A model generated the notes under the pieces. The model was not told the DNA's origin. It saw only the letters and a list, made by a program, of their open reading frames with translations, and did no database searches. Shown here piece after piece: positions 1-64,000 of a stretch of DNA of 64,000 nt (its first letter is position 1; the number at the start of each line of letters is the position of its first letter). A program made the position numbers and the translations under genes. The DNA comes from Paenibacillus woosongensis (GTDB lineage: Bacteria > Bacillota > Bacilli > Paenibacillales > Paenibacillaceae), in assembly GCF_030122845.1 (NCBI RefSeq), contig NZ_CP126084.1, forward strand, positions 4,464,001-4,528,000, read 5' to 3'.

Positions 1-2
1 AC

Positions 3-179
3 GAGGTCGGCACAGATGAGGCGCGCGACGCGCTCCGCGCTGCCTCGGATGACCCGGAATTCGAGGTTGGCCTTCAGGCGCGGATGGCGCTCGAGCGGAT
101 CGAATCTGGAGAGCAGGCTGCGGGTACGATCTGGCAGCAAATGGCGCAGCACAGACAGAATAGCGCTAAGGACGCCTGA
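3..179 (+). CDS. HEAT-repeat protein, C-terminal fragment (CvfC-like virulence-factor family?)
   Basis: The frame is open from the left edge of the window and stops with TGA at 177-179; only the last 58 residues are visible. They read as a helical repeat (DEARDALRAASDDPEFEVGL, then QARMALERI), the pattern of a HEAT/armadillo repeat. I recall this kind of tail in Paenibacillus proteins annotated as conserved virulence factor C-like, but the N-terminal domain that would decide it lies outside the window. An overlapping frame that starts at 16 is arginine-rich and is a shadow. Moderately sure of the frame, less sure of the family. Confidence 0.6.
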   Translation, partial: EVGTDEARDALRAASDDPEFEVGLQARMALERIESGEQAAGTIWQQMAQHRQNSAKDA

Positions 180-309
180 TTGCCTGATTCCAATTGCTCT
201 GTTTGATCCATCGGCCTTGATGTCAATATTTGATGATTGTCCTTGGCAGGCCGCTGTTATATACTGAGTAATCAGTTCATCTGACAATTTAATAAGAGCC
301 TCATCGGCA

Positions 310-505
310 TTTCGGATGAGGTAGAGGTCGCGATGTTGATCAGTACGTCCGGGGAGGCTGGAAGCCGCCGATGAACCGGATGGAAAGGCAGCATCGCCGA
401 AGCGTGAACGTCCTGCTTCCCATGGACGGACATGCTGGGGCTGTTGCCGAAAGGGACAGAACTGTCACGGCTGACTCCTGCGGAAAGCCGTGTTGTGCTA
501 TCTTG
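310..505 (+). promoter_or_regulatory. Lysine riboswitch (L box) aptamer
   Basis: The conserved blocks of the lysine aptamer occur in order: GAGGTAGAGGTCGCG (318-332) with the K-turn side, GATCAGTA, GCCGAAGCGTGA, TGCTGGGGCTGTTGCCGAA, AACTGTCACGG and the closing GTGCTATC (about 496-503), which pairs back to GGTAG to form P1. An intrinsic terminator follows at 537-570 and the lysP-like gene starts at 604. As in this riboswitch class, lysine binding should favour the terminator and shut off uptake. The assignment rests on motif recognition, without a covariance-model score. Confidence 0.93.
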
Positions 506-536
506 AGGATTGTTTATGGGGTCACGGTATAACGAT

Positions 537-570
537 AAGACCGCGGAACCTTTCCGGCGGTCTTTTTCTT
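537..570 (+). terminator. Riboswitch-controlled intrinsic terminator
   Basis: AAGACCGCGG pairs with CCGGCGGTCTT (one bulged G), followed by TTTTTCTTTTTTT. It lies between the lysine aptamer and the permease start, so it is the expression platform. Confidence 0.85.
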
Positions 571-603
571 TTTTTATTGATTTAAACTGAGAGGATGCAG
601 ACA

Positions 604-2064
604 ATGGATAGCAACAAGACAAACACATCTCAATTGAACCGGGGACTCAAAGCCCGCCATATGACGATGATCGCCCTCGGCGGGTCAATTGGGACCGGTT
701 TGTTTCTCGCCAGTGGAGGAGCGATCGCCTCGGCGGGCCCCGGTGGTGCCCTTCTCGCTTACGCCGCCGTTGGAATCATGGTCTATTTTCTGATGACGAG
801 CCTGGGCGAGCTGGCTACGTATATGCCGGATTCGGGTTCGTTCGAGACTTACGCCTCGCGTTTCGTCGATCCATCTCTGGGCTTCGCCATGGGCTGGAAC
901 TTCTGGTATAACTGGGCGATTACGATTGCGGCCGAGCTGTCAGCGGCAACGCTGATTATTAAATACTGGTTCCCGGACAGCTCATCCCTATTGTGGAGCG
1001 TTCTGTTCCTTGCCCTCATTTTGGGTCTCAACCTTCTATCTGTTAAGGGATACGGCGAATCGGAATATTGGTTTGCCACCATTAAGGTTGCGGTAGTCAT
1101 TATATTTCTGGCGGTCGGCGTGCTGATGATCTTCGGCATTATCGGCGGCGAAGCCGTCGGCTTCAAAAATTTCACGATCGGCGATGCGCCGTTCCACGGC
1201 GGATTCTTCGCCTTCCTCGGCGTATTTATGGCCGCGGGTTTCTCCTTCCAGGGAACAGAAATGGTCGGCGTCGCCGCCGGCGAAAGCGACAACCCGCGGG
1301 AACACGTTCCCCGTGCGATCCGTCAGGTATTCTGGCGCATCCTTATTTTTTACATTTTGGCGATTTTCGTCATCAGCTTGCTCATTCCTTACACGAATCC
1401 TAATTTGCTGAAGGATGGCATCGAGAGCATTGGCGTCAGCCCGTTCACGCTCGTCTTCGAAAAAGCCGGACTGGCTTTCGCCGCCTCGGTGATGAACGCG
1501 GTCATTCTCTCCTCCGTTCTGTCCGCAGGCAATTCCGGCATGTATGCGTCCTCCCGCGTTCTGTACTCGCTAGCCAAGCGGGGCAAAGCGCCGAAGTTCC
1601 TCGCGCGGCTCAGCCGCCGGGGATTGCCGGTCAATGCGCTGCTGCTGACGACGCTGGTTGGAATGACCGCCTTCCTGGCCTCCCTGTTCGGAGACGGGAT
1701 CGTGTATACGTGGCTGCTTAACGCCTCGGGGATGTGCGGATTTATTACCTGGCTCGGCATCGCGATCAGCCACTACCGTTTCCGGCGGGCCTATATTGCC
1801 CAAGGCCGGGACCTGAACGATCTTCCCTACAAGGCTAAATGGTTCCCGTTCGGTCCGATCTTTGCCTTTGTACTATGTATTGTCGTCATTCTGGGGCAAA
1901 ATCTGTCGGCCTTCACCGGAGGGCAGATCGATTGGTACGGTGTCGTTGTGTCATATATCAGCGTTCCCTTGTTCCTGGTCATCTGGCTCGGGTACAAATG
2001 GATTAAACGCACCAAAGTAGTTCCCCTGCAGGAATGCGAGCTGGAGCCGCCAGCACGAAAATAA
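604..2064 (+). CDS. lysP: Amino acid permease, lysine-specific type (LysP-like)
   Basis: An APC-superfamily (AAT family) permease of 486 residues with about 12 membrane segments. It has the family N-terminal signature LKARHMTMIALGGSIGTGLF at about residues 16-35 and the SFQGTEMVGVAAGE block near residue 220. It should import L-lysine through the cytoplasmic membrane with protons. The family alone does not fix the substrate; the lysine riboswitch directly upstream does. An in-frame ATG at 595 directly abuts the GAGAGG (589-594), whereas the ATG at 604 has a 9-nt spacing, so 604 is preferred. Monocistronic, closed by the stem-loop at 2105-2152. Confidence 0.9.
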   Translation: MDSNKTNTSQLNRGLKARHMTMIALGGSIGTGLFLASGGAIASAGPGGALLAYAAVGIMVYFLMTSLGELATYMPDSGSFETYASRFVDPSLGFAMGWNFWYNWAITIAAELSAATLIIKYWFPDSSSLLWSVLFLALILGLNLLSVKGYGESEYWFATIKVAVVIIFLAVGVLMIFGIIGGEAVGFKNFTIGDAPFHGGFFAFLGVFMAAGFSFQGTEMVGVAAGESDNPREHVPRAIRQVFWRILIFYILAIFVISLLIPYTNPNLLKDGIESIGVSPFTLVFEKAGLAFAASVMNAVILSSVLSAGNSGMYASSRVLYSLAKRGKAPKFLARLSRRGLPVNALLLTTLVGMTAFLASLFGDGIVYTWLLNASGMCGFITWLGIAISHYRFRRAYIAQGRDLNDLPYKAKWFPFGPIFAFVLCIVVILGQNLSAFTGGQIDWYGVVVSYISVPLFLVIWLGYKWIKRTKVVPLQECELEPPARK

Positions 2065-2104
2065 GACCGATCGATCCATACGTTAGAAACAGGTGTACGT
2101 GCAA

Positions 2105-2152
2105 AAAGGAGCTGCCCCGAAGTAGATGAATCTACTCGGGGGCAGCTCCTTT
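2105..2152. terminator. Bidirectional terminator between lysP and the transglutaminase-fold gene
   Basis: A long perfect hairpin: AAAGGAGCTGCCCCGA..TCGGGGGCAGCTCCTTT with an inner AGTAGAT/ATCTACT arm. T-runs lie on both sides, which suits the two convergent genes. Confidence 0.85.
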
Positions 2153-2184
2153 CTTATAGGCAAATGAACTCAATAATAGCTAAC

Positions 2185-3327
2185 TCAATTATTCTCCCAA
2201 TGAATTTCGACCCGCAGATCATGAGTGCCTTCCAGCGGCTCGGCCAGATAAGAAATATGGCTGAGGCCAAGATCATACAGGCTTCCCAAATGATCGACGA
2301 GCTGCCGCTCTGAGCCGGCATAGCGGACCGTTACCGTCTGCTGTTTGCTGGCGTTCGCCTGCTTGACCTGAGCTTGAATTCCCTGGGCCGTGCTTAGGGC
2401 AGCATCCGGGCGGTAGAGCGTATATTCCAGCTGCTTCTCCAGCTCCAGCAGTCCGGCAGCCGCTTGGCCGCCTGCTGCAATTAGCGATCCGAGCGTCTGA
2501 CGATAGGATTGCTTTGCAGCCGGATATACGTTATTCCAGGTATGCGTCTTTCTCATTTGCTCGTCCGTCCGCATATAGTAGCCGTATTTAACGACACCCG
2601 GCATATCCGGAGCAGGATCATCCCACGTCGTATCAAGATGGTACCAATGTCCTCCCAAATATACGAGGTTCCAGGCATGCAATTGGCCCCCAGCACTGCC
2701 TTCGACGATTCGATTGTTGATTCCCGCCTGCTGCAGGAGCTTGTACGTTAGCAGCGTATATCCCTGGCATACCGCTTCGCCTGTTTTCAAGCCTTCATAT
2801 GCGGTATATTTCTGCAGCTTCTCATCATATTTCATATTTAACACGACATAATCGTGAATCACTTTAATCTTCTGATGTTCATTCATGCCGGGCTTCAGTA
2901 TTTCCTTCAAAATCGCCTTTACCCTCTCGTCAACGTAAGCCGACTGCTCTGCCGTCTCCCGGTAGTATACTTGAAAGGTGATCTTGGCCGAACCGGAGGT
3001 ACCTTTCCACGAATATGTATAACGGTCAACGACATACTTGGTGTAAGGATCGCTCTCCAGCGCCCCGTTCACAGCTTCCTTCAAAATATCCTTCAGGTTG
3101 CTCGTCGCGCCCTGATATTTCAAAGTGATGCTCGTTTTCCTGGCTCCCATAAGCTCGGCTAATACGGATTGAAGCTCCGTTGAAGAGGTTACGGCTACGT
3201 TCTCTGCAGCGATTTCCGATTGCGCGTATACTTCACTATAACCGACGACCGGCGGTACGGCACCAAACACAATTGCACATGCAATCCCAGCCGTAATCCA
3301 TCGTTTTGCGATTTGCTGCTTCATCAT
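2185..3327 (-). CDS. Secreted transglutaminase-like domain protein
   Basis: A 380-residue protein with an N-terminal signal sequence (basic MMKQQIAKRW, hydrophobic ITAGIACAIVFGAVPPVVG). It carries a transglutaminase-like (PF01841-type) core with the Cys-His-Asp triad visible: Cys187 in AVCQGY, His217 in LHAWNLV and Asp232 in HLDTTWDD. Such exported domains act as proteases or crosslinkers at the cell wall; no substrate can be read from the sequence. An upstream ATG (3345) exists, but AGAAGG lies 8 nt before the ATG at 3327, so that start is chosen. It stands alone on the minus strand. Confidence 0.85.
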   Translation of the reverse strand: MMKQQIAKRWITAGIACAIVFGAVPPVVGYSEVYAQSEIAAENVAVTSSTELQSVLAELMGARKTSITLKYQGATSNLKDILKEAVNGALESDPYTKYVVDRYTYSWKGTSGSAKITFQVYYRETAEQSAYVDERVKAILKEILKPGMNEHQKIKVIHDYVVLNMKYDEKLQKYTAYEGLKTGEAVCQGYTLLTYKLLQQAGINNRIVEGSAGGQLHAWNLVYLGGHWYHLDTTWDDPAPDMPGVVKYGYYMRTDEQMRKTHTWNNVYPAAKQSYRQTLGSLIAAGGQAAAGLLELEKQLEYTLYRPDAALSTAQGIQAQVKQANASKQQTVTVRYAGSERQLVDHLGSLYDLGLSHISYLAEPLEGTHDLRVEIHWENN

Positions 3328-3530
3328 ATCCCAACCCTTCTGCATAAAAATATAGCTTTTCCCGTTAGTTCAAGCCCATTGTAACATAACCTAATATGAA
3401 AAGGGCTTCTAGTTTTGTCGAATCCTCAGTCTCCTACCGCCGCTTTCGACTTTGTGTCCTCATGACAAAAAAGACGCTAAAATGCCTTATTTTCCTATAC
3501 GATTTCCTTTTAAATGGATAGCAGTTTAGG

Positions 3531-3536
3531 TATAAT
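3531..3536 (+). promoter_or_regulatory. Candidate -10 element for the small membrane protein gene
   Basis: A perfect TATAAT, about 65 nt before the start codon. The upstream -35 region (TTTTAA at 3508-3513, 17-nt spacing) is weak. Confidence 0.4.
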
Positions 3537-3601
3537 ATAAAACATATTAAATAGTGTGATAAATATCATTGCGCGATCAGCCATATTAGGAACGGAGAGA
3601 C

Positions 3602-3805
3602 ATGTATATGACTATAGTAAATATATCGGACATTTCCGTTGAACTTTTTATTACTGTGATGTTTTTTATCCTGATCATTGCCCCACTAGGCAGCTTAGGT
3701 TTACTGCGCCTGTTCCAAGGGCGGAAGAAGAGCGGGCTCATTCTGATCGGCAGCGGAATTGTTAGTTATATCGTATTCCAGTTTGTTGCCGGCTTGATTG
3801 TTTAA
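3602..3805 (+). CDS. Small two-TM membrane protein, unknown function
   Basis: A 67-residue protein with two hydrophobic helices (about residues 12-36 and 45-66) separated by the basic loop FQGRKKSG, so it is a helical hairpin in the membrane. I do not recognise the family. The start is ambiguous: GGAG at 3594-3597 is 4 nt from the ATG at 3602 and 10 nt from the in-frame ATG at 3608. It has a TATAAT at 3531 and a strong terminator at 3845-3875, so it is a self-contained transcription unit, which favours a real gene. Confidence 0.65.
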   Translation: MYMTIVNISDISVELFITVMFFILIIAPLGSLGLLRLFQGRKKSGLILIGSGIVSYIVFQFVAGLIV

Positions 3806-3844
3806 CAATACTTATACAACTTTGTCTTCGCATCTATGGAATAT

Positions 3845-3875
3845 AAGAGGAGAACGGGCTAACCGTTCTCCTCTT
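3845..3875. terminator. Bidirectional terminator
   Basis: AAGAGGAGAACGG and CCGTTCTCCTCTT form a 12-13-bp stem with a GCTA loop. It separates the small membrane gene (+) from the glutaredoxin-like gene (-). Confidence 0.85.
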
Positions 3876-3917
3876 CTTGTTCTTATTTCGATGAATTGGA
3901 AGCCATGGCTTTCAGCC

Positions 3918-4166
3918 TTAGGCTTGAAGCAATGCATGCTCGGCTAATGCCTTATCAAATTGAAGCTTGTTCAATCCGGGAATGCGCTGCTCGCCAATAA
4001 CCGTGACCGGGACGACTTGTATTCCCATATCCAATACCTGCTGAGCGAACTCCTTGTTTCTCTGCACGTTGCGCTCCTCGTAAGAAACGCCACGCTCCGC
4101 AAGATAGCTCTTGACCCGATGGCAGTTCGGACAGTTCGTGCTTGTATATACGATAACTTGACTCAT
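3918..4166 (-). CDS. Glutaredoxin-like / NrdH-type redoxin
   Basis: A thioredoxin-fold protein of 82 residues. The redox motif Cys12-Pro-Asn-Cys15 (NCPNC) follows strand 1, and the cis-proline loop VVPVTVIG is present, so the complete glutaredoxin fold is there. Such proteins reduce disulfides, often in ribonucleotide reductase or in other targets. Its gene lies 72 nt downstream of trxB on the same strand. Since Firmicutes lack glutathione, reduction by that thioredoxin reductase is a reasonable inference. Confidence 0.88.
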   Translation of the reverse strand: MSQVIVYTSTNCPNCHRVKSYLAERGVSYEERNVQRNKEFAQQVLDMGIQVVPVTVIGEQRIPGLNKLQFDKALAEHALLQA

Positions 4167-4238
4167 ATGATTTATCCTCTTCCCTACCCCAGGTTTATCT
4201 ATTCTATATATCTATATCTATTATCTAGTAGTTATCTG

Positions 4239-5192
4239 TTATTTCGCAGCTGCAGCTGCAGCAGCCTCATGCTCCAGGCTTTCTATGAATTTCTCGCAAT
4301 CGATCGCTGCCATACAGCCGCTTCCCGCAGCCGTAATAGCCTGGCGGTAACGGGTATCCTGAACGTCGCCGCAAGCGAATACGCCCGGTACGTTCGTCTC
4401 GGACGTTCCCGGCTTCACAATGATATAGCCATTCTCGTCCGTATCGATCTGACCACCCAGGAAGCCGGTGTTCGGATGATGCCCAATCGCTACGAATACA
4501 CCGCTGGCCGGGATAACTTCCTCTTCCCCGGTCGCATTATTGCGTACTTTAAGCCCGGTTACGCCCATTTCGTTCGTCAGGACTTCAATCGGCGTCCGGT
4601 TCAGCGCCCATTCCACCTTCTCGTTGGCCCGCACGCGGTCCTGCATGATCTTCGAGCCGCGCAGTTCGTCCCGGCGGTGAACCAGCGTTACCTTGGAGGC
4701 GAATCTTGTCAAGAAGCCTGCTTCTTCCAACGCAGAGTCGCCCCCGCCGATGACGATGATTTCCTTCCCGCGGAAGAAAAAGCCGTCGCAGGTTGCGCAG
4801 GTGCTTACGCCACGGCCCACATTGTCCTGCTCGCCCGGAATTCCAAGATATTTGGCGGTAGCTCCCGTCGAAATTACTAGTGTTTCGGACACCAGCTCCC
4901 CAATGCCCTCCACTTGAAGTTTGAACGGACGGCTGCTCATATCGACCGAGTTCACCCATCCCATACGGAATTCAGCGCCAAAACGCTCCGCTTGCTTGCG
5001 CATATTATCCATCAGCTCAGGCCCCATGATTCCTTCCGGGAAGCCGGGGAAGTTCTCTACATCCGTCGTTGTGGTCAGCTGGCCTCCAGGCTGAGGCCCT
5101 TCAATAACGAGCGGCTTCAGGTTCGCGCGGGCCAGGTAAATTGCCGCGGTCAGCCCTGCCGGGCCCGTTCCGATAATAATGGATTTATACAT
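4239..5192 (-). CDS. trxB: Thioredoxin-disulfide reductase
   Basis: A 317-residue flavoprotein of normal TrxB length. The FAD-binding GTGPAGL (residues 8-14), the redox pair Cys132-Ala-Thr-Cys135 (STCATCDG), the NADPH-binding GGGDSA (149-154) and the C-terminal FAD motif [10 protein letters not shown] are all present. It transfers electrons from NADPH to thioredoxin. AAGGAGG lies 10 nt before the ATG. The tail is unusually alanine-rich (EAAAAAAAK). It is probably co-transcribed with the glutaredoxin-like gene that follows. Confidence 0.97.
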
Positions 5193-5375
5193 CTTATTAC
5201 ATCCTCCTTCAAGGCAATAATTTTACATGAGTGCCGCATATCTATTCATTCATTTTCATTACAGTACCTCATCTTTATTATCAAGTAATGATTAATTAAG
5301 GTCAATATTTGCGTTAGCCGTGTTCCGTGAAGGTTGCATGAAGGATCTATGAATCCGGGAAGGAACTGCCCTGCT

Positions 5376-7319
5376 TCAACGAAGCAGGCGCAGCCCGTTC
5401 AAAATGACGAGAAGCGTGCTGCCCTCATGCCCAATCACACCGAGCGGAAGCGATATGCCTTGAACAAAGTTGCCTACGATTAACGTCAGAATGACGGCCG
5501 CGGCAAACACGAGATTTTGCTTCACGATTCTGCGGGCGCGGCGAGCCAATGCTACGGTCTCCGCAACCATTTCCAAATTATCGTTCATCAGCACGACATC
5601 CGCCACCTCAAGTGCGGCTCCTGTTCCGCCCGTGCCCATAGCCATGCCGACCGTGGCGGATGCAAGGGCTGGGGCATCGTTGACGCCGTCGCCGACCATC
5701 ACGATATGTCCGTGCTTTTCCCGGAGGCTTCGAACATGATTTACCTTATCCTCCGGCAGCAAATCGCCAAACACCTGATCCACGCCAGCCTCTCTCGCTA
5801 TAGCCTCGGCCGTCCCGCTACGGTCTCCCGTCAGCATCACCGTGGCAATCCCCATCTCGCGCAGCTTGGAGATTGCAGCAACCGCCTGAGGGCGAATGAC
5901 ATCCTGCAGAGCAACCAGGCCCACATAATCATTGTCCTGCATAATCAGCGAGACGGTATTGCCCTCTCCTACCAATATCTTCAGCCGCTCCATCAATGCG
6001 GCCGGCATGGCGGCGTCCTGCTCACTAGCCTTGCCAATGCGCCACATCCGTCCATTCACTCTGGCCTCGATGCCCCAGCCAGTAATGGCTCTCATATCCT
6101 CGGCCTCCTTGATTTGCAGACCTTCGCTGACTGCCTTGTTTACGATCGCCTTGGCAAGCGGATGCTCAGACAAGCTTTCAGCGGAAGCACAAGCCGCCAG
6201 CACATCCAAGCGGTCATAGCCGTCAGCCACGAACAATTCGGTGACGACCGGCTGCCCAGCCGTTAACGTGCCCGTCTTGTCGAAAGCCACTACCTTCGTG
6301 TTGCCCAAATTGTCCATATGCGCTCCCCCCTTAAAGAGGACGCCCTTTCTAGCGCTTTTGGACATGGCCGATAGCATCGCTGGCATCACAGAAGAGACCA
6401 GAGCGCAAGGTGAAGCCACGACGAGGAAGACCATCGCTTTATAAAAAGTAAACGACCAGCTCCAGCCGAGCACCAGCGGAGCAAGCAGAATAAGCGCTGC
6501 TGTCGCTGCCACGATAGTTTTGGCATAAATGCCTTCCAGCCGTTTGATGAAGCGTTGGGACTCCGGCGTCTCATTCTGCGCCTGCTCGACGAGTGCGATA
6601 ATTTTGGCAAAGAGAGTTCCTTCAGCCGGGCTCGTTACTTCAACATACAGAGCTCCTTCTCCGTTCAATGTTCCGGCAAACACGCTGTCGCCTAGCGCTT
6701 TATCCACCGGTATCGATTCCCCCGTAATGGCAGCTTGGTTGACGGCCGAACTGCCGCTTTGCACTACTCCGTCCGCGGGAATTACCTCGCCCGGCTTCAC
6801 GAGCAGAAGGTCGCCGATCGCCAATTCTTCCACAGGGACGACCTTCATCCCGTCCTGGCCCACCTTTACCGCAGTTTCCGGTTTTAAGGAAATCAGCTCG
6901 GAGATATCCTTATGGCTGCGTTCGCTGGCAAAGGACTCCAGCGCGCCGCTCAAGGCGAAAATGAAGATGAGCATCGCGCCTTCATTCCAATAGCCAATAG
7001 AGGCAGCTCCCAGCGCCGCGGCGATCATCAGCAGGTTTACGTCCAGATCGCGATCCTTGATTAACGTCTCTAGCCCTTCTTTGGCTTTCATGAATCCTCC
7101 CGTAAAATAAGCGGCAATGTAGAGCAGCACGGATATCGTTTGCGAGAACGATCCTACTCCCCAAGCCGTTAACATAAGCACGCCACTGCCCAGCGCAATA
7201 ATAATCTCCCGATGCTTCAGCATGTGAAGCAGCGACTGGCGCCGCCGTCTCCGCGGATCCGGCGAATTTGCGGACGCGGATTGCTGAATTGCGTTAACTC
7301 TTTTGTGTATCGCTTGCAT
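5376..7319 (-). CDS. P1B-4-type metal-transporting ATPase (PfeT/ZosA/CoaT-like)
   Basis: A heavy-metal P-type ATPase of 647 residues. The actuator TGES (199-202), the phosphorylated Asp347 in DKTGTLT and the hinge GDGVNDAPAL are all present. The transmembrane metal site is Ser303-Pro304-Cys305 instead of CPC, and the C-terminal helix carries HEGSTLLVILN. Both are hallmarks of the P1B-4 group, which exports Fe(II) or Co(II). There is no N-terminal CxxC metal-binding domain. GGGAGGAG lies 6 nt before the ATG at 7319. Two Fur/PerR-like boxes upstream (7351, 7426) support an iron-efflux role like that of B. subtilis PfeT. Confidence 0.92.
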   Translation of the reverse strand: MQAIHKRVNAIQQSASANSPDPRRRRRQSLLHMLKHREIIIALGSGVLMLTAWGVGSFSQTISVLLYIAAYFTGGFMKAKEGLETLIKDRDLDVNLLMIAAALGAASIGYWNEGAMLIFIFALSGALESFASERSHKDISELISLKPETAVKVGQDGMKVVPVEELAIGDLLLVKPGEVIPADGVVQSGSSAVNQAAITGESIPVDKALGDSVFAGTLNGEGALYVEVTSPAEGTLFAKIIALVEQAQNETPESQRFIKRLEGIYAKTIVAATAALILLAPLVLGWSWSFTFYKAMVFLVVASPCALVSSVMPAMLSAMSKSARKGVLFKGGAHMDNLGNTKVVAFDKTGTLTAGQPVVTELFVADGYDRLDVLAACASAESLSEHPLAKAIVNKAVSEGLQIKEAEDMRAITGWGIEARVNGRMWRIGKASEQDAAMPAALMERLKILVGEGNTVSLIMQDNDYVGLVALQDVIRPQAVAAISKLREMGIATVMLTGDRSGTAEAIAREAGVDQVFGDLLPEDKVNHVRSLREKHGHIVMVGDGVNDAPALASATVGMAMGTGGTGAALEVADVVLMNDNLEMVAETVALARRARRIVKQNLVFAAAVILTLIVGNFVQGISLPLGVIGHEGSTLLVILNGLRLLR

Positions 7320-7350
7320 ATAAATCTCCTCCCTTGATGTGGTATCTAAT

Positions 7351-7365
7351 TGAGAATGAATACTA
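7351..7365. promoter_or_regulatory. Fur/PerR-like box, promoter-distal copy near the ATPase start
   Basis: TGAGAATGAATACTA matches the 7-1-7 consensus TGATAATNATTATCA at about 10 of 14 informative positions. It lies in the leader of the P1B-4 ATPase gene. Fur versus PerR cannot be separated by eye. Confidence 0.5.
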
Positions 7366-7388
7366 TTGTTAATGCCCTTAAAATGGCA

Positions 7389-7421
7389 CATGCTGCCCCG
7401 GGAAAATCCCGGAGCAGCATG
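7389..7421. repeat. Perfect stem-loop between two Fur/PerR-like boxes
   Basis: CATGCTGC and CCGGG arms pair with CCCGG and GCAGCATG around an AAAAT loop. No U-tract follows on the minus strand, so it is not a classical terminator. It would lie in the 5' leader of the ATPase mRNA or between two operators. Confidence 0.6.
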
Positions 7422-7425
7422 TAAT

Positions 7426-7440
7426 TGAGAACGATAATCA
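7426..7440. promoter_or_regulatory. Fur/PerR-like box upstream of the P1B-4 ATPase
   Basis: TGAGAACGATAATCA matches TGATAATNATTATCA at 11 of 14 positions, the better of the two sites. Confidence 0.6.
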
Positions 7441-7639
7441 TTTTTGGATCAGAACAATAATTTTTCCTCAGCGAAACTTTAGATTCATTTTAAGCCTTTT
7501 TTCGCTTTGTGTAAATAGGTGAGTAGACAAATTCGTTTGTGAAAGACGACCCGTTGTCCTCCCTCCATCATTCTGATAGCTGTTGAGTAGGTTTTTAGCG
7601 GGGAGAACGATGGGTGAGCCGGGCTTGTAGGGGGATGTT

Positions 7640-7683
7640 GGGTGTTTGGGTGTTTGGGTGTTTGGGTGTTTGGGGTGTTTGGG
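7640..7683 (+). repeat. Tandem GGGTGTTT array, six G-tracts
   Basis: Five near-perfect 8-nt units (GGG followed by TGTTT) end in a sixth GGG; one tract has four Gs. The spacing fits an intramolecular G-quadruplex on the + strand. The copy number is probably unstable. Confidence 0.9.
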
Positions 7684-7750
7684 TAGTGAACTTTAGCAGG
7701 TAGAGAGTTGGCTGGCGGTGGGTTTTAGCTGAGGCGGATCTTCATTGAGA

Positions 7751-7940
7751 CTTACTGTATTTCATACATCTATTTAGCTTCATTCCGAGCAATATTGCAT
7801 TATAAATGTATTTCTTACATCTGAAATGTCCCTTTTCACCATCGCAACCCGTAATTGGCTAATTTAATTGTAAGAAATACAGTTAGTTATAGCGCCGCAT
7901 GACGAGTACCTCATTCTAATTGCAACAAATGCAGTTAGTA
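7751..7940. repeat. Cluster of dispersed intergenic repeat (four partial copies)
   Basis: Related words occur in both orientations: ACTGTATTTCATACATCTA (7754), AATGTATTTCTTACATCT (7805), GTAAGAAATACAGTTAGTTA (7870) and TGCAACAAATGCAGTTAGTA (7921). Further copies lie at 32206-32282 and 52124-52153, each in a gene-free interval. Confidence 0.6.
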
Positions 7941-8129
7941 TCGTAATTCCCAGTCGATCACTACCACTATAAACTCCTGTCACGATAATTACTCAACCTC
8001 ACTAACAGTACCACCGTTGACAGTTAAGCTTTTTCAGCTACTTATGCCATTGAGCTACTTAAAGCTGCTATAGCTGCTGCTATAGTCATGGAGTATTGCA
8101 GCCACTAGAGCTACTACCGTCCTTACAGT

Positions 8130-8290
8130 CATTTGGAGTCGTTAAATTCACCTACAGTCACTTTAGTCACTCTCAGTCACTATTTTAGACATTGCAGTCA
8201 TTGCAGCTACTAGTCACTGTAGTCACTATAGTCGTTGCAGCCATAATAGCCACCGCAATCGCCGTAGTCACTGCCCGATACTTTCACTGC
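8130..8290. repeat. Degenerate array of about 9-nt units containing AGTCAC
   Basis: TAGTCACT-like words recur every 9-10 nt (for example at 8154, 8164, 8174, 8211 and 8220). The period of three codons suggests decayed or expanding coding repeats on the minus strand. Confidence 0.55.
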
Positions 8291-8359
8291 CGTTGCAGCC
8301 ACCGCTGTTGCCCAACTGTTACCACCGCCGCTGCCACCACCAATAATCGCAAAACTCAT
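8210..8359 (-). CDS. Possible 49-aa Gly/Ser/Tyr-rich peptide (doubtful)
   Basis: A minus-strand frame starts MSFAIIGGGSGGGNSW and ends in a Gly/Asp/Tyr-rich tail with SDY units. Composition of this sort occurs in small spore-coat or adhesive proteins. No good ribosome binding site precedes the ATG, and the metY terminator overlaps its upstream region. It may be only the coding shadow of the nucleotide repeat. Unrecognised family, low confidence. Confidence 0.2.
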   Translation of the reverse strand: MSFAIIGGGSGGGNSWATAVAATAVKVSGSDYGDCGGYYGCNDYSDYSD

Positions 8360-8379
8360 AAACGGTGCTATTGCCAATT

Positions 8380-8423
8380 AAAAAAACTGCTCCCAAAGCT
8401 TGTTGACAAACCTTCGGGAGCAG
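8380..8423 (-). terminator. Terminator of the homocysteine synthase gene
   Basis: Read on the minus strand, CTGCTCCC..GGGAGCAG is followed by TTTTTTT, 40 nt past the metY stop codon. Confidence 0.85.
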
Positions 8424-8464
8424 CGTTCAAACTCGCATAGCTCTAACAGGATATAAACAGATGA

Positions 8465-9796
<1,332 letters not shown>

Positions 9797-9904
9797 TCAT
9801 TGTTTTTTTCATATTCTCTCACATAATGAAGCGTTTGAAAATACCAAATCCGATAAAATTCCTATGAATTATTCATTTTCTCGATTTGCTGTAGACAACA
9901 AATA

Positions 9905-9928
9905 AGCCGACGGCTGAAAACCGCGGCT
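9905..9928. terminator. Weak stem-loop downstream of the decayed ABC operon
   Basis: AGCCGACGG..CCGCGGCT forms an imperfect hairpin. A short T-rich run follows on either strand. Confidence 0.4.
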
Positions 9929-10068
9929 AATTTGTTCATATGTGCATGGATATGTGCATACTGTTCATAATTTCCGAAGAACGGGGCAGGAACCGTCAAC
10001 ATATTCACATTATCGACCCGTTAGCACCCATGATTCCAGCCAGATTAGGGTTATACACATGTGGACAG

Positions 10069-10658
10069 TTATCTGCTCTGGGAATTCACAGAAAATTTGC
10101 GGATGAAATATTGCAGCAGAAAAGGGCCCAGCGGCAGGACAAATTCGCCGACCTGGAAGATGCGTACGCTCACGACCACCGAGCTCATGAAGGCCCATAC
10201 GACGATCAGGGCGATGACCATCAGCATGCGGCTGTACATGACAAGTGCCGGAGGATAAGGAGTAATGCTCTCGATCGAACGCATTCCGGGATTCCAGGTC
10301 CGGTAGCTGAACAGCATGGATGCGATCAGCATGAGCGGCGTGATAACCGGAAACAAAGAAGACGACAGAACTCCCGCCTAATGTCGCGGCGAATGGCCAG
10401 AATGCCCAGGAGCATGACGATACCCAGCGTAAGTGTATGAACCAGAGCATGAAAGCTGTAGGCCTCGTTAAAAAGATTGTTCAGCGGCGAGACCGCCGAC
10501 AGAAACCATGTATACAGTACCCCGTAAAGGGCCGGCAGCCCCATCAGCCAAGGATTGCGGAAAATATGATTCCATTCCAGCGCAAATTGGCGCTTCCATT
10601 TCATCATCGCTGCCCCGCTCCTTCCTCCTGAGAAGACCTTAGCAGCGCTAAATGCCAT
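10069..10658 (-). pseudogene. ABC-2-type permease, frameshifted and shortened
   Basis: The first part (MMKWKRQFALEWNHIFRNPW, from about 10604 or the overlapping ATG at 10658) contains one hydrophobic segment and breaks off near 10370. The sequence then resumes in another frame with LFPVITPLMLIASMLFSYRT, TM segments and the end YFIRKFSVNSQSR at 10069. Together only about 190 residues remain, far less than the roughly 250-500 usual for such permeases, so an internal deletion as well as a frameshift is likely. It follows the broken ATPase gene with overlapping stop and start. Confidence 0.75.
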
Positions 10659-11489
10659 CCTCCAGGGTAGGACGAACTACGGACGCATCCATATCTATAG
10701 GCGGGGTATCGGCGATGATCCGACAGAGCAGCCCATCATCCGTGCGCCGGGTGGATACGATGGACATCGGGTCCAGCTTAGCGAACAGGCTCTCTTCAAC
10801 GATCCCTTCCCATACCTTGCCTTCGCCGGCGGTCTGCAAGCGCGTTAAATCCCCAGAAAACCGTACTTCCCCCCGATCAAGCACGGCGATCTGCCGGCAG
10901 TTGCTCTCAATGTCCGCAACGATATGCGTGGACAGCAGCACAATCCGGCCCAGGCTAAACCGCTAAGCAGATTGCGGAAGCGCACGCGCTCCTCCGGGTC
11001 CAATCCGGCAGTCGGCTCGTCAACGATCAGCACCTGAGGGGAGCCGAGCAGCGCCTGAGCAATTCCAAGGCGCCTTCTCATGCCGCCGGAATACGTGCGG
11101 ATGCGCTTATTTCCCTTCTCCGCAAGGTTGACCTCCTCCAGCAGGCGGGAAATTTCCGCCTTGCGCTTGCGCGGATCGCTCATTCCCTTCATTACGGCGA
11201 CATAATCCAAAAATTCCGCTCCAGTCAGTTGAGGATATACTTGAAACTGCTGCGGCAAATACCCGATCATTTTCCGGATGTCCTCCGCGTTCTTCAGCGA
11301 TACTCCATGAATCAATGCGTCTCCCGAGCTCGGACGGATTAATGTAGCCAGGATGCGCATCAGCGAGGTTTTGCCTGCACCATTAGGCCCGAGAAGGCCG
11401 ACCATGCCCTCGCCGATCGTCAAATTGACGTCATCCAGCGCCATATGGCCCTTCCGGTACATTTTATACAAATGGTTGATCTTGATCAT
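10648..11489 (-). pseudogene. ABC transporter ATP-binding protein, one frameshift
   Basis: An ABC ATPase with Walker A GPNGAGKTS, the signature YSGGMRRRLG and Walker B VLIVDEPTAGLDP. The frame is lost after FRNLLSGLA near 10955. The expected continuation IVLLSTHIVADIESNC, with the H-loop histidine, is found in the next frame and ends with LEDGI at 10648. One small indel separates the halves. It could be a sequencing error, but the adjacent permease is also broken, so I infer decay of an exporter operon. Confidence 0.8.
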
Positions 11490-11677
11490 GCCATCATTTC
11501 CTCATTTCATAACGGTAATGTAATGAATAACCCCGCGCGGTTGGCTTCTGCTACTGTAACGGGATAGCGGATCAAAAAGTTCGCGTTTCGCGCAGATTTA
11601 TTTTTTTCTTAGACCGCCGGCGGAATTTTTGCTAGAGTCTATATAGCCGTCCCTACTCGGCTGGAGGGAGATTATTG

Positions 11678-12601
11678 ATGCTGTATTCTGTCCTAAACAC
11701 CATGCTGCAAGTCATCGTGCCGATCTCAATTCCCGTCATTTCGGGGGCACTCCTCAAGCGATTTCAGAAGCTCGATACCAGACCGCTGGTTACGCTCTAC
11801 CTGTATTTCCTGAACCCGGCCCTGATCCTTGAGACGCTGGCCAAGGCGGATATTTCATATCAAGACATTTACCAGACGCTTGGCTTCTCGCTGCTGAATC
11901 TTATACTGCTCTGGCTGGTCGCCGCCGCGGCAGGCCGGCTTCTAAAGCTTCCGTCCGATGAAAAAGCGGGGCTCACTCTCGTTGCGACGTTTACAAATAG
12001 TGTAAACTACGGCCTGCCGCTCGTTCTGCTCGCCTTCGGCCAGCTCGGACTGGACAAAGCCTCCGTCTACGTCATCGGCCAAATGATCATCGTCAATACG
12101 ATAGGCGTGTATTTGGCGGCACGCTCCAGCTTTTCCATGAAGCAAGCGGTGAAATCGGTATTTACCTTGCCATCCATATATGCAGCCGCTGCCGCCATTT
12201 TGCTCAGAGCTACCGGATTCTCACTGCCCTTCGGCATCGCTCAGGGCATATCGATGGCTGCAGCCGCTTATTCACCCGTCGTGCTTGCCATCCTCGGCGC
12301 GCAAATGGTTGGTGTAGCCGGCGTTCCGATGAATGCGGGCTCCAAACGGGCATTCCGGGCCGGTATCGCCACCCGGATGCTGCTGTCGCCTATAGTCGCC
12401 CTGCTCGCCCTTTGGCTGCTGCAAATCGACGGCGTGCTGTTCGCCGTACTGTTCATCCTCGCCTGCATGCCTGCTGCAGTGAACGCTTCAGCGCTCGCCG
12501 AGAAATTCGGCGCCTCGCCGCAGACAGTATCCAAATGCGTACTGTGGACGACGATCGCCTCCTTTGTCACTTTGCCGGTACTGATCGTCCTGCTGCAGTA
12601 A
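11678..12601 (+). CDS. AEC family transporter (auxin efflux carrier/malate permease type)
   Basis: A membrane protein of 307 residues with about 10 hydrophobic helices in two halves. Its pattern is that of the AEC family: NPALILETLAK in the first half, FTNSVNYGLPL near residue 105 and SALAEKFGASPQTVSKCV near the end. Family members export or import organic acids or other small anions; the substrate here is unknown. A TTG lies just before the ATG at 11678; GGAGGGA at 11663-11669 suits the ATG. Monocistronic, closed by the hairpin at 12621-12649. Confidence 0.85.
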   Translation: MLYSVLNTMLQVIVPISIPVISGALLKRFQKLDTRPLVTLYLYFLNPALILETLAKADISYQDIYQTLGFSLLNLILLWLVAAAAGRLLKLPSDEKAGLTLVATFTNSVNYGLPLVLLAFGQLGLDKASVYVIGQMIIVNTIGVYLAARSSFSMKQAVKSVFTLPSIYAAAAAILLRATGFSLPFGIAQGISMAAAAYSPVVLAILGAQMVGVAGVPMNAGSKRAFRAGIATRMLLSPIVALLALWLLQIDGVLFAVLFILACMPAAVNASALAEKFGASPQTVSKCVLWTTIASFVTLPVLIVLLQ

Positions 12602-12620
12602 AGCCAAGGGGAAATACCAA

Positions 12621-12649
12621 AAGACCAACCCGCAAAACGGGTTGGTCTT
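12621..12649. terminator. Bidirectional terminator (AEC gene / peptide deformylase gene)
   Basis: AAGACCAACCCG-CAAAA-CGGGTTGGTCTT, a perfect 12-bp stem between convergent genes. Confidence 0.9.
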
Positions 12650-12670
12650 CGTTAAATGCTGAAGCAGATT

Positions 12671-13252
12671 CTAATACAAGCTCGCGATAGGCACGCCGCT
12701 CGGCAGCTTGTAAGGATGCTCTTTATTGATATGATCGTAGAACATAATGCCGTTCAAATGATCGATTTCATGCTGCATGACGATCGCGTCGAAGCCTTTG
12801 AACCGCAGCTTCACCTCATTGCCTTCCCCATCATAGGCCCTGACCTGCACCTTCTCGTAGCGGGGGACGAATCCCTGAACGGATCTGTCGACGGACAGGC
12901 AGCCCTCGCTCTCCGGCAAATAGATCATCGCTTCGGAATGGCTGATAATTTTCGGATTATAGAGGGCATATTCCCGGGATTGTCCGTGATCATCGGTGAG
13001 ATAGGCCGCAAACATCCGTTTATTAAGGCCAATCTGGTTAGCCGATAGTCCAACACCGGCCCGAAGCTTGTATTTTTTGGACATTTCGGGGTCCTGGCTG
13101 TTCTTCAAAAATTGCAGCATCGCTGCCATCTCTTCTTGGTCTTCCTTCGTCGGCGGAATGCTAACAGGCTCGGTGACCACCCGGAGAATATCACTGCCCT
13201 CTCTTACGATATCGTCCATAGTAATCAAATAGTCTCTATTGAATTTACTCAT
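12671..13252 (-). CDS. def: Peptide deformylase
   Basis: A zinc/iron hydrolase that removes the formyl group from nascent proteins. The three family motifs are seen: GVGLSANQIG (motif 1, with Ser-Ala-Asn in place of the common Ala-Ala-Pro), EGCLSV (metal ligand Cys) and QHEIDHLNG (two His ligands and catalytic Glu). The insert and overall length (193 residues) resemble the longer staphylococcal-type enzyme. The start is uncertain: an ATG at 13267 directly abuts AAAGGTGG, while 13252 has GAGTGG 7 nt upstream. Confidence 0.93.
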   Translation of the reverse strand: MSKFNRDYLITMDDIVREGSDILRVVTEPVSIPPTKEDQEEMAAMLQFLKNSQDPEMSKKYKLRAGVGLSANQIGLNKRMFAAYLTDDHGQSREYALYNPKIISHSEAMIYLPESEGCLSVDRSVQGFVPRYEKVQVRAYDGEGNEVKLRFKGFDAIVMQHEIDHLNGIMFYDHINKEHPYKLPSGVPIASLY

Positions 13253-13302
13253 AAATGAACCACTCATCCACCTTTATTACCAGATTTATGCGCAATCTGA
13301 GC

Positions 13303-13560
13303 TTATTTGTATTTATGCCAATCCATGTCGCTGTTATTCAGCAAATACTCAAAATCGCTCTCCAATCTTTTCTGCTCCGCCCGACGAGCCTCTTCCGCCT
13401 GTTTTCGGGCAGCAGCCTTCCGCTCCTCTTGCTCACGCTCCAGATTCGCGGCCTGTTCTTTAAGCTTGCTGATCGTATCCGCCCCAAGCAGATCTTTAAG
13501 CGTCGCGGGCTTATCTCCCTTGGAAGCAGTCGAAGGCTTGGAATCTCTTCTCTTGGCCAT
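13303..13560 (-). CDS. YqkE-like protein (DUF3886 family)
   Basis: A highly charged 85-residue protein. It has the conserved start of this family (ATLKDLLGADTISKLKEQA), a Glu/Arg/Lys/Ala coiled coil (residues about 35-68) and the end LLNNSDMDWHKYK. Function unknown; it is cytoplasmic and has no membrane segment. The gene stands alone, 50 nt upstream of the deformylase gene on the same strand. Confidence 0.75.
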   Translation of the reverse strand: MAKRRDSKPSTASKGDKPATLKDLLGADTISKLKEQAANLEREQEERKAAARKQAEEARRAEQKRLESDFEYLLNNSDMDWHKYK

Positions 13561-13785
13561 TCTCGGTTCACCTCTATTTCTGACTTCCTCTTAAGTTCAT
13601 GGTTCATGCCTGCCTAAAGTATCATACGGTCAAATTTATTTGTCAACAATCCTTCTCCCCGGCTTCAAGTTGATTTTCTTCCGATTCCATCTTTATTAAA
13701 AATTTTGACAATATTTGTTTAGGATCAGGGCAAACGTGTGTAATTCTACAATATGTCCATTCCCAAGGCTTGGAGGAGAGAACGT

Positions 13786-14355
13786 ATGAGAAACGAGCAG
13801 GAAAACAATCATCATGCTGTGAATAGATCCGCATCCCAGCCCAGTGCCCGCGTCAGAGCGCTGCAAAAATTGAAAGAGGAGCAAATCAACGCCTGGAAGC
13901 CCGTTAAAATCGAAATGGCGCAATACTGGATTGAGCATGAGAAGGTGCAAATGAAACGGAGAATGGCCCGGGGTGCAGTACATTTTTGCAATTTCGGAGA
14001 AAATATCGGCTGCGAGCAAAACGAAGAGCGGCCTGTCGTCGTCGTATCGAACAATACGGTAAACTCTACGTCTGGCAACGTCATCGTCGTACCGCTCACC
14101 AAAAATTTAAAAACACGCACCAGTCCGAAAACCGGCCAACCGGTTTTAACGAAGGAAGGCAAACCGATTCCGCGTTTTCAAAGTCATTATTTTCTGTTCA
14201 AAAGCAAATATGACTTCCTTGCCTTCGATTCCGCTGCCAAAACGGAAGAAGCTACGTCTGTCAGCAAAATACGCTTAAAGGAGCACCTCGGTAATTTGGA
14301 TGAAGAGGATATGAACCGCCTGGAAAACCGGCTGAAATGGACGCTGGGCTTTTAG
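13786..14355 (+). CDS. PemK/MazF-like protein with N-terminal helical extension
   Basis: A 189-residue protein. Residues about 70-160 show the MazF/PemK fold: RGAVHFCNFGENIGCEQNEE, RPVVVVSNN, then VIVVPLTKN. A charged helical extension of about 70 residues precedes it. MazF proteins are sequence-specific mRNA interferases, normally paired with a small antitoxin gene just upstream, but here no antitoxin gene is seen: the next upstream gene is divergent. GGAGGAGAG lies just before the ATG at 13786. The extension may replace the antitoxin, or the protein may not be a toxin; this is open. Confidence 0.8.
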   Translation: MRNEQENNHHAVNRSASQPSARVRALQKLKEEQINAWKPVKIEMAQYWIEHEKVQMKRRMARGAVHFCNFGENIGCEQNEERPVVVVSNNTVNSTSGNVIVVPLTKNLKTRTSPKTGQPVLTKEGKPIPRFQSHYFLFKSKYDFLAFDSAAKTEEATSVSKIRLKEHLGNLDEEDMNRLENRLKWTLGF

Positions 14356-14443
14356 GGGCTTGTAGGGGCGCTTTGCGCTCACGATTGCAGGACGCAATTA
14401 GACGCAATGAGTGAAAATGGAGGGGGAAAATAATCCAAAAAAA

Positions 14444-14472
14444 TTGACATACGGCTGGAAAAAGGTTATTAT
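14444..14472 (+). promoter_or_regulatory. Strong sigma-A promoter without a downstream gene
   Basis: TTGACA, a 17-nt spacer and TATTAT, near consensus. Transcription would start near 14479 and run into the structured region at 14500-14716; no + strand gene lies between there and 17381. Confidence 0.8.
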
Positions 14473-14478
14473 TTAAAC

Positions 14479-14716
14479 AAGTGATTTGTTCGTAGAGTTT
14501 TATTATGTCATCCACCTCGTCGTGGATAAACTCACACGTTCTACGTGTATTGAGTCAGAAGAGGAGCCTCGGCTCCTCTTTCGTATTATTAGGAATCTTA
14601 TCCACAGGTGTCATGTTGCGCCTGTGTTCTGCACATAATAATCTATGTCGCCCACCTGGTCGTGGGCAAATTCACCCCGCAGGGAGGCTCCTTCCTTGCG
14701 GGGATTATTGTGTTCT
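14479..14716 (+). ncRNA. Candidate structured RNA with two related hairpin blocks
   Basis: Two blocks share ATGTCNNCCACCTNGTCGTG. Block A has ATCCAC-CTCGTC-GTGGAT (14510-14527) and block B has GCCCAC-CTGGTC-GTGGGC (14650-14667). Two base pairs differ and both changes preserve pairing (A-U to G-C, U-A to C-G), good evidence for an RNA hairpin. AAA(C/T)TCAC follows in both. Block A is followed by ACTCACACG/CGTGTATTGAGT and the GC-rich hairpin AAGAGGAGCC/GGCTCCTCTT (14559-14580); block B by CCCCGCAGG..CCTTGCGGGG (14674-14703). I do not recognise it as a named RNA family. Confidence 0.6.
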
Positions 14717-14759
14717 CCCTTGTGTAATATTTAACCAAACCCGCTGTACTCTAACCAAA

Positions 14760-15323
14760 TTATTGCGCCAGCCCCTTGAGAAAAACCCGCAAATTGAAGT
14801 CCAGGCTCTCCTCCACAGATAGCGGCAGGCCGAAGCCGCCGAGTTTCTGCAGCGCGGCGAAGCCATGAATCAAACTCCGCAGTCCGCGAACTGCATGCAG
14901 GGCATCCTCCTGCGGAAGCCCGTAAGGCTCTAGAAGCTGCAGCACCAGATCAACAACACGTTCCTTCGCCAGCCCGATTTCCTCCCGGTTCATCCCTTGC
15001 GGCATGAGCTGGGCGCTCTCGTACAGTCCGGGATGCAGGCGGGCAAAGCGGATATAGGCGTGGGCAAAACATACAAGCCCCTCCTTTCCCGCCAGCCCTT
15101 CCACTGCTTCACGAACACTGCTATAGAGCTGTTCCAGAGCATACAGGGCAAGCAGAGCTTTCAGCTCTTCGAGCCCGCGGATATGGTTATACAGCGATGG
15201 AGAACGAACTCCTAGGGCGGCTGCGACCGAAGCGATCGTTACGGCCTGAACGCCCTGCTGGTCGGCAATCTCCACCGCAGCCATCAATACTGTATGGGTA
15301 TCAAGACCAGGTCTTGGTGGCAT
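14760..15323 (-). CDS. TetR/AcrR family regulator (WHG-domain type)
   Basis: A 187-residue regulator. The N-terminal HTH spans about residues 10-50 (VTIASVAAALGVRSPSLYNH) and the ligand domain contains the block GLRSLIHGFAALQ, typical of the TetR_C_33/WHG group. GAGGAG lies 8 nt before the ATG at 15323; a GTG nine bases upstream is less likely. It lies 21 nt downstream of the MBL-fold hydrolase gene, and the twin palindrome in that operon's promoter is the likely operator, which implies autorepression. Confidence 0.88.
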   Translation of the reverse strand: MPPRPGLDTHTVLMAAVEIADQQGVQAVTIASVAAALGVRSPSLYNHIRGLEELKALLALYALEQLYSSVREAVEGLAGKEGLVCFAHAYIRFARLHPGLYESAQLMPQGMNREEIGLAKERVVDLVLQLLEPYGLPQEDALHAVRGLRSLIHGFAALQKLGGFGLPLSVEESLDFNLRVFLKGLAQ

Positions 15324-15344
15324 GTTGAACACTCCTCATAAGTT

Positions 15345-16061
15345 CTAATTATTTCGCTCCAATTGGCGCCGCGCCGCCAGTATTGCTGCCTGCATCGCCC
15401 TGTCCGGATCATTCAGCATCTCTCCATGCCCTGCCCCAATCAGGGCGGGCCGATGCTCCGCCAGCCTGACCGCGCTTGCGACTGCGGCCTCTTTATTCCA
15501 TGTAGCCAGCGCCGGGAAAGGAAAGCTTAGACGCAGATGCCCCGATACGGTAAGCCCTCCTCTTGTGTGGAAAGCATCGCCGACGAGCAGTGTCCTTGTT
15601 CTCATGTCGAGCAGCGAGAGCGAACCCGGTGTGTGGCCGGGAGCAGCAATGACCTGCAGGGAGCCGATGCTGTCTCCTTCTCGGACGAGATGATCCGCCC
15701 GGGTCTTGACGGATTTGGGCACCCCGCCCCGGATCGGCATCTGCGGCTCGCCAGGCTGGAGGCTCCGGTCGCCGGCAAGCAGCAGAGCATCACGCTCGGA
15801 TATATAAACCTCTGCTTCTGGAAAGCTCGCCTTCAATTTATCCAAAGCCCCTACATGGTCATCATGGGCATGGGTCAATACGATTCGTACCAGCGGTTTG
15901 CCGCTATCCTTGACCGCCTGCATGATCCCGGCCGCACTATAGGGAAGAGCGGCATCTACTAAAGTAAGGCTCTCCTCCTCCTCAACCAGGTAACAATTTA
16001 CCGGAAACACTCTGGGCATAAACGTTAATTGCCTTAAATATTCACGCTGAATGATCCTCAT
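15345..16061 (-). CDS. MBL-fold metallo-hydrolase
   Basis: A metallo-beta-lactamase-fold protein of 238 residues. The dinuclear metal motif HAHDDH is at residues 64-69, with further ligands in APGHTPGS, VGDAFHTRGG and GAGHGE. It lacks a signal peptide and is a cytoplasmic hydrolase of the glyoxalase II/lactonase-like group. Its substrate is unknown but is probably related to the ligand of the adjacent TetR. GGAGGAG precedes the ATG at 16061; a longer frame to 16094 runs into the operator. Confidence 0.85.
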   Translation of the reverse strand: MRIIQREYLRQLTFMPRVFPVNCYLVEEEESLTLVDAALPYSAAGIMQAVKDSGKPLVRIVLTHAHDDHVGALDKLKASFPEAEVYISERDALLLAGDRSLQPGEPQMPIRGGVPKSVKTRADHLVREGDSIGSLQVIAAPGHTPGSLSLLDMRTRTLLVGDAFHTRGGLTVSGHLRLSFPFPALATWNKEAAVASAVRLAEHRPALIGAGHGEMLNDPDRAMQAAILAARRQLERNN

Positions 16062-16083
16062 CCGCACACGCTCCTCCACATAA

Positions 16084-16123
16084 ACTAATACCATTAGTTT
16101 TTATTATAACTAATGGTATTAGT
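16084..16123. promoter_or_regulatory. Twin TetR operator of the MBL-tetR operon
   Basis: Two 15-bp palindromes of form ACTAAT-NNN-ATTAGT: 16084-16098 (NNN=ACC) and 16109-16123 (NNN=GGT), centres 25 bp apart. Site 2 fills the promoter spacer and site 1 covers the expected start of transcription. Confidence 0.85.
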
Positions 16124-16130
16124 TTTTCAA
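16103..16130 (-). promoter_or_regulatory. Sigma-A promoter of the MBL-tetR operon
   Basis: On the minus strand, TTGAAA (16130-16125), a 16-nt spacer and TATAAT (16108-16103). Confidence 0.8.
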
Positions 16131-16159
16131 GCATTATTTTTTAACTTGCCGAATACGGC

Positions 16160-17284
16160 TCACCTTGTATCATATTGGGCCGCCGTCTGCCCCGAGATCC
16201 ATACCTGCTCCTCCGGTGCAGTAATGCCAGCTGTCTGGAGCATTCTTTCTGCTGTCTCCCGCAGCTCTGGAAGGAGCGCCATCGCTTCATTGGAATACGG
16301 GTTCAGATTCAGTTCGATATCTATAGCTTTAATATCCGGGTTGCCGCTCCCTTCTGCCGCCTCCGACACTTTACTAACGTAAGCGAGAGCGGAGAACGTT
16401 TCTTTTAGAGGCACGTCCTTCCCTTCCGTATTGACCATAAGCTTAATCGGGGCCAGCTCGCCTGGAGTAAACTTGTCGCCGATAACAGCAAAGCCTTCCC
16501 GTGACGGACTGCTCTCGGGAAACGTCAACAATAAGTCCACGGTATATTCGATCCGGGTGGCATTCAGTGCGCAGGTGCCCAGAAAAATGACGGTGATTGT
16601 AATGATAAGCCACGGGTGGCGCGTTACCGCCCTGCCGATCAGGCCCCCCTGCTGCTTGGCTGCTGCCGGGGAAATCGCCGGAACAGGCTTGCCCTTCTTC
16701 CGGGCTCTTTCGGCAATCATTTCCGGTGTACGGGGCACGAACGGATAGAAGGAGCCCCGACCAAAGATAGCCAGCAGCGCAGGAACAAGCGTCAGACTGG
16801 CTGCGCCCATGATCAGGATCGATAAGCTGAACGGCACCGCAAACCGGTGAACCGCGCCGTATTTGGCGAATAAAAGCACAAGCAAGGCAATGACGACGGT
16901 GAAGCCGCTCATTGCGACCGCTCCGGCGGAGTCTTTGAATGCGCGGACAAGCGCCTTCGTCTTATCACGTTCTTCTCCGAGAACTTGCCGGAAACGCGAA
17001 ATCATGAACAAGCAATAGTCCGTTCCCGCGCCGAACAGCAGTACCGTCATGATGGAAATTCCCTGCGAATCGACGGTGATCCAGCCCATGTCGGCCATTT
17101 TACCGAGAATCGGGCTGGCCGCCCCGTAGGCAAAGCCTACCCCGATCAAAGGAATCATCGCCAATATCGGAGATCTGTAAATAAGCAGCAGCAGCACGAG
17201 TACGAGCAGCACCGTGGCAATAAGCAGCGATACGTCCGCGCTCGAGAACAATCCGACCGCATCAATGGAAATACCTGCAATCGT
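16160..17284 (-). pseudogene. MMPL/RND-family transporter, truncated at both ends
   Basis: An uninterrupted frame corresponding to the middle of an MMPL exporter. It has the first-half helix bundle (LLIATVLLVLVLLLLIYRSP, then GAGTDYCLFMISRFR), a long cytoplasmic loop, and the next helix and extracytoplasmic domain up to GQTAAQYDTR. The start of the protein (first helix and its external domain) is missing: the frame hits TAG at 17285-17287. The C-terminal helix bundle is absent too. About 375 residues remain of at least 700. No start codon with a good Shine-Dalgarno is seen. The divergent TetR gene was probably its regulator. Confidence 0.8.
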
Positions 17285-17380
17285 CTATTTTCATTGGCTG
17301 CCTGTCCAAGGAAAGAGGATTATTTGAACAGCTTCTTATGGTATAATGATTCGTCAGTAAAGTAATTTGAGGTGACCTTA

Positions 17381-17998
17381 ATGAAAGCACCGAACAAGAA
17401 GCCCTTGGGAAGGCCTCCCGTGCAGCAGGAAGGGCTGCCTACTTCGCAGCATATTTTATTCATAGCCTCTAAGCTGTTTATGGAGAAAGGCTTCGAATCC
17501 GTCTCCATGAATATGGTTGCGCAGCATTCGGGCGTAACCAAAGCTTCCGTCTATTACTACTTTCCAACCAAAAACGAACTGTTCGTGGCCTCGATGGTCG
17601 CTGTACTCGTCAATGTGAGGCAGCGGATCGAGACGCTGCTTGCTCAGCCAGGCTCTTTTCGGGAACGGCTTGAGCTCATTGCCCAAAATTATTTGCGCGT
17701 TCCGCAGATACATATGGACGACATGGCGGAAAAGGTGAAGCATCATTTGACCGAGGAGCAGCATAATCAGTTGAACCAGCATGAGAACGCCCTGTACGAG
17801 GCGCTGGAGACCGGCTTCGCCGATGCCGCCAGGCAGGGGGAGATCCACTGCGATGACCCTTTTCTTACGGCGCATTTATATGTGTCCATGCTAAGGATTG
17901 GTGAACGGCTCTATTCGAATAATGCGTACTTGTTCGAGACGCATGAGGAAGCAGCAGCTAAAATCGTAGCCTTTCTGTGGAGGGGCATTCACAAATAA
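17381..17998 (+). CDS. TetR/AcrR family regulator
   Basis: A 205-residue TetR-type repressor. A basic N-terminal tail (KKPLGRPP) is followed by the HTH VSMNMVAQHSGVTKASVYYY (about residues 42-61) and a C-terminal ligand domain of the kind found with efflux pumps. GAGGTG (17369-17374) precedes the ATG at 17381. It is divergent to the MMPL remnant, so its original target has been lost. Confidence 0.9.
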   Translation: MKAPNKKPLGRPPVQQEGLPTSQHILFIASKLFMEKGFESVSMNMVAQHSGVTKASVYYYFPTKNELFVASMVAVLVNVRQRIETLLAQPGSFRERLELIAQNYLRVPQIHMDDMAEKVKHHLTEEQHNQLNQHENALYEALETGFADAARQGEIHCDDPFLTAHLYVSMLRIGERLYSNNAYLFETHEEAAAKIVAFLWRGIHK

Positions 17999-18020
17999 TG
18001 ACAGCAAAGGGATGAAAGCC

Positions 18021-18323
18021 ATGGCCTTTGGGATCACCCGGGACGAGCTGAACGCCTGGAAACAGCGAGCCTCGCGAGGAGAAATTGCATACTTGACGCA
18101 TTACTGGCTGGATCCGCGCTTTCCGGGCATTACGACCGTCACCAAAGTCGGGTGCAATGATTTGGAGCGATTGGCGGTATGGTGCGAGGATAACGGGCTG
18201 AACCCGAAATACATTCATCGCCGGGACACTTATCCTCACTTCGATTTGATCGGGCCGAAGCAGGTGGAAATTCTAACCCGGGAAGGACTCCAGGATCAGC
18301 TTGAAAGATTTAGTCTCCTATAA
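18021..18323 (+). CDS. Conserved small protein, YneQ-like (family not certain)
   Basis: A 100-residue soluble protein with compact conserved words (AFGITRDELNAWKQRASRGE, THYWLDPRFPGITTVTKVGC, YPHFDLIGPKQ). It resembles a small conserved Bacillus protein that I recall as YneQ, function unknown. AAAGGGATG lies at a normal distance before the ATG at 18021, while the ATG at 18012 directly follows AAAGGG. It starts 22 nt after the TetR stop, so the two are probably co-transcribed, ending at the hairpin at 18331. Confidence 0.7.
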   Translation: MAFGITRDELNAWKQRASRGEIAYLTHYWLDPRFPGITTVTKVGCNDLERLAVWCEDNGLNPKYIHRRDTYPHFDLIGPKQVEILTREGLQDQLERFSLL

Positions 18324-18330
18324 AAATATT

Positions 18331-18371
18331 AAAGGCAGGCCGCATTCATGTTATGAGGATCTGCCTTTTTT
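18331..18371 (+). terminator. Intrinsic terminator of the tetR-YneQ-like unit
   Basis: AAAGGCAG pairs with CTGCCTTT, followed by TTT. Confidence 0.75.
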
Positions 18372-18378
18372 CTGTACA

Positions 18379-19548
18379 TTAACCCTGTTCTCCGGGAACG
18401 AATAATCCAACCCGGTCAACGAGCTCTGAACTTTCCCTGTTTAGCCCAACGATCTGTACCTTCTTGCCCTGTTCCTGGTATTTCGCAATGACTTAACCCC
18501 AATTGAACGTGCCTATGCAAACCATGAACATTACGCCAACCAGGGCTGCCATAGGGATCGCTTTGACGACATCGCCGAGCACGATGATGAGGAACAACAG
18601 TCCAACACCCGACACCAGTGTAGACAACCGGGTTCGTCCACCTGACTTGACGTTAATCATCGACTGGCCAATCATGGCACAGCCCGCCATCCCGCCAAAG
18701 AAGCCCGGAACGATGTTAGCCAGTCCCTGCCCCTTCATCTCGCGGTGCTTATCGCTTGGCGTATCGGTAATCTCATCGATCAAAGTCGCCGTCATCAATG
18801 ACTCAAGCAGCCCAACTACGGCTAATGATAAAGATACCGGAAAAATCACCTTGAGCATGTCCCACGTCAAGCCTACCTCAGGAAGATGGAACACCGGCAA
18901 AGCGCTCGTGATCGTACCCATGTCTCCCACCGTCTTGACGTCCAGGCCAAGCAGCATGGTAATGACGGATACGATGATCATTGCTGCCAAGGCCGAAGGA
19001 AATGCCTTCGTCATCCGGGGAAATACATAAATAATAACTAGAGTCAGTGCAACTAGGGCATACATCACCCAGCCTTCGCCCGCAAAATAATGAAGCTGGG
19101 CCATAAAGATCAGGATCGCCAATGCATTTACGAATCCCACCATGACGGAATGCGGCAAAAAGGTAATCCATTTTCCAAGCCGCAGCGCGCCAAGAATAAT
19201 TTGAATGACGCCGGCGAGAATTGTAGCTGCAAAGAGATACTCGATGCCATAGTCGCGAACGAGGCCGCCCATCAACAGCGCCATTGCCCCAGTAGCTGCC
19301 GAGATCATTCCCGGCCTTCCCCCCGCAAAAGCAATCACTACGGCGATGAAAAATGAAGCATACAGCCCTACCATCGGGCTCACTCCAGCCAATAGCGAGA
19401 AGGCGATTGCCTCGGGGATTAAAGCAAAAGCAACCGTCAGGCCGGACAGCAAATCAGCACGTACGTTCGAGAACCAAGCCGCACGAATATTTGATGTTTT
19501 AAATAAATGATGTAATCCTCCTATATTATTCCTGCAAAATAGAGCCAT
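18379..19548 (-). pseudogene. SulP-family anion transporter with internal deletion and stop
   Basis: The N-terminal part (residues 1-351) is a normal Sul[32 protein letters not shown] and helices up to [12 protein letters not shown] at 18493-18495 follows directly. In the same frame, the next codons read VIAKYQEQGKKVQIVGLNRE and run on to VGLFVPGEQG, the end of the C-terminal STAS domain, stopping at 18379. The last membrane helices and most of the STAS domain are therefore deleted, with a stop at the junction. The start at 19548 is preceded by AAGGGGAG. A full SulP imports sulfate or bicarbonate; this one is probably inactive. Confidence 0.85.
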
Positions 19549-19571
19549 TTGCTCCCCTTCTCTGTCCTTCA

Positions 19572-19602
19572 TAAAAAAAAACCTGCATCGTTCGTATGCA
19601 AG
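19572..19602 (-). terminator. Terminator of the hybrid kinase gene
   Basis: On the minus strand, CCTTGCAT-ACGAACG-ATGCAGG is followed by an eight-T run; it lies directly upstream of the sulP start. Confidence 0.75.
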
Positions 19603-19636
19603 GCGTTGTTCACTATATGCGACTCAGTTAGTCTGA

Positions 19637-21922
19637 TTATCCGAAATACTTGGCGATAATTTCCGCAATGGTCGTGCTCTTGATCGGTTTGCTGATGTAA
19701 TCATCCATCCCCGCATTCAGGCAGTTCTCTCTGTCGCCCTTCAAGGCATTAGCGGTGACGGCGACGATCACCGGCCATTTGTCTGCAGGTACAGTCTCCT
19801 TGATGACCCGTGTCGCGTCAAGCCCGTTTAGCTCAGGCATATGCACATCCATAAAAATAAGGTCAAACGGTTCATAGGCAATTTTCTGTATAACTTCTAT
19901 GCCGTTCGAAACGATCGTGATGTGATGGCCGAGCCGTTCAAGCATTTTCTTCAGCACGATCTGATTAATCTCATTATCTTCAGCCACAAGAATCTTCAGC
20001 TTTTGCGCGTGGGTTCCGTCCTGGCCAGCTCCGTCCGTTCCTTTGCCGGCTGCCGTCTGCCTTGGGGGCTCTTTCAGCATAATATGAAATACAAAAGTAG
20101 CGCCCAACCCATCTGCAGGCTCTACCCAAATATCACCGTCCATCAGACCAATCAGCCGTTTCGTAATTGCCAGCCCCAGCCCCGTGCCCTCATAATTGCG
20201 CGTCATGAAATGATCGAGCTGGGAGAACGGTTCGAACAGATGCGATATTTTATCCTTGGGAATGCCGATTCCGGTATCTTTCACGATAACCTTCAATCTG
20301 ACGTATTGATCCTGCCTCTCCAGCAGCTCCACCGATATCGATACTCCGCCGTTAAAGGTGAACTTCACCGCATTCCCGACCAAATTGAGAAATATTTGTT
20401 TCAGGCGATCCGGATCGCCGATCAAGGCGTCCGGAACGTCGGGATGGACGTCGTACTTCATCGTCAGCCCCTTTTCATAAGCTCTAGGGGTAAGCACGTC
20501 CAGCGTCTCGGAGATACACTTGCGGATATCGAACAGCTCCTTGTGCAGCACGGTCTTTCCCGATTCGATTTTGGCAAAGTCGAGGATATCGTTGATAATG
20601 CTCAGCAGGGTATCTCCGCTCTTGCGGATAATACCCAGGTATTCCCTCTGGGTGTTATCCAGCTCTGTCGTTTCCAGCAGCAGATCCGTCATGCCAATGA
20701 CCCCGTTCATCGGCGTGCGGATTTCATGGCTCATCATGGCCAGAAATTCGCTTTTGGCCTTGTTCGTGCTTTCGGCTGCTTCTTTGGCGATGAGCAGTCT
20801 TTTTTGCTCGGTAATATCTTTGGCGATAATATAGAAGCCTACGTTCTCGTTGTTGATAATAATCGGCGCGATCGTCGTCAATACCTCTACCGTCTCGCCC
20901 TGCTTCGTATGAAGCTTATCAATCAGCTTTTCGATGCTCGGATCGCTGATCGCCTCTTTCAGGATGCGCTGGACGTACTTCTCCCCGATAAAACGCGAGA
21001 AGCTTTTGCCGGCCATTTCTTCAATTTCGTAACCGGTCATCTTCACAGCCATGACGTTCGCATTGATAATATTGCCCTCCAGGTCAAGAGAGAATACGGC
21101 GTCATGATTGTACTTCTTCAATGAAGTATAACGTTCAACCGTTTCCTGGATTTTACGCTCGATATTTTTGCGTTCCGTAATGTCCTGCACGGTTCCATTC
21201 ATCTTGACAGGCCTCTTATCCTCATCATAGGCTACGATGCCTTTTAAGCAATAATAGCCTGTCGCGCCATCCCCGTGTTTATATTGAAATTCGAAATCAA
21301 GCTTCCCTTCTTCCATCGCTCGCCGAATCGCTTCTATGAATTGCTTCCGCTCATTTTCCTGTATCAGCTCTACAAGCTGGGTGGTTGTGACTACGGAGCC
21401 CTTTTTAATGTGGAACATTTCATATACGTAATCGAACAAGACGATCTCATCCCTTGCCAGATCCCATTCCCAGCTGCCGATTAACGCGGTGCGCATCGTT
21501 TCAGACAGAATCGCCCGCTCGTATTTCCATTTTGAAATGTCGCGGCCGACGGCGAGAATGACCGGCTTCTCCAGCCCTTCCCGGGTGCCCAGCCGGGTAA
21601 TATTGAATTCGAACCATACGTATTTTCCATCTTTATGCTTAAGGCGCAGCTCGATTCTGCCCCCGCCGCGAAGCATCTCCCGGTCATCAGGATGGCATAG
21701 TTCGGTGTGACGGCGGCCCAGCAATTCCTCCGGGACGTAGCCGAGAGAAGGCTCTACGGACGGCGAGATATATTCGCATATCCCTTCTTCATCACAGCAG
21801 TAAATGATATCTCCCGCATGGTTGACGATTTGCTTGTAGTAGTACTGGCCAATTTCACGCTGATTTGAGTTCTCTTTCCGGTGCCCGTGAGTAGACAGCT
21901 GTCCATCTTCCCTGATGCTCAT
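19637..21922 (-). CDS. Multi-PAS hybrid sensor histidine kinase with receiver domain
   Basis: A 761-residue cytoplasmic sensor. Three PAS domains lie at about residues 25-135, 140-255 and 262-378, followed by HisKA with phospho-acceptor His399 in SHEIRTPMNG, a HATPase_c domain (NLVGNAVKFT, DTGIGIP, GTGLGLAI) and a C-terminal receiver domain with Asp692 in IFMDVHMPELNG. No membrane segment is seen, so it senses an internal cue, perhaps redox or a small ligand bound by PAS. GGAGGC lies 6 nt before the ATG. No partner regulator with an output domain is adjacent. Confidence 0.93.
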   Translation of the reverse strand: MSIREDGQLSTHGHRKENSNQREIGQYYYKQIVNHAGDIIYCCDEEGICEYISPSVEPSLGYVPEELLGRRHTELCHPDDREMLRGGGRIELRLKHKDGKYVWFEFNITRLGTREGLEKPVILAVGRDISKWKYERAILSETMRTALIGSWEWDLARDEIVLFDYVYEMFHIKKGSVVTTTQLVELIQENERKQFIEAIRRAMEEGKLDFEFQYKHGDGATGYYCLKGIVAYDEDKRPVKMNGTVQDITERKNIERKIQETVERYTSLKKYNHDAVFSLDLEGNIINANVMAVKMTGYEIEEMAGKSFSRFIGEKYVQRILKEAISDPSIEKLIDKLHTKQGETVEVLTTIAPIIINNENVGFYIIAKDITEQKRLLIAKEAAESTNKAKSEFLAMMSHEIRTPMNGVIGMTDLLLETTELDNTQREYLGIIRKSGDTLLSIINDILDFAKIESGKTVLHKELFDIRKCISETLDVLTPRAYEKGLTMKYDVHPDVPDALIGDPDRLKQIFLNLVGNAVKFTFNGGVSISVELLERQDQYVRLKVIVKDTGIGIPKDKISHLFEPFSQLDHFMTRNYEGTGLGLAITKRLIGLMDGDIWVEPADGLGATFVFHIMLKEPPRQTAAGKGTDGAGQDGTHAQKLKILVAEDNEINQIVLKKMLERLGHHITIVSNGIEVIQKIAYEPFDLIFMDVHMPELNGLDATRVIKETVPADKWPVIVAVTANALKGDRENCLNAGMDDYISKPIKSTTIAEIIAKYFG

Positions 21923-22105
21923 GTCTCTGCCTCCGTCCAGTAGGGTGTTCGTACATCAAGTGAGTTCACGATCGAAAAAAAATGAAGATATACAGAAAAT
22001 AATTATAGTTGAATTTTCTCTTTTCAAGAAGACTGAAATGCATTATTGTTGCTAGGGGGCGTTCTGTGCCCACCTAAAGAGAAACCATATTTGAGGTGAT
22101 AAATC

Positions 22106-23374
22106 ATGTCCACAGCTGGGCAAGCTTCGAATCACGGAAGCCTTTTTCGCAATCGGTTCTACCAGACCATCCTCATCTCAAATGTCCTGCTGCAGATTGG
22201 AATTTGGGTTAGGAATTTCGCCATCCTGATGTTCGTCACAGATATGACGAATGAGGATCCGCTCGCAATTTCACTGATCTCCGTCGTCGAATTCGCCCCG
22301 ATCTTTGTATTCTCCTTTATCGGCGGGGCCTTCGCTGACAGATGGCTGCCGAAGCGCACGATCATCTGGTGTGATTTCCTGTCCGCGATATCCGTATTTG
22401 TCGTTCTGCTGACACTGCTGTACGGTTCCTGGGAAACGATCTACCTGGCTACCTTTGTATCAGCGATCCTATCGCAATTCTCGCAGCCTTCGGTCATGAA
22501 GCTGTTCAAACAGCATGTTCACCCCGATCAATTGCAGCAAGGCATGGCTCTGTTCCAATCGCTCGTTGCAATCTTTATGATCATCGGACCTGCGCTCGGC
22601 ATCTATGCTTACCATCAATTCGGGATTGAAAATTCAATCGCCGTTATGGGCGTAGCCTTCCTGCTGTCCGCCCTCGTCCTGTTCCGTCTGCCTGCGGATG
22701 AGAAGCCGGAACACAAAGAGGAACGCACGTCCAACATCCGCCAGGAGCTGGCCGATGGCTTCCGCTACGTCTGGCGCAGCAAAGTCCTGAAAGTGCTGGG
22801 TGCTACCTTTGCGATTGCAGGCTTTGCGGTCGGCACCATTCAAACCTTGGGGCTCTTCGTCGTTACCGAAAGACTGGGGCAGCCTAAAGAGTTCCTGCAG
22901 TTCCTGCTCATGGTTAACGGCGGTGCCATGCTTCTCGGCGGCATCCTGATCATGACACTAACGAAGAAATTCGCGCCTCAGCTGCTGCTTGCCTTCGGAA
23001 TGACGGTCAGTGCCGTATGTATCGCCGGCATGGGCTTCTCGACCAGCATTCCGCTAACGCTAACACTGCAATTCATCAACGGCCTCACCTTCCCGTGCAT
23101 CCAAATCGGCATCAACACGCTGATTCTCCAATGGACCGAGCAGTCTTACGTCGGCCGGGTGAACGGCGTGCTCAGTCCAATGTTCATGGGGATGATGGTC
23201 ATCATGATGTCCCTGGCCGGTCTGCTGAAAAAAACGTTCCCGCTCGTCGAAATTTATGCCGTCTCGGGAGTAGTCATGCTGATCGGAGCACTGATCCTTA
23301 TCCCGATCTTCAAACACAAGCCTGACCCTAACCCGTTGAGTGCGGATGCAGGCTCAGCCATGGATTCGGTTTAA
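22106..23374 (+). CDS. MFS transporter (MFS_3/EntS-like exporter)
   Basis: A 422-residue major facilitator with about 12 helices. The loop 2-3 signature is GGAFADRWLPKR (about residues 73-84) and FSQPSVMKLFKQHV lies in the first half, a pattern typical of the MFS_3 exporters that include macrolide and siderophore efflux proteins. Substrate unknown. GAGGTG lies 7 nt before the ATG. Monocistronic, ending at the bidirectional terminator at 23465. Confidence 0.85.
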   Translation: MSTAGQASNHGSLFRNRFYQTILISNVLLQIGIWVRNFAILMFVTDMTNEDPLAISLISVVEFAPIFVFSFIGGAFADRWLPKRTIIWCDFLSAISVFVVLLTLLYGSWETIYLATFVSAILSQFSQPSVMKLFKQHVHPDQLQQGMALFQSLVAIFMIIGPALGIYAYHQFGIENSIAVMGVAFLLSALVLFRLPADEKPEHKEERTSNIRQELADGFRYVWRSKVLKVLGATFAIAGFAVGTIQTLGLFVVTERLGQPKEFLQFLLMVNGGAMLLGGILIMTLTKKFAPQLLLAFGMTVSAVCIAGMGFSTSIPLTLTLQFINGLTFPCIQIGINTLILQWTEQSYVGRVNGVLSPMFMGMMVIMMSLAGLLKKTFPLVEIYAVSGVVMLIGALILIPIFKHKPDPNPLSADAGSAMDSV

Positions 23375-23464
23375 ACTTCCTCATTCTATTATTTTAAACC
23401 GCAATCGGCAAAGTGACGCAGCACCAATGCCGGCAATGATGGCAAACTTATTGTCAATATGTAA

Positions 23465-23502
23465 AAAGAGCCCGGAGGCAGAATTCAGCCTCCGGGCTCT
23501 TT
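23465..23502. terminator. Bidirectional terminator (MFS gene / ppaC)
   Basis: AAAGAGCCCGGAGGC and GCCTCCGGGCTCTTT, a perfect 15-bp stem with an 8-nt loop between convergent genes. Confidence 0.95.
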
Positions 23503-23509
23503 GCGTAAA

Positions 23510-24442
23510 TTAGCGTTTATTGAAAATGTCCGTCAATACCGGTACGATTTGCGATTTGCGGGACACTACGCCCTTAAGCACCGCTTTGTTGTCAACGAGC
23601 TTAACGCCGTAAGCTTCTTCCACCGCAGCAGCATCCTTACCAACAGCAAGTCCCACGGAGTCGTTGTTCAGGATATCCGTCACGACGAAGAGGAACAGGT
23701 CGAGTCCCTTCTTCTCCACGATGCCTGCCAGCGCTGCTTCCAGCTCGGACTGGCGCGACAATACGTCATTTACGTCAACCGCGTTAACCTGGGCGATCTC
23801 TACCTTGGAGCTGCCCATTTCAAATTCCTTCGCATCGAGGGAAATCAGGTCCTCGATCGATTTGTCACTCAAGTCCGCTCCCGCTTTGAGCATGTCCAGG
23901 CCGTACTCTTCCGCGTTCACGCCGGCGATAGCAGCCAGCTCGCGAGCAGCCGCAACGTCCTGCTCGGTGCAGGTCGGAGATTTGAACAGCAGGGAATCGG
24001 AAATGATCGCCGACAGCATCAAGCCTGCAATATTCGCTGGAACCTCGATGCCGTTCTCTTTATACATTTTGTTCAGAATCGTTGCCGTGCAGCCGACAGG
24101 CTCCGCGCGGTAATAAAGCGGCCCGCTGGTCTCAAAGTTGGCGATTCTGTGGTGGTCGATAACTTCAGCTACGCGCACCTGATCAATATCCGCAACGCTC
24201 TGCTGGCGTTCATTGTGGTCAACGAGAATGACATCCTTCACTTCGTCCGCTACACTCTCCACAATGCGGGGAGCTGTGAAACCGAAACGATCCAAAGCGA
24301 ACTGAGTTTCCCCATTTGCGCTGCCAAGAGCAACGGCTTCGACATTCCAGCCCAGCTTGGTTTTCAGGTCCGCATAAGCGATGGCGGAGCAAATTGTATC
24401 CGTATCCGGATTTTTGTGACCGAAAATCAATACTTTGTCCAT
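23510..24442 (-). CDS. ppaC: Manganese-dependent inorganic pyrophosphatase (family II)
   Basis: A 310-residue DHH-family phosphatase of standard length. Metal-binding motifs are GHKNPDTD (residues 8-15), VDHNE and the DHH motif [12 protein letters not shown]; the C-terminal DHHA2 domain has the substrate-binding SRKSQIVP. It hydrolyses pyrophosphate to two phosphates and so drives biosynthesis. GGAGAG precedes the ATG. Confidence 0.97.
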
Positions 24443-24632
24443 CTCAATACTCTCCTTTTACTCATTAGCTTAGAAAAGTATATCCTACAAGGCCTCGGAC
24501 AATCAAGATGATAGAGTCCTAGATTCAAATATTTTACATCGAAATCGTTTTTTTCAGCGTACTTTCAGCAACATCCCCTATAATTAAGTAAGAACTAAAC
24601 TGCCAGTCGCTACAAGAGGAGGCTTCAACCTT

Positions 24633-25316
24633 ATGACTCACTTGAAAGGCATAAAAATTCTGCTCGTCGATGACGAGCCCCACATCGTTCAATTTCTGGA
24701 GCTCGGACTCATCAACGAAGGTTATGAGGTGCAAAGCGCACACGACGGACTAAGCGCGGTAAATCTGGCCGCGGAATTCCAGCCGCATATCGTTGTTCTG
24801 GACGTGATGATGCCGGGCATGGACGGTTGGGAGGTCTGCCGGATGCTGAAAAAAAGCGGCTTGCACGCCTCCATTATTATGCTGACGGCAAAAGATGAAG
24901 TCGAAGACCGGGTCAAGGGACTGACGATCGGGGCCGACGATTACGTCATCAAGCCGTTCAGCTTCGAGGAGCTGCTGGCTCGCATCGCCGCCCGTCTGCG
25001 CAACCAATTCCCTGCGCTGATCGGCGAAGTGGCGATCGGCCCGTTCCGCGTCAATGACAAGAAGAAAGAAATCCTGTACCACGATCAGGTACTAGAGCTC
25101 TCTCCCACGGAGTACGAGCTGCTTAAATATCTCGTCATCAACCACGGCATCGTGCTGAGCAAGACGACCATTCTGGACAAAGTATGGGGCTATGACTTCG
25201 GCGGCGAAGAAAATATCGTCGAGGTGTACATCCGGTCGCTGCGCGATAAATTGCATGATAAAGAGCATCGCCTCATCCGGACGCTGCGCGGAGCCGGATA
25301 CAGGGTCGATATATGA
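24633..25316 (+). CDS. Response regulator, OmpR/PhoB family
   Basis: A 227-residue regulator with an N-terminal receiver (acidic pocket DDE, phospho-acceptor Asp57 in VVLDVMMPGMDGW, Lys in IKPFSFEELL) and a C-terminal winged-helix DNA-binding domain (ELSPTEYELLKYL..VYIRSLRDKL..RGAGYRVD). AGAGGAGG precedes the ATG. Its stop overlaps the start of the kinase gene by 4 nt (ATGA), so the two are translationally coupled. The regulon is unknown. Confidence 0.95.
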   Translation: MTHLKGIKILLVDDEPHIVQFLELGLINEGYEVQSAHDGLSAVNLAAEFQPHIVVLDVMMPGMDGWEVCRMLKKSGLHASIIMLTAKDEVEDRVKGLTIGADDYVIKPFSFEELLARIAARLRNQFPALIGEVAIGPFRVNDKKKEILYHDQVLELSPTEYELLKYLVINHGIVLSKTTILDKVWGYDFGGEENIVEVYIRSLRDKLHDKEHRLIRTLRGAGYRVDI

Positions 25317-26893
25317 GCAGGCTGAAGCTCATTCAGAGCCGCATCCGAAGCGCGGCAGCCCCTCGCTCTCTCCGGATCCAGCTGCTGTCCCGTTCCTTGC
25401 TCGTGCTCGCGGCGCTGCTTTTGCTGATCGGCGCGCTGCAGTACGTTATTATGAAGGATTTCCTGTACAAGAACCAGGCGGAAACGTTGCTCCAAATGCG
25501 GGGACTGCCGAAGGAGCTCTTCGGCAGTCCCGGCGCCGAGCGCTTGAACATTCGCGTGCAGGGGTTCAGCGGGGAAGCAGCCCCTGCAGTTCCTGCAGTT
25601 CCTGCCGACCCTGCGGCCTCGACTGCGGAGAAGAACAGCTCGGACAATTCCGGCGATCGGCCGCTGCTGTTCCTGCCCGACATGTCGATCGCCTATATTT
25701 CAGAGAGCGGCATGTTCACTGACCTGACTGGTGCTGCGGGTATGGTCTCGCCGCGGTTATCTGCCGTGAAATACGCCGCTCTCCTGGAGCAATTGAAGCA
25801 TATGGTGCACAGCGGCTATGAGGTTGTTCAGGATGAGACCGGACGGGAGCAGCTCGTCGTCTTCCGTCCTGCAGGTGGACCCGGCACCCAATACGGTCTG
25901 ATCCAGATCGGCAAGGACACCGCGCCGCTGCAGAGTATCGTCCTGCGCCAGCTGCTGACGTTCGCCGGCCTGTCGGCGGTTGCCCTGGCCTGCGGCCTGA
26001 TGCTCTACCTGCCCCTGCTGCGCCGGACGCTGCATCCGCTGAACCGCATGGTTCGCACCGTCGAGGACATCAATGCCGGCAACCTGAGCATCCGCTTCCC
26101 TTCCAGGCAGGGACAGACGGAGATCGACGCCCTCGCCCAGTCGTTTAACGGAATGCTGGAGCGGCTGGAGATTTCCTTCGAAGGCGAACGGGAAGCGAAG
26201 GAGCAAATGCGCCGCTTCATCGCGGATGCTTCGCATGAGCTGCGGACGCCGCTCACCTCCATCCACGGCTTTCTGGAGGTGCTTCTGCGCGGAGCGGCGG
26301 CAAATCCGGAGCAATTGCAGGCCTCCTTGAAGAGCATGCTTGGCGAATCGACACGCATGAAGAAGCTGGTCGAGGATCTGCTGCTGCTCGCCAAGCTGGA
26401 CCGCCAGCCCGAGCTGGAGCTGCGGGAGACGCGGCTGGATTCCCTCGTTTCGGAGATGGAGCCCCATTTGCGAATGCTCGCCAAGGAGCGGACGACCCGT
26501 TTCGTCCTGACTGGAGGAGTTATGGGGATGTATGACGGCAACGCGATCAAACAGGTCATCCTCAACCTGTTCAGCAATGCGGTGCAGCATACCGATCCTG
26601 GGCAGGGCCTGATTACCGTCACGCTGACCGCTACGCCGAAGGAAGCCCTGCTGTCCATTCGCGACAACGGCTGCGGCATCCCGCCCGAGCACCTACCGCA
26701 CGTATTCGACCGCTTCTACCGCAGCGACGCTTCGCGGACGCGAAGCCAAGGAGGTGCTGGCCTTGGCCTCTCTATCAGCCAGTCGATTGTAGAAGCGCAT
26801 GGCGGCGAAATTCACGTTATGAGCCAGCCCGGAGAAGGCACCGCATTCGAGGTAAGATTGCCGTTGAATGCGAGGCGGGAGCTGCGTAATTAA
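25313..26893 (+). CDS. Membrane sensor histidine kinase, partner of the OmpR-type regulator
   Basis: A 526-residue kinase: TM1 at about 25-47, an extracytoplasmic domain with an Ala/Pro-rich stretch (AAPAVPAVPADPAAS), TM2 at about 211-233, HAMP, HisKA with His308 in DASHELRTPLTS, and HATPase_c (NLFSNAVQHT, DNGCGIP, GGAGLGLSI). The external domain is not recognised, so the signal is open. It ends at the hairpin at 26909. Confidence 0.94.
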   Translation: MSRLKLIQSRIRSAAAPRSLRIQLLSRSLLVLAALLLLIGALQYVIMKDFLYKNQAETLLQMRGLPKELFGSPGAERLNIRVQGFSGEAAPAVPAVPADPAASTAEKNSSDNSGDRPLLFLPDMSIAYISESGMFTDLTGAAGMVSPRLSAVKYAALLEQLKHMVHSGYEVVQDETGREQLVVFRPAGGPGTQYGLIQIGKDTAPLQSIVLRQLLTFAGLSAVALACGLMLYLPLLRRTLHPLNRMVRTVEDINAGNLSIRFPSRQGQTEIDALAQSFNGMLERLEISFEGEREAKEQMRRFIADASHELRTPLTSIHGFLEVLLRGAAANPEQLQASLKSMLGESTRMKKLVEDLLLLAKLDRQPELELRETRLDSLVSEMEPHLRMLAKERTTRFVLTGGVMGMYDGNAIKQVILNLFSNAVQHTDPGQGLITVTLTATPKEALLSIRDNGCGIPPEHLPHVFDRFYRSDASRTRSQGGAGLGLSISQSIVEAHGGEIHVMSQPGEGTAFEVRLPLNARRELRN

Positions 26894-26908
26894 GCCGAAC
26901 CCGGCACA

Positions 26909-26946
26909 AGGCCCGGACAGCACTCATGGAGTGTCTGTCCGGGCCT
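26909..26946. terminator. Bidirectional terminator (two-component operon / hflX)
   Basis: AAGGCCCGGACAG pairs with CTGTCCGGGCCTT, with an inner CACTC/GAGTG extension; a T-rich run follows at 26955-26967. Confidence 0.85.
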
Positions 26947-26965
26947 TGCTGATGGGTTTATTTTT

Positions 26966-28237
26966 CTAGCTATCCGCTTCAATAATGTACTGCTTGAATT
27001 TGCTGTAATCGCTTTGCTTGCATTCCATCGTCAGCTTGGTGCCTTCAGCCTCATAGCTGGTGGATTCAATATTGGCATTCTCATTGAAATAGGATACGAT
27101 CGCCCCCTGATCATACGGAATCAGCATCTCACAGCGGATATAATCCTTGAAAATGGACTTCCGGATAGACTGCACCAATTCCTCGATGCCGATTCGCGGC
27201 TTCGCGGCCATATAGATCCGGTCTTCTTCAACCTTCGGTACGGAATGATCGGTCAAATCGCTTTTGTTGTACGCATAGATCACCGGAAGATCGGTAATGC
27301 CGATATCCTTCAAGGTTTCGTTCGTAATCTTGATCAGCCGCTCATATTCCGGGTTGCTGAAATCGACAACGTGAATCAGCAGATCGGCCTCCGCCACTTC
27401 CTCCAGCGTGGAGCGGAACGCCTTGACCAGATGATGCGGGAGCTTGCTGACAAAGCCGACCGTATCTGTAAGCAAAAAAGCCTTGTTGTCCGGCAGCGGT
27501 ATGTTCCGTACCGAGGTCTCCAGCGTGGCGAACAGCATATCCTTCTCAAATACCAGCTTCTCCTGCGCTGGGTTGTACCGTTCCATCAGCGCATTCATAA
27601 TCGTCGATTTGCCGGCATTGGTATACCCTACCAAAGACACGACGGGCAGCTCCTTCTTCTTGCGCTGCTTGCGCTGGGTCTGGCGGTGGGCTACGAGTTC
27701 CTCCAGCTCTTTGCTCAGCACCGTGATCTTCTCCTCGATCCGCCGGCGATCCAGCTCAAGCCGCGTCTCCCCTGCCCCGCGGTTCTTCGTGCCTACGCCG
27801 CCGCTCTGGCGGCCGAGGGACTCCCTCATCCCGACAAGACGCGGCAGCATGTATTTCATATGAGCGATCTCGACCTGGAGCTGAGCCTCCCTCGTCTTGG
27901 CCCGCTGGGCAAAAATATCAAGTATGAGCACCGTCCGGTCGATGACCTTGCACTCCAGATCCGCCTCCAAATTGCGGATTTGCGAAGGGGACAGCTCATC
28001 GTTGAAGATGACGAGATTCGCCTCCTGCCCCTCAACCAGCCCGCGGACTTCGCTGATTTTGCCTGTTCCGATGTAGTGGGATTTATTGATCTTGGGCAAA
28101 TTTTGCGTTAGCGTGCCGGCAACTTCAATATGGCAGGCCTCCGTCAAATTCGCCAGCTCTTCCATGGAATATTCAAAGTCCTCCTGATGATCCAGGTTCA
28201 CTCCTACTAGAATCGCCTTCTGCTGCAATTGTTCCAT
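26966..28237 (-). CDS. hflX: Ribosome-associated GTPase HflX
   Basis: A 423-residue GTPase. The HflX-specific N-terminal domain carries HYIGTGK and VIFNDELSPSQIRNLE and is followed by a Gly-rich linker and coiled coil (SGGVGTKNRGAGETRLELDR). The G domain has G1 GYTNAGKS (204-211), G3 DTVGF and G4 NKSD. HflX binds the 50S subunit and splits stalled or heat-damaged ribosomes. GGAGGAGGT lies 9 nt before the ATG. The 5' leader contains an intrinsic terminator (28291-28318), suggesting attenuation. Confidence 0.96.
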   Translation of the reverse strand: MEQLQQKAILVGVNLDHQEDFEYSMEELANLTEACHIEVAGTLTQNLPKINKSHYIGTGKISEVRGLVEGQEANLVIFNDELSPSQIRNLEADLECKVIDRTVLILDIFAQRAKTREAQLQVEIAHMKYMLPRLVGMRESLGRQSGGVGTKNRGAGETRLELDRRRIEEKITVLSKELEELVAHRQTQRKQRKKKELPVVSLVGYTNAGKSTIMNALMERYNPAQEKLVFEKDMLFATLETSVRNIPLPDNKAFLLTDTVGFVSKLPHHLVKAFRSTLEEVAEADLLIHVVDFSNPEYERLIKITNETLKDIGITDLPVIYAYNKSDLTDHSVPKVEEDRIYMAAKPRIGIEELVQSIRKSIFKDYIRCEMLIPYDQGAIVSYFNENANIESTSYEAEGTKLTMECKQSDYSKFKQYIIEADS

Positions 28238-28290
28238 ATATGCATGACCTCCTCCGGCATTGATGCCGAGTTACTGAATTATGATATGAC

Positions 28291-28318
28291 AAAAAAGACA
28301 CAGGCATCCCCCTGTGTC
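28291..28318 (-). terminator. Terminator in the hflX leader (possible attenuator)
   Basis: On the minus strand, GACACAGG..CCTGTGTC is followed by TTTTTT, about 55 nt before the hflX start. No other minus-strand gene lies just upstream, so it most likely acts on the hflX transcript. Confidence 0.7.
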
Positions 28319-28408
28319 ATGCAAACAAGATTGCCGCGGCATCCCGCCTACGGCAAATAGCGCTCACCGTCAGCGGACAGCAAGCAGCGATCGGCATATT
28401 CTATTATA
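28317..28408 (-). promoter_or_regulatory. hflX leader with -10 element and possible 26-aa upstream ORF
   Basis: A TATAAT (28408-28403, minus strand) is followed by a frame starting ATGCCGATCGCTGC at 28397 and ending in TGA at 28317-28319, at the edge of the terminator stem. The rest of the gap (28410-28697) shows a GCCCTG/CAGGGC hairpin near 28444-28457 but no gene. The upstream ORF lacks a well-placed Shine-Dalgarno, so it is tentative. Confidence 0.35.
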
Positions 28409-28697
28409 AAGATCCCCTTTATGATAGCACACCTATCCCGTTTGCCCTGCACAGGGCAGAGCCTTTGAGCACTATTCAATTAGCCGCGCAAAGTGGTATA
28501 ACGGAATTTAATGTAAATCACAGGGAACCCTCCGTTCTTGTTAAGAAGTATTTTCATATTAACATAATTTACAAAAGGGCACAATGAAGAGAAAATTGCG
28601 GAGCAGCGTCTAAGCCGAACCATTTTGGAATAGTAAAACAATATAGCGAAACCATTTGCATTTTAGTTGCGTTTATATTGTGAAGGAGGCTTGCCAT

Positions 28698-29114
28698 ATG
28701 TCTGATTTCGGTTTTTCACCTATGGGATTTTTTAATACGATGTCCACTCTTTTCCCCATTATTTTCATCATTATATTTGGAATAATCATCGCTGTATTCA
28801 TCTCAAACGGAGTCAAATACGTCCAAAACAAGCGCTCGCCCCAGGAATCGGTTTTTGCCACCGTCGTATCAAAGCGCACATACGTAGAGCATCATTCCAG
28901 CCACCATGCGGACGATCACATGCACTCCTCTACATCGCGGACCCACTATTACATCACCCTGCAATTCGACAATGGAGACCGTAAAGAGTATCTTGACGTC
29001 AAGAACCTGTACGGGCTCGTCGCCGAAGGTGATACCGGATATGCTCTTGTGCAGGGCGAATGGATTGTCGCCTTCGAGCGAAGTATGGAGAGAAGCCGGG
29101 AGAGAGCTTATTAG
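28698..29114 (+). CDS. DUF2500-type membrane protein
   Basis: A 138-residue protein. One N-terminal membrane helix (about residues 15-37, TLFPIIFIIIFGIIIAVFIS) is followed by a soluble domain of DUF2500 pattern: ATVVSKRTYVEHH, a His-rich loop HHADDHMH, YYITLQFDNGDRKEY and a C-terminal GDTGYALVQGEWIVAFER. Function unknown. AAGGAGG lies 10 nt before the ATG at 28698; the longer frame to 28656 lacks a ribosome site. The His-rich loop could bind metal, which is speculation. Confidence 0.75.
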   Translation: MSDFGFSPMGFFNTMSTLFPIIFIIIFGIIIAVFISNGVKYVQNKRSPQESVFATVVSKRTYVEHHSSHHADDHMHSSTSRTHYYITLQFDNGDRKEYLDVKNLYGLVAEGDTGYALVQGEWIVAFERSMERSRERAY

Positions 29115-29217
29115 GATTACAATAACCGGATTGCGGGGCTAGCTGCCCCGCCTCCGATGATTTCGGGATCAAAGAGAGCTCAAGCGGATTGCGATAACTA
29201 AGGCAGGCTTATAAAAA

Positions 29218-30150
29218 TCAATTGACCGGCAACCCCTGAGCCTGGGCATAATTGCCCCAATGCGGCTTGCGACCGTCGATATCGCGGTAGCCGTACTCGT
29301 CGGACAGGCTCCAGCTTGACCATACCCGTCCCGCTTTCGCAGCAACCTGAGGATCGGCAGCAAGCGCAGCGATTCCTTGCGCCAGGAAATACGGCGTTTC
29401 CGATTCGGCATAATGCGGCTCTTGGGCGATGGCGTCCTGCCAGTTTTCCTCTTCTACGCCGAAATGCTCCAGCATTTGCTCCGACCGCAGAAATCCCGGC
29501 GTTACCGCTAATGCAGTCACATGATAGGGGCGCAGCTCTTCGTTCATGGCGGCTGCCAAGTGGATCGGGGATATTTTGGCCAGGCTGTAATACAGATTAC
29601 CGCGATAGTTGTAGCTTATCCCATCCGTAACCTCAATGATGAGCCCCGACTGCCGTGCAACCATTAACGGCGCTCCATAGTAGCTCGTAATCATATGGCC
29701 TCTGACCGCCCGTTCCTGCATAAGCAGCCCCTTCGCCAAGGAGGATTCCCAGAAGGGAACGCCCCACTCGGTTAAATGCTCGCCGCCCCATAAATCATTC
29801 ACAAGAATGTCCAACTGTCCCTCCTGCTCTGTGCGAACCTGCTCAAACAAGGCTTTCACTTCTTCTTCCACCGTATGGTCCGTCCGGACGGGGATTCCTT
29901 TGCCTCCGCAAGCCGTAACCAGTTCGGCCGTATCCTCGATCGTCTCGGAGCGCTGCAGATCGGATGGATTCCCGCGAACGCTTCGCCCTGTGCAGTATAC
30001 GGTAGCTCCTGCTGTTCCCAGCGTCACCGCTATTGCTCGTCCAGCCCCTCTTGTCGCACCAGCCACGACGGCCACCTTTCCTTGCAAAGAATTTCGATTT
30101 ACGCTCGTCATTAAGCTGTCCAGCCGTTCCCTCTCCAGTTTCGTATTCAT
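29218..30150 (-). CDS. Short-chain dehydrogenase/reductase (SDR)
   Basis: A 310-residue SDR with the NAD(P)-binding GATRGAGRA (about 31-39), the variant NDLWGG in place of NNAG, and the catalytic YYSLAK with Tyr188 and Lys192. The usual catalytic Ser position reads Thr (EVTDG). The set of insertions resembles DHRS1-like dehydrogenases. Substrate unknown. ATG at 30150 is preceded by GGGAGGG; a TTG lies two codons upstream. Confidence 0.88.
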   Translation of the reverse strand: MNTKLERERLDSLMTSVNRNSLQGKVAVVAGATRGAGRAIAVTLGTAGATVYCTGRSVRGNPSDLQRSETIEDTAELVTACGGKGIPVRTDHTVEEEVKALFEQVRTEQEGQLDILVNDLWGGEHLTEWGVPFWESSLAKGLLMQERAVRGHMITSYYGAPLMVARQSGLIIEVTDGISYNYRGNLYYSLAKISPIHLAAAMNEELRPYHVTALAVTPGFLRSEQMLEHFGVEEENWQDAIAQEPHYAESETPYFLAQGIAALAADPQVAAKAGRVWSSWSLSDEYGYRDIDGRKPHWGNYAQAQGLPVN

Positions 30151-30254
30151 GTTCAATCATTCCCTCCCGGTGATTTGTACGGTATTCCTCTATAGGTTAC
30201 CCCAGTATATATGACATCTTTTGTCTTATATCACGAACGAAAGAAATCTAAGCC

Positions 30255-30300
30255 AAAAAAGACCCTCAGACAGCATGATTTCCATGCCCGCGGGTCTCTC
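30255..30300 (-). terminator. Terminator downstream of the dioxygenase gene
   Basis: On the minus strand, AGACCC..CATG..CATG..GGGTCT is followed by TTTTTTT. Confidence 0.65.
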
Positions 30301-30344
30301 TTGGGTCGTGCTAACAATCTATTTATCAGGCTTATAAGCAACGG

Positions 30345-31319
30345 TTATTGTACGGTATCCAGCGGCTTCAGATGAGCCTCGATCTGCTCGCGCTTCGCCT
30401 CCAGAAAGGGCGGAAGAGCAAGGGATTCACCTAAATGCTCGATATCCTCATCTGTGTCAAAGCCCGGGCCATCCGTAGCGATCTCGAACAATATGCCGTT
30501 CGGTTCTCTAAAATACAGCGACCGGAAGTAGAAGCGGTCCACATAACCGGAGCTAGCGATTCTCGCCGCTTTCAGCTGGGTGACCCAGGCGCGCAGCTCC
30601 TCCTCATTCTCTACGCGGAAAGCCACATGATGCACGCCGCCGCGGCCAAGGCGTTCCTTCGGCAGGTCATTCCGCTCTTCAATATGCACTTCAGCTCCTG
30701 TCCCGCCTTCTCCGGTCTCAAATACTTGAATATCCGGCTGCCCAGGAACGCTGGACGGGTATTGCCCTTTCTTCCGGAAGCCCATCAATGCGGTCAGCAC
30801 AGAAACCGTTCGCTCGGCACTCGCTACCGTTAATTGCACCGGACCCAGGCCCGTAATCCCGTACTCTGCGGGGACGACGCTTTTTTCCCAAGGTATGCCG
30901 CCCTGAACGCCTTCATTGTGCTCGTCGGAAACGAGGATCAATCTTTGGCCTTCAAAATCGGTGAAAGCCAGCGTCGCTCTTCCTGCCCGCTCGGTAATGT
31001 CTCCATGCTCCACGCCATGCTCGTCCAGCCTTTTGCTCCAATAAGCCAATGCGGCATCATTCGGCACTCGCAAGGAGATGGCCGAGATGCAGTCATTCCC
31101 GTCCCGGTTGCGGCCTGCCACTGGAATTTCGAAGAACGTCAGCTCCGTTCCGGGGTTACCTTTCCCATCACCATAGAACAGATGATATACAGAGACATCG
31201 TCCTGATTCACCGTCTTCTTGACTAAACGCAATCCCAGCACCTTCGTATAAAACTCAAAGTTGTTCTGAGCATTCGCGGTAATGGCGGATACGTGGTGAA
31301 TTCCTTTAAAATGCATCAT
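30345..31319 (-). CDS. Ring-cleaving dioxygenase, MhqO/MhqE-like (VOC family)
   Basis: A 324-residue protein made of two vicinal-oxygen-chelate modules. The metal ligands are recognisable: His in FKGIHHVSAIT, His in GVHHVAFRV and Glu in GILFEIATDGPGF. B. subtilis homologues (MhqO, MhqE) open hydroquinone rings and are induced by quinones through the MarR-type repressor MhqR. Here a MarR gene lies 48 nt upstream on the same strand, which fits that scheme. GGAGGGATCA precedes the ATG at 31319; an upstream ATG at 31331 overlaps this ribosome site. Confidence 0.88.
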   Translation of the reverse strand: MMHFKGIHHVSAITANAQNNFEFYTKVLGLRLVKKTVNQDDVSVYHLFYGDGKGNPGTELTFFEIPVAGRNRDGNDCISAISLRVPNDAALAYWSKRLDEHGVEHGDITERAGRATLAFTDFEGQRLILVSDEHNEGVQGGIPWEKSVVPAEYGITGLGPVQLTVASAERTVSVLTALMGFRKKGQYPSSVPGQPDIQVFETGEGGTGAEVHIEERNDLPKERLGRGGVHHVAFRVENEEELRAWVTQLKAARIASSGYVDRFYFRSLYFREPNGILFEIATDGPGFDTDEDIEHLGESLALPPFLEAKREQIEAHLKPLDTVQ

Positions 31320-31367
31320 TGATCCCTCCATGTTTGTAGATTGTGCATTTGAGCATGCTGATATGAT

Positions 31368-31808
31368 CTATTCTTGTTCCAGCGAAGCGTGCTGAACCTT
31401 CCGCAGCAAAGCAATAAGCTGCTTCTTCTCTTCCAGGTCAAGGCCATCGAAATGCGATGCCTGAAAATGCTCCTGTGCCGGAACAGCCTCGTTATACAGC
31501 TTGCGGCCTTGTTCGGTCAAAAACAAAGATTTCGTCTTCCAGGATTGCTTCCTTTCAATCCACCCCAGCTGTTCCATCTTCGAGAGCAGCTGCGTTATAT
31601 TCCCTTTGGTAACGAGCAGCCTATCTGCCAGCTCCTGTTGGGTAAGGCCTTCATGCGAACCGATTTGCACCAGGCAATCAAACTGCGCCGCTGTTAAATC
31701 CCAAGCCTTCAAATGCTGGTTCGACGCCCGCAGACTCTGATTATATATTCGGGATAACCGATACCATATAAGCAGCCCCAGACGTTCCTCCTGACGATCC
31801 ATGTCCAT
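31368..31808 (-). CDS. MarR family regulator (MhqR-like)
   Basis: A 146-residue regulator with the MarR winged helix: LTQQELADRLLVTKGNITQL as recognition helix region, then MEQLGWIERKQSWKTKSLFL as wing. It probably represses its own operon with the ring-cleaving dioxygenase and responds to quinone-like electrophiles, by analogy to MhqR. AGAGGTG lies 7 nt before the ATG. Confidence 0.88.
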   Translation of the reverse strand: MDMDRQEERLGLLIWYRLSRIYNQSLRASNQHLKAWDLTAAQFDCLVQIGSHEGLTQQELADRLLVTKGNITQLLSKMEQLGWIERKQSWKTKSLFLTEQGRKLYNEAVPAQEHFQASHFDGLDLEEKKQLIALLRKVQHASLEQE

Positions 31809-31866
31809 TGGCCATCACCTCTTTTCAAAGTAACTGTTGTTGTATAGATGAAATAGAATCAAGGGA

Positions 31867-32115
31867 TCAATTGTTGTGTTGATTGGTGTGTTGATTTACT
31901 TTGTAGTTCTCTGTTGCTATTATCAGTTTATATCTAAACTGATGAGATGTCAACCCCCTTTCCCTATGCAGGATTTTCATTAGAAACCATAGGATTAGCT
32001 TGACAGCCCGAGGATTAATGTAAATTCGGCTCTCTCCCTTAAATATGGAGTCTATCACTTTACTAAAAAGATCTCTTTCAATAATGCTGTAAAATGATTC
32101 AACATATGCATTCAT
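31867..32115 (-). pseudogene. IS3-type transposase fragment (end of DDE domain)
   Basis: The frame begins NAYVESFYSIIERDLF, which matches the region around the last catalytic Glu of IS3-family OrfB (typical NAYVESFHSILERD). After about 20 residues the similarity fades into AT-rich sequence, and no upstream DDE part is found. No terminal inverted repeats were identified. A relic. Confidence 0.55.
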
Positions 32116-32205
32116 ATTTAGCTCAAGTAACCATGATTTGATTATTTAAAATCGGAATGTATTTTATACAGCTAGTTATGCTCTTTTATAAAAAAACCAT
32201 GCGCT

Positions 32206-32282
32206 AAATGCAAAACATGCAGTTAGTTCCCTCTAACACGGCCAAAACCGATGAACTAACTGCAGGAAATACATCTAGTTAC
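32206..32282. repeat. Two copies of the dispersed intergenic repeat, inverted
   Basis: AAATGCAAAACATGCAGTTA (32207-32226) is followed by AACTAACTGCAGGAAATAC and ATCTAGTT (32255-32280). The second copy is itself framed by AACTA/TAGTT. Confidence 0.6.
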
Positions 32283-32483
32283 TTCTCCTGACCATCTGGG
32301 AACAGTCTTAAATCAGCAGTTTAATTTATTCGTGGGAAAGACTCCACTTATATTAGGTGGCCGTGAGGATTTTGCATTATTTATATGAAAAACGTTGTTA
32401 AACGAAAAAAATCCTGCACTTTCGCAGCATTCCTTCCAAGCAAGCCCACCCGATCAAAACTAACACTCCTCCCTTCAAAAAAA

Positions 32484-32513
32484 CATTAGCCCTGCTGCCT
32501 AGCAGGGCTAATG
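32484..32513 (-). terminator. Terminator of the beta-helix/discoidin gene
   Basis: CATTAGCCCTGCT and AGCAGGGCTAATG form a perfect stem; on the minus strand a seven-T run follows. Confidence 0.88.
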
Positions 32514-32560
32514 CTCTTACAAGCTTAACGCATTATTCAATTCAAGCTTCTCTCCAGCCT

Positions 32561-34762
32561 CTAGTTATAGACATTAAGTTCGTGGATCGACCACCAGTTG
32601 GAGGCTGTTCCGGTTTGCACGACCTTGATGTAGCGGGCTGTCTGCTGCCCGAAGCTGGCGGTGATAACCGCACCTGTACCGCTGCCGCTCGCTACGGCTC
32701 CGCCCCAGTTCGTGCCGTCATTCGAGACGTAGATCTCGTAGCCGCGGGCATAATCATCGTTGCTGCCCGTCGAGTCCATGACGATCTTCTTAAACATCTT
32801 CGAAGCTTTCATGTCGACGATAAGATATTGTCCTGGAGCCATGGCTGTCCCTGCACTCCAGCGCGTGGACGGGTTGCCATCAAGCATATTCGCAGACACA
32901 TCCCCACTGGAAGGCACCGAGCTGACCGTCCAGCCTGTGCGGCTGAGCGCCGTTTCGGTCCCGCCGCCGCTGCCCGTACCGGCAAACTCATTTACTGTCT
33001 GTCTCATTGCCCCAGCCGGAGAATTGGCATATACCCGGCCGCCGATATCGTTGATGACATGCGTAATTTCACTGCCCGGTACGCCGTTCAGCCAAATCGT
33101 CGTCGCATGGTGGAGCTTCACGCCTGGTACATTCGGAACTTCGATTGCGCTTTTAGCCTTGACGGCTGCATCCCTGAAGTACGAATAAACCCCAAGCCCC
33201 CAGGCTTCATGGTTCGTCACCGAATCCGCCACTTTGTAGGAGGCGTAACCGTTAACCGTGCCATTATGGCTCATCCACGAGGATTGGTTCGGCACATCGT
33301 AAGGGATTTCCGATTGATAAAAATAAGTGCGGCCGTTGTTGCCGTTCCAGAGCGTCTGATATTGATGATAATGCTCTACGAACAGCCCGTATATCGTGAC
33401 GTCATTTCCGTTAACGACCAGCCCGTTCTTCGTAACGTTCGTATTCCAGCCTACGCCGTCGCCATGGTCTCCGCGCCAGATCCAGAAATGATCGCCAATG
33501 ACGTGGTTACTGTTAATCTCCAGGCTGATGTCGGCCTTCCCAATGCCAGCCCCTCCCACTCTAAAGAACAGATCGTGGAGTGAGGTCGGGTTAACAGCAT
33601 GACTCTGCGAGCTGCCGCTCGGGCCAACCTGCAGCAAGGTAGGTGAATTGACAGGGCCGGCATCGAATAACAGCCCCGCTATTTTCACCCCGTCAACGTC
33701 GGCGACTTTCATCGCGGTAACGCCATTGTCCGGAATGAGCGTAGGCAGGCCGATCCCGAGAACGACCGTATTCGGATTGTTGATTTGAATCGTCTGATTC
33801 AAATGATACACGCCCGGAGTGAACAACAAATGCTTGCCTTGGCTCAGCGCCGAATTGATGCTTGCGGCCGTTGCGGTGCCAGGCTTGGCGATATAGAACT
33901 GGTCAATCGCAATCGAAGTGCCCGGCGTGGAGCCGTTAGCCCAGGTAGCGCCCTTCGTGTTCGTCTGCAGCGATGGAACGAAAACTTGGTATTGCCCTGC
34001 ATTGTTGATGTACAGATAAGGCTTCTCTCGTATGATTGGCGTTGTATTGACGACCGTATACGGCGGATCAGGGAAATTGCCTGACGGCGGATTGCTGTCG
34101 CCTACAAACACCATATTCCAAACGCCGTTTGTCCATTCAGAGTACCGGCTGTTTCTGGAGAACCACTGCTGCTGGGAAGCGGGCACGATTTTACCGTCGA
34201 TGATCGAATCAGCCAAATAGCCTCCGCTCGCCCAGCCTGCATTCCAGTAAGGATCAAAGTCGAACAAGTCCATCGAACCGGCGATATGCACCCGTCTCAT
34301 CGGCGCTGCCTGCGAAACGGCCCACTGTGTCTTGCCATTGGACGGCGTGATTTTGATATTCTCAATGGAGCGCCAGAAGTTCTGGGTCGCATTGGCATTA
34401 AACCACTGTGCATCCACATTGAACCCGCCGGTAATATTCACGTCATCCGGGTTCTGTCCGAGCCCTGCTACATGCGTATAGAAGCCCTCCCGAATGTTCA
34501 CATTGTACGACCCGGGTTTGAACAGGAGCGCGTACCGCTCCGTGCCAAACTGATTCTGTTCCTGAATATGGTAAATCGAATTTGCCACGTTCTGAATATC
34601 CGCAGTTGCCATGGAAGGATCAAATACATACACATTCGGGCCAAAAATGGTCGAATTCGCCTGACTGATCGGCGTAGCCGCCTGAGAAACCCCCGGATTG
34701 ACGGAGGATAAACCTAGAACAAGCGTTAAAGCTGCAATGACCGACATCATTTTCTTAGTCAT
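32561..34762 (-). CDS. Secreted right-handed beta-helix protein with C-terminal F5/8-type discoidin domain
   Basis: A 733-residue exported protein. The signal peptide (MTKKMMSVIAALTLVLGLSS, cut after SQAA) is followed by about 560 residues with short beta-helix-like repeats (NTVVLGIGLPTLIPDNGVTA, VKIAGLLFDAG, NDVTIYGLFVEHYH), a Gly/Thr linker (GTGSGGGTET) and a discoidin/CBM32-like domain from about residue 600 (DGNPSTRWS, YEIYVSNDGTNWG, ARYIKVVQTG). The architecture suggests a polysaccharide-active enzyme; homologues are sometimes mislabelled adenylyl cyclase. The substrate is not fixed. A cre-like site lies upstream (34879) and a sugar-import operon with its regulators precedes it. Confidence 0.8.
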   Translation of the reverse strand: MTKKMMSVIAALTLVLGLSSVNPGVSQAATPISQANSTIFGPNVYVFDPSMATADIQNVANSIYHIQEQNQFGTERYALLFKPGSYNVNIREGFYTHVAGLGQNPDDVNITGGFNVDAQWFNANATQNFWRSIENIKITPSNGKTQWAVSQAAPMRRVHIAGSMDLFDFDPYWNAGWASGGYLADSIIDGKIVPASQQQWFSRNSRYSEWTNGVWNMVFVGDSNPPSGNFPDPPYTVVNTTPIIREKPYLYINNAGQYQVFVPSLQTNTKGATWANGSTPGTSIAIDQFYIAKPGTATAASINSALSQGKHLLFTPGVYHLNQTIQINNPNTVVLGIGLPTLIPDNGVTAMKVADVDGVKIAGLLFDAGPVNSPTLLQVGPSGSSQSHAVNPTSLHDLFFRVGGAGIGKADISLEINSNHVIGDHFWIWRGDHGDGVGWNTNVTKNGLVVNGNDVTIYGLFVEHYHQYQTLWNGNNGRTYFYQSEIPYDVPNQSSWMSHNGTVNGYASYKVADSVTNHEAWGLGVYSYFRDAAVKAKSAIEVPNVPGVKLHHATTIWLNGVPGSEITHVINDIGGRVYANSPAGAMRQTVNEFAGTGSGGGTETALSRTGWTVSSVPSSGDVSANMLDGNPSTRWSAGTAMAPGQYLIVDMKASKMFKKIVMDSTGSNDDYARGYEIYVSNDGTNWGGAVASGSGTGAVITASFGQQTARYIKVVQTGTASNWWSIHELNVYN

Positions 34763-34878
34763 AGTAAAGACGCCTCCTCATACCTCATTTTATCTTTACG
34801 TACTCCTGCTATTCGTTGTTGCAGCCCTCGTCCAGAAGCCCAACCACCTCCTTGGTTTCCTTAAACTCATCTCCCTTC

Positions 34879-34892
34879 AGTAAGCGCTTCCA
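34879..34892 (-). promoter_or_regulatory. CcpA cre-like site upstream of the beta-helix gene
   Basis: TGGAAGCGCTTACT (minus strand) resembles the catabolite-response element consensus TGWAANCGNTNWCA, with mismatches mainly at the third and last positions. Confidence 0.45.
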
Positions 34893-35043
34893 AGTTGGCC
34901 GGCATCACCTCCCTTCCAGCCCGATATGAACGGATAACCTGCCGGATTGTTTTCATGGATACGCGCAATAGCTTAGTAACCTCAGCCTCCGCAGCATCTG
35001 CCGATCACAAATGAAATACGCGTAACGCATATACCCCGCCGAA

Positions 35044-36231
35044 TCACGGACACGCTTTATGTGTGTGGGCGCGGTGCTCCTGTCTGTATTCTGTCGGTGT
35101 GGCGTTATATTTTCTGCGGAAGACCTGTGTAAAATGCTTAACGTCCTGGTAACCGATCCGCTCGGAAATATCAGCCAGCTTCAGCTGCGGGTTGAGCAGC
35201 AGCAGCTTCGCCTGCTCCATGCGTAAATGGATGACGTATTCCTTGAAGCCATAACCCGTCTTCTGCTTGAAAACCTGGCTGAAATAGACAGGATTCAAAT
35301 AGACAATCGAGGCTACCTTCTCCAGCGACAGGTCGGTATTGTAATATGCCCGAATATATTGGATCGCCACCTCGATAATCTCGCTGCCTCCAGTCGCATA
35401 ATACTCGAATTCATGGCTCGCCGAATCCTGATGCATTCTCTGCACCTCACCGGGGACCTTATTGAAGTCATGCAGCATCCCGCTGTGCATAATTTGAAAG
35501 GGCACCCTCAAATATCGCTTCAAATTGCTGCGCAGCTCTTCAAGCAGACTCTCCAGCGATTTGCCTTCATCGACCGTAATTAGGCCGAGCAGGCTCTTGG
35601 CATCATAGGTCGTCACGAAGCCCCGTCCATACTGCGTCGTCAATTCAGACAGTACATTATCAATAATAAAATGCTCCAAATGAACGGCCCGGTCACTTTC
35701 CATCTTGACCATGATCAATTGAAACCGCGGGTGATTAGCGATTACAGCAGTCATATCCATCCCTCCAATGTCAAGACCGGAAGCCCAGCGCTGAAACATG
35801 GCTTCTCTCAGAAATTTCAAATTCGCCCGCAGCAGCTTCGATTCCCGCGCTTTTTCCGCTTCTTGATCGATAAGCTCCTTCAGCTTATCAATCATATCCC
35901 GCAGCAGGTCTTTACCGATCGGCTTAAGCAGATAATCGACCGCCCCGAGCTTAATGGCTTCTTTGGCGTAATTGAATTCCGAATATGCGGAAATAATGAC
36001 CCATTTGATGTGCGGATAACCGCGCCTCGATAGCTGCATCAATTCCAGCCCCGTCATGCCCGGCATCAAAATATCGGTCAGCACCGCATCGATCGGATGG
36101 CTGCGCAGCAGCTGCACCGCCTCCTCCGGATTGGCAGCCAGATAAACATCATAATGCGGATAAGCTCTCTGAATGGTGCGCATGATCCCTTCCCGGATCA
36201 CCGATTCGTCATCCACAATTAGAATTTTCAT
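35044..36231 (-). CDS. Response regulator with AraC-type DNA-binding domain (YesN-like)
   Basis: A 395-residue regulator with a receiver at 1-125 (Asp53 in VLTDILMPGMTG, Lys in LLKPIGKD), a middle linker domain, and a C-terminal AraC/XylS double HTH at about 285-385 (LSLEKVASIVYLNPVYFSQV, LADISERIGYQDVKHFTQVF). It overlaps the kinase gene by 23 nt. Such YesM/YesN pairs sense extracellular sugars and switch on the adjacent importer and hydrolases. The targets are probably the importer genes 38093-41330 and perhaps the beta-helix gene. Confidence 0.93.
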   Translation of the reverse strand: MKILIVDDESVIREGIMRTIQRAYPHYDVYLAANPEEAVQLLRSHPIDAVLTDILMPGMTGLELMQLSRRGYPHIKWVIISAYSEFNYAKEAIKLGAVDYLLKPIGKDLLRDMIDKLKELIDQEAEKARESKLLRANLKFLREAMFQRWASGLDIGGMDMTAVIANHPRFQLIMVKMESDRAVHLEHFIIDNVLSELTTQYGRGFVTTYDAKSLLGLITVDEGKSLESLLEELRSNLKRYLRVPFQIMHSGMLHDFNKVPGEVQRMHQDSASHEFEYYATGGSEIIEVAIQYIRAYYNTDLSLEKVASIVYLNPVYFSQVFKQKTGYGFKEYVIHLRMEQAKLLLLNPQLKLADISERIGYQDVKHFTQVFRRKYNATPTEYRQEHRAHTHKACP

Positions 36232-38026
36232 CCCTACGTCCTCCTTGTAGCGCTATCGGTATCGGTACGATAATGGTTACCGTCGTCCCCTCGCCCTGCC
36301 GGCTCTCCACGCTTAATCCATAGTTCTCGCCGAACATCATGCCGATTCTGGCATGCACATTATGCAGCCCGATTCCCCGCCGCGGCCGGCTTACCGGTTC
36401 AAGGGCCAGACTTGGCCGTTTACGCAAGTTCGCTTGAATCTGGCCGAGCGTCGCTTCATCCATGCCCAGGCCGTCATCGATGATTTTGATATGCAGCTGA
36501 TGGTAGTGCCGCTCCGCATGCACCTGGAGCTTGCACGGAGTGCCAAGTGGTTCCAGACCGTATTTCACCGCATTTTCGATGATTGGCTGAATGGTCATTT
36601 TCGGCAGCACAACGTCAAGCCAGTTCTCATCCACATCGATTTCCGTCTGCACACGGTCATTGAGACGGCTCCCGATAATCGTCAAATAGTGGCGAATTTG
36701 CTCCAGCTCCTGCCGCAGCGTCGTCTGGGAGGCCTCCTCCCAATTGCTGCTGTAGCGGAACATCTGCGACAGGGACAAAATGACGCGGCTCAGCCTCTCA
36801 TTGCCCTTCTCATCAAGCATCCAGTAAATCATGTCCAGCGTGTTGTATAGAAAATGCGGATTCACCTGCGACTGCAGCGCCTGCAGCTGGGCGTTCTTCT
36901 CGCTGACCGAGGACAGCTTGATCCGCTTGATCAGCTCATCCATGCGCTGCACCATCCGGTTGAAGGAGGAGACCAGGCTGTTGATTTCCTCGAACGAATT
37001 GACGTTCACGGAGCCATTGAAATTGCCCAGCTCTACTTTTTTCATTTCCCGTATGAGCAGCTTGAGCGGAGATGCAATCGTCCTGGACACAATGGAGGCC
37101 AGCATTGTAGAGACGATAATCAGAGCCAATACGACGACGAACAAGTACAGGCGGGTCTGGTTGATTTCCGAGTTGAAGTCGCTTTTGGGTGTAATCCCGT
37201 ATATCGTCCAATCGGCGAGCGCCGTACTGGCGGCTACGATCAGCTGGTCAGAGGTGTCATCCACGATAATGGCCTGATCCTGCGACGGTTTGGGCAGCTG
37301 AGAGAATCCCGGCGTGCCTGCCCCTTGCTGTCCTTTGCTGGCAATAAGCTGATCGTCCATCCCCGTAATGAACACCCGGGTGCCGGGACTGATGCCCACG
37401 TTAGACAGCGCTTCGGTAATCGGGGTAGGATCGGTCTCGATCACAATCACGCCGATGGATTTGTAATCCATCAAGTCATAGAGCTGCCGCCCGAATACGA
37501 AGACCGTATCCTGCTGCATCGTATTTATGGGAGAGCCGGAGTACAGCCCAAGCCAGACCATGTTGCCCTTGGACGCTTGTAATTTGCTATACCAATCGGT
37601 CTGCGCATAATTGATATCGATGACGCCCGCAAACTGCTTTTCGTAGCTGTATACTTTGCCGCCGTTCGTAATGATGTGGATGCCTACGATTTCCTTGCGG
37701 GAATAGAAGGCCGCCCCGATAATGTTCGTAATGGAGCGCTCGTTGATGACCGATACGGCCGGATTGCTGGACGTCTCCTGCAGCAGGCGCGTGAGTTCAT
37801 AGTTGCCGTTCAGCGATTTGGTGACGCTGTTATAGCCCTCAAGCATCAGATCGAACAACCCGGCAGTTTGCGAAATATTCTTCTCCGCAATGTCGCTGAT
37901 TTTCGAATGGATAATCGCGAGGGCGCGCGTATAGTACAGGAAGCTGACCAAAATAAGGATCACGGTCATACATGTAAGGAAAAGCAGAAAAAGACGGCTA
38001 TGGATAGATCGGAATCCTCGCGCCAA
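36209..38026 (-). CDS. Sensor histidine kinase, YesM family
   Basis: A 605-residue membrane kinase: TM1 at about 11-32, an extracellular sensing domain of about 255 residues, TM2 at 291-312, HAMP, a His_kinase domain with His391 in QVNPHFLYNTLDMI, and HATPase_c (NAVKYG, DDGLGMD, GIGLHNVHAR). The start codon appears to be TTG (38026), with AAAGGGG about 9 nt upstream; no better ATG is near. It acts with the AraC-type response regulator encoded downstream. Confidence 0.93.
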   Translation of the reverse strand: MARGFRSIHSRLFLLFLTCMTVILILVSFLYYTRALAIIHSKISDIAEKNISQTAGLFDLMLEGYNSVTKSLNGNYELTRLLQETSSNPAVSVINERSITNIIGAAFYSRKEIVGIHIITNGGKVYSYEKQFAGVIDINYAQTDWYSKLQASKGNMVWLGLYSGSPINTMQQDTVFVFGRQLYDLMDYKSIGVIVIETDPTPITEALSNVGISPGTRVFITGMDDQLIASKGQQGAGTPGFSQLPKPSQDQAIIVDDTSDQLIVAASTALADWTIYGITPKSDFNSEINQTRLYLFVVVLALIIVSTMLASIVSRTIASPLKLLIREMKKVELGNFNGSVNVNSFEEINSLVSSFNRMVQRMDELIKRIKLSSVSEKNAQLQALQSQVNPHFLYNTLDMIYWMLDEKGNERLSRVILSLSQMFRYSSNWEEASQTTLRQELEQIRHYLTIIGSRLNDRVQTEIDVDENWLDVVLPKMTIQPIIENAVKYGLEPLGTPCKLQVHAERHYHQLHIKIIDDGLGMDEATLGQIQANLRKRPSLALEPVSRPRRGIGLHNVHARIGMMFGENYGLSVESRQGEGTTVTIIVPIPIALQGGRRDENSNCG

Positions 38027-38092
38027 TGATGTCGTCCCCTTTCATTCGCTGCAATAGTTCTTCCAGTTTATCACAGTAACCGCTTTTCAAAT

Positions 38093-38974
38093 TCAGCCCT
38101 TAACGGCACCAGCTACCATGCCCTGGGTAATTTTATCCGCTAGCATAAAATAGATCACGATGACAGGAAGCGCGCCGAGCACGAGAAAAGCCCCGATCGC
38201 CCCATAGTTAACCGAATACTGGCTGACGAAGCTGTTCACGCCAAACGGTAGTGTTTTTAGCGATTCGGCGGAAATGAATGTGGCGGCCAGAATATACTCG
38301 TTCCAAATGTTGATAAACGTCAGAATGCATACCGTCATAATCGGCGGCACGGAAACCGGCAGCAAAATGTTAAGATATACGCGGAACACGCTGGCCCCGT
38401 CCATAATCGCCGACTCTTCGATTTCATGCGGGATCGTCTTCATGAATCCGTTCAGGATGAACACGGAAATCGGCGTCGAAAAGGCGATGTACGGAAAGAT
38501 GATCGATAAATGCGTGTTGAGAATATGCATGTTTTTGAAAATAAGCATCAGCGGCAGCAGCGTAGCCTGCATCGGAATCATCATGCCGACTAGAAAGACA
38601 AGCATGACCGCCTGGCCGTATTTCCAGCGGAAGCGGCTGATCGCAAAGGCGGCGAGCGAGCTTAGAAGGATCACGCTGATCATCGTGATCGAAGTGACGA
38701 AGAAGCTGTTCCATAGATAGCGGAAATATCTCCCGCCAGCCAGGGCCGAGCTGTAATTGATCCACTGCGGTGAACCAGGGAGGGCGAAGAAGCTGCCGGA
38801 CAATATTTCCTCATTGGTTTTGAAGGAGTACAGCAGCAGCCAGAGCAGCGGGTACACCTGTGTCACGACGAGCAGCGAGAGGAATGCGATAACGATTCCT
38901 TTCGTAACAGAAAATCGTTTGCGTCTCGGTACGGAGGTTTCGTTCCGAACGGCCAGAGCACCCGGTGTATTCAT
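38093..38974 (-). CDS. Carbohydrate ABC transporter permease (MalG/AraQ type)
   Basis: A 293-residue inner-membrane permease with six helices and the EAA loop near residues 180-210 (IPHEIEESAIMDGASVFRVY). The C-terminal pattern GAIGAFLVLGALPVIVIYF is that of the MalG-type CUT1 family. It pairs with the permease encoded 15 nt upstream. No ATPase gene is present in the operon, so a shared MsmX-like ATPase elsewhere is likely. Confidence 0.94.
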   Translation of the reverse strand: MNTPGALAVRNETSVPRRKRFSVTKGIVIAFLSLLVVTQVYPLLWLLLYSFKTNEEILSGSFFALPGSPQWINYSSALAGGRYFRYLWNSFFVTSITMISVILLSSLAAFAISRFRWKYGQAVMLVFLVGMMIPMQATLLPLMLIFKNMHILNTHLSIIFPYIAFSTPISVFILNGFMKTIPHEIEESAIMDGASVFRVYLNILLPVSVPPIMTVCILTFINIWNEYILAATFISAESLKTLPFGVNSFVSQYSVNYGAIGAFLVLGALPVIVIYFMLADKITQGMVAGAVKG

Positions 38975-38989
38975 TTCGATGTTCCTCCT

Positions 38990-39910
38990 TTACGAGAACC
39001 GTTTCTCTAGTGAATTGAAAATGAGGTTGATGATCAGCGTGGCGATCAGGCAAACGGCGACGAGAAATGCGGCAATCGCGCTGCCGTACCCGTATTTCAT
39101 CGATAAAAATGACATATTGTACATATGGGTTGAAATCACATCGGTGGCATGAGCCGGCCCCCCGGCCGTCATGACCATGACCATATCGAACGCCTGGAGC
39201 GAGCCGATGAAGGCCAGCACGATGGATATTTTGAAAATCGGAATAATGAGCGGGAACGTAATGTGGCGGTCGGCCTTGAAGCCTTCGGCGCCGTCGATCC
39301 GTGCAGCCTCGTAAAGCTCGCTGGGGATATTGGATATTCCCGTAAACTGAATTAGCGTGTGATACCCGAGGTATTGCCATAGAGCGACAAAATAAAGAGC
39401 ATACATCGCGACCGCCGGATCGGTCAGCCAAGGCCTTGTCCACGATTCCAGCCCTATGGTGATCAGAACCTGATTCAGCATACCGCCCATGGAGGCCGGA
39501 TTGTAAATGGTCTTCCACAGCTGGCCGACGACAACGACGGACAGGATGACCGGCAGAAAATAGCTCGACACCAGAAAATTGGGCCGCTTGATGAATCTCC
39601 GCAGCAAAATGGCCACGAGCAGAGCTAACGGGATTTCCGCCATGGAGAACACGGCGAACATTAGCGTCCTCCTTACAGAGGGCCAAAATACGGGATCGTT
39701 AAAAAATAGATTATTGAAATTTTTCAATCCAACAAATGTCGCCTTGCCGATTCCGTTCCAATCCAACAGCCCGCTATACAGCGAAACCAGGATCGGGATG
39801 AACACCATGGTGCAATAAATGAGCAGGCAAGGCAGTACGAACAGGGCAATCGTAAGGCGGGAGACCTTAAGAACATTCATGCCGCATCCCCTCCTTTTTC
39901 TGGCCGACAT
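38990..39910 (-). CDS. Carbohydrate ABC transporter permease (MalF/UgpA type)
   Basis: A 306-residue permease with six helices and an EAA loop (IPSELYEAARIDGAEGFKAD). It is the first of the two membrane subunits of a CUT1-type sugar importer. The N-terminus (MSARKRRGCGMNVLKVSRLT) has an internal ATG; since GGAGGGGATGCGGC precedes MNVLKVSRL, the start may be at 39880. Confidence 0.93.
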   Translation of the reverse strand: MSARKRRGCGMNVLKVSRLTIALFVLPCLLIYCTMVFIPILVSLYSGLLDWNGIGKATFVGLKNFNNLFFNDPVFWPSVRRTLMFAVFSMAEIPLALLVAILLRRFIKRPNFLVSSYFLPVILSVVVVGQLWKTIYNPASMGGMLNQVLITIGLESWTRPWLTDPAVAMYALYFVALWQYLGYHTLIQFTGISNIPSELYEAARIDGAEGFKADRHITFPLIIPIFKISIVLAFIGSLQAFDMVMVMTAGGPAHATDVISTHMYNMSFLSMKYGYGSAIAAFLVAVCLIATLIINLIFNSLEKRFS

Positions 39911-39983
39911 AATTTGGCGTCAGGATAGATGACGAAGGGAACAGCAAGTGTTCCCTTCGTACCGCTTCAATTAATTAATGATG

Positions 39984-41330
39984 CTAATTATTGTTTGCCT
40001 CATACGCCGTCTGATGCTCTTTGGCCACCTCGGCGGAATCCTTTTTCTGTACGAACAGGTTCTGGATGCTGCTCAAGTGAGCTTGCGCCGTGCCCGGATT
40101 CATCGTATTGTCGAACGCCAGATCGCCGCCTTTAACCTCTTTGAACAGATCAAGCACTTCCATTGCCATATCAGAATATCCGGCAGCCTTAAAGTCCCCC
40201 TCTACAATCTGCCCGATGCCGACCGCGCCTTTCGCTTCAAACGTCTCTTTCGGGAAATTCAGCATGAAGTAGTTCAGGAAATCTTTCGTCTCCTGCAAAT
40301 GCTTGCTGTCGGCCGAGATCGCGAACGCGCTGCCCGGCGCCAGCATAAATTCGTTCGGATCGCCTTTGCCGTTGATCGTCGGGAATTTGAATACGCCGAC
40401 TTTGCCATCCACGGATGATGTTTCAATTCCGCCCGTTGCCCAGGACCCCATATAGTACATGGCTGTCTTGCCTGTCTTGAATAAATTCTCCCCGGCATTG
40501 TAATCGAAGGAGGTAGCTCCTTCCTGGAACGCGCCTGCCGCGACCAGACTCTGGAATGCGTCGACAGCTTCAATGAACGCCGGGTCCTCGAAGGTCTTCT
40601 TATTCTCCAGCACATCGCTCAGGAAGCCCGGCCCGTTCGTGCGCAAGAGCATGTTCATGAACAGGAATGATCCCGTCCACGTATCCTTCTCGCCGATCGC
40701 AATCGGCGTAATGCCCTTCGACTTAAGCGTTTTCACAACTTCGAGCATTTCTTCGAATGTCCCCGGCACCTCGACCCCCGCTTGTTCAAACAGCTCCTTG
40801 TTGTAGTACACGACCCCAATGTTGTTCCCGTCCGGCAATGCATAAATGCTGCCGTCAAAGCTGTACCAGTCGAGCAAGCCCTCCTGGAACGTATCCTTGA
40901 GTCCGTTCACTTCAAGCATATCGTTGAGCGGGGCAAACAGATTCGCTTCCACAAAAGGCTTCATTTGCGCCGCAGGATTGACCACGGTAATGTCCGGAAC
41001 CTCTTTGGAGGCAGCCTGCGTCTTCAGCTTCAATTTCTGCTGGTCCGTGTTAAGCGAATCGAGCTCGATCTTGATGTTCGGATTTTCCGTTTCATATTGC
41101 TTTACGAGCTTATTCATAATCTGATGCTTGGGATCAGTGGGATCTGGAAAAATATTTTGAAACGTAATCGTGATTTTTTTATCCGGAGCTTTAGCCTCCG
41201 CTCCCCCAGTCTCCATGCTCCCTGCATTGCCTTGGGTTTCTCTGGCTCCGCCCCCGCAGGCCGCTAGGCCAAGCAGCAAGGTCGATGCCAGCGCAAGGCT
41301 TAACATTTTAAATATTTTTGTCTTTGCCAC
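39984..41330 (-). CDS. Extracellular sugar-binding lipoprotein of the ABC importer
   Basis: A 448-residue lipoprotein. The signal sequence ends in the lipobox LAAC with Cys25 as lipid anchor, followed by a Gly-rich tether. The mature part is a family 1 solute-binding protein (ITFQNIFPDPTDPKHQIMNK, GTFEEMLEVVKTLKSKGITP, APGSAFAISADS). It captures an oligosaccharide for the two permeases encoded downstream. The sugar cannot be read from the sequence; pectin-derived oligosaccharides are possible given the GH105 locus in the window. Confidence 0.93.
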   Translation of the reverse strand: MAKTKIFKMLSLALASTLLLGLAACGGGARETQGNAGSMETGGAEAKAPDKKITITFQNIFPDPTDPKHQIMNKLVKQYETENPNIKIELDSLNTDQQKLKLKTQAASKEVPDITVVNPAAQMKPFVEANLFAPLNDMLEVNGLKDTFQEGLLDWYSFDGSIYALPDGNNIGVVYYNKELFEQAGVEVPGTFEEMLEVVKTLKSKGITPIAIGEKDTWTGSFLFMNMLLRTNGPGFLSDVLENKKTFEDPAFIEAVDAFQSLVAAGAFQEGATSFDYNAGENLFKTGKTAMYYMGSWATGGIETSSVDGKVGVFKFPTINGKGDPNEFMLAPGSAFAISADSKHLQETKDFLNYFMLNFPKETFEAKGAVGIGQIVEGDFKAAGYSDMAMEVLDLFKEVKGGDLAFDNTMNPGTAQAHLSSIQNLFVQKKDSAEVAKEHQTAYEANNN

Positions 41331-41446
41331 TTTATTCCCCCCTTGTTATTTATATCCTTCATTATGAGCGGCAACCTTTCGTTTGGGGAGGTGCGATATT
41401 TAGGAATGAGGTTTGATTTTTTCGGAATTATCCTGCAAATGCAAAA

Positions 41447-41482
41447 AAATCTGCCTCCCATTGATTTGGGAAGGCAGATTTC
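41447..41482 (-). terminator. Terminator of the deo operon
   Basis: AAATCTGCCTCCC pairs with GGGAAGGCAGATTT; on the minus strand an eight-T run follows. Confidence 0.85.
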
Positions 41483-41496
41483 ACTCGCCAGCCTAG

Positions 41497-42798
41497 CTAC
41501 TCAGTCACAAAGCCGTGTATGAGCGCAGGTGCTGTCGCCTGCTCGGCAATCGTAATATTCGCATAAATTTTCTCGATGACTTCTTCGACGTTTTCGCGGT
41601 TGGCATGAATCGTCACCAGGGACTCGCCAGCCGCCACCTTGTCGCCGATTTTCTTGTTGAGCATCAGGCCGACCGCCAGATCGATTTCCGATTCCTTCGT
41701 CGCCCGGCCCGCTCCGAGGAGCATGGCCGCGGTGCCAATCTCGTCAGCGACGATGGATGCGACAACGCCGTCTTTCTTCGCCGGCACTTCAATCCGATAT
41801 GCAGCCGTCGGCAGCTTGTCAGGATTATCGACGATCGAAGCGTCTCCGCCCTGATTTGCAATGAATTCCTTGAATTTCTCCAGCGCTTTCCCGCTGCGGA
41901 TAACCTCCCGCAGCTTCTCCTCCGCTTCCTCCAGCGAAGCAGCCTTGCCTGCCAAGAAGACCATCTGGCGGCCAAGGGCCAGGCAGAGCTCCTCCAAGTC
42001 TTTCGGCCCGGTGCCGCGCAAGGTGTCGATCGCCTCACGGACCTCCAAAGCATTGCCGATCGCCCTGCCTAGCGGCTGGCTCATGTCGGAAATGACCGCC
42101 ATCGTTCTGCGGCCAACATTGTTGCCGATGCTGACCATGGCATGCGCAAGCTCCTTGGCGTCCTCTACGGTCTTCATAAAGGCGCCCGCACCCGTCTTCA
42201 CGTCCAGGACGATCGCATCCGAACCGGAGGCGATTTTCTTGCTCATAATCGAGCTGGCGATCAGTGGAATCGAATTGACTGTAGCCGTTACATCCCGCAG
42301 CGCGTAAAGCTTCTTATCCGCCGGCGTCAAGTTGCCGCTCTGGCCGACGACCGCGATTTTATGCTCGTTGACGAGCTTCACGAACTCCTCCTTGGCCAGC
42401 TCGACATGGAAGCCCGGGATCGCCTCCAGCTTGTCGGTCGTGCCGCCCGTATGGCCCAGCCCCCGTCCCGACATTTTGGCTACGGGGATATCCAGCGCAG
42501 CGACCAGCGGAGCAAGAATTAGCGTCGTCGTATCGCCAACTCCCCCGGTGGAATGCTTGTCTACCTTCACTCCTTCGATCGCCGACAGGTCGATCATATC
42601 GCCGGAATGGGCCATCGCCATCGTTAAGTCGGCCCGTTCACGCTCGCTCATATCCTTGAAATAGATCGCCATGGCTAGCGCGCTTACCTGATAATCAGGA
42701 ATTTCGCCTCGCGTATAACCTTCGATAATGAAATTGATTTCCTCGGTCGTAAGCTCATGCCCGTCGCGTTTCTTCTCAATCAAATCCACCATTCTCAT
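41497..42798 (-). CDS. pdp: Pyrimidine-nucleoside phosphorylase
   Basis: A 433-residue enzyme of normal family length. The signature [20 protein letters not shown] (about 108-127) binds phosphate and nucleoside, and the N-terminal helix block [20 protein letters not shown] is typical. It splits uridine, thymidine and deoxyuridine by phosphorolysis to give (deoxy)ribose 1-phosphate. It is the last gene of the deoC-deoB-deoD-pdp series. Confidence 0.97.
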
Positions 42799-42923
42799 CG
42801 TAGATTCTCCCTCACTCTGATCTGATTAGCTGCCCTTGCATAGCGTTACCGCGTCCCATAACCTGACTTTCATCCAGCAATCCGAGCTTCCTTATCGCCG
42901 AAAACTGTAAAAACGAAAGAAAA

Positions 42924-43631
42924 CTACAATGAAACCGCCGTCTCCAGCGCAACCTCCATCATGTCATGGAATGTCGTCTGGCGCTCTTCGGCCGTCGTCT
43001 CTTCCCCGGTGATCAAATGATCGCTTACGGTGAGAATGGTGAGCGCGTTCACGCCGAACTTGGCTGCGATCGTATAAAGCGCCGTCGTCTCCATTTCCAC
43101 GCCGAGCACTCCGTGTTCCATCAGCTTCTTGACGACAGACTTGTCGTCGCGGTAGAACACATCGGAAGTAAAGACATTGCCGACGTGCATGTTCAGCCCT
43201 TTGGCTGCTCCGCGTTCATAGGCGGCCTTGAGCAGTTGAAAGCTGGCTATCGGCGAGTAATCATAACCGCCGAAGGTGTGCCGGTTTATGCTGGAATCCG
43301 TGCACGCCGCCTGGGCGAGAATGACCTCCCGTACATGAACATGCTCCTGCATCGCCCCGCAAGTACCTACGCGCATCAGGTTTTTTACCCCGTATTCCTG
43401 AATCAGCTCATGAACGTAAATTCCAATGGATGGAATGCCCATTCCGGTGCCCTGCACGGACACCCGCTTGCCTTGGTAGGTCCCTGTAAAACCAAGCATT
43501 CCGCGCACTTCGTTATAACAAGTCACGTCGCTTAAATAGGTTTCGGCAATATACTTTGCCCGCAGCGGATCGCCCGGCAGCAAAATCGTATCCGCAACGT
43601 CTCCTTGCTTAGCTGCGATGTGTACACTCAT
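42924..43631 (-). CDS. deoD: Purine-nucleoside phosphorylase, DeoD type
   Basis: A 235-residue hexameric-type PNP. The motifs [22 protein letters not shown] and [10 protein letters not shown] are all present. It converts (deoxy)purine nucleosides to base and (deoxy)ribose 1-phosphate. GGAGG lies 8 nt before the ATG at 43631 (a GTG precedes it directly). It is 20 nt downstream of deoB. Confidence 0.97.
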
Positions 43632-43651
43632 CACGGCTTCCTCCTCTATTT

Positions 43652-44833
43652 TTATTTCAAATCAGCCAGGAAGCTTACTCCATGCTCCGGCATTTTTACC
43701 CCAAAGTTATCCGCCACGGTTGCCCCAATGTCCGCAAAGGTCTTGCGCAGCGGCAGCTCTTGTCCTTCTCCGGCAAAAGACTTCGAATACACCAGCAGCG
43801 GCACGTATTCGCGTGTATGATCCGTTCCCTTATAGGTCGGATCGTTGCCGTGATCCGCCGTAATAATCAGCAGGTCATCGTCCTGCAGCAGCTCAAACAC
43901 CTCTGGCAGGCGGGCATCGTATTCCTCAAGCGCCTGGCCGTAGCCCTTCGGGTTGCGCCGATGACCATAGACGGCATCGAAATCCACCAGGTTTATAAAG
44001 GATAGCCCGCTAAATGGCGTCTTGATCGTCTCGACCAATTTATCCATGCCATCCATATTGGACACCGTGCGCACCGCCTTGGTCACCCCTTCTCCGTCGT
44101 AAATGTCGGAGATCTTGCCGAGGGCGATCACGTCGAAGCCGGCGTCCTTCAGCTCGTTCATCGTCGTGCGCCCGAACGGCTTGAGCGCATAGTCGTGCCG
44201 GTTCGATGTTCGCGTGAAATTTCCCGGCTCGCCGACAAACGGACGGGCGATAATCCGGCCAAGCATGTAAGGATCGTCCAAAGTAATTTCGCGGCAGAAC
44301 TCGCAAATTTCGTACAGCTCCTTCAGCGGCACTACCTCTTCATGAGTAGCGATTTGCAGCACGGAATCGGCGGAAGTATAGACGATCAGCGCGCCCGTCT
44401 TCATATGCTCTTCGCCCAGTTCATCGATGATCTCCGTCCCGCTGGCCGGCTTGTTGCCGATAACCTTGCGGCCCGTCTTCTCTTCGATGCGGCGAATGAG
44501 CTCCTCCGGGAAACCATCCGGGAAGACGCGAAACGGCGTATCAATATACAGTCCCATGATTTCCCAGTGCCCGGTCATCGTATCTTTGCCCCGCGAGGCC
44601 TCCTGCATCTTGGTATAGTAGGCCAGCGGTTTGTCCGCCTTAGGCACGCCCTTGACCGGCTTGATATTGGACAAGCCGAGCTTGGCCATGTTCGGCATGT
44701 TGAGCCCGTCGCAGGCCTCGGCGATATGCCCAAACGTATCCGCGCCCACGTCGTCGAATTCGGCCGCATCCGGCGCTTCGCCGATGCCGACGGAGTCCAG
44801 TACGATCAGATGGATTCTCTTGAATTTTGCCAT
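43652..44833 (-). CDS. deoB: Phosphopentomutase
   Basis: A 393-residue alkaline-phosphatase-superfamily enzyme. The metal-binding N-terminus is [17 protein letters not shown], the phosphorylated Thr lies in [10 protein letters not shown], and the C-terminal metal site is [19 protein letters not shown]. It converts (deoxy)ribose 1-phosphate to 5-phosphate, linking the phosphorylases to DeoC. Confidence 0.97.
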
Positions 44834-44906
44834 GCTCCCTCACTGCTTCCTTTCTGCGCTATGAGCGTTGATCATCTATTATCGATTGCTGCGGAGGATG
44901 CGCCGG

Positions 44907-45572
44907 TTAATAAGCGCTGTTGCCCTGCTCTCCCTTCACGATCTGCACCCCTGAGCTTGCGCCGATGCGGGTCGCGCCGGCCTCAATCATCCGTTTGACG
45001 TCTTCCAGGCTGCGGACTCCGCCAGAGGCCTTTACGCCTACGTCTGGACCTACGGTCCGGCGCATCAAGGCGATATCCTCGACTGTCGCTCCTCCGCCTT
45101 GGAAACCGGTGGATGTCTTCACGAAGTCAGCGCCGGCCTGCACAGCCAGTCTGCAGGCTGTTACCTTTTCCTCGTCCGACAGGAGAGATGTCTCTATAAT
45201 AACTTTAACCAAAGCCTTGCCCGCAGCCGCATCGACAACGGCCTGAATATCGCGAAGAACGGTGTTGTCATCACCGGACTTCAGCGCCCCGATATTGATG
45301 ACCATATCGACCTCAGTTGCGCCGCTGTCAATCGCATCGGCCGTCTCGTAAGCCTTCGTCTTCGACGTGGAGGCGCCAAGCGGGAAGCCGATGACGGTGC
45401 ACACCTTCACCTTCGTACCTGCAAGCTGTTCCGCGGAATAGGCTACCCACGCCGGGTTCACGCACACTGAAGCGAATCCGTACTCCTTCGCATCGTCGGT
45501 CAGTTTCTTGATATCTTCTGTCGTCGCGTCAGACCGCAGCAGCGTATGATCGATCATGCCAGCTATACTCAT
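44907..45572 (-). CDS. deoC: Deoxyribose-phosphate aldolase
   Basis: A 221-residue class I aldolase with Schiff-base Lys152 in [12 protein letters not shown] and the conserved [11 protein letters not shown] start and KASGGVRS. It splits deoxyribose 5-phosphate to glyceraldehyde 3-phosphate and acetaldehyde. It is the first gene of the catabolic operon, with GGAGAG before the ATG and a DeoR-type operator upstream. Confidence 0.97.
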
Positions 45573-45663
45573 AATTACGCTCTCCTCTATCGTTTGTATT
45601 CATGCCATAAATGATGCACGTCTGAACTATCTTATACTGTCTTATACCCAATCTTAACACCCG

Positions 45664-45701
45664 TGTGAACAAATGTATATCTACGATTGAAATTATGTTC
45701 A
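45664..45701. promoter_or_regulatory. Putative DeoR operator between deoR and deoC
   Basis: ATTGAAATTATGTTCAGT (45686-45703) read on the other strand is nearly identical to the palindrome ATTGAACAAAATTTCAAT, which I recall as the B. subtilis DeoR site (16 of 18). A related half-site TGTGAACAAAT lies at 45664-45674. Confidence 0.7.
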
Positions 45702-45751
45702 GTCCATTCAGCTAACTCGTCCAACGCGGCTATGCCAGCCTCAGTGGCTGC

Positions 45752-46693
45752 CTAATCGTCCTCTAACAATGCTTGCGCCGTAAATTGATCGGTCACCAGA
45801 ATATTCGGGTACTTGCCATTGAGCGCTGCCCGGATGGCAGTCAGCTTGCGCTGCCCGCCTGCTACAAGGATAGACTTCTCCTTCCGGCGCAGGTCGGACA
45901 AATCAATACCTACAGTCCGGTTGTTGATGTCATCGCTGACAATGTTTCCTTCCGCATCAAAAAAGCGGGAGCAAATATCCCCAGCCCCCCGGTGCCGTAA
46001 CAGTCTCTGCTCTTCCTCACTGAAATAGCCAAGCCGGAACAGCAGGGCATCCTCCTGAATCGTCCCTACCGTGAAAACTGCAATATTCGCCTGCTTCCCG
46101 AGCTGGATGATCCGCTGGATATGCCGGTCCTCCTCGACCAATTGCTTGAGGGGGATGCTGTCGAAAATGACGGGCAGCGGCAGGTAACGCGCCACGGTAC
46201 CATATGCCTCCGCAAATAAATGCACCGTCTCCGCTGCATACGTATTCGTGCGGGAGTGGCTGACGCCTCCTTTAAGCTGCACAACCTCGACGCCGCGCAG
46301 CTGCTTGGGCCGCAAATGGAGCGCCACTTTATGCATGGTCGTTCCCCAGGTCACACCGATGATGTCTGCATCCTTCACCGTTTCGTACAAATAGTCGGCT
46401 GCCTTCCTGCTAATATGCTCCTGAATTTCCTGATACTCGTTCTGCGGCGAATGGCAAACCAGCACCTTGTCGATACCGTATTTCATCTTGACGCGGTCAG
46501 CCAGCGCATTCAAATCCTCTATAGGATCGACGATGCTGATGCGGACGTACCCCTGCTCCTTCGCATGCTGGAGCAAACGGGATACCGTGGGGCGAGATAC
46601 ACCAAGCCGTTCCGCGATTTCCTGCTGGCTGTAATCTGAAATATAGTACAGTCTGGCCGCCTCGATACTCAGGCTACGCTTGTCCTTTTCCAT
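45752..46693 (-). CDS. deoR: DeoR-type transcriptional regulator (SorC family)
   Basis: A 313-residue SorC/DeoR-like repressor. The N-terminal HTH is YSQQEIAERLGVSRPTVSRL (residues about 21-40), followed by a sugar-phosphate-binding domain (IGVTWGTTMHKVA, VQLKGGVSHSRTNTYA). The Bacillus DeoR of this family represses the deo genes and is released by deoxyribose 5-phosphate. It is upstream of deoC in the same direction, with a gap of 179 nt that holds the operator. Confidence 0.92.
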   Translation of the reverse strand: MEKDKRSLSIEAARLYYISDYSQQEIAERLGVSRPTVSRLLQHAKEQGYVRISIVDPIEDLNALADRVKMKYGIDKVLVCHSPQNEYQEIQEHISRKAADYLYETVKDADIIGVTWGTTMHKVALHLRPKQLRGVEVVQLKGGVSHSRTNTYAAETVHLFAEAYGTVARYLPLPVIFDSIPLKQLVEEDRHIQRIIQLGKQANIAVFTVGTIQEDALLFRLGYFSEEEQRLLRHRGAGDICSRFFDAEGNIVSDDINNRTVGIDLSDLRRKEKSILVAGGQRKLTAIRAALNGKYPNILVTDQFTAQALLEDD

Positions 46694-46746
46694 ATATGCA
46701 TCCTACTTTGACGTAAATTAATGGCAGTGCCATTGCTTTCCAACCA

Positions 46747-48060
46747 TTATAGTGCCTTCCCGGCTCCCTTGCCAGCAGCCGTGGCTGGATTGCGGCTTGG
46801 CTCCAGCGACGGCGCCGAAACGCCCCAAATCGCGGAACGAAACGCAATACCCGCCAGACCAATCAATGCGGTGACTGCGCCAATAAGCATAAAGGCCGCG
46901 CCGGCTTGGACCAGCTTGATCAAAAAGCCGCCAATCAAAGGTGCAGCCAGCATCACCAGACTGACGATCGTGTTCTGAATGCCGAATACCCGGCCGATCA
47001 TCTGCTCGGAGGTCTCTTTTTGCAGAATATAATTTTGCGTTACCATATACATGCCGTTGCCGATGCCGATCAGTGCACCGAGTCCGAGAAGCAGCAGAAC
47101 GCCGGTCCCCGGCGGACACAGCCCCAGAAGGGCGATCCCGGTCCCGATCAGCACATAGCCCCCGCCGAGTCCCCAGCCGTAGCCGATGCGATTCAACCGA
47201 TTAAGGATGACAATCACGGCCACGGCCCCCGCTCCGATCGCAGACACCAGCCAGCCGATCAGCGATTCATTCGCGGAATCGATCGCACGCAGCAGCGTCG
47301 GGAACTGATAATCGATCATCAGCAGCGCGGTCAAGCCGACAAAGCCGAACATCATCGTATACAGCACTTTTTTAGCCTGAAAAAGATACAGCCAGCCTTC
47401 GCGCCAATTTTGGAGAAAAGCATCCCAGGCCCTTCCCCGTCCGGAATCCGTCCTCTGCAGCGGCTCCTCTGCAGGATGGGAGGCCGGAAGCGCGCGCAGC
47501 GGGAGCAGCAGTACGGCCGACAGCAGCCTTGCTCCGGCATTAAGTATAATGCACGCCTGAGGCGACAGCGCTGTCAGCGTCATCGCGCCAAGCAGCGGGC
47601 CGGCCACCTTCGAGGACTGGTTCACCAGACCGTTGAAGGATGTCGCCTGAAACAGCAGAGTCGGCGGCACGACTTGCCGTGTCAGCGCCTGCTGGGCAGG
47701 CACGTGGAACACGCCGCAGGAGGCTCGCAGCGCCAGCAGCGGGAGCAGCCAGGCCATGTTGGGCGCAGCCAAAATGCATAGCGTCAGCACCACGGTAATT
47801 AGGTCGCAGACCATCATGAGCCGCGCTTTACGCACCCGGTCCGCGACCGTTCCGGCGAAGGAGCCGAGCAGCACCGCCGGCAGCGCCATCGTCACCGGGA
47901 TAAGGGCCAGCAGCACCGGGTCCACGCCCCACCGGTAAGCGACGAGCACCTGTATGGCGAGCGCGTCGAACCAATCGCCAAAGGAGGCAAGCGCATAAGC
48001 TCCAAACATATGCCTGAAGCTGCGTATCGATAAGAGGGAAGAGCGATCTTTTTGTGTCAT
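46747..48060 (-). CDS. MFS transporter
   Basis: A 437-residue major facilitator with 12 predicted helices and the loop 2-3 motif GTVADRVRKARLM. It has EntS/MFS_3-like features (VPAQQALTRQVVPP). The C-terminal tail is Ala/Pro/Gly-rich. It could export a drug or another small molecule; the substrate is unknown. It follows the wHTH-TPR regulator gene by 95 nt on the same strand, so the two may form a unit. Confidence 0.85.
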   Translation of the reverse strand: MTQKDRSSLLSIRSFRHMFGAYALASFGDWFDALAIQVLVAYRWGVDPVLLALIPVTMALPAVLLGSFAGTVADRVRKARLMMVCDLITVVLTLCILAAPNMAWLLPLLALRASCGVFHVPAQQALTRQVVPPTLLFQATSFNGLVNQSSKVAGPLLGAMTLTALSPQACIILNAGARLLSAVLLLPLRALPASHPAEEPLQRTDSGRGRAWDAFLQNWREGWLYLFQAKKVLYTMMFGFVGLTALLMIDYQFPTLLRAIDSANESLIGWLVSAIGAGAVAVIVILNRLNRIGYGWGLGGGYVLIGTGIALLGLCPPGTGVLLLLGLGALIGIGNGMYMVTQNYILQKETSEQMIGRVFGIQNTIVSLVMLAAPLIGGFLIKLVQAGAAFMLIGAVTALIGLAGIAFRSAIWGVSAPSLEPSRNPATAAGKGAGKAL

Positions 48061-48154
48061 AGGGTAATCTGTCCTTTCGTATCTCTAGATACCCTTATCC
48101 TATCCGGCGATTGTCAGAGGATGATCAGACGGCCTGGGCCACGGCCGCAGGCAG

Positions 48155-49306
48155 CTATGATAGAGATAATGCTCTGCCAATGACGGCTTCCATCTCCTTC
48201 TTATATTTCGATAGTCCTAGCTCTTCATCCAAAGAATCATAAAGCGACGCATATTTGTGCTGCATTTCCAGGCCAGGATGCTTCCGGTCGATATATCGCA
48301 GTATTTGGCAGAGCGAAATGATCCGAAGCGGGACGTTCAGCGACATCTCCAGCACATCCAGACCTTCATCAAACTTTTGCTCCGCCTCCTTTTTGCGGCC
48401 GCGCGCCAAATCCAAAAGCCCCTGAACGATGCGAAAACGTCCGATTTCCCGCAAATACGGCATATCCTCGAGCAAGCGGGCCAATCGTTCCGCCACCTTG
48501 TCCGCTTCCTCAAGCTCTCCGGCCAGCACGCAAACATATATTTCCATAAGAGCTACCGGCATGACAAACCCGCTGAGCCCATCCGCCTCAACCGTCTTCC
48601 TCGTCTCTGCGAACCGCTTCATCGCCTCCACTTCAAGTCCGGCATCCGCATACACCTCAAGAATGTTAAGTATACGCATTTCGCGATGCTCCTCCGGAGA
48701 AAGGGCTTGCCGGGCAATGGCCTGTTCACAATAGCGCAGTATTTGCTCCGGCTCGGGATTTGTCCCTCGGTATAAAATCAGCAGCCAGTACAGCCGGGTT
48801 TGCAGCGGCAGGCCGTCCGCTTCCAGGAACCAGGTGATATCGCCTTGTAGGAATTTCAAATAAACGGCGTAGAACGGATCCAGCTCGAAGCCGAGTATGT
48901 CCTTCTGCGTAGCCAGCGCCAGCATCGATTTGCCTTGACCGAACAGGTGGTATTTCTTGAAAATATCCCGCACCGAGGAATTAACCTCGCGATCGCCAAC
49001 CGACGGATTCATTACGGATTTCGGTTCCCCGACGGTCAGGCTGTATCCGTATCCCCGCACAGTATTGATGCGAATATGCGCCCAGGGAGACAGCTTCTTC
49101 CTCAGGCGGTAAATATGATCATCCACTGTCCGCTCTACCGGGTATTCCATCGTCCACACCCGATCAAGGAGCTGATCGCGCGTAAAAGCCCTGTCGCGGT
49201 GACGATACAGAAATTGCAGCAGCGCGAACTCCTTCGCCAGCAGCGTGATGCTCTCGGAGCCCCATTTTACTTTGTAGCCGGAAGGATCGAATGTCAGTCT
49301 CTCCAT
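48155..49306 (-). CDS. Winged-helix regulator with C-terminal TPR-like domain
   Basis: A 383-residue protein. Residues 1-100 form an OmpR-type winged helix (ITLLAKEFALLQFLYRHRDR, FTRDQLLDRVWTMEYPVERT, VDDHIYRLRKKL, NTVRGYGYSL) placed at the N-terminus without a receiver domain. The remainder is all-helical with TPR-like repeats (about 160-370), as in BTAD/SARP-like one-component regulators. AAGGGG lies just before the ATG at 49306; a longer open frame upstream overlaps a terminator and is rejected. The neighbouring MFS gene is a likely target. Confidence 0.78.
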   Translation of the reverse strand: MERLTFDPSGYKVKWGSESITLLAKEFALLQFLYRHRDRAFTRDQLLDRVWTMEYPVERTVDDHIYRLRKKLSPWAHIRINTVRGYGYSLTVGEPKSVMNPSVGDREVNSSVRDIFKKYHLFGQGKSMLALATQKDILGFELDPFYAVYLKFLQGDITWFLEADGLPLQTRLYWLLILYRGTNPEPEQILRYCEQAIARQALSPEEHREMRILNILEVYADAGLEVEAMKRFAETRKTVEADGLSGFVMPVALMEIYVCVLAGELEEADKVAERLARLLEDMPYLREIGRFRIVQGLLDLARGRKKEAEQKFDEGLDVLEMSLNVPLRIISLCQILRYIDRKHPGLEMQHKYASLYDSLDEELGLSKYKKEMEAVIGRALSLS

Positions 49307-49396
49307 AACTACCCCTTCTCCAAATGTCTTATTAGATTTATCATAATCGATCACCGCCCTCCTGAGAAATGAAAAGCGCGCAACCGATCTGGGTGC

Positions 49397-49454
49397 AAAA
49401 TAAAAATCCCCGAAGGAGGCGGTCAATATTGCTTTAGGCCGCCCCTCAGGGGAT
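49397..49454 (-). terminator. Terminator of the kamA-like gene
   Basis: On the minus strand CCCCTGAGG.. pairs with ..CCTCCTTCGGGG (inner CGGCC/GACCG), followed by ATTTTTATTTT. Confidence 0.7.
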
Positions 49455-49475
49455 GATTTACTATGTTCTATTATG

Positions 49476-50663
49476 TTATAACATGGCAGGCGTACGTTTT
49501 CTCTTCTGTGGAAAATCGGGCAGCTCGTTTACAGAGACGATTTCATCCGTCTTCTTCTCCGGCTGCTTCCAATACTGTTCATTGCCGGGAAGGTCGTCGA
49601 ACCAGGACGCATCCTTCGGACAATCGAGGATCATCAATTTGCCGTAATCCCCGTCACGGGACTGGTGATATTTCAAATAGGCCTTGCCGTTTTCAATTGC
49701 TAGAATTTCGATCTTGCCCGACGTATGGCTCATCGACAGTCTGACGCGTTTGCCCAGCCCGGATGTGCGCGCCTTCGCCTCCTCGACGATCCGGTAGACC
49801 TCTTCCAGGGAAAGGACGAAATCCCGGTTCCCGGCTACCGGCCTGTTCACGAAGAAGTAGTAAGGCGTAACCCCTGCCCAGGACAGCTTATCCAGCAGTT
49901 CGCCAAGCACTACAGGGTCATCGTTGATGCCTTTTAGCACGGGGGTCTGGTTGACTACGATCGCGCCAGCCTCATGCAGTGCCTGGAAGCCGCGTCTCGC
50001 TTCCGCCGTAATTTCGCGCGGATGGTTAATATGAGCCATGACGTAAATGCGCTGCTCCGGCGTGGAAAAGGTGCGGATCACATCGAGCAGTTCCTCGTCC
50101 TCGTAAATGCGCATCGGATTAAATACAGGAATCTTGGAGCCAAGACGAATGATCTTAACATGCTCGATTTCACGCAGCTGGGCCAGAATTCCCCGCAGCT
50201 TCTCCGTAGCCAGAATGAGGCTGTCCCCGCCGGTCAACAGGACGTTGTTGATTTCGGGATGCTTGGCGATATAATCGATCCCCGGCTGTACATCGGACAT
50301 GGCCTCCTTCACGTCATTGCGGAACAAACGCTTGCGGAAGCAATATCGGCAGTACGCGCCGCACACCTCCGACACGATCAGCAGAGCTGTCGTCGTATAC
50401 TTGTGCTGACAGCCCGGCACGACATAGTTGGTATCCTCGTCTGACGCATCCCAGCGGCCGTATTCCTCTAGCTCCCCTTCATTCGGGATAACCAGCTTGC
50501 GAATCGGATCCTGGGGATCGTTCCAGTCAATCAGGCTCAAATAATAATCGTTCACCCGAAATACGAACTTCTCCGTAATCGGTTTCAAACGCGCCCGCTC
50601 CTCCTCCGGAATCATCGTCAGTCTGTCCAGATTCGTAATGTACTTCGTTTTCGCCTTTGTCAT
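49476..50663 (-). CDS. KamA-family radical SAM aminomutase-like protein
   Basis: A 395-residue radical SAM protein. The [4Fe-4S] motif CGAYCRYC (CxxxCxxC) is followed by FRKRLF and LLTGGDSLIL. The family includes lysine and glutamate 2,3-aminomutases, which shift an amino group from the alpha to the beta carbon with PLP. In place of the usual PGGGGK PLP-lysine loop it has SHTSGKIEIL, so it belongs to a shorter, divergent subgroup and its amino acid is unknown. GGAAGGAGG precedes the ATG at 50663. A c-di-AMP riboswitch upstream hints at an osmolyte role. Confidence 0.88.
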   Translation of the reverse strand: MTKAKTKYITNLDRLTMIPEEERARLKPITEKFVFRVNDYYLSLIDWNDPQDPIRKLVIPNEGELEEYGRWDASDEDTNYVVPGCQHKYTTTALLIVSEVCGAYCRYCFRKRLFRNDVKEAMSDVQPGIDYIAKHPEINNVLLTGGDSLILATEKLRGILAQLREIEHVKIIRLGSKIPVFNPMRIYEDEELLDVIRTFSTPEQRIYVMAHINHPREITAEARRGFQALHEAGAIVVNQTPVLKGINDDPVVLGELLDKLSWAGVTPYYFFVNRPVAGNRDFVLSLEEVYRIVEEAKARTSGLGKRVRLSMSHTSGKIEILAIENGKAYLKYHQSRDGDYGKLMILDCPKDASWFDDLPGNEQYWKQPEKKTDEIVSVNELPDFPQKRKRTPAML

Positions 50664-50690
50664 TTGTACATCCTCCTTCCTAGTAATCAA

Positions 50691-50716
50691 CAAAAAAGAC
50701 CCCAAACCGGGGGTCT
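50691..50716 (-). terminator. Second leader terminator before the kamA-like gene
   Basis: On the minus strand AGACCCCC..GGGGTCT is followed by TTTTTT, 28 nt before the start codon. Confidence 0.88.
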
Positions 50717-50747
50717 AGACACAGCTGCGCCAGCAAGGGTCAGAAGA

Positions 50748-50773
50748 CAAAAATAGACCCCAAAACAGGGTCT
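50748..50773 (-). terminator. First leader terminator before the kamA-like gene
   Basis: On the minus strand TAGACCCT-GTTTT-GGGGTCTA is followed by TTTTT. Its arms are nearly identical to those of the second terminator, so the two could exchange partners. Confidence 0.85.
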
Positions 50774-50799
50774 AAAGAGACGTAATTAATGATTTAAAA

Positions 50800-50945
50800 C
50801 AGACCCATCCACTGCTGACGAGGTTAGCTGACGGACTCGGGTAAGATGGTACCCTACACCTCATAGGAATGAGTGATTCGCCCCAAGAAAAAAAACTGGT
50901 TCCCCCGCTTTCCTGGCTATCACCAAGAAACTAAGCGTGTGTCTA
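50800..50945 (-). promoter_or_regulatory. c-di-AMP riboswitch (ydaO/yuaA type)
   Basis: On the minus strand the signature blocks occur in order: GCTTAG near 50935, GGGGGAACCAG (50906-50896), GGGGCGAATCAC (50884-50873), TAGGG, and TCCGTCAGCTAACCTCGTC (50835-50817). These are the conserved elements of the ydaO-yuaA aptamer, a c-di-AMP-responsive OFF switch. Two terminators follow before the kamA-like start. Called by motif recognition only. Confidence 0.9.
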
Positions 50946-51005
50946 TGATACGGTGTAAGGGAAAGATTGTCAACCTTAGGGCAATTAACAAGAGAATTGG
51001 AATAA

Positions 51006-51416
51006 TTATAATATTCTTAAAATTTGACGTTTAATGTTATTTTCTGTCATCTGCCCTGTCATGATCCGTTCGGGGTCAAGCTTTTGGCGAGGCGGCTCAT
51101 ACAGCGCCGCTATTTCATAAGTCGCCAGCTCGGAGCCAATGATGGAGCTGTCTTCCGGCTTAAGCTCCCTGACTTTGCTGTGCAGCGTTCGCGCAGCTCT
51201 GCTCGTTGACCATTTGTCAAAATACCGCCTATCCTCCCATGTCGTGCAAACCTGCAGCTCGTCGCATTCCTGGCTGTTATCCTTGATCAGCACTTCCATG
51301 AGCAGGAAGCCTTCAAAAGAATGAACCGGTGAAGGCGTCCTGAAGCGGGACAATACTTCATTTACCCTGCCTTTTCGAACCCGGATCGTTTGGATGGCCT
51401 TCATCATCACCATCAT
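51006..51416 (-). CDS. IsdG/HmoA-like heme-degrading monooxygenase (ABM domain)
   Basis: A 136-residue protein with an antibiotic-biosynthesis-monooxygenase fold. The pattern CTTWEDRRYFDKWSTSRAAR followed by HSKV matches the Trp and heme-ligand His region of IsdG/HmoA-type heme oxygenases, which open heme to release iron. It overlaps the ankyrin gene by 4 nt (ATGA), and the operon carries two Fur boxes, which supports heme-iron use. The exact start among several ATG codons is uncertain. Confidence 0.8.
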   Translation of the reverse strand: MMVMMKAIQTIRVRKGRVNEVLSRFRTPSPVHSFEGFLLMEVLIKDNSQECDELQVCTTWEDRRYFDKWSTSRAARTLHSKVRELKPEDSSIIGSELATYEIAALYEPPRQKLDPERIMTGQMTENNIKRQILRIL

Positions 51417-51826
51417 TTTCCGACCACTTCTTTCGATAGAAATGAACTTAAATACTCATGGACGAAAATGGCGGCATTTCCCCCAGCCTCGGCGTGGCGA
51501 ATCAGCGATATACCGTGCGGGCCTTTGGCATAGACGGTCTCGGGGTGATTTTCGACGATCGCTTTAACGACGTTCAGCTCTCCAAGCATAGCCGCAGCAA
51601 AAATATCCATCCGTGCCCCGTGCGCCAGCAGCAGCCTTGCAATGCTGAAATTCCCGGTATGCGATGCGGCGCCGAGGGCGCTCTCCCAATCGCCGCTCCC
51701 CCAATCAATGACCCCATGAACGAGTGCGGGTTCCTGCTTGAGCAGCCTTGCCACCTCATCATAATCGCCATGCGCCGCTACAATAAATTCACGTACCAGC
51801 TCGTGATTTAAAGGCCCTCTTGGCAT
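51413..51826 (-). CDS. Ankyrin-repeat protein
   Basis: A 137-residue cytoplasmic protein with three to four ankyrin repeats (ESALGAASHTGNFSIARLLL, AAMLGELNVVKAIVENHPET, HGISLIRHAEAGG). It probably binds a protein partner, perhaps the heme monooxygenase encoded next. AAGGAGGGG precedes the ATG. Its start lies inside the end of the 54-aa ORF upstream and its stop overlaps the next start, so all three look coupled. Confidence 0.82.
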   Translation of the reverse strand: MPRGPLNHELVREFIVAAHGDYDEVARLLKQEPALVHGVIDWGSGDWESALGAASHTGNFSIARLLLAHGARMDIFAAAMLGELNVVKAIVENHPETVYAKGPHGISLIRHAEAGGNAAIFVHEYLSSFLSKEVVGK

Positions 51827-51972
51827 GTATACCCCTCCTTGCCCGTGCTGTCCGAACCTCTCGCTCTCTGTTTCTGTTCATCGCTCTCTCGTTGCCGCTC
51901 GCCCTCTCTTCGGCACACCGCCGCACTGATAATGAGAAGCCATGATATATATACCAATGATGCTTGGTTCAT
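51808..51972 (-). CDS. 54-aa membrane peptide at the head of the Fur-boxed operon
   Basis: A small frame starts MNQASLVYISWLLIISAAVC (one membrane helix at about 5-20) and continues with a very charged tail rich in Arg, Glu and Gln. GGAGGAAT lies 5 nt before the ATG, and the Fur boxes lie 26-78 nt upstream. It ends inside the ankyrin gene start, a sign of translational coupling. I do not recognise the family; it may be a peptide or a coupling leader. Confidence 0.5.
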   Translation of the reverse strand: MNQASLVYISWLLIISAAVCRREGERQRESDEQKQRARGSDSTGKEGYTCQEGL

Positions 51973-51997
51973 CTTCCATTCCTCCATTCTACATAAT

Positions 51998-52012
51998 TGA
52001 TAAGCATTCTCA
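51998..52012. promoter_or_regulatory. Fur box 1
   Basis: TGATAAGCATTCTCA, 12 of 14 against TGATAATNATTATCA. Confidence 0.8.
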
Positions 52013-52035
52013 ATGATTGATCAATTCCATTCTAT

Positions 52036-52050
52036 TGATAATGATTCTCA
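52036..52050. promoter_or_regulatory. Fur box 2
   Basis: TGATAATGATTCTCA, 13 of 14 against the 7-1-7 consensus and extended on both sides (TTGATAATG..CATTGTCAA). Confidence 0.88.
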
Positions 52051-52123
52051 TTGTCAATAAGAGGGGTGGAATCTTTCCCTCCACTAAAATAAACTACGGA
52101 TTTATGACTAAATGATCAGATTC

Positions 52124-52153
52124 AGGTAACTAGATGTAATTCTGCAGTTAGAA
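52124..52153. repeat. Copy of the dispersed intergenic repeat
   Basis: GTAACTAGATGTAATTCTGC followed by AGTTAG. It is the same AACTAGATGTA..TGCAGTTAG core as at 32255-32280, here directly before the IS remnant. Confidence 0.55.
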
Positions 52154-52218
52154 TAAAAAGTGGACATCTCTTAGTGCAAAAATAGATAATGAGTCTAATA
52201 AGATAAAGAGGTGTCGAA

Positions 52219-52470
52219 ATGAGTGAGACGAGACAACGGTATAACGAAACATTTAAACGTGAAGCCGTAAAGTATGTGCAAGAACAAACCAAGTCACTCG
52301 AGGAGATCGCAAACGAGTTAAACATTAACCCCGGTACATTACGAAACTGGGTCGGAAAGTATCGAGAATTTGAAAATGAACCCGTTAACCAAGGCGAAAC
52401 TCTTCGCCAGCAATCTCAAATGATCGATGAACAACAACGGGAAATCGCACAAATCGCCGTTTATTACTGA
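52219..52470 (+). pseudogene. IS3-family OrfA, truncated
   Basis: The frame starts RQRYNETFKREAVKYVQEQT with HTH LEEIANELNINPGTLRNWVG, a typical IS3-group OrfA. It keeps the start of the leucine zipper (QMIDEQQREIAQ) but then ends with IAVYY instead of the usual LEEENAILKKA-type continuation. No OrfB follows. A ribosome site (AAAGAGGTG) is intact. A relic of an element whose 3' part is gone. Confidence 0.8.
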
Positions 52471-52550
52471 ATGGATCATCGCCAACAGCACAAAGAGCGC
52501 TGCCCCCGGCAACGCTCATCGTACATATGGCTATGTTTCTATTTCCGTGT

Positions 52551-53375
52551 CTAGACGGTAGATGCCGCTTGATTCAGCATATATTTCTCGACGACTTTAG
52601 CTACGCCGTCTTCCATATTCGTGTCGGTTACATAATCTGCGACAGCCTTAATATCGTCGGGAGCATTGCCCATGGCTACGCCAAGCCCGGCAAATTCAAT
52701 CATCGCCAGATCATTATAGCTATCCCCGATCGCTATAACTTCTTCCCGCTTGATACCCAGCTGCTGGATGAGATGGTGCAGGCTCGTCCCCTTATCTACG
52801 CCCGCCTCCGTAAATTCCAGGAAGAAGGGCTTGGAGCGAACGACGTTAAGCTCCCCTGCCAGCTGCGGCTGCAGCTTGCTCTCCAAAGCAACCAGCTTCT
52901 CCGGATCATCGACCATGAGCACCTTTACGACCGGCTCCTGAACCGCTGCAATAAAATCCTCAACCTCGACAATCCGCATCCCCGTAATTTCGCCTTCGAT
53001 ATCCGTATACTTATTATGTGCCGGAGTCACGATATCATCGCCAACGTAAGTATGGATCCATACGCCCTCCTGCTTGCTGATTGCGTACAGCTCATGGGCC
53101 GTTTCCGGTGTCAAAGTACTGCTGAACAAGACCTCCTGGGTTGCGGAATTGGTAATTTTCGCCCCATTAAAGGATAGAATAAAGCTGCCGTATTTCTCCA
53201 GCTCTAATTCCTTGGCGATATGCGTCATAGCAAAGGTCGGGCGGCCGGAGGCCAGCACCACCTTCATTCCTGCCTCCTGCGCATCCATCAGCGCCTGCTT
53301 CGTGCGAGGCGAAATCGTATGGTCATCCCGCAGCAGCGTATCATCCAAATCCAGCACGATCATTTTATAATTCAT
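52551..53375 (-). CDS. Cof-type HAD-superfamily phosphatase
   Basis: A 274-residue HAD IIB hydrolase. Motif I is LDLDDTLLRDD (nucleophile Asp9, acid Asp11), motif II ASGRP and motif IV GDSYNDLAMIEFAG. Members dephosphorylate sugar phosphates or flavin precursors such as the 5-amino-6-ribitylaminouracil phosphate; the substrate here is open. The gene stands alone. Confidence 0.93.
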   Translation of the reverse strand: MNYKMIVLDLDDTLLRDDHTISPRTKQALMDAQEAGMKVVLASGRPTFAMTHIAKELELEKYGSFILSFNGAKITNSATQEVLFSSTLTPETAHELYAISKQEGVWIHTYVGDDIVTPAHNKYTDIEGEITGMRIVEVEDFIAAVQEPVVKVLMVDDPEKLVALESKLQPQLAGELNVVRSKPFFLEFTEAGVDKGTSLHHLIQQLGIKREEVIAIGDSYNDLAMIEFAGLGVAMGNAPDDIKAVADYVTDTNMEDGVAKVVEKYMLNQAASTV

Positions 53376-53516
53376 CTCTCTATGTCCCCTCCACTCATTC
53401 TGTCGATAAGCTATGAAGCTAGCTGCTTAGTATCGCAATATACATAGCATACCATCTCTGAATGAGCTTGAGGGTATTATTTCGCTAGTTTAATCCAACG
53501 AACCTAATAGTTTGCG

Positions 53517-53990
53517 TTATAGAATAGACTCGTTCACCACAATATACACATCGAAGCACGGCTCCGCGCCGGCGGGCGGTTGAATGGATAGCGTGTATCC
53601 GGTAGAGACCTGGATCATCTTGTTGCGGTGGATGTAATCCACCAGCTCTGTGAATACCCGGTCCAAGCCTTCGGGATCTCCGGCATACCTGGTATGAACC
53701 GCATTCACCAGCTGAAACATCGGTTTGAATCCGTAAGGCTCCGGCAAATCCAGTGGCCGATCGACCGGGAACATAAACTCCATGTCCAGAACCTGCTCTT
53801 CCGAATCATGATCTATTGCGAAAGTAGCGGAGATCATCGGTCCGTTGCGTTTAGCTCCGCTGCCTTTCAAAACGGCAACGAATTGGCCCAGCCTATGATC
53901 AATCTCGGACTGCTTCATTCTTGCGCGATAGGAAGCCACATTCTCAAATCTGATGCTCTTCCCGGTTTCGATTTGAATCGTCTGCTCCAT
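53517..53990 (-). CDS. GyrI-like / DUF5085-type protein (uncertain)
   Basis: A 157-residue soluble protein with no membrane segment. Its pattern (FENVASYRARMKQSEIDHRL, then ATFAIDHDSEEQVLDMEFMF and YTLSIQPPAGAEPCFDVYIV) suggests a GyrI-like small-molecule-binding fold of the kind named DUF5085 in some Firmicutes. This assignment is from memory. AGGAGG lies 8 nt before the ATG at 53990. It is 35 nt downstream of the M48 protease gene, at the end of the peptide cluster, so a role there is possible. Confidence 0.5.
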   Translation of the reverse strand: MEQTIQIETGKSIRFENVASYRARMKQSEIDHRLGQFVAVLKGSGAKRNGPMISATFAIDHDSEEQVLDMEFMFPVDRPLDLPEPYGFKPMFQLVNAVHTRYAGDPEGLDRVFTELVDYIHRNKMIQVSTGYTLSIQPPAGAEPCFDVYIVVNESIL

Positions 53991-54024
53991 CCTATATACC
54001 TCCTGGATTATTAGATATGTTTTC

Positions 54025-55188
54025 TTATTTGGGAATCGTCCGCTCTTCCGTCCCATAGCGGCGCTGTGCAGCACTTTGAATCCACTGAATCCGGTGCTCG
54101 AACGAAGGATGCGTCTGCAGCTTCTCGATGAATCTGTGAATCGATAACACGGAATGGTTCAATTCGGCCAGTTTGGTTAGTGCGGCAATCAATACCTTCG
54201 CTGGTATTCCCATCTTTAACACGTATTCGTCCGCATCCCTCTCCAGCTTTCTCGATACGTACGAGCTCACAAACCACAAATATCCCAGCAGCAGAGCCAA
54301 AATAAAAACAACCCCGACAGGTATGGGTATGTGAAACCCATTAGCCTCTGCTTGATCCATCAACGACGTCAGGCCTAAAAATAAAGGAATTGCCGCAACG
54401 AACAGAACGGCTTTAATCCATAAATGGAACCTTCTGATATGACCGATCTCATGGGCAAGAATGGCATTTACTTCATCTAACGAAAGATTCTCCAGCAAAT
54501 AGCTGGCTACGAACACCTGCTTATAAATCAGGCCGCAGACGAGCGCATTAGCTACTTTGCTGTCAGTTGTCGGCCATTCAAATACCTGTACCCGCTTCAT
54601 CTCATGTTTGTGCAAAAACCCCTCGATATCCGCCTTCTTCCTCTCATCCCTCAGCGGCCTGGCCGATAAAGTAATGCGAAGCAGATAAGGATACGCAAGG
54701 TTATAGGCCGCGATTCCGATGAATATGAACAGACAGGACCATAGACCGCTTAGCTCGATCTTCATCCAATTGAATCTGAGCGGCAGCACAACGAGTGCTG
54801 GCAAGTACATTAGAATGCTGGACTTGGCCGCCATCGCCAGTTCCTTCCGCATGGAAGTTCCGACATCTCGAACGATTCTGCTGACCCGGTGATAAATAGC
54901 CTGGCTCAGGATCGTACTGAGCATCAAATAGGCAAATGGCAGCGTCGTTATGAGAACAAAATTTAGCTTCGTCTTTGGCAAAAAGCTGGCCAGCAGCATG
55001 ATGATCGCAACCATCGAAACTACGTAGTATATGTAATGAGTGAATCTTATCGTTCCGAACAAATACAAGGCCCGTTCCTTGGATCCCGTTGCCTTGTAAC
55101 GCTGAATCGTAAGATTGCTAATAATTATGGCAATCACTGCATTAAACAAATAAATGATGATGGATAAAATGATCTTTGCTGCAATCAT
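54025..55188 (-). CDS. M48-family membrane metalloprotease
   Basis: A 387-residue membrane protein with about four helices in the N-terminal half and an M48 (HtpX/Ste24-like) domain. The zinc motif HEIGH has His246, Glu247 and His250, and the third ligand is in KLERDADEYVLKMG. It probably cleaves membrane proteins or processes peptides. It follows the bacteriocin precursor gene in the same direction by 162 nt, so processing or self-protection in that cluster is a possible role. Confidence 0.87.
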   Translation of the reverse strand: MIAAKIILSIIIYLFNAVIAIIISNLTIQRYKATGSKERALYLFGTIRFTHYIYYVVSMVAIIMLLASFLPKTKLNFVLITTLPFAYLMLSTILSQAIYHRVSRIVRDVGTSMRKELAMAAKSSILMYLPALVVLPLRFNWMKIELSGLWSCLFIFIGIAAYNLAYPYLLRITLSARPLRDERKKADIEGFLHKHEMKRVQVFEWPTTDSKVANALVCGLIYKQVFVASYLLENLSLDEVNAILAHEIGHIRRFHLWIKAVLFVAAIPLFLGLTSLMDQAEANGFHIPIPVGVVFILALLLGYLWFVSSYVSRKLERDADEYVLKMGIPAKVLIAALTKLAELNHSVLSIHRFIEKLQTHPSFEHRIQWIQSAAQRRYGTEERTIPK

Positions 55189-55350
55189 GGCCTCACTCCG
55201 TTATAACTGCCTTTAGATTCAGATTTGCTTTATTCTATAAACGACGATTCAGCCGGGCTGGAATGCCCGACTGAAATCATCAAATGATTATCGTTAATGT
55301 TGATCAGCTTGTCCAAAAGGCTGCTGCCAGATTGGACGGCCTATTGGCAA

Positions 55351-55605
55351 TTACCACCAGAACGTAAGAAGATAAGCTGCAGCTCCGCCAACCGCTCCCG
55401 CGGCTCCGCCTACGAGCGCTCCTGGTCCAGCACCGACACCGCCAGCCAAAGCTCCGCTAGCTGCGCCGCCGATGGCACCACTGGCCGCACCGCCGACTAC
55501 CGATTTCCCCAGATCGCTCCAGCTGAAATCACCGCCGCCGTCAATTGCCATCATTTCATGAAGAGACAGTTCGCTAAAGCCATTCAGTTGCATAACAGAA
55601 TCCAT
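55351..55605 (-). CDS. Blp-like class II bacteriocin precursor with double-glycine leader
   Basis: An 84-residue peptide. The leader (residues 1-24) has the double-glycine pattern ELSLHEMMAIDGG typical of substrates of C39-peptidase exporters. The mature part starts near GDFSWSDLGKSVVGG, continues with many Gly/Ala GxxxG-type motifs and ends LLTFWW, very like the pneumococcal Blp bacteriocins (SWGDFAKAGVGG..CWW), which form membrane-disrupting helices. AAGGAGGAG lies just before the ATG. The exporter at 58900-61119 is the likely partner; no separate immunity gene is obvious. Confidence 0.85.
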   Translation of the reverse strand: MDSVMQLNGFSELSLHEMMAIDGGGDFSWSDLGKSVVGGAASGAIGGAASGALAGGVGAGPGALVGGAAGAVGGAAAYLLTFWW

Positions 55606-55686
55606 AAATTCTCCTCCTTAAAATAATATTTACTTTAGTTAAGAGCTGTGCATTATATGTAAATGTCTAACTAAAGTACGCCTTTG

Positions 55687-55782
55687 CTACTTCCCTCCGT
55701 TGTTTCTTCTTTTGACATACAGGCTATAAATAAAGACAGCGGCAAACCCTACAATGAACGAGAAGATAATAGTAATTGCCAT
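55687..55782 (-). CDS. 31-aa membrane peptide between the ligase and the bacteriocin gene
   Basis: The frame MAITIIFSFIVGFAAVFIYS continues LYVKRRNNGGK. It is a single helix with a positive C-terminal tail that should remain inside. AGAGGT lies 8 nt before the ATG. It is too short to classify; candidates are an immunity peptide or a component of the exporter. Its place in the cluster and good ribosome site argue for a real gene. Confidence 0.5.
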   Translation of the reverse strand: MAITIIFSFIVGFAAVFIYSLYVKRRNNGGK

Positions 55783-55879
55783 GGGTATTTACCTCTTTCT
55801 GGTTAGTTTCTCCAATTAACTATATTATTAACAATATGACAAAATAAGTAAATATCCCCTGAGGGCTAATTTGAGTGAT

Positions 55880-57046
55880 TTACCAGACTCGCAGCACTTT
55901 TACCTTGCCGTCATGGATCTCCAGCTCCATCTGCGCCTTAGGCGATCCGGTCTGCTTCAGCATCTGGACCTTCTGTTCCTCATTCAAGTTGACGATAATG
56001 CGATCTTTAAACTTGCTAGCCTGCTTTCTCCAATTGCTCATGACGTCATAGTAGTCGAATAAGTAGGCATGGTTCCCTGGCTCTCTCTTTCTAGCATAGG
56101 TGCCGGCCGCAGAATAGGATGAGGGGCGTTCAATTAGGGGAGCCTCCTGCAAATCTTCGATTAAACGGGCCGTTATCGGTGCGCCCGTCTTCAGCTCGAT
56201 ATCGAGAAAAGCCGGCATGCTGTTGCATTCAATAAGCACGAACTCGCCGTCCGGAGTCCTTCTCAGATCTATACCGCTGAATCGGAGCCCCAGCTGCTCC
56301 ATCGCTTTGGCACAGAAGCTGACAACGCCTTCAGGCAGGTCAACGCTCTCATATTGCACTTCTCCGGAATGATATTCCGGGTCGGTCCGGTAATCCAGAA
56401 TATCCGGATTCGATTTGATAATTTTATGAGCAGAAATCATTTGTCCGGCCAGCATGTTGACGCGAATGTCGTCCCCAGGGATCTCCTCCTGGAATATCGC
56501 AGGCTCATTGCTGATGGCATCAAGCTGCTCCAGCAGCTCTGGGGTCACCTTTCGGCAATAACTGCCTCCAGGAAGCGGTTTGCAAACCGCGCCCTTCACC
56601 TCAGAAATGAAATTGCGGGCGATTTCCGGGTTAGATGTAATACAGGTTCTGGGCAGGGGAATGCCTAGTCTATGGAGGGCGTTCAATTGATAGTATTTCG
56701 ATGAGTTGCTCGGCGCGTTGATAACTCTCGCCCCTTCCTCATGAAGGGCGTGCATCCAGCCCCGTACTGCCTCAACCTGGGCTGAGAACTGGAGCTGATT
56801 GTTGTACCGGTCGGCCGCAGTGCCTCCAGCCAGCTGATTGGGATTATGCGTCATAATGCTGCGGAAATAAACGGAGCGAAGCCTTCGCAATGGCTCCCCG
56901 TTATAGATCAGCTCACCGTTGACGGCCGCATAATCATTCAGCTTCGGCGAGCCAAGCTCCTTATATTCGATCCCCCTCTCTCTGAGCATCGTTACCATAT
57001 GACGACAGTGAACATCGTTCATGGGATTGACCACGAGGATTGGCAT
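55880..57046 (-). CDS. RimK-like ATP-grasp ligase, graspetide (omega-ester) maturase
   Basis: A 388-residue ATP-grasp enzyme. ATP-binding Lys156 (VCKPLPGG), the QEEIPGDDIRV block and the Mg-binding set Asp260 (FSGIDLRR) with Glu273 and Asn275 (LIECNSMP) place it with the microviridin/plesiocin ligases. These join side-chain hydroxyls of Thr/Ser to Asp/Glu carboxylates of a precursor peptide. A C-terminal extension of about 80 residues (from PSSYSAAGTYARK) goes beyond the family core. GAAGGAGGT precedes the ATG. The gene follows the TTLALGEE precursor by about 100 nt. Confidence 0.88.
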   Translation of the reverse strand: MPILVVNPMNDVHCRHMVTMLRERGIEYKELGSPKLNDYAAVNGELIYNGEPLRRLRSVYFRSIMTHNPNQLAGGTAADRYNNQLQFSAQVEAVRGWMHALHEEGARVINAPSNSSKYYQLNALHRLGIPLPRTCITSNPEIARNFISEVKGAVCKPLPGGSYCRKVTPELLEQLDAISNEPAIFQEEIPGDDIRVNMLAGQMISAHKIIKSNPDILDYRTDPEYHSGEVQYESVDLPEGVVSFCAKAMEQLGLRFSGIDLRRTPDGEFVLIECNSMPAFLDIELKTGAPITARLIEDLQEAPLIERPSSYSAAGTYARKREPGNHAYLFDYYDVMSNWRKQASKFKDRIIVNLNEEQKVQMLKQTGSPKAQMELEIHDGKVKVLRVW

Positions 57047-57149
57047 GAGTTACCTCCTTCTCTGTTACACATACGAATTGATAATTTTGTAAAATAAGCA
57101 CAAAGGGGATAAATGTCAATAAGACAATTACCCCCTTTGTTGCTAAGCA

Positions 57150-57431
57150 TTAGAAACATTCTTCGCCCAGCGCCAACGTTGTAGCGCTGCCTTCTTCGCC
57201 GAGCGCCAGCGTCGTAGCGATCGGTCCGCCGTCTTCTTCGCCAAGTGCCAGCGTCGTCATGATCGGGCCATCGCCTTCTTCACCGACAGCCAGTGTCGTA
57301 ACGATTGGACGCTCCAGGCTTCCGCCGTCGATGTGCTGCATTTCCTCAGGGGAAATTTCGACTGCGTTGATTTCGACATTAAAATGAGAGCTAATGGAAT
57401 CCTTTTGCATTGGATCGAGTGTAATTTTCAT
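57150..57431 (-). CDS. Plesiocin-like graspetide precursor with four TTLA(L/V)GEE repeats
   Basis: A 93-residue precursor. The leader (1-37) ends in ISPEEMQHIDGG, a double-glycine site for the C39 exporter. The core (38-93) holds four repeats: TTLAVGEE (45-52) and TTLALGEE (59-66, 73-80, 84-91), spaced 14, 14 and 11 residues apart and joined by short Gly/Asp/Pro linkers such as DGGPIA. TTxxxxEE is the hallmark core of plesiocin-type graspetides, in which two ester links per repeat join Thr to Glu. AAAGGAGGTGA precedes the ATG at 57431. The last residues are Cys-Phe. Confidence 0.9.
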   Translation of the reverse strand: MKITLDPMQKDSISSHFNVEINAVEISPEEMQHIDGGSLERPIVTTLAVGEEGDGPIMTTLALGEEDGGPIATTLALGEEGSATTLALGEECF

Positions 57432-57451
57432 TATTTTCACCTCCTTTCCAG

Positions 57452-58876
57452 TCACTGCTTCAAATCTAGCTTTTTCAACATATATTCAAGCACCGTCTCG
57501 CTTCTCGTAATGATTTGCGCTTCGGCCATCATCCCTGTCTTGATGTAAGCATCCTCTCCTTTCTTGCTCTGGAGCGGCTTGTTCTGGATATCGGCTTCGA
57601 CAGCATAATAGCTGTATCCATCCTGCTGGTTCATAACCGCATCTCCGCTAATGGATCGCACCGTACCCTGCAGCATGCCGTAGTCATTGGAAGGAAGGGC
57701 AAAAAAACTATATTTGATCGTATCCCCTACTTTGATGTTCGCCACGTCCTGGTTGGATATCGCCAGCTTCATCATGAATTCGGAATCGTTCTCCGGCAGA
57801 ATCGTCAGCAATTCCGTTCCTGTTTGCAGCAGATCCCCCGCATTGATATCGGTTATAACGTTGACGGTTCCATCGATCGGAGCAGTGATTACATAATCCC
57901 TTAGCGCGAAATCCAGATTCTGCAGGCGTTCCTCCAGGCTCTTTACACGCTCCTGCTCGGCTTCTATGGATTCGGCCAATTGCAAATACAGAGCATCCGC
58001 TTCTCCCTGCAATTTGTTCAACAACTGGTCATTCTCATTTATGGCCGTAATCAGCGCCAATTCGAAGCCGTTGGTATAATCGCTGGCCTGCAGCCGCACC
58101 TCCTCCAGCTTCTGCTTGGCCTCGCTTTCATCCCCGTCTTGCCGGACCGCCATTTTAAAATGCTCGGATGCCGTTTGCTCCTGCAGCGCATACTGTTCTT
58201 TCTTGATTTGATAGTCTTGAAATTTGTAATAATATTCCGTAGCGGGCGGCAATAGATTTGCACCTGCAGCGATGGACTGCTTCAACAGCTCCAGATGCTT
58301 TTGCTTCTCTTCAGCCTGCTCCAGCAATCCCATCAGCCGGATCAGTTCCACGCGAAATTTCTGCTTCGTAGAATGGCCATCCAGCAAACTGCTAAGTCGT
58401 TCAGGCTGTCCAGCGGCTTCTGGATTTGCCGGCGTGTTCCCGGACAGGATTTGCGCTTTGAACTGTACCAGCTCCTCCAGCTGTTCCTTCGCTTTCTGCA
58501 AATCAAGCTCCGCAGCCAGCTTGTCCGCTTCTAGCTGATCCTTATGCAGCGTATACAATATATCTCCGGCCTTCACTTTCTGCCCCGCCGTGTAATAAAC
58601 GCTCTCTACGTTGCCTGTGGCCTTGTTCTGGATCCGGCTTACCTTTTCATTCGGACGCACTACGCCGCTTGCCTTGACCACGATGTCGATTTTGCTTATG
58701 GAGGCCCATATCAGCCCGACAACTAGAATAAGAACCAGAAAACCGAGAAATATCGAGATAAACGGGCTCGTCCGCGCCTCCATGATCTCCCGGCTGTCGG
58801 TGATCTCTCCCATATCCCTAATGACTGTTCTCATATTCGTCCTACCTACTTCCCTGGTGTGCTCATGATAGGTCAT
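57452..58876 (-). CDS. HlyD-family secretion adaptor
   Basis: A 474-residue membrane-anchored protein: TM helix at about 40-62, a lipoyl/barrel part (ASGVVRPNEKVSRIQNKATG), long coiled coils (about 120-330), a second lipoyl part (YVITAPIDGTVNVITDINAG) and a beta-barrel C-terminus. It bridges the ABC exporter to the cell surface in the export of peptides, as in bacteriocin loci of Gram-positive bacteria. GGAAGG precedes the ATG; a start at 58834 is also possible. It ends 4 nt into the longest version of the next reading frame. Confidence 0.9.
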   Translation of the reverse strand: MTYHEHTREVGRTNMRTVIRDMGEITDSREIMEARTSPFISIFLGFLVLILVVGLIWASISKIDIVVKASGVVRPNEKVSRIQNKATGNVESVYYTAGQKVKAGDILYTLHKDQLEADKLAAELDLQKAKEQLEELVQFKAQILSGNTPANPEAAGQPERLSSLLDGHSTKQKFRVELIRLMGLLEQAEEKQKHLELLKQSIAAGANLLPPATEYYYKFQDYQIKKEQYALQEQTASEHFKMAVRQDGDESEAKQKLEEVRLQASDYTNGFELALITAINENDQLLNKLQGEADALYLQLAESIEAEQERVKSLEERLQNLDFALRDYVITAPIDGTVNVITDINAGDLLQTGTELLTILPENDSEFMMKLAISNQDVANIKVGDTIKYSFFALPSNDYGMLQGTVRSISGDAVMNQQDGYSYYAVEADIQNKPLQSKKGEDAYIKTGMMAEAQIITRSETVLEYMLKKLDLKQ

Positions 58877-58899
58877 TGTCCTTCCATCCGCCGTGGCAG

Positions 58900-61119
58900 T
58901 TATTTGCTGACCGTCTCCAGCATGCCTTGTCCCTGCGTGCCCTGTTCATTTATCCCTTCCGGAATCTGATCCTTCCACAGCTCGTAATATTTGCCCCCGC
59001 GGCCCATAAGCTCCGCATGTGTTCCGGCCTCGATAATTTCACCGTGATCCATGACAAAAATCCGGTTGCAGCGCATAATCGTGCTCAAGCGATGAGCGAT
59101 GATGATTGTAGTCACATCCTGCAGATTATGTATGGTCTCCGAAATCGCCTTCTCCGTCGTCGAATCCAAATTGCTCGTCGCTTCATCCATAATGAGGATG
59201 TCCGGCTGCTTCAGGATCGCTCTTGCAATCGCGAGACGCTGCTTCTGTCCGCCGGATAAGTTGGACGCATCCTCCTCCAGCACCGTGTTGTATCTTAACG
59301 GCAGTTCGTTAATGAAGTCATGAGCCTTGGCTATCTTCGCGGCCTCCACGACCCGCTCCAGCTCCGTCTCGTCATCGATCCCAAGGCAGAGGTTATCGCG
59401 GATCGTACCGCTGAAGAAAAACGTATCCTGCGTAATATAAGCAATCCTCTCGCGCAGCGTATCTATGTTAATGTCCTTAATGTTGTTGTCGTTAATGAGA
59501 ATATCGCCCTTCTCGGGGGAATAGAAACGCATAAGCAGCTGAATCAGCGTCGTCTTGCCTGATCCGCTCTCGCCGACGAAAGCAATTTTCTCCCCAGGAG
59601 AGATCGTCAAATTCACGTTTTTCAAGACAAGCTGTCTTGTGCCATACCTGAAATCCAGGTTCTGGAGCTTGATCTGCCCTTTCAGCGATACCGGACTGAT
59701 CTTCCGGTCTTCGCCCTTCTCCTTCTCCGGCGTAAGATCCAGAATCTCCCCGAGCCGGTCTGCGGCAACTACGGCCGTCTGGACCATCGGCTGAAGGTTG
59801 ATCAAATTCTGGATCGGTTCGAGGAAATAAGCGAGCAGCGCATTGAAGGTGATCAATTGGCCCATCGACAAATTGCCGCGGATAACCTGGTAGGCTCCTG
59901 CCCACAAAATAACGATTCCCCCGAGCGCCTGAACCAGCCCCTTTAATGATGCCTGCACATTATTGAAAAAACCGAAGCGGAACACGCTCCGCAGCAAAAC
60001 AACAAACTTCTTCTCCGTCTCGAAATTCGCTTTCTGCTCCGCATTGTACGCCTTGACTGTCTCGATCCCGTTGATCGATTCTACCAGGTAGGAGTTCAGC
60101 TGAGCGTTGTCCTCCATCTGCTTGCGGTTCATCCGCTCAAACGGCTTATGGAACGCCCATACAAGCACGAGGTACAAGGGGATCATCATTGAGGTTACCC
60201 CAAACAGAAACGGGCTCTGGGAGTATAAAATGAACCCGCCGATCAGCGCCATGATGACGTCGATCATGATCGTTAAGGTTGCCCCCGATATCGCGTCTCT
60301 CACTTTGGAGGCGTCCATCAGCCTGGAGATGATTTCTCCCGTCTTGCGGGTGCCGAAGAAATTCATCGGCAGCTTAAGCACGTGCTGATAGTAGCCGAGG
60401 ATTAAGGAAATATCTAACTTCTGGCTCAAATATAACAGCAAATGATTGCGGAAAGCGCTTAACAATATTCTGAACAGGGTCAAGGCAATAACGCCGACGG
60501 AGACCATATGCAAGGTCTTGTCCAAACCGTGAGGCAAAATTTCATCTAACAAAAACTTAAAGTAGAATGCACCGAGAATTCCTAATATGGTATAGAGAAT
60601 TGACGCCATGAACAGGCTAAAGATAAGCTTGCGTTGAGGAATTAAAAGACTGAAAAACCGGGGAAATAATCCTTTCGTCTCATCCCCCTTTTGAAAGGTA
60701 GGCGCCGGAACCATCAGAATAAGCACGCCTGTCCAAATCTTAAAGAATTCCTCGGGCGTATACTTTACAATTCCTTTTGCCGGATCGGCAATGATAAGTT
60801 CCTTCTTTGTAACTTTATGTATGACTACGTAGTGGAGTAATGTTTGATCAATTATGACGTGTGCGATGGCCGGTAAAGGAATTGGCTCAAAAATGGATTC
60901 CTGGGCTGCCTTCACCCCCTTGGCTGTAAACCCAAGGCTCTCTGCGGCTTTAATGACACCGTAGACGTTCGTACCCCTCTTGTCCGTTCCGGCTGTCTCC
61001 CGTATCCGGGATATCGGAATCTTCAGCCCATGCTGCTTAGAAATCGTGGCCAGACAAGCCGCACCGCAGTCTTTGATATCGAATTGCTTAATGCAGTGGT
61101 ATTTGCCCAAAAATATCAT
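58900..61119 (-). CDS. Peptidase-containing ABC exporter (C39, PCAT)
   Basis: A 739-residue exporter in three parts. The C39 peptidase (1-150) has Cys18 in KDCGAACL, His96 in LLHYVVIHK and Asp112 in ADPAKG, and removes double-glycine leaders. The ABC membrane domain follows (about 165-440). The nucleotide-binding domain has Walker A GESGSGKTT, signature LSGGQKQR and Walker B ILIMDEATSNLDS. It should cleave and export both the graspetide and the Blp-like peptide. The start at 61119 is preferred, though its ribosome site is weak; TTG at 61140 is an alternative. Confidence 0.92.
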   Translation of the reverse strand: MIFLGKYHCIKQFDIKDCGAACLATISKQHGLKIPISRIRETAGTDKRGTNVYGVIKAAESLGFTAKGVKAAQESIFEPIPLPAIAHVIIDQTLLHYVVIHKVTKKELIIADPAKGIVKYTPEEFFKIWTGVLILMVPAPTFQKGDETKGLFPRFFSLLIPQRKLIFSLFMASILYTILGILGAFYFKFLLDEILPHGLDKTLHMVSVGVIALTLFRILLSAFRNHLLLYLSQKLDISLILGYYQHVLKLPMNFFGTRKTGEIISRLMDASKVRDAISGATLTIMIDVIMALIGGFILYSQSPFLFGVTSMMIPLYLVLVWAFHKPFERMNRKQMEDNAQLNSYLVESINGIETVKAYNAEQKANFETEKKFVVLLRSVFRFGFFNNVQASLKGLVQALGGIVILWAGAYQVIRGNLSMGQLITFNALLAYFLEPIQNLINLQPMVQTAVVAADRLGEILDLTPEKEKGEDRKISPVSLKGQIKLQNLDFRYGTRQLVLKNVNLTISPGEKIAFVGESGSGKTTLIQLLMRFYSPEKGDILINDNNIKDINIDTLRERIAYITQDTFFFSGTIRDNLCLGIDDETELERVVEAAKIAKAHDFINELPLRYNTVLEEDASNLSGGQKQRLAIARAILKQPDILIMDEATSNLDSTTEKAISETIHNLQDVTTIIIAHRLSTIMRCNRIFVMDHGEIIEAGTHAELMGRGGKYYELWKDQIPEGINEQGTQGQGMLETVSK

Positions 61120-61167
61120 TTCAGATCGTCCCATCCGCAATTTAGTTGTGTACAGGCCATTTCATAA

Positions 61168-61197
61168 ATTATACCATTTATGGGATATACCTTGTAA
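61168..61197 (-). promoter_or_regulatory. Promoter of the peptide cluster
   Basis: On the minus strand TTACAA (61197-61192), an 18-nt spacer and TATAAT (61173-61168). The -35 box is weak, as expected for an activator-dependent promoter. Confidence 0.65.
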
Positions 61198-61217
61198 ATA
61201 TCCCTTTAGGGATATTT
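61196..61217. promoter_or_regulatory. 22-bp palindrome abutting the -35 box (putative regulator site)
   Basis: AAATATCCC-TTTA-GGGATATTT is a perfect inverted repeat of 9-bp arms. A similar half-site, GGTATATCCC, lies in the promoter spacer. Its place upstream of -35 suits an activator such as the adjacent GAF-LuxR protein. Confidence 0.65.
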
Positions 61218-61245
61218 CGAGGCTTAAATTTCCCTGATGCTCGTT

Positions 61246-62067
61246 TTAAGGATGAAATTTGATAATGAATTCTCCCTTGTCGCTGACATTGGTTTTTTTG
61301 TAGACATTTTTCAGCGTATTTTTCACGGTTCCTGGAGCAATATACAGCATTTTGGCGATTTGCCCTACCGAATGATTATGCATCCAGAGATAGCCGATTT
61401 CCTTCTCCCGTTTGGTCAATCCGCATTTATCGAACGCAAGATAGATCGCCTGCTTCCTCTGTTCTGGATCCGGCAGTCTCCCTACGACGCGGTCTATTAA
61501 TTGCTGCAGCAGCGGTACGACGTATGTAATATCTTCGTTGACGGATAAAGACATGTCCAAATATCCTTTAATTTCACCGTTGATGCAGATAGGAGCGCAG
61601 ATGCAGGACCAGCCCGCAAACAGCTTCAGGTGATGCTCTTCCCCGCGAATAACAGCAATGCAGCCCGTTTCCATCGCGACGGACAGCGCATTGATCCCCG
61701 CGTGCTTTATATCAAACAAGCTGCCAACCCTGACATTATGCTCCTTTAGCGAAGCGACCACATGCTCCGGGCCGCTCAAGCTAAGCGTCACACCCTCCGT
61801 ATCCGTCAAAAAAAATATAAACGGCCGGATCAAAAATCGGTGAAGCGCTTTCAATTCTTCTTCAACTACGGAGATCAGCTCTTGGTGGGTAGCTAATCTT
61901 TGGATCATTTCCTCTTCTGAAATACACTTCAATTGATCCATGTAAACATGATGCCCGCTAAGTGCAAAGGAGCTGTTCCACTGCTGAATCGTTCTCTGGT
62001 TCACGTCCTTCAAATAGACCCACTGACCGTCAGGTAACGCCGTCTGATAACTAAAGACGCTTTTCAA
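61246..62067 (-). CDS. GAF-LuxR type transcriptional regulator
   Basis: A 273-residue regulator. Residues about 60-200 resemble the GAF-type sensor of AcoR/NifA-like proteins (VRVGSLFDIKHAGINALSVA, then APICINGEIKGYLDMS). The C-terminal LuxR HTH is LTKREKEIGYLWMHNHSVGQ followed by IAKMLYIAPGTVKNTLKNVY. The start codon is TTG (62067), with AAAGGAGAG 7 nt upstream. It is the first gene of the peptide cluster and probably its activator; its ligand is unknown. Confidence 0.82.
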   Translation of the reverse strand: MKSVFSYQTALPDGQWVYLKDVNQRTIQQWNSSFALSGHHVYMDQLKCISEEEMIQRLATHQELISVVEEELKALHRFLIRPFIFFLTDTEGVTLSLSGPEHVVASLKEHNVRVGSLFDIKHAGINALSVAMETGCIAVIRGEEHHLKLFAGWSCICAPICINGEIKGYLDMSLSVNEDITYVVPLLQQLIDRVVGRLPDPEQRKQAIYLAFDKCGLTKREKEIGYLWMHNHSVGQIAKMLYIAPGTVKNTLKNVYKKTNVSDKGEFIIKFHP

Positions 62068-62203
62068 AATATCTCTCCTTTCCTACTTTTAAGATATTTT
62101 ACCATAATATATTTAAAAAATAACCTTTTAACTATATTGGTAATTTAAGTTTTGTAAATATTTAGCGCTTTTAAGGGTTGCTGTATAAGCATCATTCCCA
62201 GGA

Positions 62204-62227
62204 AAAAAACGCCTCGCGGCGTTTTTT
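62204..62227. terminator. Bidirectional terminator
   Basis: AAAAAACGCC-TCGC-GGCGTTTTTT between the ASRT gene and the cluster regulator. Confidence 0.85.
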
Positions 62228-62266
62228 AGCAAGCTAAATTTAGATGAAAATTTGAGCAGGACACGG

Positions 62267-62644
62267 CTAACTTTCAATAGGATAGGCCATGACGCTCATC
62301 AGTGCCAGCTCCGGCTGGGTCGTATCGAGACGGCTGTATTGAATGATGACGGGAACATCACTTTCTAACGTTAGCGCATAAGGCACTCCGGCAGGGATTC
62401 GCTCTCCGCCGCTCTCCAGGGAGGTAGTGCGAATATGCCTTGTGCGGCGGCCTTCAACAATAGCCTCAATGCCCTCCAGCGGCTCGCGGTCTTCATAATA
62501 GATGGTAATGCCAAGCCTTGCCGGCGTCTCCCCGCAATTCAGCACGCAGATGCTTTCGTGGCTGACGAGTTCTCCCCGGCTGTCCGGCGGAATATATCCG
62601 TCGGGAATGACCCAGAAACGGTGTCCTTTTGCTTGAACTCCCAT
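62267..62644 (-). CDS. ASRT-family protein (sensory rhodopsin transducer-like)
   Basis: A 125-residue beta-rich protein that closely follows the family pattern: WVIPDGYIPPDSRGELVSHE, ICVLNCGETPA, TIYYEDREPLEGI and VPVIIQYSRLDTTQPELALM. The name comes from an Anabaena protein that partners a rhodopsin; no rhodopsin is seen here. In Firmicutes such genes sit with sugar catabolism, so a role in binding a sugar or its derivatives is more likely. It lies 21 nt downstream of the GH105 gene. Confidence 0.85.
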   Translation of the reverse strand: MGVQAKGHRFWVIPDGYIPPDSRGELVSHESICVLNCGETPARLGITIYYEDREPLEGIEAIVEGRRTRHIRTTSLESGGERIPAGVPYALTLESDVPVIIQYSRLDTTQPELALMSVMAYPIES

Positions 62645-62665
62645 ATTGGCGGTTCTCCCTTCTTG

Positions 62666-63700
62666 TTAATTGTACGGATCTTCCTTGGAGCGCAGCAGCT
62701 GCGCCAGGAACACCAGAGCCAGCCCCTGTCCCCAGCCTTGGATCCGTTTGCAAGGCACTTCCTTGTACCCCTCTACATCATTCATGACCGCCGTACCGGC
62801 CGAAACGTCTGTAACCGTGCCGTCGTCCTTGATCCGAGACAGAATGCCTTCGATCGATTTTTGCGTATACTTGTTGTACAATCTTCCCCGCATCAGCAGC
62901 GCCGTAGCGATCCCAGCCGATCCGGAGGTCTCCAGGTAAGAGGTCTCGTCATCCAGCACCGTATGCCACAGCCCTTCGGGCGATTGCAGCCTGACGAGCG
63001 CACTGAGCTGATCCCGCAAAGAGCCGTCGATGATCATATAGGATGGGTGCTGAACCTCGACGTACTGCAGCGCCTTCGACATCGTAAGCGCCGCCCAGCT
63101 GTTGCCGCGGGCCCAGTAGATACCGGACATATGGTTCTGGTTCAAATGATCCCAGCCATGATAGTAAAGATTCGTGTCCGGATCCTGCAGAAACTCCTCA
63201 TGTCCGTGATACTGCTTCAGGCCGTCCTCGAAATATTCCTTGTTTCCGAGCAGATGCCCGATGCGCAGCAGAAAATAACCCGCCATGAACATCGTATCCA
63301 CCCAAGCCTGCTGGGGAAATACGTCATTCACCGAATTCACCGTATGCTGAAAAATACCATCCGCGAACCGTTCCGCTTTATTTTTCAAAAATTCCGCCAT
63401 TTCGACAGCCGTGTTTAAATATTTCTCGTCCTGGTAGACCTGATATAGCGTCAGCAGACAGTGGCCGATTGAAACGCCGTTTACGGAAAGCTTCGGCAGG
63501 CCGTCCTCCATATGCTCGTCGACCCAGGCTTTCAGTTTGGTTAAATATTCCTCATTTCCCGTTGCCTCGTACGCTTCGCAGACCCCGTAATATGCTACGC
63601 CGCCCGGCCAGTCCCAGTTGAAATCCATATTAAACGTACGTTCGACGACCCGGGCGATCGTCTGCTTCACCTTCGCCTCATCATAAACCAATGCTGGCAT
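62666..63700 (-). CDS. Unsaturated rhamnogalacturonyl hydrolase (GH105, YteR-like)
   Basis: A 344-residue (alpha/alpha)6-barrel hydrolase. The conserved blocks are NWDWPGGVAYYGVCEAYEAT, WVDTMFMAGYFLLR (catalytic Asp region), GIYWARGNSWAALTMSKAL and ETSGSAGIATALL. It removes the unsaturated galacturonic acid that pectate/rhamnogalacturonan lyases leave on rhamnogalacturonan I fragments, in the cytoplasm. GGGGAGGAG precedes the ATG at 63700; upstream codons overlap the next gene's end. Confidence 0.92.
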   Translation of the reverse strand: MPALVYDEAKVKQTIARVVERTFNMDFNWDWPGGVAYYGVCEAYEATGNEEYLTKLKAWVDEHMEDGLPKLSVNGVSIGHCLLTLYQVYQDEKYLNTAVEMAEFLKNKAERFADGIFQHTVNSVNDVFPQQAWVDTMFMAGYFLLRIGHLLGNKEYFEDGLKQYHGHEEFLQDPDTNLYYHGWDHLNQNHMSGIYWARGNSWAALTMSKALQYVEVQHPSYMIIDGSLRDQLSALVRLQSPEGLWHTVLDDETSYLETSGSAGIATALLMRGRLYNKYTQKSIEGILSRIKDDGTVTDVSAGTAVMNDVEGYKEVPCKRIQGWGQGLALVFLAQLLRSKEDPYN

Positions 63701-63752
63701 GTCTAGCTCTCCTCCCCTTAATGGCTCTGTGATCATTTGTTCCTCCCATACG

Positions 63753-64000
63753 TTACCTGAGATACATGAATAAAGGCTGCAGCTGCAAATCGCCAATTCC
63801 GTCGGCAATTAACCGGGCGATCGCTTCTCCCCCCTGCTCCTGGAAATGCGTATTGTCCTGTACGCCCGCAGGGAAGTTCATGTATTCGCCCGGGTACACC
63901 CACATGAACAGGTCTTTGCAGCCCTCTGGCCCGGCCGTCTCGAACAATCGCTTGCTTCGGGCAGCAAGATCAATAAGCGGCGTATCCGTCTCTGCGGCCA
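63753..64000 (-). CDS. Rhamnogalacturonan acetylesterase-like SGNH hydrolase, C-terminal part
   Basis: The frame is open to the right edge of the window (82 residues seen). It shows the last SGNH block with the catalytic Asp and His (GVQDNTHFQEQGG), preceded by FMWVYPGEYMNFP, the pattern of rhamnogalacturonan acetylesterases (RhgT/YesT-like), which remove acetyl groups from rhamnogalacturonan I. Directly upstream of GH105, so the two act in the same pathway. N-terminal part outside the window. Confidence 0.82.
   Translation of the reverse strand, partial: AAETDTPLIDLAARSKRLFETAGPEGCKDLFMWVYPGEYMNFPAGVQDNTHFQEQGGEAIARLIADGIGDLQLQPLFMYLR

Follow-up and report, generated by a model that had tools for sequence, protein, structure and literature searches.

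The locus analysed here raises the question of why a c-di-AMP riboswitch should precede a radical SAM enzyme of the KamA family, and what that enzyme may produce. It lies in a stretch of 64,000 nucleotides of Paenibacillus woosongensis DNA, referred to below as the window. The idea of an osmolyte switch at such a gene has partly been published, since a c-di-AMP aptamer before Dehalobacter ablA, and Na+ aptamers before both ablA and eam, were read as osmolyte control (PMC9337991). In a search of openly accessible literature, no paper was found that deals with the KamA subgroup described here, with its pocket, or with dead aminomutases under riboswitch control.

The transcription unit consists of the following elements, listed in the order of transcription.

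50945-50973, minus strand: sigma-A type promoter, TTGACA-17-TATCAT, 11 of 12 consensus bases (pattern scan and coordinates)
50798-50947, minus strand: c-di-AMP riboswitch aptamer (RF00379, ydaO/yuaA), 77.9 bits, E 2.2e-16, full model 1-134 of 134 (Rfam)
50800-50810, minus strand: GGAUGGGUCUG element directly 3' of aptamer helix P1, predicted antiterminator strand (predicted leader fold)
50748-50776, minus strand: intrinsic terminator T1, stem UAGACCC...GGGGUCUA (50774-50754), then a U run (hairpin scan)
50692-50716, minus strand: intrinsic terminator T2, stem AGACCCC...GGGGUCU (50716-50697), then a U run (hairpin scan)
50661-50678, minus strand: ribosome-binding site AAGGAGG (50678) and ATG start (50663) (open reading frame and coordinates)
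49476-50663, minus strand: kamA-like gene, 395 aa, KamA-family radical SAM protein of the group termed clade A (TIGR00238, PF04055, match to 2a5h, predicted fold)
49397-49454, minus strand: intrinsic terminator 3' of the kamA-like gene, stem of -25.2 kcal/mol, then TTTTTATTTT (hairpin scan and coordinates)

An earlier note on this DNA had called the aptamer ydaO-type by eye and proposed a covariance search, which bore the call out: sequence and structure together scored 77.9 bits against the curated gathering score of 38 bits, over the full length of the model. It was the sole c-di-AMP aptamer found by Rfam in the window. An expression platform is present in the 5' leader on the strand of the kamA-like gene, and the switch is a full member of the ydaO/yuaA class, with complete aptamer and terminator and an unusual target gene. 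The promoter ends at the 5' edge of the aptamer, where transcription would be predicted to start. The GGAUGGGUCUG element forms the 3' tail of the aptamer, both terminators start with AGACCC, and in a computed fold of the leader that ends with the 5' arm of T1 the element pairs with the AGACCC of the terminator in a 7-bp antiterminator helix. GAUGGGUC was found in every relative leader tabulated, and the succession of a GGGUC tail, then GACCC / GGGUC and a U run is common to most relatives, active and dead alike, with the simple hairpin search choosing other stems in some of these leaders. A longer version of the gene starting at TTG 50705 was rejected because it overlaps T2. The promoter, the two leader hairpins and the strong terminator after the gene thus delimit a transcription unit of one gene, headed by a complete riboswitch leader.

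Only about six c-di-AMP aptamers were found by the RF00379 search in the 5.29-Mb genome, the window locus among them, so that the chance of one lying so close upstream of the gene is less than 1 in 1000. The survey of KamA-like genes for the switch, also proposed in the earlier note, located an aptamer upstream in 49 of 59 Paenibacillaceae (Paenibacillus/Cohnella) loci and in none of 21 Bacillaceae relatives, both counted in named genomes, and in 23 of 30 family genomes; the closest named relative among the loci was Paenibacillus woosongensis, at 98% protein identity. An Rfam search around the gene in 13 Bacillaceae and three riboswitch-free Paenibacillaceae loci gave no RNA match. Clade A as a whole occurs in about 94 of 295 Paenibacillaceae genomes (hand count at 70% identity or above). 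The view that the riboswitch precedes and controls the KamA-type gene is upheld by the promoter, T1 and T2, the antiterminator element, the monocistronic unit and the recurrence of the pairing in those 49 of 59 orthologues. The riboswitch and its lasting link to a KamA-like enzyme are secure. Elsewhere in the window, a lysine riboswitch (112.9 bits) at 314-508 on the plus strand precedes an APC-type amino-acid permease at 595-2064 on the plus strand, which probably serves lysine uptake, and a short open reading frame at 52219-52470 on the plus strand resembles a transposase helix-turn-helix fragment.

Membership of the encoded protein in the KamA family was apparent from both sequence and predicted structure. 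It scored 223 bits against the NCBIfam profile TIGR00238 (KamA family radical SAM protein, cut-off 199) and matched the lysine 2,3-aminomutase (LAM) of Clostridium subterminale, PDB 2a5h, with E 5.8e-56. AlphaFold2 supplied with 36 orthologue sequences gave a model with pLDDT 82 (35 for the single-sequence prediction), whose best solved match was again 2a5h, with Z 28.4 and 3.0 A over 310 residues. The fold match extends over the whole length, and the CxxxCxxC motif, the carboxylate arginine and the PLP lysine are all present and aligned, at 32% identity over the aligned part. All functional equivalogs (LAM, EAM, EpmB and arginine aminomutase) remained far under their NCBIfam cut-offs with the window protein. 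The enzyme had been described as belonging to a divergent, short KamA subgroup; the divergence stands, the shortness does not, as its 395 aa compare with 416 aa in the solved LAM chain and the protein is divergent rather than short. The positions that bear on its chemistry are given below, with counts for clade A, for EAM and LAM-like sequences, and for a group of paralogues (clade B) taken up further on.

50340-50363, minus strand: CGAYCRYC (C101, C105, C108), the CxxxCxxC [4Fe-4S]/SAM motif; kept in 114 of 114 clade A, lost in 30 of 30 clade B
49842-49844, minus strand: Arg274 codon, in the place of LAM Asp293 and EAM Lys; R in 113 of 113 clade A, K in 12 of 12 EAM, D in 7 of 7 LAM-like
49734-49736, minus strand: Ser310 codon, in the place of LAM Asp330 and EAM Asn; S in 104 of 113 clade A, N in 12 of 12 EAM, D in 6 of 7 LAM-like
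49713-49715, minus strand: Lys317 codon, in the place of the LAM PLP lysine (Lys337); kept in 113 of 113 clade A, lost in 18 of 29 clade B

The carboxylate-binding arginine, mapped by position to R110, is also invariant in clade A.

According to the LAM structure literature, the side-chain amine of lysine is held there by Asp293 and Asp330. Both aspartates are replaced in the window protein, and the resulting Arg274/Ser310 pocket argues against lysine; a basic residue in the place of an amine-binding acid favours an acidic side chain. Twelve EAM equivalogs (TIGR04368), fetched for comparison of the pocket, showed the same pattern of a basic residue at the Asp293 site and a polar, non-acidic one at the Asp330 site, and EAM has the fold class and cofactors that are predicted here. 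EAM differs, however, in carrying Lys and Asn and a Gly-rich segment round the PLP lysine where the window protein has Arg, Ser and SHTSGK on a separate branch; the two did not group together in a quick tree, and the score of 231 bits against the EAM cut-off of 650 shows that the window protein is not an EAM orthologue.

A lysine 2,3-aminomutase of the beta-lysine type would share the family and the nearest solved structure, and a precedent for its control exists in Dehalobacter, where the ablA leader likewise places a c-di-AMP aptamer with its own terminator before a KamA-family 2,3-aminomutase (PMC9337991). That leader differs in serving a lysine enzyme and in carrying a tandem Na+ aptamer, whereas in the window the c-di-AMP aptamer stands alone and the pocket of the enzyme is not of the lysine type. 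With both amine-binding aspartates gone throughout clade A (R in 113 of 113, S in 104 of 113), a LAM equivalog score of 217 bits against a cut-off of 525 and no AblB in the genome, by a search that was positive in B. subtilis and Methanosarcina, this identity is quite improbable. A protein-lysine or EF-P modifying enzyme is more improbable still, to the point that we give it hardly any weight: EpmB belongs to the KamA family, but the similarity is weak (194 bits against a cut-off of 369), the lysine-binding aspartates are absent, and no EpmA was found above cut-off in the genome, where the sole strong match, a 508-aa frame, resembles lysyl-tRNA synthetase. The same observations speak against the protein-lysine substrate that the earlier note had named among the outcomes counting against its proposal. 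With neither AblB nor EpmA above cut-off, roles in beta-lysine osmolyte synthesis and in EF-P modification are unlikely, and the replacements of Asp293 by Arg and of Asp330 by Ser make an acidic beta-amino acid (beta-glutamate or other) far likelier than N-acetyl-beta-lysine.

The reading towards which we lean, if only modestly, is that the clade A enzyme acts as a 2,3-aminomutase on an acidic amino acid and yields an osmolyte, probably beta-glutamate, and that c-di-AMP would switch its gene off. Beta-glutamate is known to serve as an osmolyte, in a Gram-positive bacterium among others (PMC1224877). By sequence reading, the genes behind the other c-di-AMP riboswitches of the genome encode a TrkH/KtrB-type K+ transporter, two NlpC/P60 proteins, a G5/3D protein and a LysM-3D wall protein; three DAC-domain (c-di-AMP synthase) genes are also present. 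The two NlpC/P60 genes (L004 and L006, genome 110527-111498) are adjacent, each with its own c-di-AMP riboswitch, in an apparent tandem duplication. Among the relatives, ectABC(D) lies directly upstream of the clade A gene in five loci (L068, L075, L079, L083 and L097), from Paenibacillus silviterrae, P. doosanensis, Paenibacillus sp. UNC451MF, Paenibacillus sp. RC67 and Cohnella lubricantis; in L079, EctA, B, C and D were each above cut-off. In the genome of the window itself, an Ectoine_synth search gave no match, with no control coming up positive. Among the Bacillaceae that carry the gene, many are from genera that favour salt or alkali (Evansella, Salipaludibacillus, Alteribacillus, Salibacterium, Natribacillus, Geomicrobium). 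Of the osmolyte proposal in the earlier note, the general role is favoured by the K+ uptake and wall genes under the other riboswitches and by the ectABC(D) neighbours, while N-acetyl-beta-lysine as its product is disfavoured by the pocket and the absence of AblB.

An aminomutase of the same kind could instead serve a purpose other than osmoprotection, such as the turnover of imported beta-amino acids or the supply of a building block for secondary metabolites or the wall, with its c-di-AMP control tied to the envelope and not to solutes. In Bacillaceae loci (L091, L096, L107, L109 and others) the riboswitch-free clade A gene stands opposite a GSA-type aminotransferase and an RpiR regulator, with a fused TRAP permease and sometimes a fumarylacetoacetate-hydrolase-type gene nearby; such a locus may possibly act in beta-amino-acid uptake or turnover, and its aminotransferase, RpiR regulator and TRAP permease suit uptake or catabolism equally. 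On rhizobial plasmids, KamA relatives with Arg at the LAM Asp293 site (L198, L199) lie beside ATP-grasp ligase or gamma-glutamyltransferase genes, so that an Arg at this site is no proof of an osmolyte; their annotation as lysine 2,3-aminomutase appears doubtful. Wall genes, moreover, make up most of the other c-di-AMP riboswitch targets in the genome. Against such a purpose, the gene stands by itself in the window and in most Paenibacillus relatives, unaccompanied by a transporter or ligase gene, and the ectoine neighbours point to osmolytes; we consider it an unlikely reading, yet one that carries some weight. In the P. alvei/apiarius group (L081, L082, L099), a riboswitch-free clade A gene follows genes reading as argG-argH.

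Dead aminomutases under c-di-AMP control are, on sequence evidence, the most surprising lead of this analysis. Paralogues without CxxxCxxC were found in 30 of 295 Paenibacillaceae genomes and are mostly 35-57% identical to the window protein. Their loci, and the operon found behind some of them, are as follows.

L037-L050 and L165-L180: clade B loci; for example gene L166:3032-4147, plus strand, with its aptamer at L166:2765-2910
L166:4318-6876, L165:197-2766 and L046:3748-6004: pspA-DUF350-DUF4178-DUF4247 operon directly behind the dead kamA, Cohnella

The residue table takes in the fragment L054 but not the broken L047; 28 of its 30 sequences have a gap at the site of the carboxylate arginine, and of the 29 with a letter at the site of the PLP lysine, 18 have another residue. 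Residues 101-120 are the most consistently deleted and the N-terminal half is weakened; the C-terminal half (180-360) is kept. A c-di-AMP aptamer nevertheless stands at all 30 loci, and 97% of the cells in the alignment of these aptamers (n=30) are paired, with 90 two-sided changes against 30 expected by shuffling, in an alignment fitted to the model, which favours such pairing figures. Pairwise dN/dS in clade B is 0.06-0.34. Decay into pseudogenes was rejected on these dN/dS values and on the paired cells with their covariation; a few copies are broken or fragmentary (G255, G207). Thirteen of the genomes also hold an active copy and 17 do not. Clade B forms one side of a branch with a modest support of 76 in a quick tree, and a single origin is possible on this sequence comparison. 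Recurring C-terminal ends of the type YQIGD, YHIGD, HEIPD, YEIPD and YVIHD were noticed in clade B proteins and in a few of clade A (L019).

The gene neighbourhood of the dead paralogues takes two forms. In Cohnella they lie between glyA and the pspA-DUF350-DUF4178-DUF4247 operon, and in a second genus (L170-L173, L041, L042) behind thiO-thiD, with an alpha/beta-hydrolase (HSL-type esterase) about 70 nt downstream and no terminator between, so that the riboswitch may control both the dead kamA and the esterase. That the clade B switch is kept only for the pspA operon was considered and rejected, since a terminator splits the dead gene from pspA in most of the pspA-linked loci. At 18 loci with this operon and no kamA, no convincing riboswitch was found (one weak match, 27.7 bits).

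The presence of dead paralogues under the same switch suggests some non-catalytic role in the family. Whether the clade B lineage, radical-SAM-dead and partly PLP-dead, is kept as a c-di-AMP-controlled binding or regulatory scaffold is a proposal that we hold in even balance; its members would act, for example, as sensors of beta-amino acids or osmolytes or as partners of an envelope protein. Carried over to the whole family, the proposal would be that the switch is conserved because active and dead versions alike use the KamA scaffold non-catalytically, to bind a metabolite or a partner protein. In favour of this extension, all 30 dead paralogues have the switch and show purifying selection, and 17 occur where the genome has no active copy, but the catalytic residues are kept in 113-114 of 114 clade A sequences with dN/dS mostly below 0.11, indicating that catalysis is demanded there, and we regard it as rather improbable for the family as a whole.

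For clade A, a catalytic osmolyte gene as favoured above would work as a stand-alone osmotic-response unit, on which RNA polymerase begins at the edge of the aptamer. At high c-di-AMP, in turgid and K+-replete cells, the bound aptamer would leave GGGUCU unable to pair with AGACCC, the terminators would form and the gene would be off. Under osmotic stress c-di-AMP would drop, and pairing of GGGUCU with AGACCC would allow read-through and production of the radical SAM/PLP 2,3-aminomutase. With its Arg274/Ser310 pocket, the enzyme would most likely act on an acidic amino acid and shift its amino group, most simply by converting L-glutamate into beta-glutamate, a metabolically inert compatible solute that would act alongside ectoine and K+. 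We infer the OFF logic by analogy with the ydaO class, and it was measured for the Dehalobacter ablA leader (PMC9337991); the proposed substrate and osmolyte role of the clade A enzyme are likewise inferred.

If this proposal is true, a large group of soil Gram-positives would make an acidic beta-amino acid osmolyte de novo under the control of c-di-AMP, and a single lone gene would tie K+ turgor signalling to an organic counter-ion of K+. A second glutamate-type 2,3-aminomutase, on its own branch of the family, would also be predicted. The dead paralogues matter more: radical SAM aminomutases would become a source of riboswitch-controlled pseudoenzymes, and a strictly kept switch before proteins incapable of radical chemistry would offer a natural experiment on the other roles of this scaffold.
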